In this document: one piece after another, positions 1-64,000 of the stretch
How positions within the stretch are numbered: the first letter of the stretch is position 1
Layout: the number at the start of each line of letters is the position of its first letter
Assembly (NCBI RefSeq): GCF_032854445.1
Contig: NC_088307.1
Span: forward strand, 29,480,484-29,544,483
Source of the DNA: Liolophura sinensis
Taxonomy: Eukaryota > Mollusca > Polyplacophora > Chitonida > Chitonidae
Reading direction: 5' to 3'
Length of the DNA: 64,000 nt
The notes under the pieces: model-generated
Databases searched by the model: none
Told to the model about the DNA's origin: nothing
Seen by the model: the letters and a program-made list of their open reading frames with translations, nothing else
Program-made: the position numbers and the translations under genes

Positions 1-631
1 TATCAAGTAACCAAGCATTTGTCAAGTAATACAATGCTGACGTTGATTTTATTATTAAAAGTTATCATATGCAATGCAAACAACATTTTTGTAGAAGGCA
101 AAAATGTGCGGATGAGTAATCGAGTAGAGCTCAGAGTAAAAGTGTAATAATGATTTGATTTCGACTAAAGATTACTGTTACGTAAAGAGTATACGCTCGA
201 AAACATGCACCCAGTTGTACACGCGTATAGGCCTACCACTAAATATGTGCAATAGTAACGGGTCTGTCTCCTGGATTGAGTGTCAGTGTGTTTGCGGGTT
301 GAGAAGTAACTCAGCCTGGGCTATACACCATGCTTGTATGCGGAGTGCCTGTCCCACTGGGGAATGATGCGCAGGTCACTTCACGGCGAAAGACACCGTT
401 ACAACTCGAGATACATGCCTTAGTGGGACTTCAGTCTCAAGCCGCAGAACATAGCCTTAGATCTAGCACATATTCATACTGATTACAAAGTTGTGGTTAG
501 GAACAAAAAAAAAACAACAAACAAACAAACATGCCCAAAAACCAAACTATTATCGTTTATATTTTGGCTACAGTTTTCTACTTCAAGAAAACAAGACAAA
601 AACTTCATAAATTAAGTTACATAGAGTTAAA
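1..631. other. No gene seen
   Basis: AT-rich unique sequence at the left edge of the window. Short open frames show no recognisable domain or splice context. Confidence 0.6.
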
Positions 632-1442
632 AGACCTGGTACGGCAAAGTGGGGAATCGGTCCCAGACAGGTACGATAAGAAAGTGCAAGGGACCTGGTA
701 CGGCGGAGGGGGGAATTGGTCCCAGAGAGGTGCGATAAGAAAGTGCAAGGGACCTGATACGGGGGAGCGGGGAATTGGTTCCAGAGAGGTGCGATAAGAA
801 AGTGCAAGGGACCTGGTACGGCTGGGCTGGCGATCGGTCCCAGAGAGATGCGATAAGAAAGTGCAAGGGACCTGGTACGGCAAGGCGAGGAATCGGCCCC
901 AGAGAGCTACGATGAGAAAGAGCATGGGACCTGGTACGGCAAGGCGGCCGATCGGTCCCAGAGAGATGCGATAAGAAAGTGCAAGGGAACTGGTACAGCA
1001 AAGCGTGGAATCGGTCCCAGAGAGGTGCGATAAGAAAGTGCAAGGGACCTGGTACGGCTGGGCTGGCGATCGGTCCCAGAGAGGTACGATAAGAAAGTGC
1101 TATGGACCTGGTACGGCAAGGCGGTTGATCGGTCCCAGAGAGGTGCGATAAGAAAATGCAAGGGAACTGGTACAGCAAAGCGTGGAATCGGTCCCAGAGA
1201 GGTACGATAAGAAAGTGCTATGGACCTGATACGACAAATCGGGGAATCGGTCCCAGAGAGATGCGATGAGAAAGAGCATGGGACCTGTTACGGCAAGGCG
1301 GCCAATCGGTCCCAGAGAGGTGAGATAAGAAAATGCAAGGGAACTGGCACAGCTAAGCGGGGTATCGGTCCCAGAGAGGTACGATAAGAAAGTGCAAGGG
1401 ACCTTGTACGACAACGCGGGCGATCGGTCCCAGAGGGATACG
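632..1442. repeat. Minisatellite, approximately 59 bp unit, about 14 copies
   Basis: The unit contains GACCTGGTACGGC, ATCGGTCCCAGAGAGGT and GATAAGAAAGTGCAAG. Copies differ by 5-15 percent. The open frames it produces on the minus strand are periodic artefacts. It lies in the 5' flank of the factor B-like gene. Confidence 0.95.
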
Positions 1443-2461
1443 ATTTGGATAACGTTTGTCGTCATACATAACACATAACGTTTATAGTGCGATCAGATCT
1501 GATATATTTTGGCAAGTTTATAATTTGTTTTCTCCCGGAGTCGACAAAGAATCCCTTATAAAACAGGGAGTTGACGAAGTCACTGAGGAGAACAACTACG
1601 GTAACACTTCTTCGAATCTTAGTTATTCTTTTCCATTTTTTGGAATCATACCGTAAAGATACAGATGAAATTACAATAAATGAGTGTTACCAGAAATTAG
1701 AATCGATCATTTTTATAGCATATACGTAACAAGTGACAACTTTACAGAAATCACACGTGAATCATTTTTGACAGCACATGTGGTCGCCTATCATCAGTTT
1801 GTCATACTACATGTAATGTCCAGTGCAATTATAAGGCTGAAAGTAACGTTTGTCATATATTTATTGATTTGATTGGTGTTTAACGCCGCTCTAAAGAATT
1901 CTTCAGAAAGTTACGTTTGTTTTACAGTGACTTGTCTCACTGTGCAGTGTCTGTTACGCACAAAGATATTTCTGTGTATATGATTGGCGTAGGATGCCTT
2001 CATCAGCAGTATATCGAAAACACCCATGTTGGCTTCCCTCAGTGCAAATTAGACCTTGTCGCGTGCTTGTCATGTGTATAACAGGAAAAGAGGAGTAAAG
2101 GAGAAATGAAAAAAGTGGCATTACCAAGGCGTCAGTCACAGCTATGGACAGTTTCCATTCTTGAGGTGCATGGTTTCTTGCACCGGGGCTCATTTCCCGC
2201 CTTACCATGCCAAGCCCTATGTTCACATGATATAATTGCCAGGTACATGTGAAGGTAATCTCCAAACATAGTTAATACGACGTTAAACCCCAAGCACTCA
2301 CCCACTCACTCCAAACATTATATCTTAAATTTAACAGAAATTTTGTTTTTTTTAAGTGAGGTTAGAATGTATTCTGTTATTGTGGCAGATAATATTCTTT
2401 TAAATGCGGCACACACCTTCTATTTACACATGCAAAGATTGCGTTAGACTAACAGAATAAT
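1443..2461. other. Unique sequence with SINE scraps
   Basis: No supported gene. TGATTGGTGTTTAACGCCGC at 1870-1889 is the 3' end of the common SINE family in inverted orientation. 2150-2310 carries an inverted fragment of the second family ending TACGACGTTAAACCCCAAGC. Confidence 0.5.
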
Positions 2462-3598
2462 ATGCTGAGCATGACACAGCATGCCTATTGTACTGAGTAT
2501 GACACAGCAAGCCTATTATGCTAAGTATGACACAGCAAGCCTATTATGTTGAGTATGACACAGCAAGCCTATTATGCTGAACATGACACCGCAGGCCTAT
2601 TATGCTGATTATGACAGAGCAGGCCTATTATGCTGATTATGACAGAGCAGGCCTATTATGCTGAGTATGACACCGCAGGCCTATTATGCTGAGTATGACA
2701 CAGCAAGCCTATTATGCTGAACATGACACCACAGGCCTATTATGCTGATTATGACAGAGCAGGCCTATTATGTTGAGTATGACACAACAGGCCTATTATG
2801 CTGAACATGACACCGCAGGCCTATTATGCTGATTATGACAGAGCAGGCCTATTATGCAGATTTTTTACACAGCAGGCCTATTATGCTGAGTATGACACAA
2901 CAGGCCTATTATGCTGATTATGACACAGCAGTCCTATTATACTGATTATGACACAGCAGGCCTATTATGCTGAGTATGACACAGCAGGCCTATTATACTG
3001 AGTATGACACAGCAGGCCTATAATGCTGATTATGACACAGCAGGCCTGTTATGCTGATTATGACACAGCAGGCCTATTATGCTGAGTATGACACAGCAGG
3101 CCTATTATGCTGAGTATGACAGAGCAGGCCTATTATACTGATTATAACACAGCAGGCCTATTATGCTGATTATGACAGAGCAGGCCTGTTATGCTGATTA
3201 TGACACAGCAGGCCTATTATGCTGATTATGACACAACAGGCCTATTATGCTGAGTATGACACAGCAGGCCTATTATGCTGAGTATAACACAACAGGCATA
3301 TTAAGCTTATTATGACACAGCAGGCCTGTTATGCTGAGTATGACACAGCAGGCCTATTATACTGAGTATGACACAGCAGACGTATTAAGCTGAGTACGAC
3401 ACAGCAGGCGTATTATGCTGAGTATGACACAGCAGGCCTATTATGCTGAGTATGACACAGCAGGCCTATTATGCTGAGTATGATACAGCAGGCCTATTAT
3501 GCTGAACGTGAAACAACAGACTCGTTGTGCTGAGCATGACACAGCAGGCGTATTAAGCTGAGTATGACACAGCAGGTCTATTATTCTTAGTATGACAC
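2462..3598. repeat. Minisatellite, 28 bp unit, about 40 copies
   Basis: The consensus contains ATTATGCTGAGTATGACAC followed by AGCAGGCCT. Many units hold ATGACACAGC or ATGACAGAGC, which fit the RTGACNNNGC antioxidant-response core. The array ends about 950 bp upstream of the signal-peptide exon. Confidence 0.95.
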
Positions 3599-4549
3599 AA
3601 GGGAGTTCTTGTTGAAATTAACAGATTATTTTTATGAGTGTATTGACTCTGATAGGTCGACTTGAAATGAAGTAAAACTGCCTGTGTGACGCAAAGCCGT
3701 AATCAGTCACTTAATCTAATAGTTAACCAAGGTATAACGGTACATTTGGTGTAATTTGGTGTATTGAACTGTCTACTGTTTACGCTGTACACAGTGGGTA
3801 TATTTAGAGTAGGGTGATAAAGGTTGCACTCCATGTGATGGTGCAGGGTGTTTACCTAATTCTAATTGGACTTTACCTAATTTTGATAAGTCATGCGGCT
3901 AGGGGGCATGTACAGTGAGACTAAAACCCTAACTGACGTACATTGACAGGAGGCCATATTTCACCGGTTATGCGTGACTATCTGTTTTTTTCTATCTGTG
4001 CTGCAGTCTTTTTGCACTGGTAAGCAAACCGTGGAGTTATGAAATTGTATACCTTGTCACTTTTCCATAAATAGGGGGTGCCCGCTGGTTCAGATAATTA
4101 AAGCTCTGGGTATCATTTTTTCACCGTTCGAATCCAGCTCTCCCTGTGTACTAATAAACCAGATTGGCACTAATAAACCAGACTGGCACTAATAAACCAG
4201 ACTGGCACTAATAAACCAGACAGGCATCATATGATTTGAAAAATCGAATGAGTCAAACAGTTTCTCCAAACTGCTTCACAGGTTCAGAACAAAATGATTG
4301 CCTCCGTTTATCAGGAATAAATATTTACCAGTGACTTACAAATAATCCGTCATAGCAGTCTTTGGTGGATCAAGTTGACACTTAATTTTAAATATTGTTT
4401 TAAATTGTAGAGATTCAGTGACGATATTTGTGAATGTTTTGCAGAATTGTACAATTTTTGTATGGTCTCCTGATCAACTGTGTACAGGAAAAGATCTTGT
4501 GGATGCCAGTTTGACATTGGACGGTTTCGTCCTCAGAAATTCCCTCACC
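3599..4549. other. Immediate 5' flank with repeat remnants
   Basis: 3885-3990 is a fragment of a dispersed repeat also found at about 16150-16290 and 30830-30960. 4078-4145 looks like a tRNA-derived SINE head with a perfect box B (GTTCGAATCC). 4147-4222 holds four copies of a 19 bp unit (ACTAATAAACCAGACTGGC). No convincing TATA box or initiator was identified. Confidence 0.5.
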
Positions 4550-4598
4550 ATGTTGAAGTTGATGACCGTCTTGGTCACAATAGGAACGGTACAAGCAG
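4550..4598 (+). CDS. Exon 1: start codon and signal peptide
   Basis: The ATG at 4550 opens MLKLMTVLVTIGTVQA, a short hydrophobic secretion signal with an Ala-x-Ala-like end. It is followed by one base of the next codon and a GTGAG donor at 4599 (phase 1), which matches the CCP exons. An in-frame ATG at 4418 would add 44 residues with no signal character, so the later start is preferred. The 5' UTR and any upstream non-coding exon are not identified. Confidence 0.75.
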
Positions 4599-7500
4599 GT
4601 GAGATTTGTTATGTTGTTTCTTATACTGTTTATCTGAATTCTTTGCACTCTGTTTAATGAAAAATTGCGAATTTCTTTAAGGAAGTTATATGTGAAATAT
4701 ATTTTATGTTATTCTGAGATCGCCTTGTTACTCATACATGTTATACAACACTGAGCGAGATGCAGTGGCTTTTGGCCCCATACCGGTACCTTATTTGATG
4801 TTGTTGGACTGTGGCGGCTGGATTCAGATGTTTATCCGTTTTGGTTGACGAATAATATACAAATGTCTGTTTCGAGGCATAGATGCAATAACTCGGACTC
4901 ACAGGGTGTTGGTCAACCTCAGCCTCGGTAAGGGATTTTCAAAGCGCCCTGCCTCAATTATTCTCGGGGACTGGTCGCTATGTAATGGCTCCATGGTTCC
5001 GTCCTAATTTCTTAACCCTTTATATCCTTTCATAGTTCTTTGACATCTTGTGTTGAACATTGTTTTGTAAATTCGTCTCGTTCATTTATTTATCTATTTG
5101 ATTGGTGTTCTACGCCTTAATCAAGAATCGTGTCGTTAATATTGACCTGGAACATCTTTTATCGATTGGAAACGGGCATATGAATGTCAGTTACGAAACC
5201 TAGCTTATCAACTGTCTTTCAAACAGCATTCACCTTGCCTCATTATGACGTAATTGCCGTCCACAAATATGGCGTAATTCGTCTTCTGCCAACATGGTGT
5301 ATTTCGTCTTCCACCAACCTTGGCATAATTCGCCTTCTACAAATATGACGTAAATCACATCCAACGATATGACGTAGTTCGTCTTCCACAAATATGACGT
5401 AATTAATGGAATATTCACTTATGAGAAGTTAAATCTGACAGCTTTACGCGTTCATTGTGTTCACAAAAGCCCAATATGTAGACGTGTGGCCGGTGTTGAT
5501 CTCATTTGGCAATCATCTGTCTGTTCTCGCCTTCTGCTGTAAGCATTAAATTGATTGGATCTGGGTATTCTTATTATTTATATGCAATCTGCCACATGGA
5601 TGTGTCCCCGAAAACACTCTACACAGGGCATTCCGTCATTTGATATGACTGACCTGGAGTGTAGCAGGCCAGTAAACAATGGCATGGCGAAGATGTCGTC
5701 AATCCAGGTAGACAGAGAAGGCGGTGAGACATTTCCTAAACCTGTAGAATACTTGATTTTCATATTTGGGAACCTCCGTGACCTAGTTCATAGCATGCCA
5801 GTGTTTATCAACTTCAGCCACCTAGGAACCTCCATCCCATGCGGTCGAGTTCAAGTCCATTTCATACTATCTTCCTCTGCGGTCGTCAGTCTAAAGGTCT
5901 GTCAGCAGCAGCCTGCGAGTGGTCGTGGGTTTCCCCTTAGGTCTGCCCTGTTTGATTCTCTCGCCATTGCATATATGATCTATATCTGCGAACGGCGTAA
6001 GACAGTAACTTAAGAACAGTGTAAAAATAAATCCATCACATTGACTGTACAAACCAGGTTTGGCTACATGACTAATAACTTCTTTCAATGTTACCAAGAT
6101 ATGCAGAAATTAGAAAATAAAATTTAAAAACCATGGCAATATCAAAGATTGACATTTCCAGGTTGTGAACTACCAAACATTCCCAACACGGGAGAGCTTG
6201 AGAGTGACAGCAAACCTGATCAAGATGGCCGATACCCTGAGTACAGCTCCCTGTTTATCCGTTGTTTGCCGGGATACGAGCTCTTGGGCACAGACATGCT
6301 GTTTTGCCTCCGTGACAGTACATGGGATCCACTTCCTGGTGATGTACAGTGTAAAGGTATCCTAACCACTGTAATTTGTCAGACGATTTCAAAGTAACCC
6401 GATGCTATCAAGATAGCCGATAGTTTCAAGGTAACCCGATAGTTTCAAGGTAACCCAATGGTTTCAAAGTAACCTGGTGGTTTCAAGGTAAGCCGATGGT
6501 TTTAAGATAACCCAATGGTTTCAAGGTAATCAGACGGTTTAAGATAACCAGACGATTTTGTAATAAACATAATCGAAGATAACGGGAATATATCGGAGAC
6601 AAGGCGCTTACCTGTTTGTCCTGAACTAGTATCAATATCTGGCAAACAGCATGTAAATGGAAAGCACGAGTGGGATGAGAATAAATGTCCTAAACTTTTT
6701 ATTTACTCTCGATAATTGCATGATTTCTTTCAGGAGGTCTATATATACGTCCTATTTCGGCACATGAAATAAAACTTGACTTTCTTTGTGTCTGTCAGAA
6801 TCTGGATTAAAGTGTGCGGATGCTGACATCCCTGTGGGTGGCTCTGTTTCTGGGGGCAGGGACGAGGGGGACAGAGCGATATACTCTTGTGACAACCACC
6901 TTATATTGGTGGGGAACGAGCATAGAACATGCCAAGGAGGAAAGTGGCAGGGGAACATGCCTCATTGCGACAGTGAGTACAGGATCATAGTACACACGTA
7001 TGTAACGAGAGGCCAGTGACAAGGGAGCGTTCTCCCGTTGTGACCGTAAGTACTAGATCATAGCGCACACGTATGTAACGAAAGGGCGAGGGGCAAGGGA
7101 GCATTTCTGCAGTGTAACCATATGTACTGGATCACAGTGCACACATATGTAATGAGGGGGCGAGTGACAAGGGATCATTCCCCCAATGTAACCGTAAGTA
7201 CTGGATCACAGTGCAGACATATGTAACGAGAGGCCAGTGGCAAAGGGAGCGTTCTCCCATTGTGACCGTAAGTACTAGATCATAGCGCACGCGTATGTAA
7301 TGAAAGGGCGAGGGGCAAGGGAGCATTCCCCTGGTGTAACCGTGAGTACTGGATCACAGTGCTTACATATGTAACGTGGGGGCGAGCGCCAGAGGAGCAT
7401 GTCTCGCTGTGACCGTGAGTACAGGATCATAGCGCACACGTATGTAATGAGTGGATGTGTAACAGGGGAGCATGTCTCACTGTGACCGTGAGTACAGGAT

Positions 7501-10500
7501 CATAGCGCACACGTATGTAATGAGTGGATGTGTAACAGGGGAGCATGTCTCACTGTGACTGTGAGTACAGGAGTACAGGATCATAGCGCACACGTATGTG
7601 ATGAGAGGGTGTGTACCAGGGAAACATGTGGCACTACGACCGTAAGTACAGGGTCATAATGAGGGAGGGAATGGCAGGAGGATTTCTCGTAATGTCCACT
7701 TTATTTTAATGCGATATTCTTCCGAAAGGGAATTTTCTGGGAAAGTGCAGCTAGGTGACGGTGCGGTAGAGATGTACTGTTTACCTGTACATCAATGTTC
7801 ATTACGTGATTAGTACATCTAGCGCTGGTTTTACAGGGGCCGTTCAGTGCGAGGACCCTGGGATCATAGCCAACAGCCAGAGGGTTGATCAGAAGCTGTA
7901 TAACCTGACAAACTTCGGCCCCGGGGACACGATCCAGTACCGCTGTAACCACGGGGAAGTCAGGCAGGCTGATCTGCTTTGCCTGAATAGGGGAGAGTGG
8001 AACCAACAGCCCCCGGTATGCCCCGAGAAAAAAGGTGAGTTGTCAACGTGTGATGAGGACGGGAAGTTTAACTTACATGAAAGTATTGATTTTCAGTGCC
8101 ATTTGCGTGGTAAATCTGTCAACTTCAACGCCAAAAGTTGATATCCCCTGACCTTTGTGCAATGTCACACCACAAAATGCAACATGTCAAAAAATCAACA
8201 TATCGCGACGACCATTTTGTTTTTAACTTTTGCTTCTGGAAATGAAGTCTTATGGTTGCCCCATATGATCTTACATTTTTCTCGAAAGACTACAGAAGAG
8301 TTTAGTTAAATTTATGTTTTAAGTTTCAAGAATATTAATCCGTAATGAGATCTAATGATGCATATAGTTTTTTTTGAGAAATGCTGAATTTGAGAAGATA
8401 GTTGTCAGTACCGTTTTTCATTCATTCCGTAGTGTTGTTTATCTGTACATATATTTTAGATGAAATCAACTTTTATGTGCCAAAGAGGTCACTTCGTAAT
8501 AACAAACTCTTTTTACTATCAAAAGCTCTGGAGAAATGTGTATTTTTTTTAATTTTTCGAACCTGTACACTTCCTAATTATTTTTAAATGACTCAAACGC
8601 AGGGATTTTAGGTCTAAGACACATTTAGATCGAAAGCGCAATTTAAAAAAAATTATTTAGCTTTTAGGTACTGTTTTGTTAGCCTTATTTCTTTATGTAG
8701 TTTTAGTTCTGCAGCATTGAATGTAGTACTCAGGTCTGTACCTGAACGAATGCCTGTTGGCCTTTTCTTATCAATACCTAAATGCATGTTTGTAGGCTTG
8801 GGGTTTAACGTCGTACTTAACAATATCAAATGACGACGAGGTGTACATATATGTATGTACATATAATGTGTATTCATGTGGCAGGGCGAGTACATGTCGC
8901 TAAACTGCTGCCGCCACTGAAGTATCATGTCAAAGACACACCACCCAGTCACATTATATTGCCACCATTCCAACCAGTCATGTTTCCTTGCCGTAGCCTC
9001 TCAGTGCCTAGCACCAAGCGAGGCAGCATCAAGTACCACTTTTAAAGTCCGTGATAAGACCCGATCTGGGTTTGATCCTGAAGCCTCCCAACTTCAAGGC
9101 GGAAGCTCTAACAATTACGCCAGGTGCCGAAGCGGTCAATATATAAATAAATGAATTAGGGTCGGTTTGTTGTAACGATACTTTTAATATTATACTGTAT
9201 TAATCAATCTAAAATCACTGTCAAAACAATAAACATTGAATCCATCCATAAACAGTCAGTTAATCATTCAGTCGATCTCTCGCACGCACACACGCACTCC
9301 GCCCACTCATTCGCTTATCCGCTCATTGAATTAATCAATCAATTACACTCTCACTCTCTCACTCTCTCACTCTCTTACTCCTTCATTCGCCCACTCAATT
9401 ACCCACTCACTTTCCTATCGACAGCCTCTTCCCCATGTGACGAACTGCAGCCATACCAGATGTGTCCTGACCCCGGGCCACCTCGTTACGGCTACCTGTT
9501 GAAGCAGGACACCGTCGTGGCGTGTTATGGACGCTATCCCCCCGGTCAAACCATCAAGTTCCGCTGTAACGACGGGTTTCTGTTCGTGAACAAACAGCCC
9601 ATCAATCGACTGACATGTCTGAAAGGAGGGTCATGGGACAGAGATCTCCCCATCTGCTACGGTAAATCATCTCCACTTTCTTCTCAGAAATGTCTTAGGA
9701 GTATTTGTTGTCCGTTATTTTTTATGCAGAACCGGTACATGCAATTGTCAACTTCAACTCCCCAAAACTGTCCAATGGTACTACAGGCGCACACCACCGT
9801 TAATCTCTTTTCCTTCTCCTTACAGTTAGGTAACACTGTGTCCCGATTCCAAAAATCTATCGCTCACGGTGAGTGCTCAACGCCGGTAATCTCTTGTTCT
9901 CCTTATAGGTCAGATAATGCTGTTGTTGTGTTTGCAGATGAAGGAATGAAGACAAACAACGATTTCAACGTCGATCTTATATTCTCGCCATCACAAACAT
10001 ACGCACTTGCACAGTCATGTGATCACAAATGTTATTACAAAAACATAACTGACAATTACACCAAACATACGAGAGAAGGACATTACATTTTCCCCTTCAG
10101 AATACAACTTAGTAGGACTTACAAATAAACAGAAAATGGCGTTATGGTTTAGAGTTCACAGTCCTGTAAGTATCTGGGTGGTCTTCTGTTTCGACTCGAG
10201 CGTCCGGTAGTTGCGACAGGATACTGTTGTGGATTTGGAGCACAATCCTTCGTGGATTCTAAAGTTGGGTCTTCCACTTGTAAATGTGATTCTCTGGGTT
10301 GTGTTTCTTGACGTGACAGAATACAACGTCTGGCAATCCATTTTGATGTCAGGTATTACTGTTCTATAACCACGGACAATGCACGAAACAATCCAAAGGG
10401 ATAACTCATGCTGGAGGTGGTGATATGTTCTCAGTTCTGTTGAAACATGATTAGGCCATCCATTTAAAACATAGAACTCGATCGCTGGCTGAATCATGCT

Positions 10501-13500
10501 TGAGATCTGGCTGGGTGATAAGACCATCGAGGTCAATTCTCAGAACGTCAGCCTTCCCTGTCGCCGAAGCGAACACTGTTTCATCGAGAGTGAGTCTACT
10601 GAGCATGTCTGCTACTTCATTCTTCTTTCCTCTGATATGTTCCACATTGAAGTTCTACTGAAGTAATCTGTCAGTGAATCTGTAGATCAAAGGTCTCTGC
10701 CCTGACCCAGATGTTGACAGTAATGCTTTCAGTGCTTCATGGTCTGTTCGCGAAGAAAATTTGCGACCGTGAGATACATATGCCAGTGTTCAGATGTTAA
10801 TATACAGGTAAGAGCCTCGCGTTCACTCGTGGAATATTTCCCCTCTGTAGGTCAGAGAGTACGGGCAGCAAAAGCCACAGGGCGTATATGGACATCCGAG
10901 ATTTGCGACAGTACTGCTCCTGCAGCGTGTCCTGAGGCATCTGATGTAACATAGGTTGGATAGGCAGGGTCAAAATGAGCGATTATTTTTGGCGTGGCAA
11001 TGCGCTGTTTCAGAGTGGTAAACGGATTAGCGTGCTCCTGTGCCCAGTTCCATGATTCAGTTTTCCGAAGTAACGTACAGGTTCTGCAATTTCGGCGTAA
11101 TCTGGTACAAATTTGAGGTAGAAATTGGTAGTACCAAGGAATGACTGAAGTTCCTTTGTGTTTGTAGGCACTGGGAGATACTGAATAGCTTTCACATTTG
11201 ATTCAATGGGCACTACTCCTTTGTATGAAATATTGTAACAGGCAAAGTCAACGGAGTTCTGTGAAAACTGGCACTTTTCGACGTTCAGTGTCAGGTTGTT
11301 CTCCGAAATACACTGCATGGCTTCTTCCAAGTTTTTGTCATGATCGCCATTGTCCTTTCCATGAACTATCACATCATCAATGAGATGTTTACAGCCTTTA
11401 CATCCGGACACAATCAGCCACAAAATCTTGTGGAAAGTACCCGGTGCTGAGTCCATACGGTATTCTGGTGTACTGGTACACGACATCATGAGAGATAAAT
11501 GCTGTCAGAGGTCTACTATCCTCGGTCAGGGGTATCTGTAGACAGCTAGGTCTGCGATCAAGTTTGGTGAAAACCCATGGAATTCAAGAGTGAGTTCCTG
11601 TGTGGACGGTAAAAGGTATTTGTCTAGTATAAGAGGTTTGTTGACAGGCCTTGGATCAACGCATAGTCAAATCTCTTTTTTTTTCGACGTGCGGTAACTA
11701 GGTTTGAAATTCATGGCGACGAATCGATTTTCTCCATTATGCCGGATTCCTCCAAACGTTTGATTTCTGCTGACACCTCTGGACGCACAGACAGGGGAAG
11801 TTGCCTCAGTTTCCGTGATACAAGTCCAACTGATGGGTCAACAGTTGGCCGGTGTGCGTATTTAGTGGCCTTTCCGAACAGGTGAACACTTGAGAAAACT
11901 GGAACGGAATGTCCACGGTCTGAATAACTTTGCCCTTATGAGTGACTGTAAAGCCTAACTGGGTAAAGGGATCAGTTCACATAAGATTGGCATCTTCTTT
12001 AGTGACGTAAAACAAAAAGTTCTTCAACATTTGATCGTCGTTTGCAACGTTCGAATTAAGAAACATCGAGAACAGGGATATGACCATTGTTGTACGTTAA
12101 CAGATTCTCAGGGATATCGGTCAATGAGTGCTGAGAAAAGTCCTCCTTAGACAGTATCTCACTGAGAATTAACACCTTGGTGCCCAAATTAGTGATTAAG
12201 GTAATATCCTGGCCGTTAATGCCCACACAACAGTGCTTAAATGTTCTTTGACACACTATAGATTGAGACATCTGTCTTATCCTCAGGGTTAAAATTTTTA
12301 CCTGTTTTGTATATCTACACATAAATCCAAAATGGCCACGCCGTCCACAGGAATCACAGTTTTGGTCATTTGCTTGACAATGCTGACTTCGAGTTTAGTG
12401 TGAGAAAGATCCACAGTTAGTACAGTGCTACTTGTGCTCATTAGAAACTTGGCAATGTTGTTGTTGTCGAGGCTTGTATGGCCGCTGTTTTACATCCTGA
12501 ACACTTTGAAGTGTTTTCTTTAATTCTTTAATGGCCATTTCAATTTGCGTGGCAAGTGTGACCGCTCTATGAAGGGTTGACGTGTCTGGTTCCATAAGTA
12601 GGAGTTCACGAATGCGTGGTGTGCTGGTTTTCTCGATAATTTGATTACGTATCATCTCGTCGTGAAGAATTTCAAATTTACAGGTAGATGGTAATTCATT
12701 GAGTTTAACTGTCTACTGTAAAACTGATTCACTAGGGCGCTGAGCTCTCTCCCAGAAACGCTGACGTTCTGTCATAGTGTGTGTATGGGGGCAAAATGAT
12801 AGTTCAAAGCACCTACCGCGTTTTCATACGAGTCTGTGTTTCCCAGGGCGAAGATGATACGTTGTCCTTCAATCCCAAGGCAGTGTATGAGAATTGAACG
12901 TTTCCGAGCCTCAGACACTTCCTCGCTGTTCAGTCCAGTGGCGGTTAAATATGTTTGAAAACAATCATATCCCAGCGCTTCTACGAAACGGGTGGGTCTC
13001 CTGGACTGGGTAGAAAGCCCGGAGGTGGTGGGAGGAGAGATTCAGCCATATATATGGTGTGCCTGTAGATGGAGGAAAGAAGACAGCGATTTCAAAGTCG
13101 ATCTTGTATTCTCGCCATCACAATCATACACGCTTGTACAGTCATGTGATCACAAAGGTTAATACAAAAACATAACTGACAATTATACCGAACATTTGAG
13201 AGTAGGGCATTGCATCTGTCTCCTGGCCCCAGATTTATGGCTCAGCGCCCTCCAGCGGTAATATGTTGTTCTTCTCCTTACAGACCAGGTAACGCTGTGC
13301 CCGTATCTCGGATCTATTGCTCACGGTGAGCGCTTACCACCGCTGATCTCTTGTCCTCCTTATAGGCCAGGAAGCGCTGTCTCCCAATTCCTTAAATCTG
13401 TCGCTCACGGTGAGCGCTCACCGCCTGTAACCTCTGGTTCATCACCTTACAGGCCAGTTTACGCTGTGCACCTATCTCGGAACAATTGCTCATGGTGAGC

Positions 13501-16500
13501 GCTTACCACCGCTGATCTTTTGTCCACCTGATAGGTCAGGTAGCGCTGTCTCCCAATTCCAGAAATCTATCGCTCACGGTGAGCCCTCACTACATGTAAT
13601 CCCTTGTCCTTCTCCTTTCAGTCCAGGTAACACTGTGTCCCGATCTCGGATCTATTGTTCAAGTTGAGTTCTTACCATCGGTAATCTCTTGTCCTCCTTA
13701 CAGGCAAGATAACACTGTGTCTCGATCCCAGATATATCGCTCATGGTAAGCGCTCACCACGGGTAATCTCTTGTCCTCTTCACAGATCAGACAACCCTGT
13801 GCCCCGATCCCGGATCTATCGCTCACGGTGAGCGCTCACCACCAGCCTTGGGCCTGGGCGTGTTGGAGGGAACTTCCATCAAATTTCAGTGCGATTATGG
13901 TTATAAAGTGGACGATCGATTTGATTGGTCAACAATGCGTTGTCTAGACAGCGGGCGTTGGGATGCGGACAAACCCACCTGTACAGGTAACCAGCTTGGT
14001 TTAGTTTAAATTATTTTAATTCTGTGTGTAATTGTGTGTGGCGTAGGTCAAACTTATGGACAGAAATGCAATCGTATAAGTTTATATATATATATACTTT
14101 ATCATTTCTCTCTGCAGATCCTTTCGCCTTGACTGAAGTTTGACCATCAATATGCAGATGTCATACCCTATTTCTGTGTTCGGCGCAGTTTAAACTTGAA
14201 ATGTTGCAAAAAGGAAATGCACTGGTCGGATATGAAAATGTGGCCTAAATACATTTCAAATTTGTCAATGTTTCGACGCTTTCCTATGGTCTTATGACAG
14301 AAATTATTCTATAATATAAACAAAGTACTTGTCAAATGTTTAATTTCTGTAGTCGGTTTTTTTTACCTGTAGGCTTCTTTTACTTATCTGCATTATCAGA
14401 CATACTCGCTACCAATGCTGCCTTTAATACTTTTTTCCAATCCATGATGGACTCCACATGCTTGTTTTCAACGCAGGAAAACTCATTCCCTTGACCAAGG
14501 TGATGATTGCCCCCAAACCAGTGGCATGCTGGATAGAGTCTATTATCAAACGGACTGATACCCAAATATTGATAACTTACTATGCATCAGTTGGTCCACA
14601 GTCATTATATAAAGTGATGACTGTATGAATTTATGCAAATACTAACGTTTTACAATGTATGAGATGTAGTAAACATTGAAATTAAGGGCATTTTTGTTGT
14701 GGTAGCTTTAACATTGGACAGTATTTCTGAGTAATGAACAGCAGGGTCTCAATATCCAAGATACACATTGTTAAGTTAAAACATGGTTTGAAAAAAAATT
14801 ACAAAACTGTTACGGTAGTTATTCCTTTGTATCGTGGAAAATTAGTTTCGAAAATCGAAGCTCCTTGTATGTTATATCTGCCTTTTTACCGCAGAGTTAA
14901 TATGTCCTCGACCTCCAATCCCGGCGAATGGCAGAGTTCTCACAAAATATGAGCGCAAAACGGAATTCAAGGTCAACGAATCTGTGACCTTTCTCTGCCA
15001 GGAAGGCTATCAATTGGAAGGCCCACATGTCCTTACCTGTATCCAAGACGTACTCGGATGGGATCATCTGCCTCCGGTGTGCAAAGGTACATTTGATACG
15101 TCTATGGTTAGCACAATCCTCATCGCTGTCATTTTCTATATTGTCGTCATATTCAACAGCGCTGTGATCATCATTATCATCTATGTTAAAATAAATACAA
15201 TTCCTGATATCATCATTAGCGTTATTGCCATTAGCAGAACCATTTCTGTTGTCGTCGTAATCATCATTATCATTATCAATAATAGCATCAGCAATAGCGT
15301 TGTCATAAACAAAATTTTTACACCTATCATGTAATGACCCAGGAGCCTCTCACCAATGCGGTCGCTGTGAGTTCAAGTCCAGCCCATGCTGGCTTCCTCT
15401 CCAGCCGTAAATGGGAAGGTCCTGCAGCAACCTGCGGATGGTTGTGGGTTTCTCCCGGGCTGTGCCCGGTTTCCACCCACCATAATGCTTGCCGCCGTCG
15501 TATAAGTGAAATATTCTTGAGTACGGCGTAAAACACCAATCAAATAAATAAATAAATACACCTCTCATCATCAGTATTGTTTTCATTAGCATAATTTTTA
15601 CACCTGTCATGATCAGTGATGTTTTTATTAGCATAATTTTTACACCTATCATCTTCAGTATTGTTTTCATTTACAGAATTTTTACTCAGTGATCATCGGT
15701 GATGTGTGTAATTTGCTACTATTATGCACTTACATGAACAGTCAGAATAAAAAACTAACTAAAAAACTATCTACACTATCTAAAAAACTAACTATCACAC
15801 CCTAGTCGCTACTCTGGTTTTACCCTGGGGTCAGAATAAAAAACTAACTGAAAAACTATCTAAACTATCTAAAAAACTAACTATCACACCCTAGTCGCTA
15901 CTCTGGTTTTACCCTCTGTGCTCTAAGCCCTTTATGGTTTTGTATTCCTACATAAACCAGGATTCTGTTGGTGGGCTAAGCATCCCCAAGGCCTGGTCAC
16001 ATTACATTGTTTTAATGCTATTGTGTGTTAAATGTGATGACAATACAGCATTTGAGTAATTCTAGACAAGCGACGTCTGATAAATTGCAATTAACATCAC
16101 TGTATGTTTAAAAGTAATTTTGCTTAAGCCATGGTGCTAAGAGGCGTATAATTTGCTACTATTTATGCATTTACATAAACAGTCAGATTAAAACCCTGAT
16201 GGTGAATTGGCACTGGCCGTGTTTCACCGATTACGTGCAAGCATTTCCCACCAATCACACTGTCGTTACTGCTCCGGTTTTCTCTCTGTTAATTGTATTA
16301 TTATCAATATCAGAACAATTGCCTTCGTCAAAGTGGTCAGTATCGTCATTGTCGCCAACAACAGCGTCATTCCCAATATCAAAATCATTCTTGTTGCTAC
16401 AGTTGTCAATATCGCCATCATTACCGTCGCAAAGAGCAGTATTACTAGCAAAAGCGTGTATTCAACCATTAACATCAGCACTACTATTATTGCTGTGGTG

Positions 16501-19500
16501 ACAGTCATTGTTGCTGGCGCCGTAGAGTCAACAACATCATCAAAATCACCATTAACCTGGTCATCAACATCATCAGAACTAGCATTATGACGACCGGTAC
16601 CGTCACTAGCTGCAATGGTCACAATGTCAACAATAGCGTTTTGAGTAAAGTCTGTGTATCTAATGTCATTAACACAGCTGTACGTATCATCGTCATAATC
16701 ATCATGTATGTCAACAGCAACAGTATCAGGAATGGTGTTGTTCTGGTTGCTATCATCGTCATAATCATCATGTTTGTCAACAGCAACAGTATCAGGAATG
16801 GTGTTGTTCCGGTCACTATCATCGTCATAATCATCATGTTTGTCAACAGCAACAGTATCAGGAATGGTGTTGTTCTGGTCACTATCATCGTTAGGATTAT
16901 CATGATTTACACCGCTACTGTTGTCACAAGCATCATTATTGGTTTTCCCCAAGATGGTTTTTGTCATATGTTGAGCGTCACATTGACCAACGTCATGTCA
17001 TTCAAAAGTGAGAAATATCAGATTTATAATTAAAGTTTCCCATATTTGCGCAGTCACAGATCCAATTGACATACCCATATCCACATACCCTTGGATTAGG
17101 AAGCCCCGAGTGACAGAACCCACACCTCGTGAGTCCATAAGACAGACCACCACCGACTCGGCACGCGGGTACCCTCGATCTACAACACCAGGCGACTTGG
17201 GCACATTTACAGCTACTCCTGACTCCCGGCACACGACAAAACTACCAAGCAAATCAGACAACCGACCATCACTGACATGGACGGTTTCCATAGCTACGCC
17301 TACCATATCAGAAAACGCACCTAACCAGCCACCGCTAAGAGTGACGCCTACAACACCGGCACCTACGAGAGCGACGCTTATAACACGGTCGCCTAGGAAA
17401 GCGACGCCTACCGCACCGACACCTACGACGCCGGCGCATACGACACCGACGCCTACGACACCAGCGCATACGACGAGAGGTTCACAAACTACACCAAGAC
17501 GAACTCAAAGACCGGCACCAAAACCAACACCAAATCCTGCTAAAGGCGAAGGGCTGAAAGTCATAACGACGGAGACAAAACCCGGTGGGGGAGAAGATCT
17601 TGACCATGGGAACCGAAAGCAGAATCCTGTCTGTAACGATCCGGGGTACGTCCGGAACGCCGATCGGACCCCAGTTTTCGATCAAGATGAGTACAAGGGG
17701 TTCGATGTCGGTAAAGTCATCAAAGTGGTCTGCAAAGAAGGATTTGCTTTTGAGGAGGAATTTGCTGGTCTTATATATTGCCGTGCCAGTGGCAAGTGGG
17801 ACAAGTTGCCACGATGTGTTTGTAAGTTTCTTTTTTTTCTTTTCCATGAAAACAAGCGGTGTGTCAAACTTGGCGCAGACTTTCAAAGTAGGCGTGGAAG
17901 TGATTATGTGTGCCAGGGTGTGCACGAGAGTATGCACGAGAGTGTGCGCGAGAGTGTGCGCCAGTAAATGTCACGGTGTATTTTTATATGTCAATGTGTA
18001 TAAGTCAGTAAAAGTTTGCGGGTGCACGGATGACTTAACGCGGTGTTCAAATGTGGGCAACTCACGTGATGAACTAGTGTGTGAATTCCCGCATCTGCGA
18101 TTCACATAATCAGTACATTCCAATAAACACACATCTGGCTACGCTGAAATTCGAACTGTTTTATACATGGGCACAAGTGTGCTCGATTCACACAATCACA
18201 CTGCCCAAGGTTTGTTTACCTTTCGCGAACACTTCTAAAAATTGAAATTGTTGGATGTTTTAGATCTCCATGAGCTTTGTTGTAGATTTAACAAGGAAAC
18301 AAGGAAAAAAAGTATCCACGGAGTTACGACTAACTGCCATTGACATTAAGTCTTAGTGAAAATCGCTAAAACAAATCAATAAATAAGCATAAAATAATAC
18401 TCAACAGCTCGGCCAGTTATTCTATGAATCGCTTAATGCATTCATCAATCAATCCATTTCAGCGTCGTCTAACAGACTGTGTGTAGACCCAGGTAAGGTT
18501 GACAACGCCATTAGATCCCCTGAATTTGTGGCAGCTGACGATCTGTTTGCGGTTGGTGAGACTATAGATTTCATCTGTAACCATGGCTACTCAGCCGGGG
18601 CCTTCTACGATCAAATCAGCCTTACATGCTTGGAGAACGGCTCGTGGGATGGTGTGCTGCCGGTTTGCTCGGGTAAGTACTGAATACGAAAAGTTGTGGC
18701 AAGTACGATAGATATACAGCACAGGAATGACTTGGTAGTGCCTTTGTGTTTATTTATTTATTTATTTGATTTGTATTTTACGTCGTTGTCACTGTAGGAA
18801 CTATTTGATTCGATATGTTTACTTTACTTGTAGTACCAGTAATGCACTAAATCGTTTGTAGTTGTGGTGAGGTGACCACACATTACTAGGTCTGACCATT
18901 AAACGTATTACGGGCGAGGGCCATAATTTCCAACAAACATTTATGGGGCAATTTCTGTCTTTTGTTACAGATCTGGCTTTAATGTTCTGGGTTTGTCCTG
19001 TGAACTAATTATCAAGTTGTCAAATTAAGCGAATGACTAGCAATGTGAAGGGGAGCCATCTTCTTGATATTTCCGTATCAATCGAACATTTAACGTTTCT
19101 CCGAAGTCAAACATTCAACAGAGTTTGCGCATGTTGTTTATTGTTGTGTACAGGCCTAGTATTATTTTGATGATTTAGGTTTCCCCCGATCTCTGTCCAG
19201 TTTGAACCCACCATGATGCTAGCCGCCGTCGTATAAGTGAAATACTCTTAAGTACAGGGTAAAACACCAATCAAATATATTGATGATGATTTAGGCAGAT
19301 TTTATTAACATGTGGAAAAAGGTCAGCAAGTTTCTAGAGTATCTTTAGCAACAAGTGGAAGAGTATTAACATGAAGAAGAATAGTAATTACATAGTATGT
19401 GTATGTTTACGGGCCAGCCTGCGGTCGACTGGTTAAGGTGTTCGCTTTTCACTTGTTATGTCAGACAAGACGTGTTCTCAGTTTCATTCCCAAGCAGGGA

Positions 19501-22500
19501 AGATTCTGGAGTGTCTGACTTTCACCATTCTCACGGCCTTCATCGGTGAAAATCTTTGCGTCGTGTTGCATGAAGTTCCACCAGGGAACCACTCGCATTC
19601 TGCCAGTAAGACATATGCCACCCGTGGGAGAGTTCGCTATTTACTCTCCAAGGGTAATTAGTTTTATTCTGGGCACTCCTCCTCATGACATTCGCCATGG
19701 TAAGGCATGATAAAGTGACGAACAACAATCAAACAAATAAATAACAGAAATAAACTTTCTGGTTGAGATGGTTTGCATATTGTTCATGTACCACAGACAA
19801 ATTTCGCTGCCTGGAGCATTTTTCATTTCTATCCGTATCACAGAAATCAGATGCCAGGCACCGGATGTGCCTCTCCACTCTACCATCTTGCCCGACAATC
19901 AATCGTCATTTGCTGTGGACAGTTCGGTGACGTTCCAATGTGAGCCGGGTTATGAGCTGAGAGGTCCGGAAAGACTGACCTGTGAACACTACTCGGCCGA
20001 ATGGTCCGCTTGGGTGCCCGACTGTAATGGTACGAGTTCATTTCGGACACGAGAAGTGTACGATAGCGATAAACACCGAAGCAATGGGTAAAAAGCTGTA
20101 CAGAGCAATAGCCTTTGCAATGCCTTATTATAACTTTCAGCTGTATCGGTTTACAGGGAAAACCAATTTTGCTTAATACGCCCCATTTACCTTTGGGATG
20201 ATTGACAGCTCAGTAGTTTATCAGTCTAGAGATTTATAACCATAAGCATCTTAAGCATTGTAAAGGATTACTAGATAGGCCGAGCAGGTTAGTAATCAAC
20301 TGTTTTCTGAAATTTTACCAAGTGTCCTAAAGGGTGAATGGGAGTCGCCCATGACTATTCCAGCGCCTGTCCAAAGATAAGAAAGCGAAGATGGAACCAT
20401 TGAAATCCAGCATTCGACTACATTTATTCCAGAGCCAGAAGTATAAGTAGTTTTGGCAATAAGCTCATGTTGTATTTTTTCCGGTGACAATACCTTATTA
20501 TTTTGTTTTCTTTCACATCACAAAAAGAAAGAAATCAATCAAATACATAGCTTTCTTCTTCCGATCGTCAGCCATCGCCTGTCCCGATCCAGGATGGCCG
20601 GAGAACGGAAGGCGGATCGGCAATGACTTCCGGGAAGGTCAATCGGTGAGATTTCAGTGCCTTTCTGGGTATGAGCTACGTGGTTCACCCAACCGAACTT
20701 GTCAGGGGACGCGGAAGTGGAGCGGGAAGCCTGCCGTCTGCGACAAGGGAGGTAATCCAATTTGGTTTACAAATCCTTGAAACTGAAATTATATCTTCAT
20801 GAAAAAGGTGTAAAAGTCTTATTAGTTTATCGCATTCTTACAGTATGTTTCTATTGATTGCCAAGACTAAGTCTTCGGTACAAATTCAGGCAACACAAAG
20901 ATCGGTGGTCTCATGCACACTCAAGGGAAATAACCACCAGAGGAAAAACAGAAATGGAACATGAACAAATTGTCCTTGTAATTGTTGAAAATGGAATGAA
21001 CTGAATATTTGTAATATTGAATATAAATTCTGTCCTTTGCCAGAGCTATTAAATATATTTAGTTTCTACTATATATACTTCTACAAAGACCTTATGGCAT
21101 CCTTTTTCTCAACAAAGCGGAGCAGAGTGACTGCATTAATTGTACTAACACAGATATATGTCTCTTTGCACTTGTGTGGAAGCTGCACAATAATGTGAGT
21201 GTTCTGTCGTTGTCACCCCCGCCTCCTCTCCCCCAACCAGGATCCCGCTGCCCTCCTCTTCCAGACGTTATAGGTGGTACGAAAACTGGCCGGTTCTACG
21301 ATGCTGGGGACGTGGTACGCTATTCCTGTGAGACTGACTTCTACCTAGTCGGTTCGCCAAGGAGGAAGTGCTTGTACAACGGAATGTGGTCAGGCAGAGA
21401 TAGCCACTGTGAATGTGAGTAACGAAATCACTTAAAACAAACAAACAACACTAAAACAAATAAACATGCATCGCATGAGGTTGTGATGTTGCATACATGT
21501 ACCAAGATAGTGGGCTTCAAAATAAGCTGAAATGCACAACTTGAGATAATCTAAGGCACCACCGTGTTGTCAATTTTTTAACAATCAAGGACGAGTTATT
21601 TCGGTTTCAGCTCTCGTTGCGCGAACTCTTTTCCTTTTTAGCCATGTGAGCGTGACGCAGGAGTGACGCGACATCATATGCAACGATCGAGAGCCCTGCC
21701 TAGTGCGCATTCTCACCAAATAGCCAGTAAACCGTATTAGTTGGCCATTGAATTAACATGGGAGCGAAATATTAACGGCTTATTTCAGCTATAAGCCTCA
21801 TGCTAGTCAAAGTGCCGCGATTGCAATATACAGTATGAACTTGTTAAAGTAAAATATCAACAAAACAATCAAATACATTCCACATATTTCAGTTAGTTTC
21901 ATTTCGACTTAAAAATTAGACTCGATTTTCTCATTTAAGTCCATGTTAACTGTATGTAATTTTAACTTTTTTATATTTGAGGATAGATTGACAGAGGCAT
22001 TACTTATGGATGACAACTCCTGGATTTAAATCCAGAAGTTATTATCCATAAGTAATGCCTCTGTCAATCTATACCACCCCAATTCCTAAATGCTTCTGAA
22101 AGAAGCTGTATTTGAGGAGTTACGGAGCTAAATGCTAGACACCTAAATCATTTGCAGTGACGTGTTATGATTGTACAATAATAGTACACTGTGCTCTCTA
22201 AATTTTGAATACATTTAGTTAATTCCCTGAAGGCTTGAAAATGAGAAAATGTCACTGCATACAAACCAATTCATCGATTGATCTAAACATTTCGGATCGG
22301 TGATTCTGTGATATCAGTCCCATTTAAAACTTACGTATACGCCCTATCTCATCTTTGCTAGCTTTACACCATATACAAGCATAATTTAGGCATATTTAGA
22401 TAGTTTTAGCTCACGCTTTGCTTTTGAGTTTATGTCCACCCTTTCTACAAATACTGCTAGCGCAGCGTAATGACCCAGGAGCATCTCACCAATGTACCAA

Positions 22501-25500
22501 TCATATAAATAAATAAACAAATAAATTGATTGGTGTTTTACGCCGTACTCAAGAATATTTCACTTATACGACGGCGGCCAGCATTATGCTGGGGGAAATC
22601 CACGACTATCCGCAGGTTGCTGGCAGACCTGCCCACGTACGGCCGGAGAGGAAGCCAGCATGAGCTGGACTTGAACTCACAGCGACCGCATTGGTGAGAG
22701 GCTCTTGGGTCATGGTCATTACGCTGCGCTAGCCCGCTAACCAACTGAGCCACGGAGGCCCCGTACCCCAATCAAATCAAATAAATAAATAAAAAAATAT
22801 TCATTACTTTAACAGAGAAAGGCAAGACGTAATCACAAATTTAATTCATTGAAACCCATACTTGCCACTAATATATTCTTGTATATTCTTGTTGATGTCA
22901 AACATTAAAATTGCTTGGTCCAGACATCAGCAGAGACACTCGTACTTAAATCGTTGCTTTTATAAGTTCATACAGAAATATAAACCAGTCCATAAAAGAA
23001 ATATTAGCAGTCGACGGAATCAGAATAAAACTTTACTATGATGGTAGTCCATTTCCGCGAATGTGAAGGAAGTCTATTCTTCCGTATGAAAGTACTCTTG
23101 GAAATCAGTGTAGGATGTAGTACAGTTAGGTGTTGTGACTAGACGTATTCCGTGTATACGAGTGCATATTTTCTAAGGCAGGAGTATACATGCATATTAT
23201 CCTTGCAGCTCCGCGATATTATTTATCAACATTTAACACTGCGTGTTGTTAATAATACGGAAGACCCGATGCATATAATAAACTTCACCTTAAACTCAGA
23301 CACCCGACTTCGACGGGAGTGATAACACACAGCGTTTGTTTTGATAGGAGATTTACTGAATCATGTGCTTCCAGATGCGTTAATCTGCTTCTGTTCAAAA
23401 GAGGAGCGACCCCTCGTGGTAAAAAGGGGAACAAAGCTGTCGCTTATTGTTGCATATGAGTGTTTCCGGTTTCACTGCGCTCTTATGGGTTCGTAAGGAT
23501 TCCAGATTAAAAGTTAATTAACGGAGTTAAAAAGGTCATCAGAAGTAAATGGCTGTGTCCGTTTACGTCTGTTCCCGCCCTTAGTTCGAGATTTTAAAGG
23601 TAAAATTGTTGGTTGTGTTTTCTTTTAACGGACGCGTGTATGAGGTGTGTTATCCACATGTGTTATTTACATGTACTTAGGTTACAGATGCTTATAGTTC
23701 TTGTTTTAGTAGTAACAGGGCTAAATACACCTTAATGTACAGTCTCCGATACCACAGCGCACAAAGTACTATTACGACAACGGAACTTGAACACTAGTCA
23801 GCAAACCACAACTAAATCACAAAATATAAGTATTCTACCTTAGGAAGTGAGACGAATAACTAACGGAAAATATCTTAAATTAACAACATTAACAATGTAA
23901 CTTTCTCGCGATGATTATACCGTACATATATTGTATTTTATACTGTGACTCAAATCAACGAGACACTGTAATTAGAAAAATAAAGAAACCATGGCTAAAA
24001 TGTGGCTCGAACAAATGTGATATTGCTTTACCCTGACTCAAATAAACGATGCACTTCTATATTGCGTCTTATACGGCGACTTATACTGTGACCAACACTT
24101 TAGTATGATGACTCAGCCCGAAGAGACGCTCCCATAGTGTGACTAAGACCAACACTTTGGGATGATGACTCAGCCCGACGAGACGCTTCCACACTGTGAC
24201 AAAAAAACGCTTTGGTATGATGACTCAGCCCGACGAGACTCTTCAATACTGTGACTAAAACCAACACTTTGGGATGATGACTCAGCCCGACGAGACTCTT
24301 CAATACTGTGACTTAAACCAACACTTTAGTATGATGACTCAGCCCGACGAGACGCTCCCATAGTGTGACTAAGACCAACACTTTGGGATGATGACTCAGC
24401 CCGACGAGACTCTTCAATACTGTGACTTAAACCAACGCTTTGGTATGATGACTCAGCCCGACGAGACTCTTCAATACTGTGACTTAAACCAACACTTTGG
24501 GATGATGACTCAGCCCGACGAGACGCTCCTATACTGTGACTAAGACCAACACTTTGGGATGATGACTCAGCCCGACGAGACTCTTCAATACTGTGACTTA
24601 AACCAACACTTTAGTATGATGACTCAGCCCGACGAGACGCTCCCATAGTGTGACTAAGACCAACACTTTGGGATGATGACTCAGCCCGACGAGACTCTTC
24701 AATACTGTGACTTAAACCAACACTTTGGGATGATGACTCAGCCCGACGAGACGCTTCCATACTGTGACTTAAACCAACACTTTAGTATGATGACTCAGCC
24801 CGACGAGACGCTCCCATAGTGTGACTAAGACCAACACTTTGGGATGATGACTCAGCCCGACGAGACTCTTCAATACTGTGACTTAAACCAACGCTTTGGT
24901 ATGATGACTCAGCCCGACGAGACGCTCCCATACTGTGACTAAGACCAACACTTTGGGATGATGACTCAGCCCGAAGAGAGGTTTCCATACTGTGACTTAA
25001 ACCAACACTTTGGGGTGATGACTCAGCCCGACGAGACGCTCCCATAGTGTGACTAAGACCAACACTTTGGGATGATGACTCAGCCCGACGAGACACTTCA
25101 ATACTGTGACTTAAACCAACACTTTAGTATGATGACTCAGCCCGACGAGACGCTCCCGTAGTGTGACTAAGACCAACACTTTGGGATGATGACTCAGCCC
25201 GACGAGACTCTTCAATACTGTGACTTAAACCAACACTTTGGGATGATGACTCAGCCCGACGAGACTCTTCCATACTGTGACTTAAACCAACACTTTAGTA
25301 TGATGACTCAGCCCGACGAGACGCGCCCATACTGTGACTTAAACCAACGCTTTGGTAGGATGACTCAGCCCCACGAGGCGCTCCCATAGTGTGACTAAGA
25401 CCAACACTTTGGGATGATGACTCAGCCCGAAGAGACGTTTCCATACTGTGACTAAAACCAACACTTTGGGATGATGACTCAGCCCGACGAGACTCTTCAA

Positions 25501-28500
25501 TACTGTGACTTAAACCAACGCTTTGGTAGGATGACTCAGCCCGACGAGACGCTCCCATAGTGTGACTAAGACCAACACTTTGGGATGATGACTCAGCCCG
25601 ACGAGACTCTTCAATACTGTGACTAAAACCAACACTTTGGTATGACGAATCAGCCCGACGATACGCTTCAATACTGTGAAGAAAAGCAACCAAACAGTTT
25701 TGGGCTATGACTCAAATCCAACAGACACTGTCACGGCGTGACAAAATAAACGCAACATTACTAAACTCTAAATTGAACTAATGAGGCACTTAGCCGTAAC
25801 TCAAACCAACGAGGTACTGCTGCACTAAAAATCTAACCAATGAGTCACTGTTTTACCGTCGATCTAACCAATGAGGCACTGCTGCACTATACATGTAACC
25901 AACGAATCACTGCCTTACCGTGACTCTAACCGATGAGCCACTGCTTTACCGTACCCCTAACCAATGAAGCACTGCTGCACTATAAATCTAACTAACGAGG
26001 TCGCAATATGACTCAAAAATAAGCATTCTGTAGAGAAGTCTGTACAACGACTCAAGCAACGAGATGTCTATGATACTATGTCTCAAACTTATACTGTGAA
26101 TAAAACTGACTCGATAAGCCTATAATCTGGCTAAAATGAATGAGATACGTCTGTACTTTGATTCAAATCAACGATATATTTCTATACTGTAACTAGAATG
26201 AACGAAACATGTTGATACTTTGGCTGGAACCAACGAGGATTAACCTTTATACTCTGATTAAAAAAAAATGAACGCGAAACTGCTAGTCTTTAACACTTCT
26301 AATCTGCCATTGAAATGAGCGAGTCAGATCTGTGAATAAACGACCTGACTGCTCAAAATCAAGAAGTGTGATTTTTGACGTAATAGATGGTGTTACCAGT
26401 TAGTGGTGAAGCGATTTTCCTCACAATCTTGCTGCTGGTGATTTTTCAGATTTGTACAGTTACTCTGATACTGGTGACGTGGAGAACGCTATTCGTGAAG
26501 GCATCGACGCCCTCGCAACGCTTACCACATCCTCCACTACAGGGGCGGAGCTTAGAACCGGCAACTGTCAAAACAGGATAACTTCCGGTGCTCTTGATCT
26601 CTACCTTGTCCTTGACGTCTCCGGGAGCATCAAAAAGAAAGATTTGGATTTCGCGAAAACATTTGCCAAGGCAATAGTTGATAAGGTAGGACTTGGCTAC
26701 ATTGTAAATGTAGGCACAATGTAAATTAAAAACAAGTGAAGTTAACCAAGGATGTCTGACAAAGCGAACTAGGTTACCTTATGACCTCAAGGACATTGCC
26801 TAGTTCACGATAATGCGGAATGAAGTCAGAAAATGTGCTACTCATTTCATACACTCGCCTGGAACGTTCATTTCAACATCAGTGGAAACTACTGACTGTT
26901 TCCCTTTACACGAATCCGTCTGAATTTCATACCTTAGATAACTTCTTTGTTCTATGGTGGTTTGTATTTGGAGTTGATTTCGCTTGATTGTCATACAAAT
27001 ATTGCTACTAGTTGTGTATTTACACGTAAAGTTTGAATAAAACCCCCAAAAAGATAATATGACACGAGGCGTGAGCGATGGAACCCGTTCGCTCACGTAG
27101 GACCATTTCACTGCTTTCACAGTCTTCACTGCTTTAATCACCATCAATGATGTGAGCTGATTTCAGTTATCACACAGTCTCCACTGCTTCAATCACCATC
27201 AATGATGTGGGCTGATATCAGTTATCACACAGTCTCCACTGCTTCAATCACCATCAATGATGTGAGCTGATATCAGTTATCACACAGTCTCCACTGCTTT
27301 AGTCACCATCAATGATGTGAGCTGATATAAGTTATCACACAGTTTCACTGCTTTATTCACCATCAATTATGTTAGCTGATTTTAGATATCACATAGATTG
27401 AATGCTTTAGTCACCTGCAATGATGTGAGCTGATATCAGTTCTCACACAGTCTTCACTGCTTTAATCACCATCAATAATGTGGGCGGATTTCAGTTATCA
27501 CACCATCTCCACTGCTTTAGTCACCATCAATTATGTCAGCTAATTTCAGTTATCACACAGACTCCACCGCTGTAATCACCATCAATGATGTAAGCTAATA
27601 TCAGTTATCACAGTCTCCACTGCTTTAATCACCATCAATGATATGAGCTTATTTCAGTTGTCACACAGTTTCACTGCTTTAATCACCATCAATTGTGTGG
27701 GCTGATATCAGTTATCACATAGTTTTTACTGCTTTAATCACCATCAATGATGTCAGCTGATATCAGTTATCACACAGTCTTCACTTCTTTATTCACAATC
27801 AATTATGTGAGCTGATATCAGTTATCACACAGCCTTCACTGCTTTCATCACCATCAATGATGTAAGCTGATTTCAGTTAACACACAGTCTCCATTGCTTT
27901 AATGAGCATCAATGATGTGAGCTGATATTAGTTATCACACCATCTCCACTGCTTCAATCACCATCAATGATGTGAGCTGATATCAGTTATCACACAGTCT
28001 CCATGGCTTTATTCACCACCAATTATGTGGGCTGATATCAGTTATCACACAGTCTCCACTGCTTTAATCACCATCAATGATGTGAGCTGATATCAGTTAT
28101 CACACAGTCTCCACTGCTTTAGTCACCATCAATTATGTGAGCTGATTTCAGATATCACACAGTCTCCATTGCTTTAATCACCACTAATTATGTGGGCTGA
28201 TATCAGTTATCACACAGTCTCCATTGCTTTAATGACCATTAATTATGTGGGCTGATATCAGTTATCACACAGTCTCCACTGCTTTATTCACTATCAATGA
28301 TGTGAGCTGATATCTGTTATCACACATTCTTCACTGCTTTAATCACCATCAATGATGTGAGCTGATATCAGTTATTACACAGTTTCAGTGCTTTAATCAC
28401 CATCAATGATGTGAGCTGATATCAGTTATCACACAGTCTCCACTGCTTTATTCACTATCAATTATGTGAGCTGATATCAGTTATCACACAGTCTTCACTG

Positions 28501-31500
28501 CTTTAATCACCATCAATGATGTGAGCTTATTTCAGTTATTACACAGTTTCACTACTTTAATCACCATCAATGATGTGAGCTGATATCAGTTATCACACAG
28601 TCTCCACTGCTTCAATCACCATCAATGATGTGGGCGGATTTCAGTTATCACACCGTCTCCACTGCTTTAGTCACCATCAATGATGTAAGCTAATTTCAGT
28701 TATCACACAGTCTCCACCGCTGTAATCACCATCAATGATATGAGCTTATTTCAGCTATCACACAGTTTAGCTGCTTTAAACACCATCAATGATGTGAGCT
28801 GATATCAGTTATCACACAGTCTCCACTGCTTTATTCACTATCAATTATGTGAGCTGATATCAGTTATCACACAGTCTTCACTGCTTTAATCACCATCAAT
28901 GATGTGAGCTTATTTCAGTTATTACACAGTTTCACTACTTTAATCACCATCAATGATGTGAGCTGATATCAGTTATCACACAGTCTCCACTGCTTCAATC
29001 ACCATCAATGATGTGGGCGGATTTCAGTTATCACACCGTCTCCACTGCTTTAGTCACCATCAATGATGTAAGCTAATTTCAGTTATCACACAGTCTCCAC
29101 CGCTGTAATCACCATCAATGATATGAGCTTATTTCAGCTATCACACAGTTTAGCTGCTTTAAACACCATCAATGATGTGAGCTTATATCAGTTATCACAC
29201 AGTCTCCACTGCTTTAATTACATACTATAGTGTAAGATGATACCAGAAGCATCGTCATTTTCTCATTTTGTTTTTCGGTTTGTTTCATTGTTTTGTTGTT
29301 GCTGGGACAACATCATTGACATATAGCTTTATTTGTGAAAGCTTTTTTGTACAATTTTTAATTTAAGACCCCTGCTTATGATGGGTTGTTTTCGGACGTG
29401 TACCATTTTCAAAAAATCTTGGTTCTTTACTCTCATAACTGGCTCTCTATGGAATCTGTTAGAATATATAATCTAATTCAAAATATTCGATTGCTGCTGC
29501 ATGGGTAAGCAATAAACGTCCTCTGGAAAAAGTAGGAAATATAACCTTTAGTGTTGGTTATATGTACTCTCGCGGTGTTTGGGTGGCTCTGGTTTAACCT
29601 TAACGGCCTTCTGGCGGCGGGGATAGAGAAGAATCAACAGTGCCTAAAGCACAGTGCAGGCCAGTGACCATTGGCTTTAGTGGTTTATAGACCGTGCTTC
29701 CGCGTGGCTGCAGATCGAAGATCTCGGTGCAGCGAAGAAAAGATTTACATTTGGTTCGTTGTTTTGTTTGGTTCCACGTGTATAGCATGCCATAGAAATT
29801 AGTCGGGTGTCTTGAAGAATCAAACTTTTTACAGTGTATTGAAAGTTTGTGTCGTTTGGTTTATGTTAGGTGGGTGTTTCGGAGACGGGCACTCGAGTGG
29901 CCCTCATTGTCTTCGACACCAGAGTGCAATCTCACCTAAAGATCACAGACCCTGATCGGATGACACCAGAACGGGTGAAAGCCCAGATCGAAAGCATTCC
30001 ACATTACGGTAAGCGTAATAATATATTCATGTTCGCAAACTGGATGCTCCCCAATGACGCTTTCTAAAAATATCTCCATGAAACAAACGCCCGGAAGTTT
30101 GCAAGCCTCTGAAGGGCGTTGCCTGAAATATCTCCATGAAAACAAACGCCCGGAAGTTTGTAAGCCTCTGAAGGGCGTTGCCTGGAAATATCTCCATGAA
30201 AACAAACGCCCCCGAAGGTTTGCAAGCCTCTGAAGGGCGTTGTCTGGAAAATATCTCCCATGAAACAAACGCCCGGAAGTTTGCAAGCCTCTGAAAGGTG
30301 GTGTCTGTAAAGATCTCCATCAAACAAACGCCCGGAAGTTTGCATGTTCCTCAAGGACACTGTCTGTAAACATCTCCAGGAAGCAAGCTCCCGATGTTTG
30401 CATGTTACTCACGGGCGCTGCCTGCCAAAAATCTCCATGAAACAAACGCCCGAAAGTTTGCATGTCCAGCAAGGGCACTGTCTGTAAAGATCTACATGAA
30501 ACAAAATACCCAGAAGTTTGCATGTTTTTCAAAGACGCTGTGTGTAAAGATCGCCGGGAAAAAAGCGCCCGGAAATGTGCATGTTCCCCCTGTCCCCGCT
30601 GGGCGCTGTCTGTAGAGATCTCTTCGAAACAAGCTTCTAAAAGCGACACATCTGAACCTACTGAGATATCCCCTAAACCATGACTGACACTTCTCCTTTA
30701 AGATTGTTTTAATGTTGACGTATGTTAAATGTGATGACAATACTGTTAGAGTAATTTTAGACCAGTGACATCTAATAAATTGCAATTAATATCACTGTAT
30801 TTTTTTAACCTAATTTTGCTTAAGCCATGATGCTAGGAGGCGTGTAATTCGATACTGTTTAAACATTTACATGAACAGTTAGAATAAAGCCCTAACTGAG
30901 GTAAATTGACAAGAGGCCGTATTTCACCGGTTAGGTGTGACCATCTGCCAGCTATCACATATCAAACTGTTGTTCTGTTCTGTTCTTACTCTCTGTACTG
31001 TACGTTTTTTAATTATATTTACTGTTACATCCCCCTAAACCGTAACTACGTCATACCCAAAATCATAAATGACACGCCCTATACGGTGACAGTGACCTAT
31101 TAACCACCGAGCTATTTTAAACGGATAATGCTCGGGAATCTTTGCCGTGCAGCTTTAAATGTGGAAGGCCTGCTTTTCTCCATTGTTTTGGCACTGTATA
31201 CGCAAAAATTATGATCTCATCTCGTCCTTCGTGTTGCAGGACGAGGCACTGCTACAGCCAGTGCATTGCGGTACATCCGTGACCGTCTGTTGGACAAGGC
31301 AACTGGGCGTCAGACAAGGACGTACGCTAGGAATGCCCTTATTCTTATCACAGACGGTAAGTATTCCGCAGAGTTACATCTCTTCTCATAAAGAGGTGAG
31401 CGGGTGCTTGGGGTTCAACGTCGTACTTAACAATTTTTCATTCATATGACAACGAGGAATCCTCAGAGTGCATGTAACGTGCCTCCTTGTTGCATTCACG

Positions 31501-34500
31501 GATTTCCACCGCTCTTTTATCTGGTGCTGCTTCAATAAGACGCTTTACTAAAGGCAAGTAAGCGCACCTCCCGAACCATTATACTGATATGGGTCAACCA
31601 GTCGTTGCACTATCTCCTACATGATGAAGTCCAAGCGAGGAAGTGACAACTTCTTTTAAGGTATTAGGTGTGACTCGACGCAGGATTTAATCTGGGTCTA
31701 CCGCCTCCCGAAAGGGGAGAGTCTTTCTCACATAGAGGTAGAAAACAATCTAGTGTTTGCAATTAAATAGCGAACCCTGTAGACGGTTTAATATATAAAA
31801 CGCGACACATTACACTACGACTAGACAAAAGAAATAAGTCTGATATTCAGTTATGTCTGAAGAACATTTGAAGGGCGATGTGGTATTATTCTCGTGTCTA
31901 TTTACGTTACTGAATCAAAGACCTGTCCGGAATTTAAGACTTAACGTGGTGCTTTCACCCAATCCACACACATGTTGCTGGCAACATTTACCCTGATCTC
32001 CTTTCTTCTTACAATTTCCAAAGCTTTCATGGGGTTCAGAGTAACTCGAACGTAATCCTCCGTCTTATTGTTGCAGGGAGACATAACACAGGAGGGGATC
32101 CGGTCCCGGTGGCGGAAGATCTGAAGATGTCCCCGTTTGACATGGACATCTACTGCCTGGCCATCGGCCATAACGTCAACAAGAGGTCAGTACACCAGAT
32201 TGCTTCTTCGCCGGACAAATTCTGGTACTTGAGACGTTCTGAAGATATTGGCCCAGTGACGGAACATTTGCTGTCCACATCTGAAACCAGTGAGTGGGCC
32301 TGCCCTTCTCCACTTATGTATGTATGCTTGTTTGCTCAGTATTAAATAGCGTGTTAACTCAAATAGCGTGTTAACTCAACAATTAAGGTAAGTATTAATT
32401 ATCAGTTGAGGGTTCAGTTTCCACCAGAATTTCTCATTTTAGGGTAACAATCCAGGAGCTATGGCAGCGTAAAACAGTGTGTTCGGGAATCACAGTTCAC
32501 AGTGGACAAGTGTGTCCACCGCTTGACACATTCGGTACGGAGTACCGTGACCTGTGCTAACCCTTCAAGGAATCCCAATAAACCATACGTTTTACCTATT
32601 AATCAATCATTTTATTAATTATTCAATAGAATATTATCGATCTCACAGGATACGAACAATGCGGTGTAGGCGGTGTGGTCGATATACCAGAGACTGTCCG
32701 TAAGGGAGGCGGGTTTCCAGTGAAGGACATCCGGCACTGGCCTTGGGTCGCTACAATCCACCTTAAAACAGCCCCCACACATCTGCTCTGATGACGTACG
32801 TATCGGGTTTTCAACCTTTATAAGACGTTATATTTGCTTTAACTGGTTTATTCCTCTCAAAGTAACGTGAATTCCAGCAACAAAAAAATGCCATTGTGTC
32901 AGCGGCGAAACACAATGGGGAAGGATTTACTTTATTTCATTTATTTAATTGGGTTTTTAGGCCGTACTCAAAAATATTTCACTTATTCGATGGCGACCCG
33001 TATGATTGGGGAGGAAACCGGGAAGAGGCCGGTTATCCCAGTACCAAGCGCAGGTTGCTCAAATACTTGAGCTGGACCTTAATCTCAGAGCGACCGAATT
33101 GGCCTCGGACCCCCATTAATTTTCCATAAGCGACAATGTTAACGTCTAGCACTGTAGCTCAGTCCCAAACATTCCGTGGCCAATAAGCTTTGGTGCATAC
33201 CTGGCCCAGCCTGCGAGAAAGAAGCCATAAAAATCTTGACATAGGTTGACCGTCAAAATCTGGACCTTTCCATGCCGGGCAGCTGGGAGGCGTGCCTAGC
33301 AACGCCAAGGGACGTCACTCGCAGCCTCATCACTACCTCACACCTTGTGTCCTCTCACCCAGATTTCAAACTTTCATCAATAAAGCTCATACCTCATCAA
33401 AGTTTAGACAGTTTCCAGCATTTTAATACCAAGCATGCACCTGTGCACCAAAAATGGACGCCTGGGAGCAAGAAAAGACAGCCGCGCTGGTGCATTAGGC
33501 ATCTCCGTCACGGTCACTCCCCCCCCCCCCCCCCCCCCACCCCCCCCGCTTCTTCCCAAACGACTTGTGGCTTAAGGGTCAAGGCAGCAAAGCGCCATCT
33601 AAATGTTGTCTAAGGGAAGGTAACTCAGCAATATCGCCAGGCATGTGTTTCGATGGATCCTGGGTCTTAATCCTGAGCCATGACAGTATTTGTTTCCTCA
33701 TTAGTTAGGGGATATGTTGTCCACGTTCTTATTCTAAGGGACGAAACACTCTTGGTTTGGGTTACTGTTAATTTTTTTTAAAACTGCTGAATTAAATTTA
33801 ACTTAATGCCACTCGTGTGCTCCATTCTTTAAATCGATCACAGAAATGCATGACCACAGTTAAAGTTCACCTGTAATTCCACACCTGGGCGAGGTAGCAA
33901 TACACTACAAGAAAGGAAACAAACTGTCTATGTTATTTTGTCTGTTTCAGACTCTACAGTTTGTGTGTGGTGCCACTTTAATACACAGACAATGGCTCTT
34001 AACCGCTCGAAGTTGTTTTACCAAGGGTAAAGTTTCCGCAGATCTTCTCTTGGGCTCAAGATAGGTACGTATTGTTTGCATTCACTGAAGGATAAATTTG
34101 TTTCTGGTAGAGACACGTGGATATTCGTCTGCAGATACAGTAATGTATAAAGGATATATTCATTTCTGCTAGAGGCACGTATATATTTGTGTGCAGATAC
34201 AGTAATGCATGTACTAAAAGATACATTCAGTTCTGGTAGAGACGCTTGGATATTCGTCTGCATATACTGGAATCTATAAAAGATATATCCATTTCTGGTA
34301 GAGGCACATGGATGTTCGTCTCCAGATACAGTAATGTATGTGCGAAAGGATATATCCATTTCTGGTAGAGACACGTAGATGTTCGTCAGCAGATACAGGA
34401 ATGTATGTACTAAAGGATTATATCCATTTCTGGTGGAGACACATGGATATTCGTCTGTAGATACAGAAATGTATACAGGACATATCCCTTTTCTGGTAGT

Positions 34501-37500
34501 GACATGTTAATATTCGTCAGCAGATACAGTAATGTATATACTAAAGGATACATTCATTTGTGGTAGAGGCAGGTGGATATTTGTCTCCAGATACAGTAAT
34601 GTGTATACTAAAGCATTTTATCCATTTCTGGTAGAGACACATGGATATTCGTCTGCAGATACAGTAATGTATGTACTAAAGGATATATCCATTTCTGCCA
34701 GAGACACGAGGATATTTGTCTACAAATACAGTATTGTATAAAGGGTATATTCATTTCTGGTAAGATGCCTGGATATTTGTCTGCAGATACAGTAATGTAT
34801 AAAGGATACATTCAGTTCTGGTACAGACACACAGATATTCGTCTGTAGATACAGAAATGTATATAAGATACATCCCTTTCTGGTAGAGACACGTGAATGT
34901 TTTGTCTGCAGATACAGTAATGTATGTACTAAAGGATATATCCATTTATGGATATTTGTCTGCAGATACAATAATGTATGTACTCAAGGAGTGCATTCAT
35001 TTCTGGTAGAGACACGTGGATATTCGTGTGGGATATACTGGAATGTTTAAATGATATATCCATTTCTGGTAGAGACACAGGGATATTCGTCTGCAGATAC
35101 ATTATTTTTATGTACTAAAGAATACATTAAAATCTGGTAGAGACCACGTGGATATTCCTGTGGCTATACTGGGATGTATAAATGATATATCCATTTCTGG
35201 TAGAGGACACGTGGATATTTGTCTGCAGATACAGGAATGTATAAAGGATATATTCATTTCTGATAGACACACATTGCATATTCGTCTAAGATACAGTAAT
35301 GTATGTACTAAAGGAAATGTCCATGTCTGTTAGTGACGCATGGATGTTTGTCTGCAGATACAGTAATGTATGTACTGAAGGATATATCCCTATCTTGTAG
35401 AGACATATGGATATAAGTCCTGCAGATACAGTAAAATATGTACTAAAGGATATACCCATTTCTGGTAGAGACGCGTGATGTTCGTCTGCAGATATAGTAA
35501 TGTATTTACTAAAGAATACATTTACAGGCACTTATTCATCATACATTATTGTATACACTGAAAGACGTATTTACTCCCCACAGAGATAAGTATGTAGTTA
35601 TCTGCTGATACATTAAACTATGCCCTATACTTATGTATTATTTACTCGTAGAAATATATACATGTTTACCTCTATATACATAGACATATGCACCAAAGGA
35701 TCCAATAAACCAAAACAGAGAAAACTTTTCGATATTTACGATCCAATGATTCTCGGGGAACATTTGCTTCTCAATGATCTTGCAATGAATCTGTACTGGC
35801 GACTTCCTTCTCTACAGGTCCTAATGAATCTGTACTGGCGACTTCCTTCTCTACAGGTCCTAATGAATCTGTACTGGCGACTTCCTTCTCTACAGGTCCT
35901 AATGAATCTGTACTGGCGACTTCCTTCTCTACAGGTCCTAATGAATCTGTAATGGCGACTTCCTTCTCTACAGGTCCTAATGAATCTGTACTGGCGACTT
36001 CCTTCTCTAGGCTTTAATGAATCAATATTCGCCACTTCATTCTCTTGGCTCTGACGCATCTTTACTTGCCTCTCCTTTTTCAGGTTCTAATATATCTATA
36101 CTGGCGATTTCCTTTTCCAGGTTCTAATGAATCTATACTGTCCACTTCTCTAGGCTCTAATGAATCTATACTGGCCAATTCCTTCTCTACAGGTCCTAAT
36201 GAATCTATACTATCCACTTCCTTGTCTAGGCTCTAATGAGTCTATACTTGCCACCTCCTTTTCCGGTTTCTAACGAATTTATTTATTCCTTTATTTGATT
36301 CGTGTTTTACGCCGTACTCAAGAATATTTCACTTATGCGACGGCGACCACCATTATGGTGGGAGGAAACTGGACAGAGCCCGGAAGAAAGCAGGACCATC
36401 CATGGGATAAAGCTGCACCGCGGGAAACCGTATTAGTAAGAGACTCCTGAGCCAATGCGCTGTACTAGCGTGCTAACTCCCTCGGTCAAGGAGGCTCCCT
36501 TATGAATCTAGACTAGCCACTTCTTTTTCTAGGCGCTACTGAATCTAAACTGCCTACTCCCTGCTCACAATCCTAATGAATCACTTCTTTCTATAGGTCG
36601 TGATCAATCTAGACTGGCCACTTTCTTCTCTAAGTTCTAATGTATCTATATTGGCCACTTCTCTGGGTTCTAATGCATCTACACTGGCAACTTCCTTCTC
36701 TGGGCTCTAATAAATTTATACTGGCCACTTCCTTCTCCAGGCCCTAATGAATCTAAACTGGCCATTTCCTTCTCTAGGTCTGAATGAATCTAAAATGGCC
36801 ACCTTCTTTAGGTCCTAATGAATCTAAACTGGTCATTTCCTTCTCTAGGCCCCAATGAATCTATACTGGCGACTTCCTTCTCTAGGCTCTAATGAGTCTA
36901 AACTGGTCACTTCCTTCTCTAGGCCCTAATGAATCTATACTGGCGACGTCCTTCTCTAGGCTCTAATGAGTCTATACTGGCCACTTCCTTCTCTAGGCTC
37001 TAATAAGTCTATACTGGCCACTTCCTTCTGTACTTTCTAATAAATCTAAACTGGGCATTTCCTTCTTTAGGTCTGAGTGAATCGAAAATGGCCACCTTTT
37101 TGAGGTCCTAATGAGTCTGAACTGGTCATTTCCTTCTCTAGGCTCTAATGAATCTATACTGGCCAATTCCTTCCCTACAGGTCCGAATGAATCTAAACTG
37201 GCCACTTCTATGTCTCGGTTTTCATGAATCTAAACTGGCCACTTCTTTGTCCAGGTGTTAAGGAATCTAAACTAGCCACATCCCCCTCTAAGACAAGACT
37301 TGTAAATGATGCTATTATCGCCATCGAAACGTCGTGTGCTTAAAAAACAAAATGTTGTTATCCATAAGAAATCAATCTTGTCTTAGCTCAACTATGAACT
37401 TCTAAATGCCATTGAAAGAAGTCAAACATCCCTCTCTTTAGGTCCAAATGAATCTAAACTGGCCACCTCTATCTCAAAGTCCTTATGAATCTGAACTGCC

Positions 37501-40500
37501 ATATCCCTAGTCTAGGTCTTAATAAATCTAAACTGTCCACTTCTTTCTCTAAGTCCTTATGAATCTGAACTACCCAATTCCTTGTCTAGGTTTTGACAGA
37601 TTTAAACTGGCCACTTCCTTCTCAAAGTCCTTATGAATCTGAACTGGCCAATTCCTTGTCAAGGTTTTGATAAATCTAATCTGGCCACTTCCTTCTCAAA
37701 GTCCTTATGAATCTGAACTTCCCAATTCCTTGTCAAGGTTTTGACAGATTTAAACTGGCCACTTCCTTCTCAAAGTCCTTATGAATCTGAACTGCCATAT
37801 CCCTAGTCAAGGTCTTGATAAATCTAATCCTGAACTTCCCAATTCCTTGTCTAGGTTTTGACAGATTTAAACTGGCCACTTCCTTCTCAAAGTCCTTATG
37901 AATCTGAACTGGCCAATTCCTTGTCAAGGTCTTGATAAATCTAAACTGGCCACTTCCTTCTCAAAGTCCTTATGAATCTGAACTACCCAATTCCTTGTCT
38001 AGGTTTTGACAGATTTAAACTGGCCACTTCCTTCTCTAAGTCCTTATGAATCTGAACTTCCCAATTCCTTGTCTAGGTTTTGACAGATTTAAACTGGCCA
38101 CTTCCTTCTCTAAGTCCTTATGAATCTGAACTTCCCAATTCCTTGTCAAGATCTTGATAAATCTAAACTGGCCACATCTTTCTCTAAGTCCTTATGAATC
38201 TGAACTACCCAATTCCTTGTCTAGGTTTTGACAGATTTAAACTGGCCACTTCCTTCTCTAAGTCCTTATGAATCTGAACTTCCCAATTCCTTGTCAAGAT
38301 CTTGATAAATCTAAACTGGCCACATCTTTCTCTAAGTCCTTATGAATCTGAACTGCCCAATACCTTGTCTAGGTTTTGACAGGTCTAAACTAGCCACTTC
38401 CTTCTGAAAGTCCTTGTGAACCAGAACTTCCCAATTCCTTGTCTAGGTCTTGATAAATCTAAACTGGTCACTTCCTTCTCTAAGTCCTTATGAATCTGAA
38501 CTGGCCAATTCCTTGTCTAGGTCTTGATAAATCTAAACTGGCCACTTCCTTCTCAAAGTCCTTATAAATCTAAACTGCCCAATTCCTTGTCTAGGTCTTA
38601 ATAAATCTAAACTGACCACTTCCTTTTCAACGTCCTTATGAATCTGAACTGGCCAATTCCTTGTCTAGGTCTTGATAAATCTAAACTGGCGACATCCTTC
38701 TCAAAGTCCTTATCAATCTGAACTTCCCAATTCCTTGTCTAGGTCTTGATAAATCTAAACCTGCCATTTCCTTTTCTAAGTTCTTATTGATCAGAACTGG
38801 CCAATTCCTTGTCTAGGTCTTGATAAATCTAAACCTGCCATTTCCTTTTCTAAGTTCTTATTGATCAGAACTGCCCAATTCCTTGTCTAGGTCTTGATAA
38901 ATCTAAACTGGCCACTTCCTTCTCAAAGTCCTTATCAATCTGAACTGGCCAATTCCTTGTCTAGGTCTTAATAAATCTAAACTGGCGACATCCTTCTCAA
39001 AGTCCTTATGAATCAGAACTGGCCAATTCCTTGTCTAGGTCTTGATAAATCTAAACTGTCCACTTCCTTTTCTAAGTTCTTATTGATCAGAACTGGCCAA
39101 TTCCTTTGTCTAGGTCTTGATAAATCTAAACTGGCGACATCCTTCTCAAAGTCCTTATGAATCTGAGCTGCCCAGTTCCTTGTCTAGGTCTTAATAAATC
39201 TAAACTGGCGACATCCTTCTCAAAGTCCTTATGAATCAGAACTGGCCAATTCCTTGTCTAGGTCTTGATAAATCTAAATCTGCCATTTCCTTCTCTAAGT
39301 CCTTATGAATCTGAGCTGCCCAGTTCCTTGTCTAGGTCTTGATAAATCTAAATCTGCCATTTCCTTCTCTAAGTCCTTATGAATCTGAGCTGCCCAGTTC
39401 CTTGTCCAAGGCTTGATAAATCTAAATCTGCCATTTCCTTCTCTAAGTCCTTATTGATCAGAACTGGCCAATTCCTTGTCTAGGTCTTGATAAATCTAAA
39501 CTGGCCACCTCCTTCTCTAAGTCCGTATGGATCTGAACTGCCCTATTCCTTGTCTAGGTCTTGATAAATCTAAACTGGATCTTTCCGTCGGTAGGTTCTG
39601 CTCACCGGAACGAGAGCGCTATAAGTCTTGACGTAGAGGACGTGATCTTTCGACCGAATACGGCCGACGACATCGCATTGGTCAAGTTAGGCAGGCCCGT
39701 GATTCTTAACCCTAAGATTAGGACCGTGTGCTTACCGGACCACGGGTCACTGGGTATGTATGAACCTAAAAATGCTTGGGCTTGATTTATTTTATTTCAG
39801 TTCGCACAGGTACATGTACATGTTTATTAATGTCAATCTTGTTGCCTGCAAGAGAGGTACAGTGGTTTCTTTCACTGCTGAGTTTGACATTTCAAATTAT
39901 GAATAAGTATACATAAACAGTAAAAACATTGATAACCATTGTGTCTGGCATAATATCTATCGGGAATTACAGTGTTCAGCTTATCTCAGAGAATTTACGC
40001 TGAGATCTCTGATTTAAATCACATCAGCAAAACACTGTGTACACTTCAGAGCGCGTGCCCAGCAGTCTTTCTAGCCGGTGGGGTTGGTCTGTGGGGTCTG
40101 TCACCCTGAACAGCATCTCCTGTGAGAAATGGGCAGGCAAAACCAAAGAGGTGAAGAAACTCCAGTATTTTCAGGGGATGATGTATCGCTTGCACAGAAC
40201 TGTTTGTCAGAAACGCTCGAAGCAGACCTTTTCCGACCTCCGCAGTTTCTGTGCCATTCAGCGCACGGGTGAGTAAATTTTTATTTCTTCTAGATAAATG
40301 ATTGGTCATGTCCAAAATTGGGACCTGTTAAGTTAGGAACTGAGTTAAATTACACAAATTTATTAAATAAAAGCACTGGCCTCTCTGACAAACTTAGTTC
40401 GTAGACAAACTTAAAGCCTTACTCCGTGTGATGGCGTGTTTAAATCCTACACTCTATGGCTGGTTGGAGCCTTACATCAGGAGGTTTGATAAACCAGTCC

Positions 40501-43500
40501 TGCCAAGTGCAGTTGTTTCACAGGGACTGTACTAGCCCTGGCCACTGTCATTTAAGTCAACGTATAATGTTCTGCATGACCTGTAAGCTACGAATGAATA
40601 TATAAATTAAATAAATTTAATTATATGATAGATATATAAAGTTCATTACATATTCATAAATGTAGTAGTCTGTGATACATTGCACGTAATGCATTTCACG
40701 CAAGTTGCATGGCTGTTCCTAGAAGGAAGAAAAAACTGAAGATGAGGCTTTCTAGAGATGAATATCAACCAACGCATCTCTTTGCAGTCATCATAATTTA
40801 GCTGTTTCTTGTGAGTATATATAGCACTATGCTGTCTCAGGTGAATATCTAAACTAGATCGGGGTTACAGTCTTTTGCAGTCACAAATGAATATGACCAC
40901 CGTCTAGCTGCCTCAAGAGTCTACGGCCTTCAAACAAAAACTAAACACTGTAAACATGTACAGGTTACTAATCGAAATCGAAACACAAGGTCTCTTTTGG
41001 TAATGAGTTAAGTATATTTGGCTTTAATGTTACTTACTTTACTGTACATTACGCCTGACACTGTTAGTCGTATGTGCGCACGCCCACAAGGACGCTTCAC
41101 TGGCTACCGGCATTCCACCAGGAAGTAGAGACCTATTAATACCAGATTACTCGGCATATAATGAAAGAGACATGAAGCACTAGTCACCATGACAACGTCC
41201 ATCACCGCCATCTGACGGCTATGATGCTACTGAGGGGAGCTCACCCTTTCCCTTTTCCCGCTTTGATCTGAAATATTCATGTTCACGAACAGCTGCGTAG
41301 ATGGCTTTCATGAAGGATCTGTAAAACAGCACTTGTCCGCACATATTCAGATGAACGCCCTCTTTAAGCAGGATGTTTTTAACAGGCTCCATCATCTTTT
41401 TATGTTTCCAAAATGTCACCGTTTTTTCCTTGCGAAGCCGACGGTTGATTTCTAGAATTTTCTTGTTATAGTCCGCCACAGAAATACGCCTCGTGGCCTG
41501 TCGACGGAACAGCTGGCTAAAATACACCTTGAAGACTTGGAATTTGGTTTTTAGGATACGTACAAAGCCGAGGATCTCTGCACAAATGTCTGAGGAGGTT
41601 TTGGTGGAGTCTGCGTCATTGCTGCCGATGTGTACGATGACGACATCCGGTCTAGTTTCCTCTAACAGGCTTTCCAGATGGCTCGAATTTCTCAGTGTAG
41701 CCACTTTAGCGCCCCCTATGCCGAGAAAGTGCACATCTTGCCCAGTGCCGAAGTCTAGCCTGGAACAAGGGAAGCAACCTTGTAGGATACTGCTTTCTAG
41801 CCTGTGAATATGACTGCTTCCCGTGAGCAGAATTCTCAGGGTTGGTCCTGGGTTTTTCTCTCCCCTCTCTTCGGTTGTTGTCAGCTTTTGCCGTGAAACA
41901 CAGAAACAAACATACATATAACCATATTTGTAGGACTAATAGTTTTGCTTATTACGGGACAGGAAGCAGCTGGCATTTTCACGTTTTCACTATTATATTA
42001 CGTGGTACGTAATTCGCAAATGCGTCAAATAACACTGAAGAACACTGAAGAAGGTTACGTTGAAAACATGAATACAAATTTACCAAAAAATTTAAAAAAA
42101 AAAAGAAGAAAAAAAAACAACAACAAACAAATAAACAGAACAACAACAATACACAAAGTGTATAATATGTATAGCTTACGTGCTCCTTAATCTCATTTTC
42201 TTCAGGGTTCCCCGATGACGTCAAATCCCGAATCTGGTTTGATATGTACCTATCTGATGTAATTTTTAGTTCCTGCCAGAATGAAATGGAAGATATTTTG
42301 GGAGAATACATCTGGTGCTGAACGGTTTGATTTGTATTTCCCTTGATTTGTGTAGCGGTTCACAAAATGGGATGGAGTTAAAGCAAACAATAGATACGGT
42401 CATGAAACTAGAGGTCATGATAATACATGTCAGGAGACTACAGGTACATATAAAGAAACCATTCATCACGAAAATATACGTCTTGCATTCAGCCACACAC
42501 CATCAAACTATACATCATAAAACCACACATAGTAAAACTATATACCATAAAACCACACACCATCAAACTATACACCATAAAACCACACACCATCAAACTA
42601 TACACCATAAAACCACACACCATAAAACTACACACCATGAAACAACACACCATCAAACTATACATCATAAAACCACACACCATCAAACTATACATCATAA
42701 AACCACACACCACCAAACTATACAACATAAAACCACACACCATCAAACTATACACCATAAAACCACACACCATAAAACTACACACCATGAAACAACACAC
42801 CATCAAACTATACATCATAAAACCACACACCATCAAACTATACATCATAAAACCACACACCACCAAACTATACACCGTAAAACCACACACCATCAAACTA
42901 CATACCATAAAACCACACACCATCAAACTACACAACATAAAATTACACACAATAAAAGTACACACCATAAAACCACACACAATAAAACTATATACCATAA
43001 AACCACACACCATCAAACTATACACCATAAAACCACACACCATAAAACTACACACCATCAAACAACACACCATCAAACTATACAACATAAAACCACACAC
43101 CATCAAACTACATATCATAAACTCACACACCATCAAACCATACATCATAAAACCACACGCAAAACTATATACCATAAAACCACACACCAACGAAATATAC
43201 AACATAAAACCGCACGCAATCAATCTATATACCATAAAACCACAAATCATCAAACTCATACCATAAACGCACACACCATCAAACTATACACCATAAAAGC
43301 ACACGCCATAAAACCGCACAACCCTGTACCACACACCACAAAACCACATCCCATGAAACAGGTTTGTACTGAGATCACCAGATATTTACTAATTTATGAC
43401 TTACATTTTTTCCATCTTTATGTTCCTCTGGGTTCCTATCTGAAGCCATGTTTCAAACTATTTGTTGATTAAAGAGCAGTTTCTGAAATACATATTTAGA

Positions 43501-46500
43501 AACCTTAAGTCTTCATGGTTGATTACGTTGTGAATTCAAGAGGAATACAGCCTAAGCCTATCAGTGCAAAGAAATATGTTTTCCACATGTAAAATCACAG
43601 TGTTATCCATAAGTTACAGACACAAAAACCATCAGCACGCACTCTATGCACCCTCACACCCTCACCTCACAGTCGTCAACTTTTCACGCCAAACACACAC
43701 ACACATAAAACGTGGCGATAGCACAAATACCACTCTAAGATACAAGCAAACCTAATAATATAGACATTTACAGCATGCATGCTTGCAATAGCACGTATCA
43801 GCACTGCTGTCTTGGTGTTGCCTTTGTAAGATTAGATAGGCCTTCATTTACAACTACCTGATGTTAGTGATACCATGTGGACTTCTCCACAAAGAGAGGT
43901 TGTCAGGTATGTAACGTCAGAGTGAAGACCATGGTGCTGGTTTTTGTGTAAATAGTAGATCTTCTAACCACAATATCGTCCATGGGCACATCGCTGTGAA
44001 CCAAAGAGAGAGATATACATATTTTTCCATAAGGGCTCTAGTAGCATCGAGTTCATCTGGCATAAAGCACAAACCATCATCAAACCCTTCCACCATGAAG
44101 GATTAAGCACCCCAGCGGCATTCGCAACCCCAGCGACCTTTACAACCGGCTGAACATTGAGTTCTTAAGCCACACAATTTACAATACTTAACTCTGCTTT
44201 GCGCCAATCACCTTAATTCAGGCTTGTCGCATGAGAAGTGACAGACAGTTTCGTGGTGGGTAACTGAAAGGCGGAGAAGGTTATTAGGCGATTATTGCTG
44301 TCTCACACAAGCCTATCATCTTGTAGGACGAATCTGAGCTCCACCTTTTAGCAATGGCTCTCCCAAAGTCACAAGTATTCGACGTTAATTCATGTTTGTG
44401 TAGTACAAAAAATGTGTATGTTATACTAAAATGTGTACCTGATACGGAAATGCATGACACTGAAATGTTTGTCTGATACTGAACTGTCTGACATTGAAAT
44501 GTTTGTGTGATACTAAAATGTGTTCTACTAAAATGTGTACCTAATACTGAAATGCTTGACACTGAAATGTTTGTGTGATACTGAAATGTTTGTGATACAA
44601 GAAATGTTTGATACTGAAATGTTTGATACTGAAATGTTTGTGTGATACTAGAAACGTTTGTGTGGCACTTAAATGTTTGTGTGTGACACTAGAAATGTTT
44701 GTGTGATACTGAAATGCGTCTGATACTAGAAATGTTTGATACTGAAATGTTTGTGTGACACTAGAAATGTGTTTGTGATACTAGAAATGTGTGTGTGTGA
44801 TATGGGGATGTGTGTGTGTGTGATACTAGCAATGTTTGTGTGAAAATGATATAAAATGCACACTAGGAGAGAATATTCAGGAACAGTTTGTTCAGCGTGC
44901 ACGACATGACAGAGAGTTTTCTGATCAGTTCTGTAAAATGCAGAAATACAGGATATCAGAAGAGTGATACGGAATTAAATCAAATGTACATCGCGCGACC
45001 CTGTACTATGTAATAAGTAGTTAAATCAAATAATAATCAGTTAGACCAAGACAACTGTGTACGTAAATAAACAGCGAAATTTCTCCATCATATTACATTA
45101 AATAACAGACACACACAAAAAATACTGTCATTATCTCGCAAATCTTGTGAAGGTATGTATCATGAAGATCGTCTAATAAAACAGCCATTCAAACTTTCTA
45201 GTATACAAAGGAAAGTAACAAAATACGTGTACACTCAATCAAATTCGATTAATCGAATAAAATATCAGATCAGGGGGAAGAACTCTTACAACTATAATCA
45301 AAGCACGTTACTCAACGTTATGCTACAACAGAGCTATATATCATCTGAATCACCGCACTGCCCCAGTCATTTAAGGTATATTTAAGGTACAAGTCAAAGA
45401 ATTACAAGAAAATAAATGCATTACCACATTCTGTGAACTTCTCAGTCAAAAACCCAATGAAAATATCTCCTATTTATGATACAAAACATATCTAGACAAA
45501 CACTTAACTCTTGAAAGCACAATGCACTCATTACCCAGTCTAAAACAACAACGAACGCTGCTGTGGAAATATAATAAACTAGCAGATTGACTGAAAGGAA
45601 AATGTGCGTATAATGCATTGACTTTACATAAAATAAAATAAAAGTCTAAATTACCTGAAGCGTAAATCTCCTGGGATTTACTGTACAAAACTTACAAGAT
45701 TCTTACAGTACCGCAGTGCGTGCAGTCTGCAATATTGATCAGTGCGCAGCGGGGGGTCGCAATCGGGCAACGGGAAATAACTCGAACACAGTGGTAATCT
45801 GTCGGACCCAGAGAGTACCAGCGACGTCACAGCAATTTTGTTGGCTGGAAAGAGTTCGTTGCAAGTTCCACTTGGTGAATGCATTCATGGCTCTAAATGA
45901 AAATGCATTTTGAATTATGAAATATAGAAAATCTATGTGTGTCAAATGGCAAAAGGCCGAAGTGACATCACTGGTCCCAGTATGACTACTGTCTACGCTG
46001 GAATCCAAAGTTTTAAATGCATTTTACTTGGTTGAAAAATATTCTAAAGAATTAAATCAAACTATTTTCCCGGACAATATCTTCGTATGACATGTTCTTA
46101 ATTCTAGTGGAGTTCTTTGCCTTTAATTTGGGTCTGCCATGTTTGGAACTTTTTTTCAGCTTTGGGCAAGGTGATGGGCCGCGAAAGTTTTATCTTACCG
46201 AAGATTCTCTTTGAAAATTGCATTCCATGGTAAACAAATAAAATTTTCCTGGCCCACCAGCCTGCCGGGAGATGAGAAAATAAATTCCAAACACGGCAGA
46301 CGTTAATTTGAATTGTCCGGTTCGAAAGTTTTAATGGCTGACTGAATTATTGTTGAAGGAGGGTTTACCAAGGCTGGCTTTGTCATATTACATTTCCGGC
46401 GGTTTAGGGATTAGGTGGCTAGCACAAATAAGGTAGAGTTCGAGCTGGGTTTTTTTTAGTGAAATACAGCCATGGTATTTCGCATTTCTCTTTGTAATCC

Positions 46501-47757
46501 CTTTAGGATTGTGTTCAACGTTGGTAAATCCAGCAATAGATCAATCTAGCTCCGTGTTCCAGTTTAACTTTCAATTGGGTCTTTGGTGTTTTTCAGACTG
46601 TGCAGATGTGCCTATGCATCCATGCTAGGAAATTTGAAAGTAACATGTCGAGTACAGGGATAAAAAAATTGCACTCCTTATGTTGACAAGTTAAATTAAT
46701 TTAATTAATTATTGAGCCCAAAGTAACAAAGGGTTAGGTCATAACAAAAATGAAAACTGTACACTTCAAGTGGTAATAGTTATCATATCCCTCACCTCAA
46801 AACTGATTTTTATTGTTTTCCTCACGCCTTATATGCAATAAAGACGAGCCATGCGGTATAAATGTAATATTGATTATTTAATTGGTATACAACATATTTT
46901 TTGTGCTTGCACACCTACTCGAGCGAAATGCATGTATGAGTACCTTGACAGTGATCAGCTAAAAACAACAAAACACCCCACAAAGAAGCTTGTTGCGAGT
47001 CGTGTGGCTTTTCCATAACAATGACAGTTGTAGGAAGCAGTTCATTCACTTAGTATCTTATCTTCGTAAACTGTCATCTCAGTAGAAGACAATCGCTGTG
47101 ACAATCCAATTGCGGTATGAAGTTACCTGGATTATATAGATTACCATATTAATATTGACACAGGTAGCAGAATTGCCGCTGTTTACCATTATAATTTGTT
47201 TCAGGACGCGACTGTGTGAGAGACAAAGGTTTTCCATTCATGATGCAAGACAAATATAGACTGAGTCCCGTTATCCAAACAGGTTAGCATTGTCATGGCA
47301 TGAAACAAACCGTCAACAAAGTCATTAGTGTTTGTATGATTCTGAACATGCATGTATCTGGTGTTTGACGGCCATGTTTTATTTTCCTTTGGCATGGACT
47401 TCTGTGTCACTTCAGTGTTGGACAAAGCGGCTAAATCTAACATACCTTTTAAAAGAAACTTCTGGCTATACTAAATCGGTTATGGAATCAACGTGGTGAA
47501 TATGATGTGTAATGTACAATGAAAGATTGATGAAGCCATGCATGTTTGGTGGAACTGTGAATTAAGATAGGTTTCAGACAGAATACAATGGCATTTTATT
47601 TCAGCTTGACTTTGTCTTTGCAGGTGTTTTGTCCTCATCAACTTGCTGTCAGTTTATTGTCTACACGAGAGTGGATCGTCACGTGGACTGGATAAGGCAA
47701 ACAATTAGGTTTCACAAAGAAGAGGACGAACGGCGTTTTAAAGGAATAGTTCATTGA
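4550..47757 (+). CDS. Complement factor B/C2-like protein with pseudoprotease domain (22 exons, spliced)
   Basis: The exons described below join in frame: signal peptide, 11 CCP modules, VWA domain, trypsin-fold domain, stop at 47755-47757. This order (CCP, VWA, serine protease) is diagnostic of the factor B/C2 family, secreted proenzymes that bind C3b and form the C3 convertase. Vertebrate members have three CCPs; eleven plus a Thr/Pro-rich stalk is much larger. Summed exons give about 1426 residues, discounting one surplus base in exon 17. The VWA MIDAS is intact (DVSGS, GTAT, ITDG). The protease triad has Asp but lacks His and Ser, so C3/C5 cleavage is not expected. If the frameshift is real, translation stops after about 1203 residues, just beyond the VWA. 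The 20 other splice joins use GT-AG sites in compatible phases, which argues against an old pseudogene. I found no clear promoter. Exon edges are my reading without transcript data. Confidence 0.88.
5243..5405. repeat. Short tandem array, approximately 27 bp, about 6 copies
   Basis: Imperfect units built on ATATGACGTAATTCGTCTTC lie within intron 1. Each includes TGACGTAA, a CRE-like octamer, although copies are degenerate. Confidence 0.7.
5770..6010 (+). mobile_element. Degenerate tRNA-derived SINE
   Basis: It has a GAGTTCAAGTCC box B-like motif, the GCAGCCTGCGAGTGGTCGTG core and a CGGCGTAAGACA end, the same family as the fuller copy at 22517-22765 but strongly diverged. It lies in intron 1. 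Confidence 0.6.
6162..6356 (+). CDS. Exon 2: CCP module 1
   Basis: This is a 195-nt class 1-1 exon. It has a full CCP pattern: CELPNIP, RCLPGYELLG, FCLRDSTW and VQCK, with the conserved Trp before the last Cys. The acceptor is TTTCCAG and the donor GTATCC. CCP modules of factor B contribute to initial C3b binding. The module is slightly long because of an acidic loop between Cys1 and Cys2. Confidence 0.9.
6388..6562. repeat. Tandem array, approximately 20 bp, about 8 copies, downstream of exon 2
   Basis: The units read GTTTCAAGGTAACCCGATG with variants. Most contain CAAG/GTAA, a good match to a 5' splice site, beginning 31 bases after the real donor of exon 2. Derivation from the exon end is not clear here. 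Confidence 0.8.
6799..6972 (+). CDS. Exon 3: CCP module 2
   Basis: This is a 174-nt class 1-1 exon with CADADIP, YSCDNHLILVG, RTCQGGKW and PHCD. The acceptor follows a TTTCTTTGTGTCTGTCAG tract and the donor is GTGAGTAC. The last 24 or so bases and this donor are the seed of the tandem array that starts at once in the following intron. Confidence 0.92.
6948..7670 (+). repeat. Splice-donor minisatellite, approximately 73 bp, about 10 copies
   Basis: The first copy is the end of exon 3 itself: GGAACATGCCTCATTGCGAC followed by the donor GTGAGTAC and AGGATCATAG. Nine further copies follow, each with a GGAGCATGTCTCACTGTGAC-like exon tail, GTGAGTAC or GTAAGTAC, then about 45 bp of intron. The unit thus spans the exon 3/intron 3 boundary, and at least six strong extra 5' splice sites lie in the intron. 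Confidence 0.9.
7837..8034 (+). CDS. Exon 4: CCP module 3
   Basis: This is a 198-nt class 1-1 exon with QCEDPGII, YRCNHGEV, LLCLNRGEW and PVCPEKK, in the normal CCP order. The acceptor is GGTTTTACAG and the donor GTGAGT. It is shorter in aromatic positions than typical modules, since Gly-Tyr before the hypervariable turn is replaced by Gly-Glu. Confidence 0.9.
8796..9140 (+). mobile_element. SINE-like element of the TTTAACGTCGTACTTAACAA family
   Basis: It starts GCTTGGGGTTTAACGTCGTA and matches the copy at 31405-31725 in head and tail (GAAGCCTCC region near a GTTTGATCCTGAAG box B-like motif). It is diverged in the middle and lies in intron 4, followed by a CACTCTCT microsatellite at 9341-9380. 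Confidence 0.65.
9425..9661 (+). CDS. Exon 5: CCP module 4 with two extra cysteines
   Basis: This is a 237-nt class 1-1 exon. The four canonical positions are MCPDPGPP, FRCNDGFL, LTCLKGGSW and PICY. Two more cysteines (SSPCDEL before Cys1, and VVACYG in the Cys1-Cys2 loop) could form a third disulfide, giving a six-cysteine module. The acceptor is TATCGACAG and the donor GTAAAT. Confidence 0.9.
9924..13214 (-). mobile_element. Degraded Ty3/gypsy-like LTR retrotransposon inside the intron array
   Basis: The direct repeats 9924-10088 and about 13055-13214 match (shared ATTCTCGCCATCACAA and CAGTCATGTGATCACAAA) and end in TG...CA, consistent with short LTRs. Minus-strand fragments between them run 5' to 3' in element order: gag-like (12655-12428), protease-like with a degenerate active site (about 12322-12056), reverse transcriptase with LIDDVIVHG (11489-11010) and an RNase H tail with HIRGKKNEVADMLSRL (10645-10451). 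Frames are broken and no integrase is seen. Flanks GCTGT and TCTGT look like a 5 bp target duplication, and joining the flanks restores one unit of the host minisatellite. Confidence 0.8.
11010..11489 (-). pseudogene. Reverse transcriptase fragment of the LTR element
   Basis: This 159-residue open stretch holds LIDDVIVHG (the YxDD-type box with Leu for Tyr), then LNVEKCQFSQ and LQSFLGTTNFYLKFVPDYA, which are typical of gypsy-class polymerases. Upstream palm motifs lie in other frames, and stops separate it from the RNase H piece. It is a non-functional remnant. Confidence 0.8.
13786..13986 (+). CDS. Exon 6: CCP module 5
   Basis: This is a 201-nt class 1-1 exon with LCPDPGSIAHG, FQCDYGYKVD, RCLDSGRW and PTCT. 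The acceptor is TCTTCACAG and the donor GTAACC. Its first 42 nt are followed inside the exon by CACG/GTGAGC (13824-13833), which matches a 5' splice site and would keep phase 1. The exon head plus acceptor is copied in the tandem array upstream. Confidence 0.92.
13987..14894. other. Intron 6, no feature seen
   Basis: Unique AT-rich sequence. A minus-strand open frame at 14565-14380 has no recognisable domain. Confidence 0.6.
14895..15086 (+). CDS. Exon 7: CCP module 6
   Basis: This is a 192-nt class 1-1 exon with ICPRPPIPANG, FLCQEGYQLEG, LTCIQDVLGW and PVCK. It is a textbook CCP. The acceptor is TTTTTACCGCAG and the donor GTACAT. Confidence 0.92.
15333..15560 (+). mobile_element. tRNA-derived SINE, nearly full body
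   Basis: It contains GTGAGTTCAAGTCCAGCCC (box B), CAACCTGCGGATGGTTGTGG, CACCATAATGCTTGCCGCCG and a GTACGGCGTAAAACACCAAT end, then an AAATA-type tail. The central core resembles the Meta-type SINE domain known from bivalves (from memory). It lies in intron 7. Confidence 0.85.
15743..15918. repeat. Tandem duplication, approximately 88 bp, two copies
   Basis: CAGAATAAAAAACTAACT through TCTGGTTTTACCCT is present twice in a row and almost identical. Its edges overlap the dispersed repeat family. Confidence 0.8.
15990..16290 (+). repeat. Dispersed repeat (MITE- or SINE-like), copy 1
   Basis: It shares about 260 bp with 30690-30970, including TTAAATGTGATGACAATAC, AAATTGCAATTAA and TTTTGCTTAAGCCATG. 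No coding capacity. Fragments also occur at 3885-3990, about 15700-15740 and, inverted, about 54595-54690. Confidence 0.7.
16696..16895. repeat. Tandem array, 66 bp, three copies, in a low-complexity tract
   Basis: The unit includes GTCAACAGCAACAGTATCAG and ATCGTCATAATCATCATG. The surrounding 15120-15310 and 16280-16960 are ATC/GTC-rich low-complexity DNA within intron 7. The 66 bp unit is a multiple of three, which explains the long frames seen on both strands. Confidence 0.8.
17054..17821 (+). CDS. Exon 8: Thr/Pro-rich stalk plus CCP module 7
   Basis: This is a 768-nt class 1-1 exon. The first 190 or so residues are rich in Thr, Pro, Ser and Arg with short internal repeats (PTTPAHTTPTPTTPAH), like a mucin-type O-glycosylated spacer. 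The last 60 or so form a CCP: VCNDPGYV, VVCKEGFAF, IYCRASGKW and PRCV. Acceptors at 17052-17053 and 17058-17059 are six bases apart and both keep phase 1, so two isoforms differing by two residues are possible. The donor is GTAAGT. Factor B proteins I know of lack such a stalk. Confidence 0.88.
17822..18462. other. Intron 8
   Basis: A short GCACGAGAGTGTGC-like tandem tract lies at 17918-17966. The rest is unique and AT-rich; no gene. Confidence 0.6.
18463..18672 (+). CDS. Exon 9: CCP module 8
   Basis: This is a 210-nt class 1-1 exon with LCVDPGKV, FICNHGYSAG, LTCLENGSW and PVCS. The acceptor is CCATTTCAG and the donor GTAAGT. The Cys1-Cys2 segment is longer than average. Confidence 0.92.
19176..19280 (+). 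mobile_element. SINE 3' fragment
   Basis: CACCATGATGCTAGCCGCCG through GTACAGGGTAAAACACCAAT is the truncated 3' half of the common SINE family, within intron 9. Confidence 0.75.
19405..19745 (+). mobile_element. Third SINE-like family
   Basis: A head with GGTCGACTGGTTAAGGTGTT and a CAGTTTCATTCCCAAG box B-like motif is followed by 250 bp of unique body and an AACAATCAAACAAATAAATA tail. The architecture fits a tRNA-derived SINE that ends about 100 bp before exon 10. Confidence 0.55.
19844..20029 (+). CDS. Exon 10: CCP module 9
   Basis: This is a 186-nt class 1-1 exon with RCQAPDVPLH, FQCEPGYELRG, LTCEHY, a conserved Trp and PDCN. The acceptor is CCGTATCACAG and the donor GTACGA. Confidence 0.92.
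20572..20751 (+). CDS. Exon 11: CCP module 10
   Basis: This is a 180-nt class 1-1 exon with ACPDPGWPENG, FQCLSGYELRG, RTCQGTRKW and AVCDKG. It is close to consensus in every position. The acceptor is CGATCGTCAG and the donor GTAATC. Confidence 0.93.
21241..21414 (+). CDS. Exon 12: CCP module 11
   Basis: This is a 174-nt class 1-1 exon with RCPPLPDVIGG, YSCETDFYLVG, KCLYNGMW and SHCE. The acceptor lies behind a strong C/T tract (CTCTCCCCCAACCAG) and the donor is GTGAGT. It is the last CCP before the VWA domain; in human factor B the equivalent CCP3 packs against the linker and VWA. Confidence 0.92.
21415..21982. other. Intron 12, left part
   Basis: Unique AT-rich sequence with no recognised feature. 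Confidence 0.6.
21983..22072. repeat. 90 bp near-perfect palindrome
   Basis: The arms run from ATAGATTGACAGAGGCATTA to the mirrored TAATGCCTCTGTCAATCTAT, with a GGATTTAAATCC centre, about two mismatched pairs and no spacer. It could form a long hairpin or cruciform within intron 12. It has no coding content and is not part of the recognised SINEs. Confidence 0.9.
22517..22765 (-). mobile_element. Full-length tRNA-derived SINE
   Basis: Read on the minus strand it starts GGGGCCTCCGTGGCTCAGTT (box A in a tRNA head), has GTGAGTTCAAGTCCAGCTC (box B), the conserved core with CAACCTGCGGATAGTCGTGG and CATAATGCTGGCCGCCGTCG, and ends GTACGGCGTAAAACACCAAT. This is the best reference copy of the family in the window. 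A 5' fragment of another copy adjoins it at 22451-22516. Confidence 0.9.
22790..24084. other. Intron 12, middle part
   Basis: Unique sequence without recognised genes or repeats. Confidence 0.55.
24085..25690. repeat. Minisatellite, approximately 57 bp, about 28 copies, each with TGACTCAGC
   Basis: The unit contains CCAACACTTTGGGATGATGA followed by CTCAGCCCGACGAGAC. About 27 copies keep ATGACTCAGC, a perfect AP-1 core (TGACTCA) and ARE/NF-E2 core (RTGACNNNGC). Diverged relatives continue to about 26250. It sits in the large intron before the VWA exons. Confidence 0.95.
26450..26685 (+). CDS. Exon 13: linker and start of VWA domain
   Basis: This is a 236-nt exon, phase 1 in and phase 0 out. 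An acidic/Thr linker is followed by CQNRITSG and then DLYLVLDVSGSIKKK, which carries the MIDAS signature DxSxS. The factor B convertase needs this metal site to bind C3b. The single Arg just before the domain sits where factor D cuts human factor B, so cleavage there is possible (inference). The acceptor is GATTTTTCAG and the donor GTAGGA. Confidence 0.92.
26686..27127. other. Intron 13, start
   Basis: Unique AT-rich sequence; nothing recognised. Confidence 0.6.
27128..29216. repeat. Minisatellite, 55 bp, about 38 copies, with a higher-order duplication
   Basis: The unit contains GCTGATATCAGTTATCACAC and CTTTAATCACCATCAATGAT. A block of about 383 bp (seven units) near 28430-28800 is repeated almost identically at about 28813-29180. 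It lies in intron 13. Confidence 0.95.
29217..29869. other. Intron 13, end
   Basis: Unique sequence between the 55 bp array and exon 14. No recognised feature. Confidence 0.6.
29870..30008 (+). CDS. Exon 14: VWA domain, second part
   Basis: This is a 139-nt exon, phase 0 in and phase 1 out. It begins VGVSETGTRVALIVFDT, the second strand region of a VWA fold, and ends ESIPHYG just before the MIDAS Thr loop. The acceptor is TTTATGTTAG and the donor GTAAGC. A 55 bp array fills much of the intron before it and a 60 bp array the intron after it. Confidence 0.92.
30062..30645. repeat. Minisatellite, approximately 60 bp, about 10 copies
   Basis: The unit contains ATCTCCATGAAACAAACGCC and GGAAGTTTGCAAGCCTCTGA. 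It starts about 55 bp after the donor of exon 14 but does not copy exon sequence. Confidence 0.93.
30690..30970 (+). repeat. Dispersed repeat, copy 2
   Basis: It matches 15990-16290 across most of its length, in the same orientation. It lies in intron 14. Confidence 0.7.
31240..31356 (+). CDS. Exon 15: VWA domain, MIDAS Thr and Asp loops
   Basis: This is a 117-nt class 1-1 exon. GRGTATASALRY supplies the MIDAS Thr and ALILITDG the MIDAS Asp, so all metal-coordinating motifs are present across exons 13-15. The acceptor is CGTGTTGCAG and the donor GTAAGT. Confidence 0.93.
31405..31725 (+). mobile_element. SINE-like element of the TTTAACGTCGTACTTAACAA family, fuller copy
   Basis: GTGCTTGGGGTTCAACGTCG through GTGCCTCCTTGTTGCATTCA, GGTCAACCAGTCGTTGCACT and GTGTGACTCGACGCAGGATT. 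I recall similar sequences from scallop and oyster DNA, supporting a bivalve-like host (unverified). It lies in intron 15. Confidence 0.7.
32077..32289 (+). CDS. Exon 16: VWA domain, C-terminal part
   Basis: This is a 213-nt class 1-1 exon. It encodes RHNTGGDPVPVAEDL, then DIYCLAIGHNVNKRSV and FWYLRRSEDI, the last strands and helix of the VWA fold as in factor B and C2. The acceptor is TTATTGTTGCAG and the donor GTGAGT. Confidence 0.93.
32290..32648. other. Intron 16
   Basis: Unique AT-rich sequence with a small direct repeat (AAATAGCGTGTTAACTC twice near 32345-32380). Nothing else. Confidence 0.6.
32649..32795 (+). CDS. Exon 17: start of trypsin-fold domain, with apparent +1 frameshift
   Basis: Phase 1 in. 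It reads YEQCGVGGV (the Cys that links the chains in this family), then HWPWVATIHLK, the start of a protease fold. The A4 run at 32765-32768 has one base more than the frame needs: as written, translation hits TGA at 32789-32791; skipping one A, the frame runs through a Cys-containing segment to the GTACGT donor at 32796 in phase 0, as exon 18 requires. It could be a homopolymer sequencing error, a polymorphism or a real truncation. Confidence 0.75.
32930..33110 (-). mobile_element. Diverged SINE copy
   Basis: Inverted family member: GGCCGTACTCAAAAATATTTC, GGGGAGGAAACCGGGAAGAG and GCGCAGGTTGCTC are recognisable. It lies in intron 17. Confidence 0.7.
33519..33547. repeat. Long poly-C tract
   Basis: About 28 C bases are broken by a single A. 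The complementary G-run could form a G-quadruplex. Exact length is likely uncertain in any assembly. It lies in intron 17. Confidence 0.85.
33951..34026 (+). CDS. Exon 18: trypsin-fold His region, catalytic His lost
   Basis: This is a 76-nt exon, phase 0 in and phase 1 out. It encodes FVCGATLIHRQWLL then TARSCF. In active chymotrypsin-family proteases this is CGGSLI...WVLTAAHCF; here the Ala-His pair is Arg-Ser, so the catalytic His is absent. The acceptor is TCTGTTTCAG, with a second in-phase AG nine bases later, and the donor is GTAAAG. Confidence 0.85.
34078..35530. repeat. Minisatellite, approximately 66 bp, about 21 copies
   Basis: The unit contains TCCATTTCTGGTAGAGACAC, GTGGATATTCGTCTGCAGAT and ACAGTAATGTATGTACTAAA. 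It begins about 50 bp after the donor of exon 18. Confidence 0.95.
35699..35792 (+). CDS. Possible extra protease exon (LGEH segment)
   Basis: The plus frame from an AAAG acceptor (phase 1) encodes GSNKPKQRK and then MILGEHLLLND. This resembles the VxLGEHxL segment that lies between the His and Asp regions of trypsin-like domains. Without it that spacing is about 20 residues too short. However, the acceptor tract is weak and no donor in the right phase is visible: the minisatellite starts immediately, and GTACTG at 35793 gives phase 2. It may be a real exon damaged by the array, or chance. Confidence 0.35.
35785..39600 (+). repeat. Splice-acceptor-like minisatellite ending at exon 19, approximately 39 bp units, roughly 90 copies
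   Basis: The units carry ACTGGCCACTTCCTTCTCTA followed by (C)AGG(T/C)TCTAATGAATCTA, that is a pyrimidine tract, AG and a short tail. The final unit (AAACTGGATCTTTCCGTCGG followed by TAGGTTCT) is the real acceptor of exon 19. The early units are exact 39 bp copies, and later units form two alternating subtypes (AAGTCCTTATGAATCTGAAC and GGTCTTGATAAATCTAAAC). A SINE interrupts it at 36285-36500. Confidence 0.9.
36285..36500 (-). mobile_element. SINE inserted in the minisatellite
   Basis: The inverted family member has GTGTTTTACGCCGTACTCAA and AGCATGGTGG-like core sequence degraded towards its tRNA head (TCGGTCAAGGAGGCTCC). Array units continue on both sides. Confidence 0.8.
39595..39753 (+). 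CDS. Exon 19: trypsin-fold Asp region
   Basis: This is a 159-nt class 1-1 exon. It contains DVIFRPNTADDIALVKL, the conserved catalytic-Asp motif, then RTVCLPDHGSLG, the usual Cys-Leu-Pro segment. The donor is GTATGT. Its acceptor (CCGTCGGTAG) is the final unit of the approximately 3.8 kb minisatellite upstream. Confidence 0.9.
40050..40268 (+). CDS. Exon 20: trypsin-fold middle segment
   Basis: This is a 219-nt class 1-1 exon. RWGWSVGS corresponds to the usual GWG segment, followed by a Lys-rich KTKEVKKLQ stretch, TVCQKRS and then FSDLRSFCAIQR, which fits the FCA motif before the Ser loop. The acceptor ACACTTCAG has a weak pyrimidine tract but is the only phase-compatible one. The donor is GTGAGT. 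Confidence 0.82.
40269..41218. other. Intron 20, left part
   Basis: Unique AT-rich sequence with a degraded SINE-like stretch near 40420-40550. No gene. Confidence 0.5.
41219..41917 (-). CDS. SGNH-hydrolase-like ORF, antisense in intron 20
   Basis: This intact 232-residue frame is read against the host gene. GSSHIHRL (block I, usually GDS), GIGGAKVATL, VIVHIGSND (GxND block) and EGVHLN (terminal DxxH-like block) follow the order of SGNH/GDSL esterase-like domains. Many such stand-alone ORFs in invertebrate genomes belong to mobile elements. Near the N-terminus, RGEKNPGP resembles a degenerate 2A (D-x-E-x-NPGP) sequence found at the start of some non-LTR retrotransposon proteins. No introns are needed. 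No terminal repeats or polymerase were found beside it. Function is unknown; a single-exon retrocopy or element-derived gene is most likely. Confidence 0.55.
   Translation of the reverse strand: MYVCFCVSRQKLTTTEERGEKNPGPTLRILLTGSSHIHRLESSILQGCFPCSRLDFGTGQDVHFLGIGGAKVATLRNSSHLESLLEETRPDVVIVHIGSNDADSTKTSSDICAEILGFVRILKTKFQVFKVYFSQLFRRQATRRISVADYNKKILEINRRLRKEKTVTFWKHKKMMEPVKNILLKEGVHLNMCGQVLFYRSFMKAIYAAVREHEYFRSKREKGKGELPSVAS
42490..43345. repeat. Minisatellite, 30 bp, about 28 copies
   Basis: The unit is ACTATACACCATAAAACCAC plus ACACCATCAA. As 30 is a multiple of three, long His/Thr/Lys-rich frames run through it on both strands; they are not genes. It lies in intron 20. Confidence 0.95.
44400..44845. 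repeat. Irregular tandem repeat
   Basis: Variable-length units around GATACTGAAATGTTTGTGTG, with period about 20-30 bp and no fixed unit. It lies in intron 20. Confidence 0.85.
44846..47204. other. Intron 20, right part
   Basis: Unique, AT-rich, no recognised repeats or exons across about 2.3 kb. Open frames at 45678-46008 on both strands carry no domain signal. Confidence 0.5.
47205..47282 (+). CDS. Exon 21: trypsin-fold Ser loop, catalytic Ser lost
   Basis: This is a 78-nt class 1-1 exon. GRDCVRDKGFPFMMQDKY aligns with the G-D-x-C-x-G-D-S-G-G-P-F loop of active proteases; the nucleophile Ser position is Lys and the flanking Gly residues are changed. The oxyanion hole motif is therefore also lost. 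The acceptor is TTTGTTTCAG and the donor GTTAGC. Confidence 0.85.
47624..47757 (+). CDS. Exon 22: trypsin-fold C-terminus and stop
   Basis: Phase 1 in. It encodes a Cys-Cys segment, FIVYTRVDRHVDWIRQ (the conserved VYTRVxxYxDWI C-terminal helix) and a charged tail ending VH before TGA at 47755. The acceptor CTTTGTCTTTGCAG is strong. The good match of the last helix shows that the fold, if not the activity, was kept. Confidence 0.9.
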
Positions 47758-47772
47758 AGTAAAGAACCAGGC

Positions 47773-47778
47773 AATAAA
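47773..47778 (+). terminator. Probable polyadenylation signal AATAAA
   Basis: A canonical AATAAA lies 15 bases after the stop codon, implying a very short 3' UTR. No other AATAAA in the next 100 bases is better placed. Confidence 0.55.
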
Positions 47779-48019
47779 CAATTCAATGGCTAATTATTGC
47801 TAGAAATCGATGAATTGTATACAAAAATATAAAACGGACAAGAATATTGTAGCTTGCGTTCTTTCTAAACACAATTTACTAGCAGAAAGGTTGTGAGTTA
47901 TGATTAGCCTGTCATCCGCTCAACTCAGCTCTCACAGCTTGTGATTCCTTGATGACAAAGAGCTGTAGACGACGCCCGTGTGGCTGTTTGTGCAGACTAA
48001 CGTTCGTAAGACCGCTTTT

Positions 48020-48292
48020 ATTTTATTTTACTTATTTGATTGATGTTTCACGCCGCACACAAGAATATTTCACTTATACGACGGCGGTCAGCATTATGAT
48101 TGGATGAAACCGGGCAGAGTACGGAGGAAATCCACGAACATCCGCAGGTTGCTGCAGAGCTTCCTATAAACGGACGGAGAGAAAGCAAGCAAACGATGGG
48201 CTTGTAAACGTTACAACCGCATTGGTGGGAGGCTCCTGGGTCATTGAACCGCGCTGACCCGCTAATCCCCTCGGTAGCGGAGGCACCAAAAG
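48020..48292 (-). mobile_element. Near full-length SINE
   Basis: Inverted copy with CACGCCGCACACAAGAATAT at its 3' end, ACATCCGCAGGTTGCTG in the core and a CGGTAGCGGAGGCACC tRNA head. It lies just downstream of the gene. Confidence 0.85.
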
Positions 48293-48574
48293 ACTACTTT
48301 GTCTCACACTAATATGGCGTGCAAAAGCCTACATATACATCGCATGTTAAAGTTTGTCAGTTTCCTGCCAAAGCCAGGTTTCGTATAATACCATGATGAC
48401 TTACAGCAGTTAGTCTTCATCATTGTTATCGCTATCATTGTTATCGTCATCACCATATATTTATATTCTGGATAGATATTTAACGCTGTATGCAAGAATT
48501 ATTCACTGATAAGGCGATTGTCAAGTCTGAGGAAACTGGACATGGTCCGGAGTAGAGCACTGCCCTAAACCACC

Positions 48575-48745
48575 AGTGGATTTATTTTTTTATTTGTTTG
48601 GTGTTTAATGCCGTACTCAAGAATATTTCACTTATACGACGGCGGCCAACATTATAGTGGGAGGAAACCGGGCAGAGCCAGGGGAAAACCCACAACCATC
48701 CGCACGTTGCTGAGAGACGTTCCCACTTCTCCCACTGGACATGGT
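48575..48745 (-). mobile_element. SINE, 5'-truncated
   Basis: The 3' two-thirds of the common family are inverted (GGTGTTTAATGCCGTACTCA, GTGGGAGGAAACCGGGCAGA). A GATT microsatellite follows at 48815-48850. Confidence 0.85.
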
Positions 48746-48814
48746 CCGAGGTAAAGCACTGCCCTTAACCACCACATTATCACCAGATATTGTATTTATT
48801 TATTTGTTTGTTTG

Positions 48815-48845
<31 letters not shown>

Positions 48846-49194
48846 GCATTTGATTTGATTGATTTAATTGATTTGAGGTTTAACTGTACATTGATTGATT
48901 GTTGTTTAAACGGCATACCCCAGCATTTTTACGATGCGGGTCACTTTTAAGGTTTGAGGGACCCGGAGTGCGTGGGGTAAACCACCAACTGTTGGCAAGT
49001 AACAGTTTAACTTTACCACGTACAAATATGCACACCACATTGGAGGACATGAGATTAAGATCCAAATCGACTCAACAGTTGCATTGTGTCAAAGGCTCAT
49101 GTATGGGAAAACAAGCCAGCTGAACTGAGTTGTATTCTAATCGTTATCTGTATGTCGGTCCAAGTCGTATGTCCATCGGTATGGTTATTGTGAG

Positions 49195-49430
49195 CTATCG
49201 TTGTCTGCGGTCGTTTTGTACTTTTGACCTGTTGCTGTCTGCGGTCGTTTTGTAATTTTGACCTATTGCTGTCTGCGGTCGTTTTGTAATTTTGACCTAT
49301 TGCTGCCTGCAATCGTTTTGTAATTTTGACCTGTTGCTGTCTGCAATCGTTTTGTAATTTTGACGTGTTGCTGTCTGCGGTCGTTTTGTAATCTTGGCTT
49401 ATTGTTGGCTGAAATAATTTTGTGATCATA
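49195..49430. repeat. Minisatellite, approximately 32 bp, about 7 copies
   Basis: The unit contains TTGCTGTCTGCGGTCGTTTT and GTAATTTTGACC. It passes directly into the next, related-looking array. Confidence 0.9.
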
Positions 49431-49865
49431 AGCTATTGTTGTGTGCAATGGTTTTGCGATCGGGAAGTATTGTGGTCTCCCTTGGTTTTGTGATCGGGAA
49501 GTATCCTGGTCTCCCTTGGTTTTGTTATGGGGAAGTTTTGTGGTCTCCCATGTTTTTAGTCTCCATTGGTTTTGTGAACGGGAAGTATTGTAGTCTCCAT
49601 TGGTTTAGCGAACGGGAAGTATTGTAGTCTCCATTGGTTTTGTGAACGGGAAGTATTGTAGTCTCCATTGGTTTTGTTATGGGGAAATATTGTAGTCTCC
49701 ATTGGTTTTGTTATGGGGAAATATTGTAGTCTCCATTGGTTTTGTGATCGGCAAGTATCCTGGTCTTCCTTGGTTTTGTTATGGAGAAGTTTTGGGGTCT
49801 CCCATGGTTTTGTGATCCAAAAGTACTGTTGCCTCCATTGGTTTTGTGATCGAGAAGTATTGCGG

Positions 49866-50002
49866 CGTAGGAAGGTCTGCTAGCAACCTGCGGATGGTCG
49901 TGGGTTCCCCCGGGCTCTGCCGGCTTCGACCAACCATAATGCTGGCCGCCGTCGTATAAATGAAATATTCTTGATTACGGCGTAAAACACCAATCAAATA
50001 AA
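49866..50002 (+). mobile_element. SINE 3' fragment inside minisatellite (copy 1)
   Basis: GTAGGAAGGTCTGCTAGCAA, CACCATAATGCTGG-type core and ATTACGGCGTAAAACACCAA. It is repeated identically at 50398-50534. Confidence 0.9.
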
Positions 50003-50397
50003 TCAAAGAAATAAATTATTGTGGCTTCCAAGGGTTTTGTAATTGGGAAGTAACGTGGTCCCCTTGGTTTTGTGATCCGAAAGAACTGTGGTCTTCATTG
50101 GTTTTGTGATCGGCAAGTATTGTTGTCTCCATTGGTTTTGTAATCGGCATGTATTGTTGTCTGCATTGGTTTTGTGGTCGGGAAGTATTGTTGTCTCCAT
50201 TTGTTTTGTAATCGGCATGTATTGTTGTCTGCATTGGTTTTGTGATCGGCAAGTATTGTTGTCTCCATTGGTTTTGTGATCGGCAAGTATCCTGGTCTTC
50301 CTTGGTTTTGTTATGGAGAAGTTTTGGGGTCTCCCATGGTTTTGTGATCCAAAAGTACTGTTGCCTCCATTGGTTTTGTGATCGAGAAGTATTGCGG

Positions 50398-50534
50398 CGT
50401 AGGAAGGTCTGCTAGCAACCTGCGGATGGTCGTGGGTTCCCCCGGGCTCTGCCGGCTTCGACCAACCATAATGCTGGCCGCCGTCGTATAAATGAAATAT
50501 TCTTGATTACGGCGTAAAACACCAATCAAATAAA
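50398..50534 (+). mobile_element. SINE 3' fragment inside minisatellite (copy 2)
   Basis: Identical to the copy 532 bp upstream, including the minisatellite flanks, so it arose by segmental duplication and not by a second insertion. Confidence 0.9.
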
Positions 50535-51440
50535 TCAAAGAAATAAATTATTGTGGCTTCCAAGGGTTTTGTAATTGGGAAGTAACGTGGTCCCCTTGGT
50601 TTTGTGATCCGAAAGAACTGTGGTCTTCATTGGTTTTGTGATCGGCAAGTATTGTTGTCTCCATTGGTTTTGTAATCGGCATGTATTGTTGTCTGCATTG
50701 GTTTTGTGATCGGCAAGTATTGTTGTCTCCATTGGTTTTGTGATCGGCAAGTATTGTTGTCTCCATTGGTTTTGTAATCGGCATGTATTGTTGTCTCCAT
50801 TGGTTTTGTAATCGGCATATATTGTTGTCTCCATTGGTTTTGTGGTCGGGAAGTATTGTTGTCTTCATTGGTTTTGTAATCGGCATGTATTGTTGTCTCC
50901 ATTGGGTTTGTAATCGGTATATATTGTTGCCTCCATTGGTTTTGTATTCGGCAAGTATTGTTGTCTCCATTGGTTTTGTGGTCGGGTAGTATTGTCTCCA
51001 TTGCTTTTGTAATCGGCATGTATTGTTGTCTCCATTGGTTTTGTGGTCGGGAAGTATTGTTGTCTCCATTGGTTTTGTAATCCGTATGTATTGTTGTCTG
51101 CATTGATTTTGTAATCGGCATGTATTGTTGTCTCCGTTGGTTTTGTGGTCGGGAAGTATTGTTGTCTCCTTTGGGTTTGTAATCGGCATGTATTGTTGTC
51201 TGCATTGGTTTTGTAATCGGCATGTATTGCAGTCTCCGTTGGTTTTGTGGTCGGGAAGTATTGTTGTCTCCATTGGTTTTGTAATCGGCAAGTATTGTTG
51301 TCTTCATTGGTTTTGTAATCGGCATGTATTGTTGTCGCCATTGGTTTTGTAGTCGGGAAGTATTGTTGTCTCCATTGGTTTTGTGATCGGCAAGTATTGT
51401 TGTCTCCATTGGTTTTGCGACCAGGAAGTACTTTAGTGTC

Positions 51441-52460
51441 CTGTTGTTTCGTGATCGTGATGTATCATGGTCCGCTATGTTTCTGTAATCTGGAGAATTT
51501 ATGTTCTCCTGTAGTTTGTTGTGTTTTGTGGCGAGAGCGGATGTAAATCCTTGAAAACAAATTGACCCAAAATATGTTTATACAACTCCTGTTCAAAATG
51601 CCATTCATAAGGGAAAAGAACAAGAATCAAAGAGGTTACAAATGTAGATGTAAAGAGTGAAACGAGAGATGTAGTGCGATGACATCAGTCCCAGACTAGA
51701 AGTTATTATCCTGTTAACAGATTAGGAACTAGCGGGTAAATAGTTGGAAGCAGACACAAAAACATTTGCTTTAAGCAGTATCTGATATTTTATTGACCTG
51801 CACAAAACACTTTCATGATAAATATTATGCTATCAAGGTTTGACATATTGTCAGAGCTATGTTTTATAATGCATATGAATGAAGTCTGTAATGGTGCGGA
51901 GTTCTACGTGTCACTCGGCAGATGACACCACAAAAGTAATGTGAAATAAAAACTATTCATCAATTTTAGTACATTTCTGATTCCGGCAAGTGACAAAAGG
52001 AAATGTAGTAAATTCAGAGTGTACCTTATTGTTTCACTCTTTATTAGTATTAAGTTGTAAATTATTAAAGACACATGGCAAAAGTGTAATTAAAATATTA
52101 GCCTTTGCATCACAGTGCACAAGTGCCTGATCTTTGAGCAATCTTCTTCAAACTTTGGCGATAAATGATTTGAGTGGCATTACGTATCTATCTATCTATC
52201 TACCTATCTATCTGTCTATTTATCTATGTCACATTTTTACTATTTGTCTTGAATAATTTACAACTTGATACTAATAAAGTGTGAAACAATAAAGCTCTCA
52301 AGAAGCATACACACTCAGTAATTCGGGGTATTATTTTGCCACCAGCAGGAATAACTTATACTTAAGGTATTTGAGCATTGTTTGAAGGGAAACACACTGC
52401 ACGGATAGAAAATACAAACACGATACTAGTCAATCATGAGTGTAATTTAATGTCACGTCT
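51441..52460. other. Intergenic, no gene
   Basis: Unique AT-rich sequence, with a TATC microsatellite at about 52188-52230. Confidence 0.6.
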
Positions 52461-52464
52461 TGAA

Positions 52465-52955
52465 AGTTCTCATATATTATTTTGTTTACCTCCCTTTGAT
52501 GCGTGTCAATGATGTCGTCTGGAAACCAGAGTTCACATATATTATGTTTTTACTTCCCTTTGATGCGTGTCAATGATGTCGTCTGGAAACCAGAGTTCAC
52601 ATATATTATGTTTTTACTTTCCTTTGATGCGTGTCAATGATGTCGTCTGGAAACCAGAGTTCACATATATTATGTTTTTACTTTCCTTTGGTGTGTGTCA
52701 ATGATGTCGTCTGGAAACCAGAGTTCACATATATTATGTTTTTACTTTCCTTTGATGCGTGTCAATGATGTCGTCTGGAAACCAGAATTCACATATATTA
52801 TGTTTTTACTTTCCTTTGATGCGTGTCAATGATGTTGTCTGGAAACCAGAGTTCACATATATTATGTTTTTACTTTCCTTTGGTGTGTGTCAATGATGTC
52901 GTCTGGAAACCAGAGTTCACATATATTATGTTTTTACTTTCCTTTGATGCTTGCC
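52465..52955. repeat. Minisatellite, approximately 62 bp, 8 copies
   Basis: Nearly identical units contain TTTGATGCGTGTCAATGATG and TCGTCTGGAAACCAGAGTTC. The low divergence suggests recent expansion. A 20 bp array (AATACTACAACCGAAGGCAC, about 5 copies) lies at 53000-53090. Confidence 0.95.
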
Positions 52956-53439
52956 AATGATCAATCACATAGCACAGGCTGTGAAACGGTAGAAGTCACA
53001 ATACTAGAGCCGAAGACACAATACTACAACCGAAGGCACAATACTACAACCGAAGGCACAACACTACAACCGAAGTCACAATACTACAATCAATTCTGTA
53101 TTCAGTGGAAAAACACACATGAAAAATGTACAACTAAGAATGGATGCACATGAATCAAAAACAAAAAGTTGTTTAATGTTTCTACAATAAAATAAAAGCT
53201 TAAAAAATGTAGATAGGCCTAAATCATTTCAAATTAGGTTTTTTAATTAAGCGGAAAATGCGTGTTTCCTCATATTGGTGTCACAGGACATAGAGGGCAC
53301 TGGTGCTTCATGGGTTACTGCCCATTGTGTAGCGCCTGTGCACTGTGATGGCTGAGTCACATCTCACAAATTAACGAATAACTATTCTCCTAGGACTATG
53401 AGTTAAGAGTCACTCATATCACGTAGCTGTGCCATTAAG

Positions 53440-54050
53440 CGCAAGATCTGAAACCAGACAGGGTAGCGTGACAGTCACTAGGATCCACTGATGTAAGGGT
53501 CAAGAGAGGCCGAGTTTGAATGGACAGTAGCGTAACAGTCAATAGGATCCACTGATGTAAAGGTCAAGAGAGGCCGAGTTTGAATGGGCGGTAGCGTGAC
53601 AGTCACAAGGATCCACTGATGTAAGGGTCAAGAGAGGTCGTGTTTGTATGGACGGTAGCGTGACAGTCACTAGGTTCATTGATGTAAAGATCAGGAGAGG
53701 CCGAGTTTGTATGGACGGTTGCGTAATCGTCACTAGGATACACTGATGTAAGGGTCAAGAGAGGTCGTGTTTGTATGGACGGTAGCGTGACAGTCACTAG
53801 GTTCATTGATGTAAAGGTCAAGAGAGGCCGAGTTTGTATGGACGGTTGTGTAATCGTCACTAGGATACACTGATGTAAGGGTGAATAGAGGCCGTGTTTG
53901 TATGGAAAGTAGCGTGACAGTTACTAGGATCCACTAAAGTAAAGGTCCAGATAGGCTTTGTTTGCATGGACGCTGGCGTGACAGTCACTAAGATTCACTG
54001 ATGTAAGGGTGAAGACAGGTCGTGTTTGTATGGACGGTAGCATGACGGAG
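53440..54050. repeat. Minisatellite, approximately 62 bp, about 9 copies
   Basis: The unit contains CACTGATGTAAGGGTCAAGA and GTATGGACGGTAGCGTGACA. Confidence 0.93.
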
Positions 54051-54201
54051 CGGTTTGTAGAACTGAACACAAGCCATGTAAGTATGAAGCGCAGTATTAA
54101 AAACGGTTACTCTTAAAGTAAAAGAAATATCAGGTGAAAAGGGCAGTTCACAGGAGAAATGTTTTCCTCAAATGATCATGACATTCAAGGGCATCGTCTC
54201 T

Positions 54202-54309
54202 TCAACAATCCACACACGCCATGTTGGTTGATTCACCTTTACTTAGATCCCCCAGCACCACACTAGAGTCGGAATCCATCAGCCAATAAGTCATCACTGA
54301 GCTCTTGTC
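54202..54309 (-). CDS. Possible terminal exon of a cyclase-like gene
   Basis: On the minus strand a strong acceptor (TCTCTTCTATTCGCAG) precedes a 36-codon open frame starting DKSSVMTYWLMDSDSS and ending ...ACVDC stop. The TYWL segment after a charged stretch resembles the C-terminal end of guanylyl cyclase catalytic domains (GKGxxxTYWL). No other cyclase exon was recognised to the right (upstream on this strand) within the window, so the gene would mostly lie outside or be missed. Weak, single-motif evidence. Confidence 0.3.
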   Translation of the reverse strand, partial: DKSSVMTYWLMDSDSSVVLGDLSKGESTNMACVDC

Positions 54310-54849
54310 CTGCGAATAGAAGAGAGAGAAATTTTAAAAAATTTATTTCTGCAAAGATTTAATTCACTTAAACAATGAAACAATTTTTTGGTAGATTAGC
54401 CTATACATGAACTGATTGTTGATGTAGCCATGAAAGTACGCCGAAATGAAATTATTGGATAATTTCGATAATCGTTTTCAAGCGCCCGCTGAAAACGCCA
54501 TTCCTATCGCTAAAAATCAAACATGCCTTGAAGCTCACACTGTTAAAGACACACAGCATAGAATAAATCCAGAACAGCGACGAGTGTGATAGTCGGCAAA
54601 TAGTTACACGTAAACGGAGAAATACGGCCTCTTGTCAGTTTACCCTTGTTAAGGATTTATTCTAGCTGTTCATGTAAATGCACCAACAGTAGCAAATGTC
54701 AGTCCGTATGCCAAACTTATCTGTGTCACTGGTCATAGATATTCTGAAAAAATACTTTAAATCACGATGGTGCTGATTGTAAGAAAGTTTATAAAGTAAG
54801 ATAAACGGATGGACCTTAGGAATCGCTGAAATTTTAACAAGTGGAGTAA

Positions 54850-55135
54850 AAAGTAAGGCAGTATGTACACATAAACAATTCAAGTGGAATAACAAGTAAT
54901 ACAGTATGTACACATAAACAACTGAAGTGGAGTAAGAAGTTATGCAGTATGTACAGATAAACAATTCAAGTACAGTAACAAGTAATGCAGCATGTACAGA
55001 TTAACAGTTCAAGTAGAGTAACCAGTAATGCCGTATGTACAGATAAACAACTGAAGTGGAGTAACAAGTTTTGCAGTATGTACAGATAAACAATTCAGGT
55101 GGAGAAACCAGTAATGCAGTATGTACAGATAAACA
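54850..55135. repeat. Minisatellite, approximately 43 bp, about 7 copies
   Basis: The unit contains AAGTGGAGTAACAAGTAATG and CAGTATGTACAGATAAACAA. Confidence 0.93.
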
Positions 55136-55339
55136 ATTTCTTATCAAATTGTTACATGTATTGATGTTCAACCAACACACGAAGACTTTATTCGGTGAAT
55201 TATTCGCTGATGTGTAACGCCACACACGGGATGTCTTCACCCATCCTCCATGACTGGAGGAGCTTCCATCCATGACATAAAACTTCCATGCCCTATCAGA
55301 GGATTAGGACTGGCGGTCAATCGTGCTAACTGCTCCACG

Positions 55340-55650
55340 AGCCTCGGGTCTGCAGCTTATCACAGAGATACGGACCGGTGTTCCTGGTCCGTCGCTTATT
55401 ACAGAGACTATCTCGTCAGCCGCTTATTACAGAGACATGGCCCTGCGTGTTTGGTGAATTGCTTATTCCAGAGACATGGCCCGACAAGCTTCGACAACTG
55501 ATTATTGCAGACACGGATCCATGAGCCTCGTGAGTCGCTTATTACAGAGATACGGACCCATGAGTCTCGTGTGTCGCTTATTACAGAGAAACGGACCCAT
55601 GACCCATGAGCCTCATGTGTCGCTTATTACAGATACGGACCCATGAGCCT
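55340..55650. repeat. Minisatellite, approximately 36 bp, about 8 copies
   Basis: The unit contains GTCGCTTATTACAGAGAC and GGACCCATGAGCCTCGTG, and is irregular in length. Confidence 0.85.
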
Positions 55651-56389
55651 CGTTGATCGTAACGCGCGAAAGGTACTTTATGATCTTCACAGAAAATACG
55701 TTATTTTTCCTGAAGACAAAGTCCCTAATAATATTACATTTCCCTCTAGGAATGGTTCTTGTGGAAGAGCTTAATGTCACCATTGCCGTGACATCAACGT
55801 ATTCTAGAGCGACCTCTGGAGGGGCTATTTAAAAACAATCAGTCCTTTCTCAAACAGAGGAGTATATCCGTACCGTCCCGTCACACACATACACCACAAC
55901 TCCATTGGATTCAAAAATTGCATAAATCCCCATACAAAGCTGGCTTCATCGCGGGGTAAGGACGCTGTACCTATAAAATTTCTATCCACTCTTTTAAGGA
56001 AAGCGCTACAAGTATGGTCATTTTGGAACAAGTACTGTTGTGTAATTGCAAAATGTTCAGGCGCCAACAGTATGTTGATTCTTAAAAATCCCTAAACGTC
56101 TCACTGAAGAACTAGACGCTCTAATACACGTACCGTATAACGACATATTGACTTGAGGTTTCTTCACTCTCTGTACTACTCTTCCGCACACGGATTTGAT
56201 AGGTAGAATTTCATCATTTTCAAACAAATCACTTGTGTTTAATAAAACCAGTCACCGCTATATTAACGCCAGGGGCAACAAAGCCTTCTTTAGTGCCACT
56301 ACAAACAAGGGTCACTACATTCATTGGATATTTCTATGTTGAATGAGTTGCTTGAATTTCTCAGGAATGACATCTGTGTGAAATTCGGG

Positions 56390-56990
56390 GAAGCTATATA
56401 TTAACAGCGTATAAGTATGCGGATGGGGACAGATTTTGCCCCCTTTTGGACAACCTATGCCTGTTCTCATTTAAAGACGACAAAAAGTATTAAGGAGTTA
56501 TCCTCACCAGGCCCATCTTTCTTCTTCACTAAACCGTACATCAGTGATCGGCTGGCTTTAAGCAATCCATAAATAGAAAAGGCTGTGAATAATGTTTACC
56601 CACCTTCGCTGAATTTAAAGGAAACCACAGACTCTCCAAATGGTACGTCTTATCTGGACCTATATTTATACAAAGACCTAAACGGCTTCTTCTCTGACAG
56701 ACTACAGGAGAAAAGGGATAGTTTCAACTTCGGCACTGTAAATTATCCTTGCTTGGACAGCAATATACCGAAGAGTTCTGCCTATTGCAGAACCTATCAT
56801 TTGTTATATTCTATATTGATGATTTCAACCAACGTTATGACTGCAAAAACTTGTGTGTCAAGGTTATTCCATCAAAACGCCTTCACTCTAAATTTGTTAA
56901 GTTTTACAATGAGTATAATCCTCTTGTAAGTAAATATGGACAGAACGTTCAAAGTCTCTGGGGCTCTGCCTCATGATTGTGTCTAATTTC
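56390..56990 (+). pseudogene. Degraded reverse transcriptase fragment
   Basis: The plus-strand frames, broken by shifts and stops, give MRMGTDFAPF (the IPMGTNxAP box), YISDRLALSNP (the YIDDxLxxNNP catalytic box with one Asp lost), then YPPSLNLKETTDS, SYLDLYLYKD and EKRDSFNFGTVNYPCLD, and finally FYNEYNPLVSKYG. This order matches a reverse transcriptase family abundant in cnidarian and mollusc genomes. It is clearly inactive. Confidence 0.7.
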
Positions 56991-57275
56991 GCTTAACCCG
57001 GGGCAAGGGGAGGTATATTCATCGTCATGAATTGGATCGTCACTTTGAATATATGAACAGTTACAATCAAGGCGCAACCGAGGTACATATTTTTATCGAC
57101 AACTTATATTCTAACATGGTACACGATTTGAATACTGATGACACTCACAAGCCTAAAGGATCCGTTGCTTTTTTGCAACACTACTGAAAGTTTTTGACTG
57201 CTTCTCTTTCCATGAATCCGTCATATTTTCGTACTTCATATACTTTCTTAGTTCTTTACAAGTTTACGTTTAACG

Positions 57276-57372
57276 TCGCGTTGGAAATCGGCCTTGCGAT
57301 TTTTGACCTGAAACATCCATCTTGGTTGACGGCTGGTGTACGAATGTCCGTTTCGACACACAGAATCGATTA
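57276..57372 (-). CDS. Possible exon, unknown domain (copy B)
   Basis: The minus frame encodes CVETDIRTPAVNQDGCFRS and then KIARPISNATL. It shares the pattern D-I-x-x-P-x-V-N-Q-D-G-x-F-x-S with copy A. Edges are not resolved. An open minus stretch just upstream (57716-57486) contains NTVFLPQGEYMLPVLL and SVTLYWHRPN and might belong to the same gene. Confidence 0.22.
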
Positions 57373-57879
57373 CGCGACTTTATTAGCCATGTTGGTGACT
57401 TACGCAACATACTTATTACGCAAGGCCGGGTCTAGTCATACTCTATATTTAAACAAAGTGTACTTGTTGCTGCCTCGATTGACGCTCAACACTGAGAGAT
57501 AAGAGTCATGAAACAGGTCTCGTTGGGCCGGTGCCAGTATAATGTGACTGAAGTGTCATGTCTGGTGTCTACGGCATGATACGTCAATGGCAGCAACACT
57601 GGCAGCATGTACTCGCCTTGCGGTAAGAAGACAGTATTTGCACGCACACCAAAAGACTCCTCGATGGTATATAGGCGAAACGGTCCTGAGTACATCGTCA
57701 AAACCACGGCATACATACATACATTACATCAGAATCAAGGACTGAGATTGGATCAGAATGGATCAAAGTAGACAAAAGTGGATCAGAGTGAGTCAGAAGA
57801 TCGACACGCCCTATTTAACTGGTGTACCGCAGACGGGAACACCCAAATAGAAGTGGTCAGTGGGATAAGAAAACAAATC

Positions 57880-59062
57880 TTAACCTGCTAATCTAAACCT
57901 GACCAAGAAACACAAGTGGTGGACGCCCTGATCTAAAACTGACAGAACCACATACGAAATGAACCTCCTGATCTAAACTTGACAAAACCACATACGTGAT
58001 GGACCTCCTGATCTAAACCTGACAGAACCATACACGTATTGAACTTCCTGATCTAAACTTGACAAAACCACATACGTGATGAACCTCCTGATCTAAACCT
58101 GACAGAACCATACACGTATTGAACTTCCTGATCTAAACTTGACAAAACCACATACTCGATGAACGCAGTGATCTAATCCTGACGGAACCACATACGTGAT
58201 GGACCTCCTGATCTAAACCTGACAGACCCACATACGTGATGAATCTACTGATCTAAACCTGACAGACCCACATACGTGATGAATCTACTGATCTAAACCT
58301 GACAGACCCACATACGTGATGAATCTACTGATCTAAACCTGACAGAACCGCATACGTGATGGATCTACTGATCTAAACCTGACAGACCCACATACGTGAT
58401 GAATCTACTGATCTAAACCTGACAGACCCACATACGTGATGAATCTACTGATCTAAACCTGACAGAACCGCATACGTGATGGATCTACTGATCTAAACCT
58501 GACAGACCCACATACGTGATGAACCTACTGATCTAAACCTGACAGAACCGCATACGTGATGGATCTACTGATCTAAACCTGACAGACCCACATACGTGAT
58601 GAACCTACTGATTTGAACCTGACAGAACCATTCACGTATTGAACTTCCTGATCTAAACTTGACAAAACCACATACTCGATGAACGCAGTGATCTAATCCT
58701 GACGGAACCACATACGTGATGGACCTCCTGATCTAAACCTGACAGACCCACATACGTGATGAATCTACTGATCTAAACCTGACAGACCCACATACGTATT
58801 GAACCTCCTGATCTAAGCCTGACAGACCCACATACGTGATGAATCTACTGATCTAAACCTGACAGAACCGCATACGTGATGGATCTACTGATCTAAACCT
58901 GACAGACCCACATACGTGATGAATCTACTGATCTAAACCTGACAGAACCGCATACGTGATGGATCTACTGATCTAAACCTGACAGACCCACATACGTGAT
59001 GAATCTACTGATCTAAACCTGACAGAACCGCATACGTGATGGACATCCTGACCTAAACCTTT
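57880..59062. repeat. Minisatellite, 40 bp, about 29 copies
   Basis: The unit contains CTGATCTAAACCTGACAGAC and CCACATACGTGATGAATCTA. It is highly homogeneous with a two-unit alternation (CCCACATACG versus ACCGCATACG). Confidence 0.95.
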
Positions 59063-59239
59063 CTGTTGTTCACAAAAGCTTGTTTTGATGGTCATACAAG
59101 CGCTAAAACCTGAACACTAAGGTCCCAAAGGCTTAAACTCTGGAGACGAAGTCATTGGGGTTTAGATCAGGGTGTTCATCACGCATGTGGTTCGTCTCGT
59201 GTAGAGGAAAAGTTAACATAGGCTGCTTTGTGCCGCTGT

Positions 59240-59832
59240 CAATAGGCCTCTGTGACATACGTACCCTTATTTGTCTCTGTGACACACTTACCCTTATTTA
59301 TCCATGTGACACATGTACCTTTATTTGTCCCCGTGACACATGCACCCTTATTTGTCTCTTTGACACATGTACCCTTATTTATCTCTGTGACACATGTCCA
59401 CTTATTTGTCCCTCTGACACATGTACCCTTATTTGTCCCTGGGACACATATACCCATATTTCCCCCTGTGACACATGTGCCCTTATTTACCTCTGTGACA
59501 TATGTACCCTTATTTGTCTCTGTGAGGCGCGTACCCTTATTTGTCCCTCTGACATATGTACCCTTATTTGTCTCCGCGACACATCTACCCTTATTTGTCT
59601 CCGTGACACATGTTCCCTTATTTGCCTCTGTGACACACTTACCCTTATTTATCCATGTGACACATGTACCCTTATTTGTCCCTGTGACACATGCACCCTT
59701 ATTTGTCTCTGTGACATATGTACCCTTATTTATCTCTGTGACACATGTACCGTTTTTGTCTCTGTAATACATGTACCCTTATTTATCTCTGTGACCCATG
59801 TACCCTTATTTGTCCATGTGACACATCTACCC
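59240..59832. repeat. Minisatellite, 27 bp, about 22 copies
   Basis: The unit contains GTGACACATGTACCCTTATT plus TGTCTCT. Nine codons per unit give long Cys/Thr-rich frames, which are artefacts. It abuts the possible minus-strand exon at 59835. Confidence 0.95.
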
Positions 59833-59834
59833 TT

Positions 59835-60042
59835 AGGTTGCAGGTTGAAAGTGGATCTTATAATTATAGATTGGAACGCACCATCCTGGTTTACGAGTGG
59901 TAAAAGAATGTCGCACGTGACGGTGTGATTGCCTTCTTTTCCATGATGTTTTATTCGAATCTTTTGAATACACACTTGTGACAGATTGGCATCAGGTTCA
60001 AACACATATAGATCTCCTATCAGCACCCTCAGAAATGATCGG
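59835..60042 (-). CDS. Possible exon, unknown domain (copy A)
   Basis: The minus frame encodes LYVFEPDANLSQVCIQK, then TCDILLPLVNQDGAFQS and STFNLQPK, ending at a possible GTAGAT donor. It is related in sequence to a segment about 2.5 kb away on the same strand (copy B). I do not recognise the family. It could be an extracellular-domain exon or an old element. Confidence 0.25.
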
Positions 60043-60056
60043 TGGAGAAGATGCAC

Positions 60057-62264
60057 CGACTGTCACTTCCAGCATTTCCGGGTCGTCTTTCTGCTAACAT
60101 CAGTTGTGCTCGGGGCGTGTATACATGTCTTCCTTTTAATCGATTTTGTAAAGTCCACAGAACCTTGGAGTGAATGTAGATTTGTTCAAATGAGAATATA
60201 GGTAAACATTGAACAAAGAAATGGCAACTATTATCCGATTAGAGTCTCCGGGATGCATCCTTACAGAAGGTCACAAATGCATTTGTAATTCGCTACCTTT
60301 GTTAGACTGCACGAGACAAAGGCGGAGTGTACACAAGCGTGGAAATCATGCACTGTGTGATCATGATGACACTCTGTACACAAGAGTCTAGCTGATGGGG
60401 TTTCAGACTGATGTCGCTTCACTTAACAGAAGAGCAGAGGCCTGAAATAAGTTCATAGTCCTCTGATCTCTCACCTGTGTCTTACTATGATTATATATAA
60501 AGTACTTTTTAATACCGTTCATTTATTGATTAATGATACCAATCTACAATTTAGATGTTGATTTAGAAGATGGCTATTGCATTCTATGGCTCAGTTTCAG
60601 TTAGATCAGCATATATATCGGCCAGTTGACTTTCATTGTGTCCAGATTTATTTAGAATCTATAGTCATCTACATCAGAATGATCTTATGTGCTTCGTCAT
60701 CTGTCACTGTGCTTCCTTATAACAGTGTGGATCACCAAATAGAAATGTTTGCCTTGTACTGATGATATTTATTGGAGCGATTCGCTCCCACACAAAACAG
60801 AACACAATATAAGAAAATCCATAAGGAAATTTGGAACACACGCTGCATTATTTATATGCTTATAACTGCATTTTCCAATGAATAATATAGACGCACATCG
60901 CATCAATGTGTAGGGCTTGTGTTGTTACGCGTCTTTATGGGAAGCCAATTTTGGTAGCAAGTATGACTGACTTTACATACAGCTGAATATTGGCAACTGG
61001 CTAAAAGAAATAGACCATAGCACACCGCGCAGGGTCATGCTGCGTGCATAAAGCTGGCGCATTGGGCTTTCAGTGTTGCATGTTTTTTAATCCACCACAC
61101 CGCAAGGGTCCACACTGCCTGCTCTAAACTACCACACTGCGCATTTTATGGAACAGCGACAGAAAATGAATTATTACATTATCGACAAAAACATTTGAAT
61201 ATCAAACAGGAGATTGGTTCAACTGAGAACTAGTTTTTGTACTAAACATCAACAACAGTGAAGGCTGTTGTCCGTCTCTAGTCACATGATAACAGTTTAT
61301 CTTTTAGAGTGTATTTGCGTGTTGAAACTCGGCACAGGGAAGGCTTGAAACGGCAAAATGCTAAACTCGATCGATAATCATTTATACACACTTGGGGTCT
61401 ACACATTGGATCTCATAATTGCCGTATGAAATTAATGGTGTGCAATTTACACGCATCGCCATACACTCACGTAAAGTCATGTATGTTTCATGACGGCGTC
61501 TTAACAGCCGAATAGGCGCAACTCCGTCACGATAAGGACATCTATCACTACTACCGTTACGTAATAAATGCTGTTGTTTAACAGAAAGCCTCTCAATGTC
61601 AGCGTAACGACGGATGTACATTACGAATTCTTATACGCCACTATAGTTATTATTTATACATGAACTCATAGTTTTCGTCTTCAGTATGTGTCGACATGGT
61701 GTTTACTTAAGCATTGTTGGGTGGGGATACGAATCTGTCTCCGCTGACAAAAGCACATAAGCTTCACTCCAATCTGGTGTTTGCTCTGTCAGTGTTAATT
61801 TATTTTTGTTACCCCTGTGTGCACTGAGTGCATTAACATGTTTAAACAAACAGCATGTTTACTTATTTGTATGGATGGGATTTATCGCTGTACTAAAAAC
61901 AAGCCGAAATGGAGAAAAAGGAACAATATGATGTCTTATATATTAATAATTGATTTGTTTTCAGTGTACAAAACTATGAATAAACTAAAAAGCTGAATTA
62001 TAAAGCAGTGCCTGTCTGTCTACGCCTTGCGATGCATTCATCATAATGTTTATAAACCTTCAAAACGCACTTATTCCCATTATCCTGTATCCAGTAAGAG
62101 AAGCGGAGTGATTTTTGACGAACTGGTGGTTGTTTACTGCATTGATTGTGTACACTGTCAAAGTACACACCGTACACACTCTACACAGAGTACACCTAGT
62201 GCTCATACACAGGCAACATTTCACAGGTCGGTACCATACAGCATGGGCCTTTTCTTGCAGTACC
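60057..62264. other. Intergenic, no supported gene
   Basis: About 2.2 kb of unique AT-rich sequence. A minus-strand frame at 61621-61382 has no recognised domain. Confidence 0.5.
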
Positions 62265-62885
62265 AACTAGGTACAGCTCAGTTACATCTTGGTACAGCTC
62301 AATTACAGTTTGGTACAGTTCAATTACAGTTTGGTACAGCTCAGTTATATCTTGGTACAGTTCAATTACAGTTTGGTACAGCTCAGTTATAGCTTGGTAC
62401 AGTTCAATTACAGTTTGGTACAGCTCAGTTACAGCTTGGTACAACTCACTTACAAGTTGGCACAGCTCTGTTACATTTTGGTACAGCTCAGTTACAGATT
62501 GGTACAGCTCAGTAGCAGCTTGGTACAACTCAGTTACAGATTGGCACAACTCACATCTTGGTACAGCTGAGTTACATTTTGGTACAACTCAGTTACAGAT
62601 TGGCACAACTCACATCTTGGTACAGCTGAGTTACATTTTGGTACAGCTCTGTTACAGATTGGCACACCTCAGTTACGGATTGGCACAGTTCACTTACAAC
62701 TTGGTACAGGTTAGTTACCGATTGGTACAGCTCAGTAGCAGCTTGGTACAGCTCAGTTACAGCTTGGTACAGCTCAGAAGCAGTTTGGTACAAATCATTT
62801 ACAGCTTGGTACAACACAGTTATAGCTTGGTACAATTCAGTCACAGCTTAGTAAGCTCAGTTACAGCTTGGTACATGTTAATTGA
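62265..62885. repeat. Minisatellite, 21 bp, about 29 copies
   Basis: The unit is TTGGTACAGCTCAGTTACAG plus one base. Seven codons per unit produce periodic frames on both strands, not genes. Confidence 0.95.
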
Positions 62886-64000
62886 TAACCAGCAATTTTT
62901 TTCTACACTAATACGTTGTCATGTACCGGCTGGTTACTGAATGTACCTAGGAATGAATATCATGAGTCATCCAGGTAGAGTATATTAAACAAAAACACTG
63001 AGACAGGTCAACCAGACATATATTTAAACAATTTCGTACGTTGCGACACTCACCAAAATGTCTTCAGTAGAGAATGGGGTGACAGTGCAGACACAGCATA
63101 TATGTGCGTCAGATAATGCATGGCGTCAGATAATGTGCACCCATAATGTATACACCTATTCCATTCTCGAGGAATCTTATTTTTTTCAGTGAATGCTTCC
63201 CAGTCCAGTTTACGGTGGCTTCCTTTGTGGTCAAAGGTAGAAACGTCTGTGACCAGCCTGTGGATGGCCGTGGATTCTGCTTTCGAGAGGATATGGGTTA
63301 AAAATTTGAACACTAAACAAGCTAACATAAATACATAAAAATTTTCACTCCTTGTTCCACAAACTGCTGATTGCTTTCGGGTTTTGACAATTTGCTGTCC
63401 AGAGTCGCCGGTATGTTTTTACATGTAACTGTGTTTAGAACGTCACATGACTTAGATCCTGTTCTGACTTACACGCTCCTAGAGCGGATGGACTCTAATC
63501 GATTTAGAAATGAGCCTTGAGTATGAGATTTCTCGACAGGAAACCGAACACGTGTGATGTCACGTGGTCCATGGCAGGGTCGTCTGTCGATTGCTTGTCC
63601 CGTGGGATAGACAGTAATGTATTATTGACCAAGGGGACATGCATTTTTAACGACTGTCCTGATCCGAATTGAGAGTGATACGTAAAACCGCTGGCTGCCT
63701 TCGATTTGAAAGATAAAAGAGAATAACTGGTTGTGAATAATGCAGCCTACGCAGATGTATCTAATACAGTCAACGAAACTGAGTCTAACTGAAAGAAGCG
63801 AAACCCCTCTCTAGCAATTTGGCAAAGGCGTTTTGTGAATAACTAATGCAAAACTATCTATCGAAATGTAAAACAAAGGCCGTTTTACCACCTCGTCAGG
63901 TAGAATTTATCTATCAGGTTGTGACAGATTAAACAATTAAGGTAATGAACCTGCGCTGTTCCACACAGGGTCGTTACTCATGTGATAGGGAAGGGGAGGC
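62886..64000. other. Right edge, no gene
   Basis: Unique sequence, with a probable degraded SINE fragment at about 63190-63290 (GACCAGCCTGTGGATGGCCG). Confidence 0.5.

Follow-up and report, generated by a model that had tools for sequence, protein, structure and literature searches.

In amphioxus, exon/intron boundaries are multiplied into minisatellite-like tandem copies known as "mirages" which, in the available portions of the two reports, occur in Adh3, the globin genes BflGb6 and BflGb9, TnC and PGBD5, with citations of mirage-like structures in retinol dehydrogenase and presenilin as well (PMC3087553, PMC3902484). According to the same portions, mirages leave regular splicing undisturbed and vary in copy number between haplotypes (PMC3087553, PMC3902484); for the Gb6 mirage, RT-PCR suggests regular splicing, and it has been proposed that new introns could arise from mirages (PMC3087553). 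Dual-specific splice sites have been described in the human tandem-repeat genes UBC and VCX3A (PMC10809524, available text). A splice-junction minisatellite is described neither for the prawn lectins whose tandem repeats vary (PMC7536079) nor for Conus genes (PMC3862624) in the available parts of the respective papers. All cases that we found published under the name "mirage" come from lancelets, and no described case of a molluscan splice-junction minisatellite turned up in the literature searched. The minisatellite of human IFI6 (6-16) is said (Turri et al. 1995, as cited by others) to supply several splice donors, the extra sites reportedly being used in mRNA.

Anatomy of the array in front of CCP exon 6

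The window, that is, the whole stretch of 64,000 nucleotides of Liolophura sinensis DNA analysed here, contains a gene in which domain searches detected CCP domains only. On the forward strand, intron 5 of this gene (4.1 kb) lies between CCP exon 5 (9425-9661; CCP HMM match at 9463-9657), the start of which is predicted at the best-scoring AG and which ends in phase 1 (ACG|GTAAAT), and the authentic CCP exon 6 (13786-13986; CCP HMM, 2e-23). The intron 5/exon 6 junction is repeated between 9787 and 13832 in nine minisatellite-like tandem units of about 84 bp (83-86 bp), each composed of ~25 nt of intron end and ~58 nt of exon start. The ninth unit, U8 (13750-13832), consists of the acceptor and head of exon 6 itself, so that the unit spans the exon/intron boundary, as placed from the sequence.

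Eight copies precede exon 6, seven complete (U0 and U2-U7) and one interrupted (U1), in line with the original prediction of at least seven upstream copies of the exon 6 splice acceptor and head. All are on the forward strand: U0 at 9787-9872 (acceptor G at 9825, donor GTGAGT), U1 at 9873-9923 (acceptor G at 9908), U2 at 13245-13329 (acceptor G at 13283, donor GTGAGC at 13326), U3 at 13330-13413, U4 at 13414-13498 (acceptor G at 13452, donor GTGAGC at 13495), U5 at 13499-13582, U6 at 13583-13666 (acceptor G at 13621) and U7 at 13667-13749 (acceptor G at 13703, donor GTAAGC at 13746). All of the first exon bases proposed earlier (13284, 13453 and 13704) fit this map, as does the internal donor at 13828. 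The predicted 42- and 44-nt types of exon-like part are both present, the former in U2, U4, U7 and U8 and the latter in U3 and U5, where it shifts the frame as anticipated, but U0 departs from them with 43 nt and an in-frame stop, and U6 retains the 42-nt frame and has lost the donor GT. Overall, the acceptor AG is present in all nine units and the donor GT in six of the seven complete upstream copies.

As a correction to the earlier description, the copies fall into two blocks (9787 to ~9923 and ~13225 to 13832) because a decayed LTR retroelement on the reverse strand (9924-13224, outer edges approximate) is inserted within U1, parting U0 from the later units. This element carries LTR-like direct repeats (9956-10088 and 13083-13215) and, also on the reverse strand, Pfam matches to RVT_1 (11010-11504) and RT_RNaseH_2 (10852-11202); it arrived after the array and makes up most of intron 5. 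The genome match of the array DNA ends at 9923 within U1, the break being approximate, and a putative remnant of this unit was spotted by eye at ~13225-13244. In the second block, TRF (score threshold 50) reported 13268-13843 with a score of 627 for a period of 169 and of 397 for a period of 82.

With the interrupted U1 removed from the divergence and conservation counts, pairwise differences range from 10 to 33%, and 27 of the 28 unit pairs differ by 18-33%. A search of the genome (one genome, one assembly) with the array DNA gave two matches, both inside the array; a search with exon 6 DNA returned exon 6 itself and U2 only.

By its tandem repetition, boundary span and AG/GT retention, the array appears to be of the kind already known from lancelets, and its layout is that of the Gb6 mirage, which likewise combines a 3' intron end with a 5' exon part, the PGBD5 mirage comprising both sides of the boundary; as in amphioxus, AG and GT are kept in many but not all copies. 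In contrast to what the available text gives for the lancelet cases, the host is a mollusc, the array is split by a retroelement, and the units are more divergent (0-19% in Gb6). As in UBC and VCX3A, splice motifs are multiplied by tandem repeats, which may create introns; in the part of that report available, however, a single AGGT within coding repeats serves as both donor and acceptor, whereas here the two motifs are separate and 42-44 nt apart (PMC10809524). The original suggestion knew of no described case in a complement gene; similar arrays have been described in other, amphioxus genes, and the CCP domains do not by themselves establish complement identity.

Origin of the array and its possible effects on splicing

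What looks like a donor and the beginning of an intron in each copy is duplicated coding sequence of exon 6 (GTGAGCGCTCACCACC), and the GTGAGC at 13828, a coding hexamer within authentic exon 6, supplies the donor motif of the copies; the minisatellite was thus born across the splice junction. Very probably, the array is a by-product of replication and the copies do not work as mini-exons, normal splicing going to the last copy. The minisatellite would have started with a tandem duplication spanning the junction of intron 5 and exon 6, and slippage or unequal exchange would then have enlarged it, possibly by copying pairs of units together, as suggested by the A/B alternation with the 169-bp period. 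In the mRNA, exon 5 is most likely joined to the last copy, yielding the full CCP exon 6. Exons of 42 nt with gaps of 40-43 nt on either side are difficult to define and splice, and the upstream copies are, for this reason, probably passed over in most cases; occasional use of a copy as a decoy would mostly shift the frame.

Conservation of the exon-like parts is no better than that of the intron-like parts (1.29 copies deviate per column in the former and 1.15 in the latter, over 8 rows). Among the five 42-nt copies, 9 of the 10 pairwise dN/dS values are below 1 (0.27-0.71) and one is 3.62, and a permutation test for fewer nonsynonymous changes detected no significant reduction (P 0.105, 0.14 and 0.20). 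The joint retention of AG and GT is borderline (P 0.051, with one U0 gap moved by hand beforehand). Several observations count against the minisatellite reading, namely, the survival of so many acceptors and donors despite the divergence of the units, the splice-site scores, this borderline retention and the predominance of dN/dS values below 1.

The scores bear on the proposal that the copies are decoy splice sites, competing with exon 6 and lowering or tuning correct splicing, mostly via frame-shifted products sent to decay. By a weight matrix, the upstream acceptors score 8.3-14.0 vs 12.2 for exon 6 (4 of the 8 are higher), and the surviving upstream donors 8.1-9.7, where the genuine donor of exon 6 scores 7.2 (all six are higher). 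Because edges from within multi-CCP open frames contaminate the background set of 146 donors and 142 acceptors, only the junctions of the gene itself serve for comparison. Given that most copies keep strong sites by this measure, decoy splicing could occur, and it is compatible with a minisatellite origin. We nevertheless consider a substantial effect of this kind rather unlikely, although it fares best among the alternatives: the splicing machinery recognises very short exons and gaps poorly, and amphioxus mirages are reported, in the text available, to occur without disturbance of regular splicing (Adh3, globins, Adh, TnC; PMC3087553, PMC3902484).

The original prediction also allowed the copies to act as optional 14-residue cassettes, and two of them, U2 and U4, could in principle be so used: both are 42 nt long, in phase 1 on both sides, open and followed by GTGAGC donors. 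Of the 57 splice chains enumerated with a minimum intron length of 60 nt, 4 are open and in frame, namely, the normal chain and those with U2, U4 or U2+U4 spliced to exon 6, which would add 14 or 28 residues before CCP 6, and the dN/dS values below 1 also agree with cassettes. The other five complete upstream copies give no open product under this limit: U0, U3 and U5 shift the frame, U6 lacks a donor, and U7 leaves a 40-nt gap to the exon 6 acceptor and is excluded solely by the assumed shortest intron. Moreover, each cassette adds one cysteine, raising the number in the exon 6 stretch from 4 to 5, the intron-like columns are conserved as well as the exon-like ones, and the permutation test is non-significant. 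Cassette use is, accordingly, improbable. Still more speculative, and quite improbable in our judgement, is a combination of the recurrence of junction minisatellites in this molluscan genome with U2 and U4 into a tunable insert of 0, 14 or 28 residues before CCP 6; if this were true, the two-copy insert would restore an even number of cysteines and the array would represent a protein-length switch still in the process of forming.

Recursive splice points removing intron 5 stepwise, also proposed originally, are very improbable: the intron is long and AG|GT occurs at the acceptor in two of the nine units and 3-5 nt further in four (five in all: U0, U1, U2, U5 and U6), but GTRAG follows in none of the nine, being replaced by GTCAG, GTAAC or GTAGC, and most of the intron length comes from the later retroelement. 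Tandem repeats can be misassembled, but an assembly artefact is just as improbable, the units being 10-33% divergent, unlike false copies of a single unit, and the array occupying a single place on a 30-Mb contig.

Other junction arrays in the same gene and genome

The same gene contains a second splice-junction minisatellite (6969-7572, forward strand), with a 74-bp unit that repeats the tail and donor of CCP exon 3 (6799-6972, forward strand); nine GTRAGTA words, counting the true donor, extend from 6973 to 7642. This donor array, rather than the one at exon 6, is nearest to human IFI6, a minisatellite at a splice junction with repeated candidate sites. IFI6 is donor-side with extra sites reportedly used in mRNA, whereas the exon 6 array is acceptor-side and offers candidate sites. 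Across the gene, arrays touch 2 of the 22 junctions (with approximate edges for exons 2, 8 and 11) vs ~3 expected from 14% array coverage; thus, no enrichment of arrays at junctions is seen among these 22.

Three further junction arrays were identified among 76 loci outside the window, at the CCP exons L024 and L035 and the C-type lectin exon L079, which brings the number found in the genome to five (two in the host gene, two at other CCP loci and one at a lectin). When both match edges of every one of the 78 surveyed loci were tested for self-similarity, the same three were positive. The CCP survey covered 28 of 30 loci, L034 and L038 being dropped as lying inside the window; L031 extends to the array of L024, which was counted once, and the loci are not independent because several overlap or share a gene. 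All three arrays are donor-side, as is the one at 6969, and resemble in this respect the amphioxus Gb9 mirage, in which, according to the accessible text, the donor-side boundary is duplicated. At L035, 14 of the 20 donor-like words, counting the presumed true donor, fall inside its 87-bp array. L021 was not counted, its array starting ~100 nt from the exon edge, nor were L078 and L081, with arrays that start 41 and 49 nt beyond the match.

No junction array was found in 30 kinase loci, where many matches are long open frames without a nearby junction; this result speaks against a high frequency of such arrays everywhere. One short repeat was seen in that survey, inside the exon match of L058. 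Five arrays in one mollusc genome would take the process beyond the cephalochordates, and such arrays would be natural replicates for studying the choice that the spliceosome makes between near-identical sites and the possible turning of arrays into introns. A lancelet host was considered first, mirages being known there; a search for GFP-family proteins gave no match, which is weak evidence since control genomes gave none either. The same genome also carries a haemocyanin gene with eight beta-sandwich matches in a row, presumably the molluscan eight-unit type, and one of its functional units matches such haemocyanins in PDB.

Anatomy of the array and origin of its unit

An HMM search of the window, with a CCP model built from nine of the gene's own CCP matches, delineates a plus-strand gene with multiple CCP domains: 11 CCP matches fall between 6164 and 21410, and a twelfth, weak one is at 8031-8102. 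Intron 5 of this gene (9662-13785, plus strand) contains a tandem array whose end falls in exon 6 (13786-13986). The array encompasses nine alignable units (U0-U8, 9787-13832), each 83-86 bp long, of which U8 includes the presumed authentic acceptor and the initial 42 nt of exon 6, preceded by seven complete units (U0, U2-U7) and an interrupted one (U1). The acceptor AG is present in all nine units. Of the seven complete upstream units, six also retain a donor GT, located 42, 43 or 44 nt downstream of the acceptor. The coordinates and lengths in the original prediction are correct overall, except that U0 has 43 nt and that the array is split by a retroelement.

What reads as a donor and intron start in the copies (GTGAGCGCTCACCACC and its variants) is part of the coding sequence in exon 6 (residues GERSPP), and in the unit alignment, the copies diverge from exon 6 right past this stretch. 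The unit therefore combines ~25 nt from the end of the intron with ~58 nt from the start of the exon; the donor motif of the copies is carried along with the exon head rather than added to build mini-exons. Because this motif is at phase 1, the 42-nt copies are symmetric, which requires only a one-in-three coincidence.

The array is real and, most likely, represents a mirage-type minisatellite that the spliceosome tolerates, not a working set of mini-exons. Minisatellite-like duplications of intron/exon boundaries are described in amphioxus globin genes, under the name mirages from earlier Adh3 work (PMC3087553), with further cases in TnC and PGBD5 (PMC3902484), and the layout of the present array is that of the amphioxus mirages, as outlined in the available portions of these reports (PMC3087553, PMC3902484). 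A minisatellite has been reported in an abalone intron, with no mention of a splice junction in the available portion of that report (PMC6905558). In the part of the literature covered by our searches, including those for molluscs, gastropods and abalone, no molluscan splice-junction minisatellite was found. To our knowledge, the only similar case outside cephalochordates is the human IFI6 donor minisatellite.

Predicted splicing outcomes

Judging from the sequence, use of the upstream copies as decoy splice sites is plausible. Under a weight matrix, the upstream acceptors score 8.3-14.0 vs 12.2 for exon 6, with four of the eight above exon 6; the true donor of exon 6 scores 7.2, whereas the six surviving upstream donors reach 8.1-9.7. 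Use of the copies as optional 14-residue cassettes, as originally proposed, is unlikely. Splice chains were enumerated with no more than four donor-bearing copies, a minimum intron length of 60 nt, and every terminal acceptor allowed but the one in U1. This yielded 57 products, of which four are open and in frame, namely, the normal one and those including U2, U4, or both; with a 42-nt intron limit, there were 71 products and the identical four. The other five complete upstream copies yield no open product in this enumeration, although for U7 this depends solely on the minimum intron length assumed. The exon 6 stretch would contain five cysteines with a single cassette and six with the double cassette, vs four normally. 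When exons were extended from all seven complete upstream acceptors, stops were met in each. The suggestion that the copies are recursive splice points is unlikely to be right because AG|GT, found at the acceptor or up to 5 nt past it in five of the nine units, is followed by GTRAG in none of the nine.

Selection and history

The tests for selection tilt slightly in the direction of constraint but fall short of it. The number of deviating rows per column (8 rows) is about equal in the exon-like (1.29) and intron-like (1.15) parts. Two random adjacent column pairs were kept as well as AG and GT in 5.1% of draws, one gap in U0 having been shifted by hand beforehand. Among the five 42-nt copies, including exon 6, dN/dS is below 1 in 9 of 10 pairs, and permutation of the observed changes among same-base sites gave P = 0.105, 0.14 and 0.20.

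The retroelement that interrupts this putative mirage within U1 (about 9924-13224) is a decayed LTR element whose minus strand gives matches to reverse transcriptase and RNase H, and its LTR-like repeats differ at 23 of 156 sites (K2P 0.167). Units flank the element on both sides, so the array already comprised several units when the insertion occurred. The eight complete units differ pairwise by 0.095-0.333, the closest pair being U3/U5 (0.095), and 27 of the 28 pairs exceed 0.147, the difference between the LTR-like repeats. A 169-bp period suggests that pairs of units were copied together.

Junction arrays elsewhere in the gene and genome

A second junction array in the same gene (6969-7572, plus strand) repeats the exon 3 tail and donor with a 74-bp unit; nine GTRAGTA words, including the true donor, extend up to 7642. 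Outside the window, junction arrays were identified at two of 28 CCP loci (the best-scoring of 150 matches), one of 18 C-type lectin loci (the best-scoring of 120) and none of 30 kinase loci (the best-scoring of 138); some of the surveyed loci overlap each other. All three are donor-side arrays: at CCP exons in L024 (1654-2232; 53-bp unit, eight CAGGTGAG including the true donor) and L035 (701-1509; 87-bp unit, 14 donor-like words), and at a C-type lectin exon in L079 (1268-1503; 27-bp unit). The repeated exon tail in L024 also bears TTCCCCAG, an acceptor-like word.

There is no sign here that arrays prefer junctions. Two of the 22 junctions of this gene lie inside arrays vs about three expected from 14% coverage, and tandem arrays cover 6.3% of the CCP loci (30 loci, two of them inside the window), 4.8% of the lectin loci and 1.9% of the kinase loci. 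TRF assigns 34% of the window (21,630 of 64,000 bases) to tandem repeats. A 15/60-bp repeat at 17343-17474, within an open frame preceding a CCP match, would encode a Thr/Pro-rich linker.

Elsewhere in the window, an open frame at 41219-41935 (minus strand, 238 aa) matches GDSL lipase/acylhydrolase. In the genome, eight matches to the haemocyanin beta-sandwich domain cluster within 12 kb on a single contig; one functional unit taken from this contig matches PDB haemocyanins of that type, including keyhole-limpet KLH1, the best match being the seventh unit of 6r83. The host is most likely a mollusc. COX1 frames, which contain TGA codons in frame like those of animal mitochondrial genes, are present in seven copies ~15.5 kb apart on the 109-kb contig C99, which probably represent a mitochondrial concatemer from assembly, and in an eighth copy on C632.
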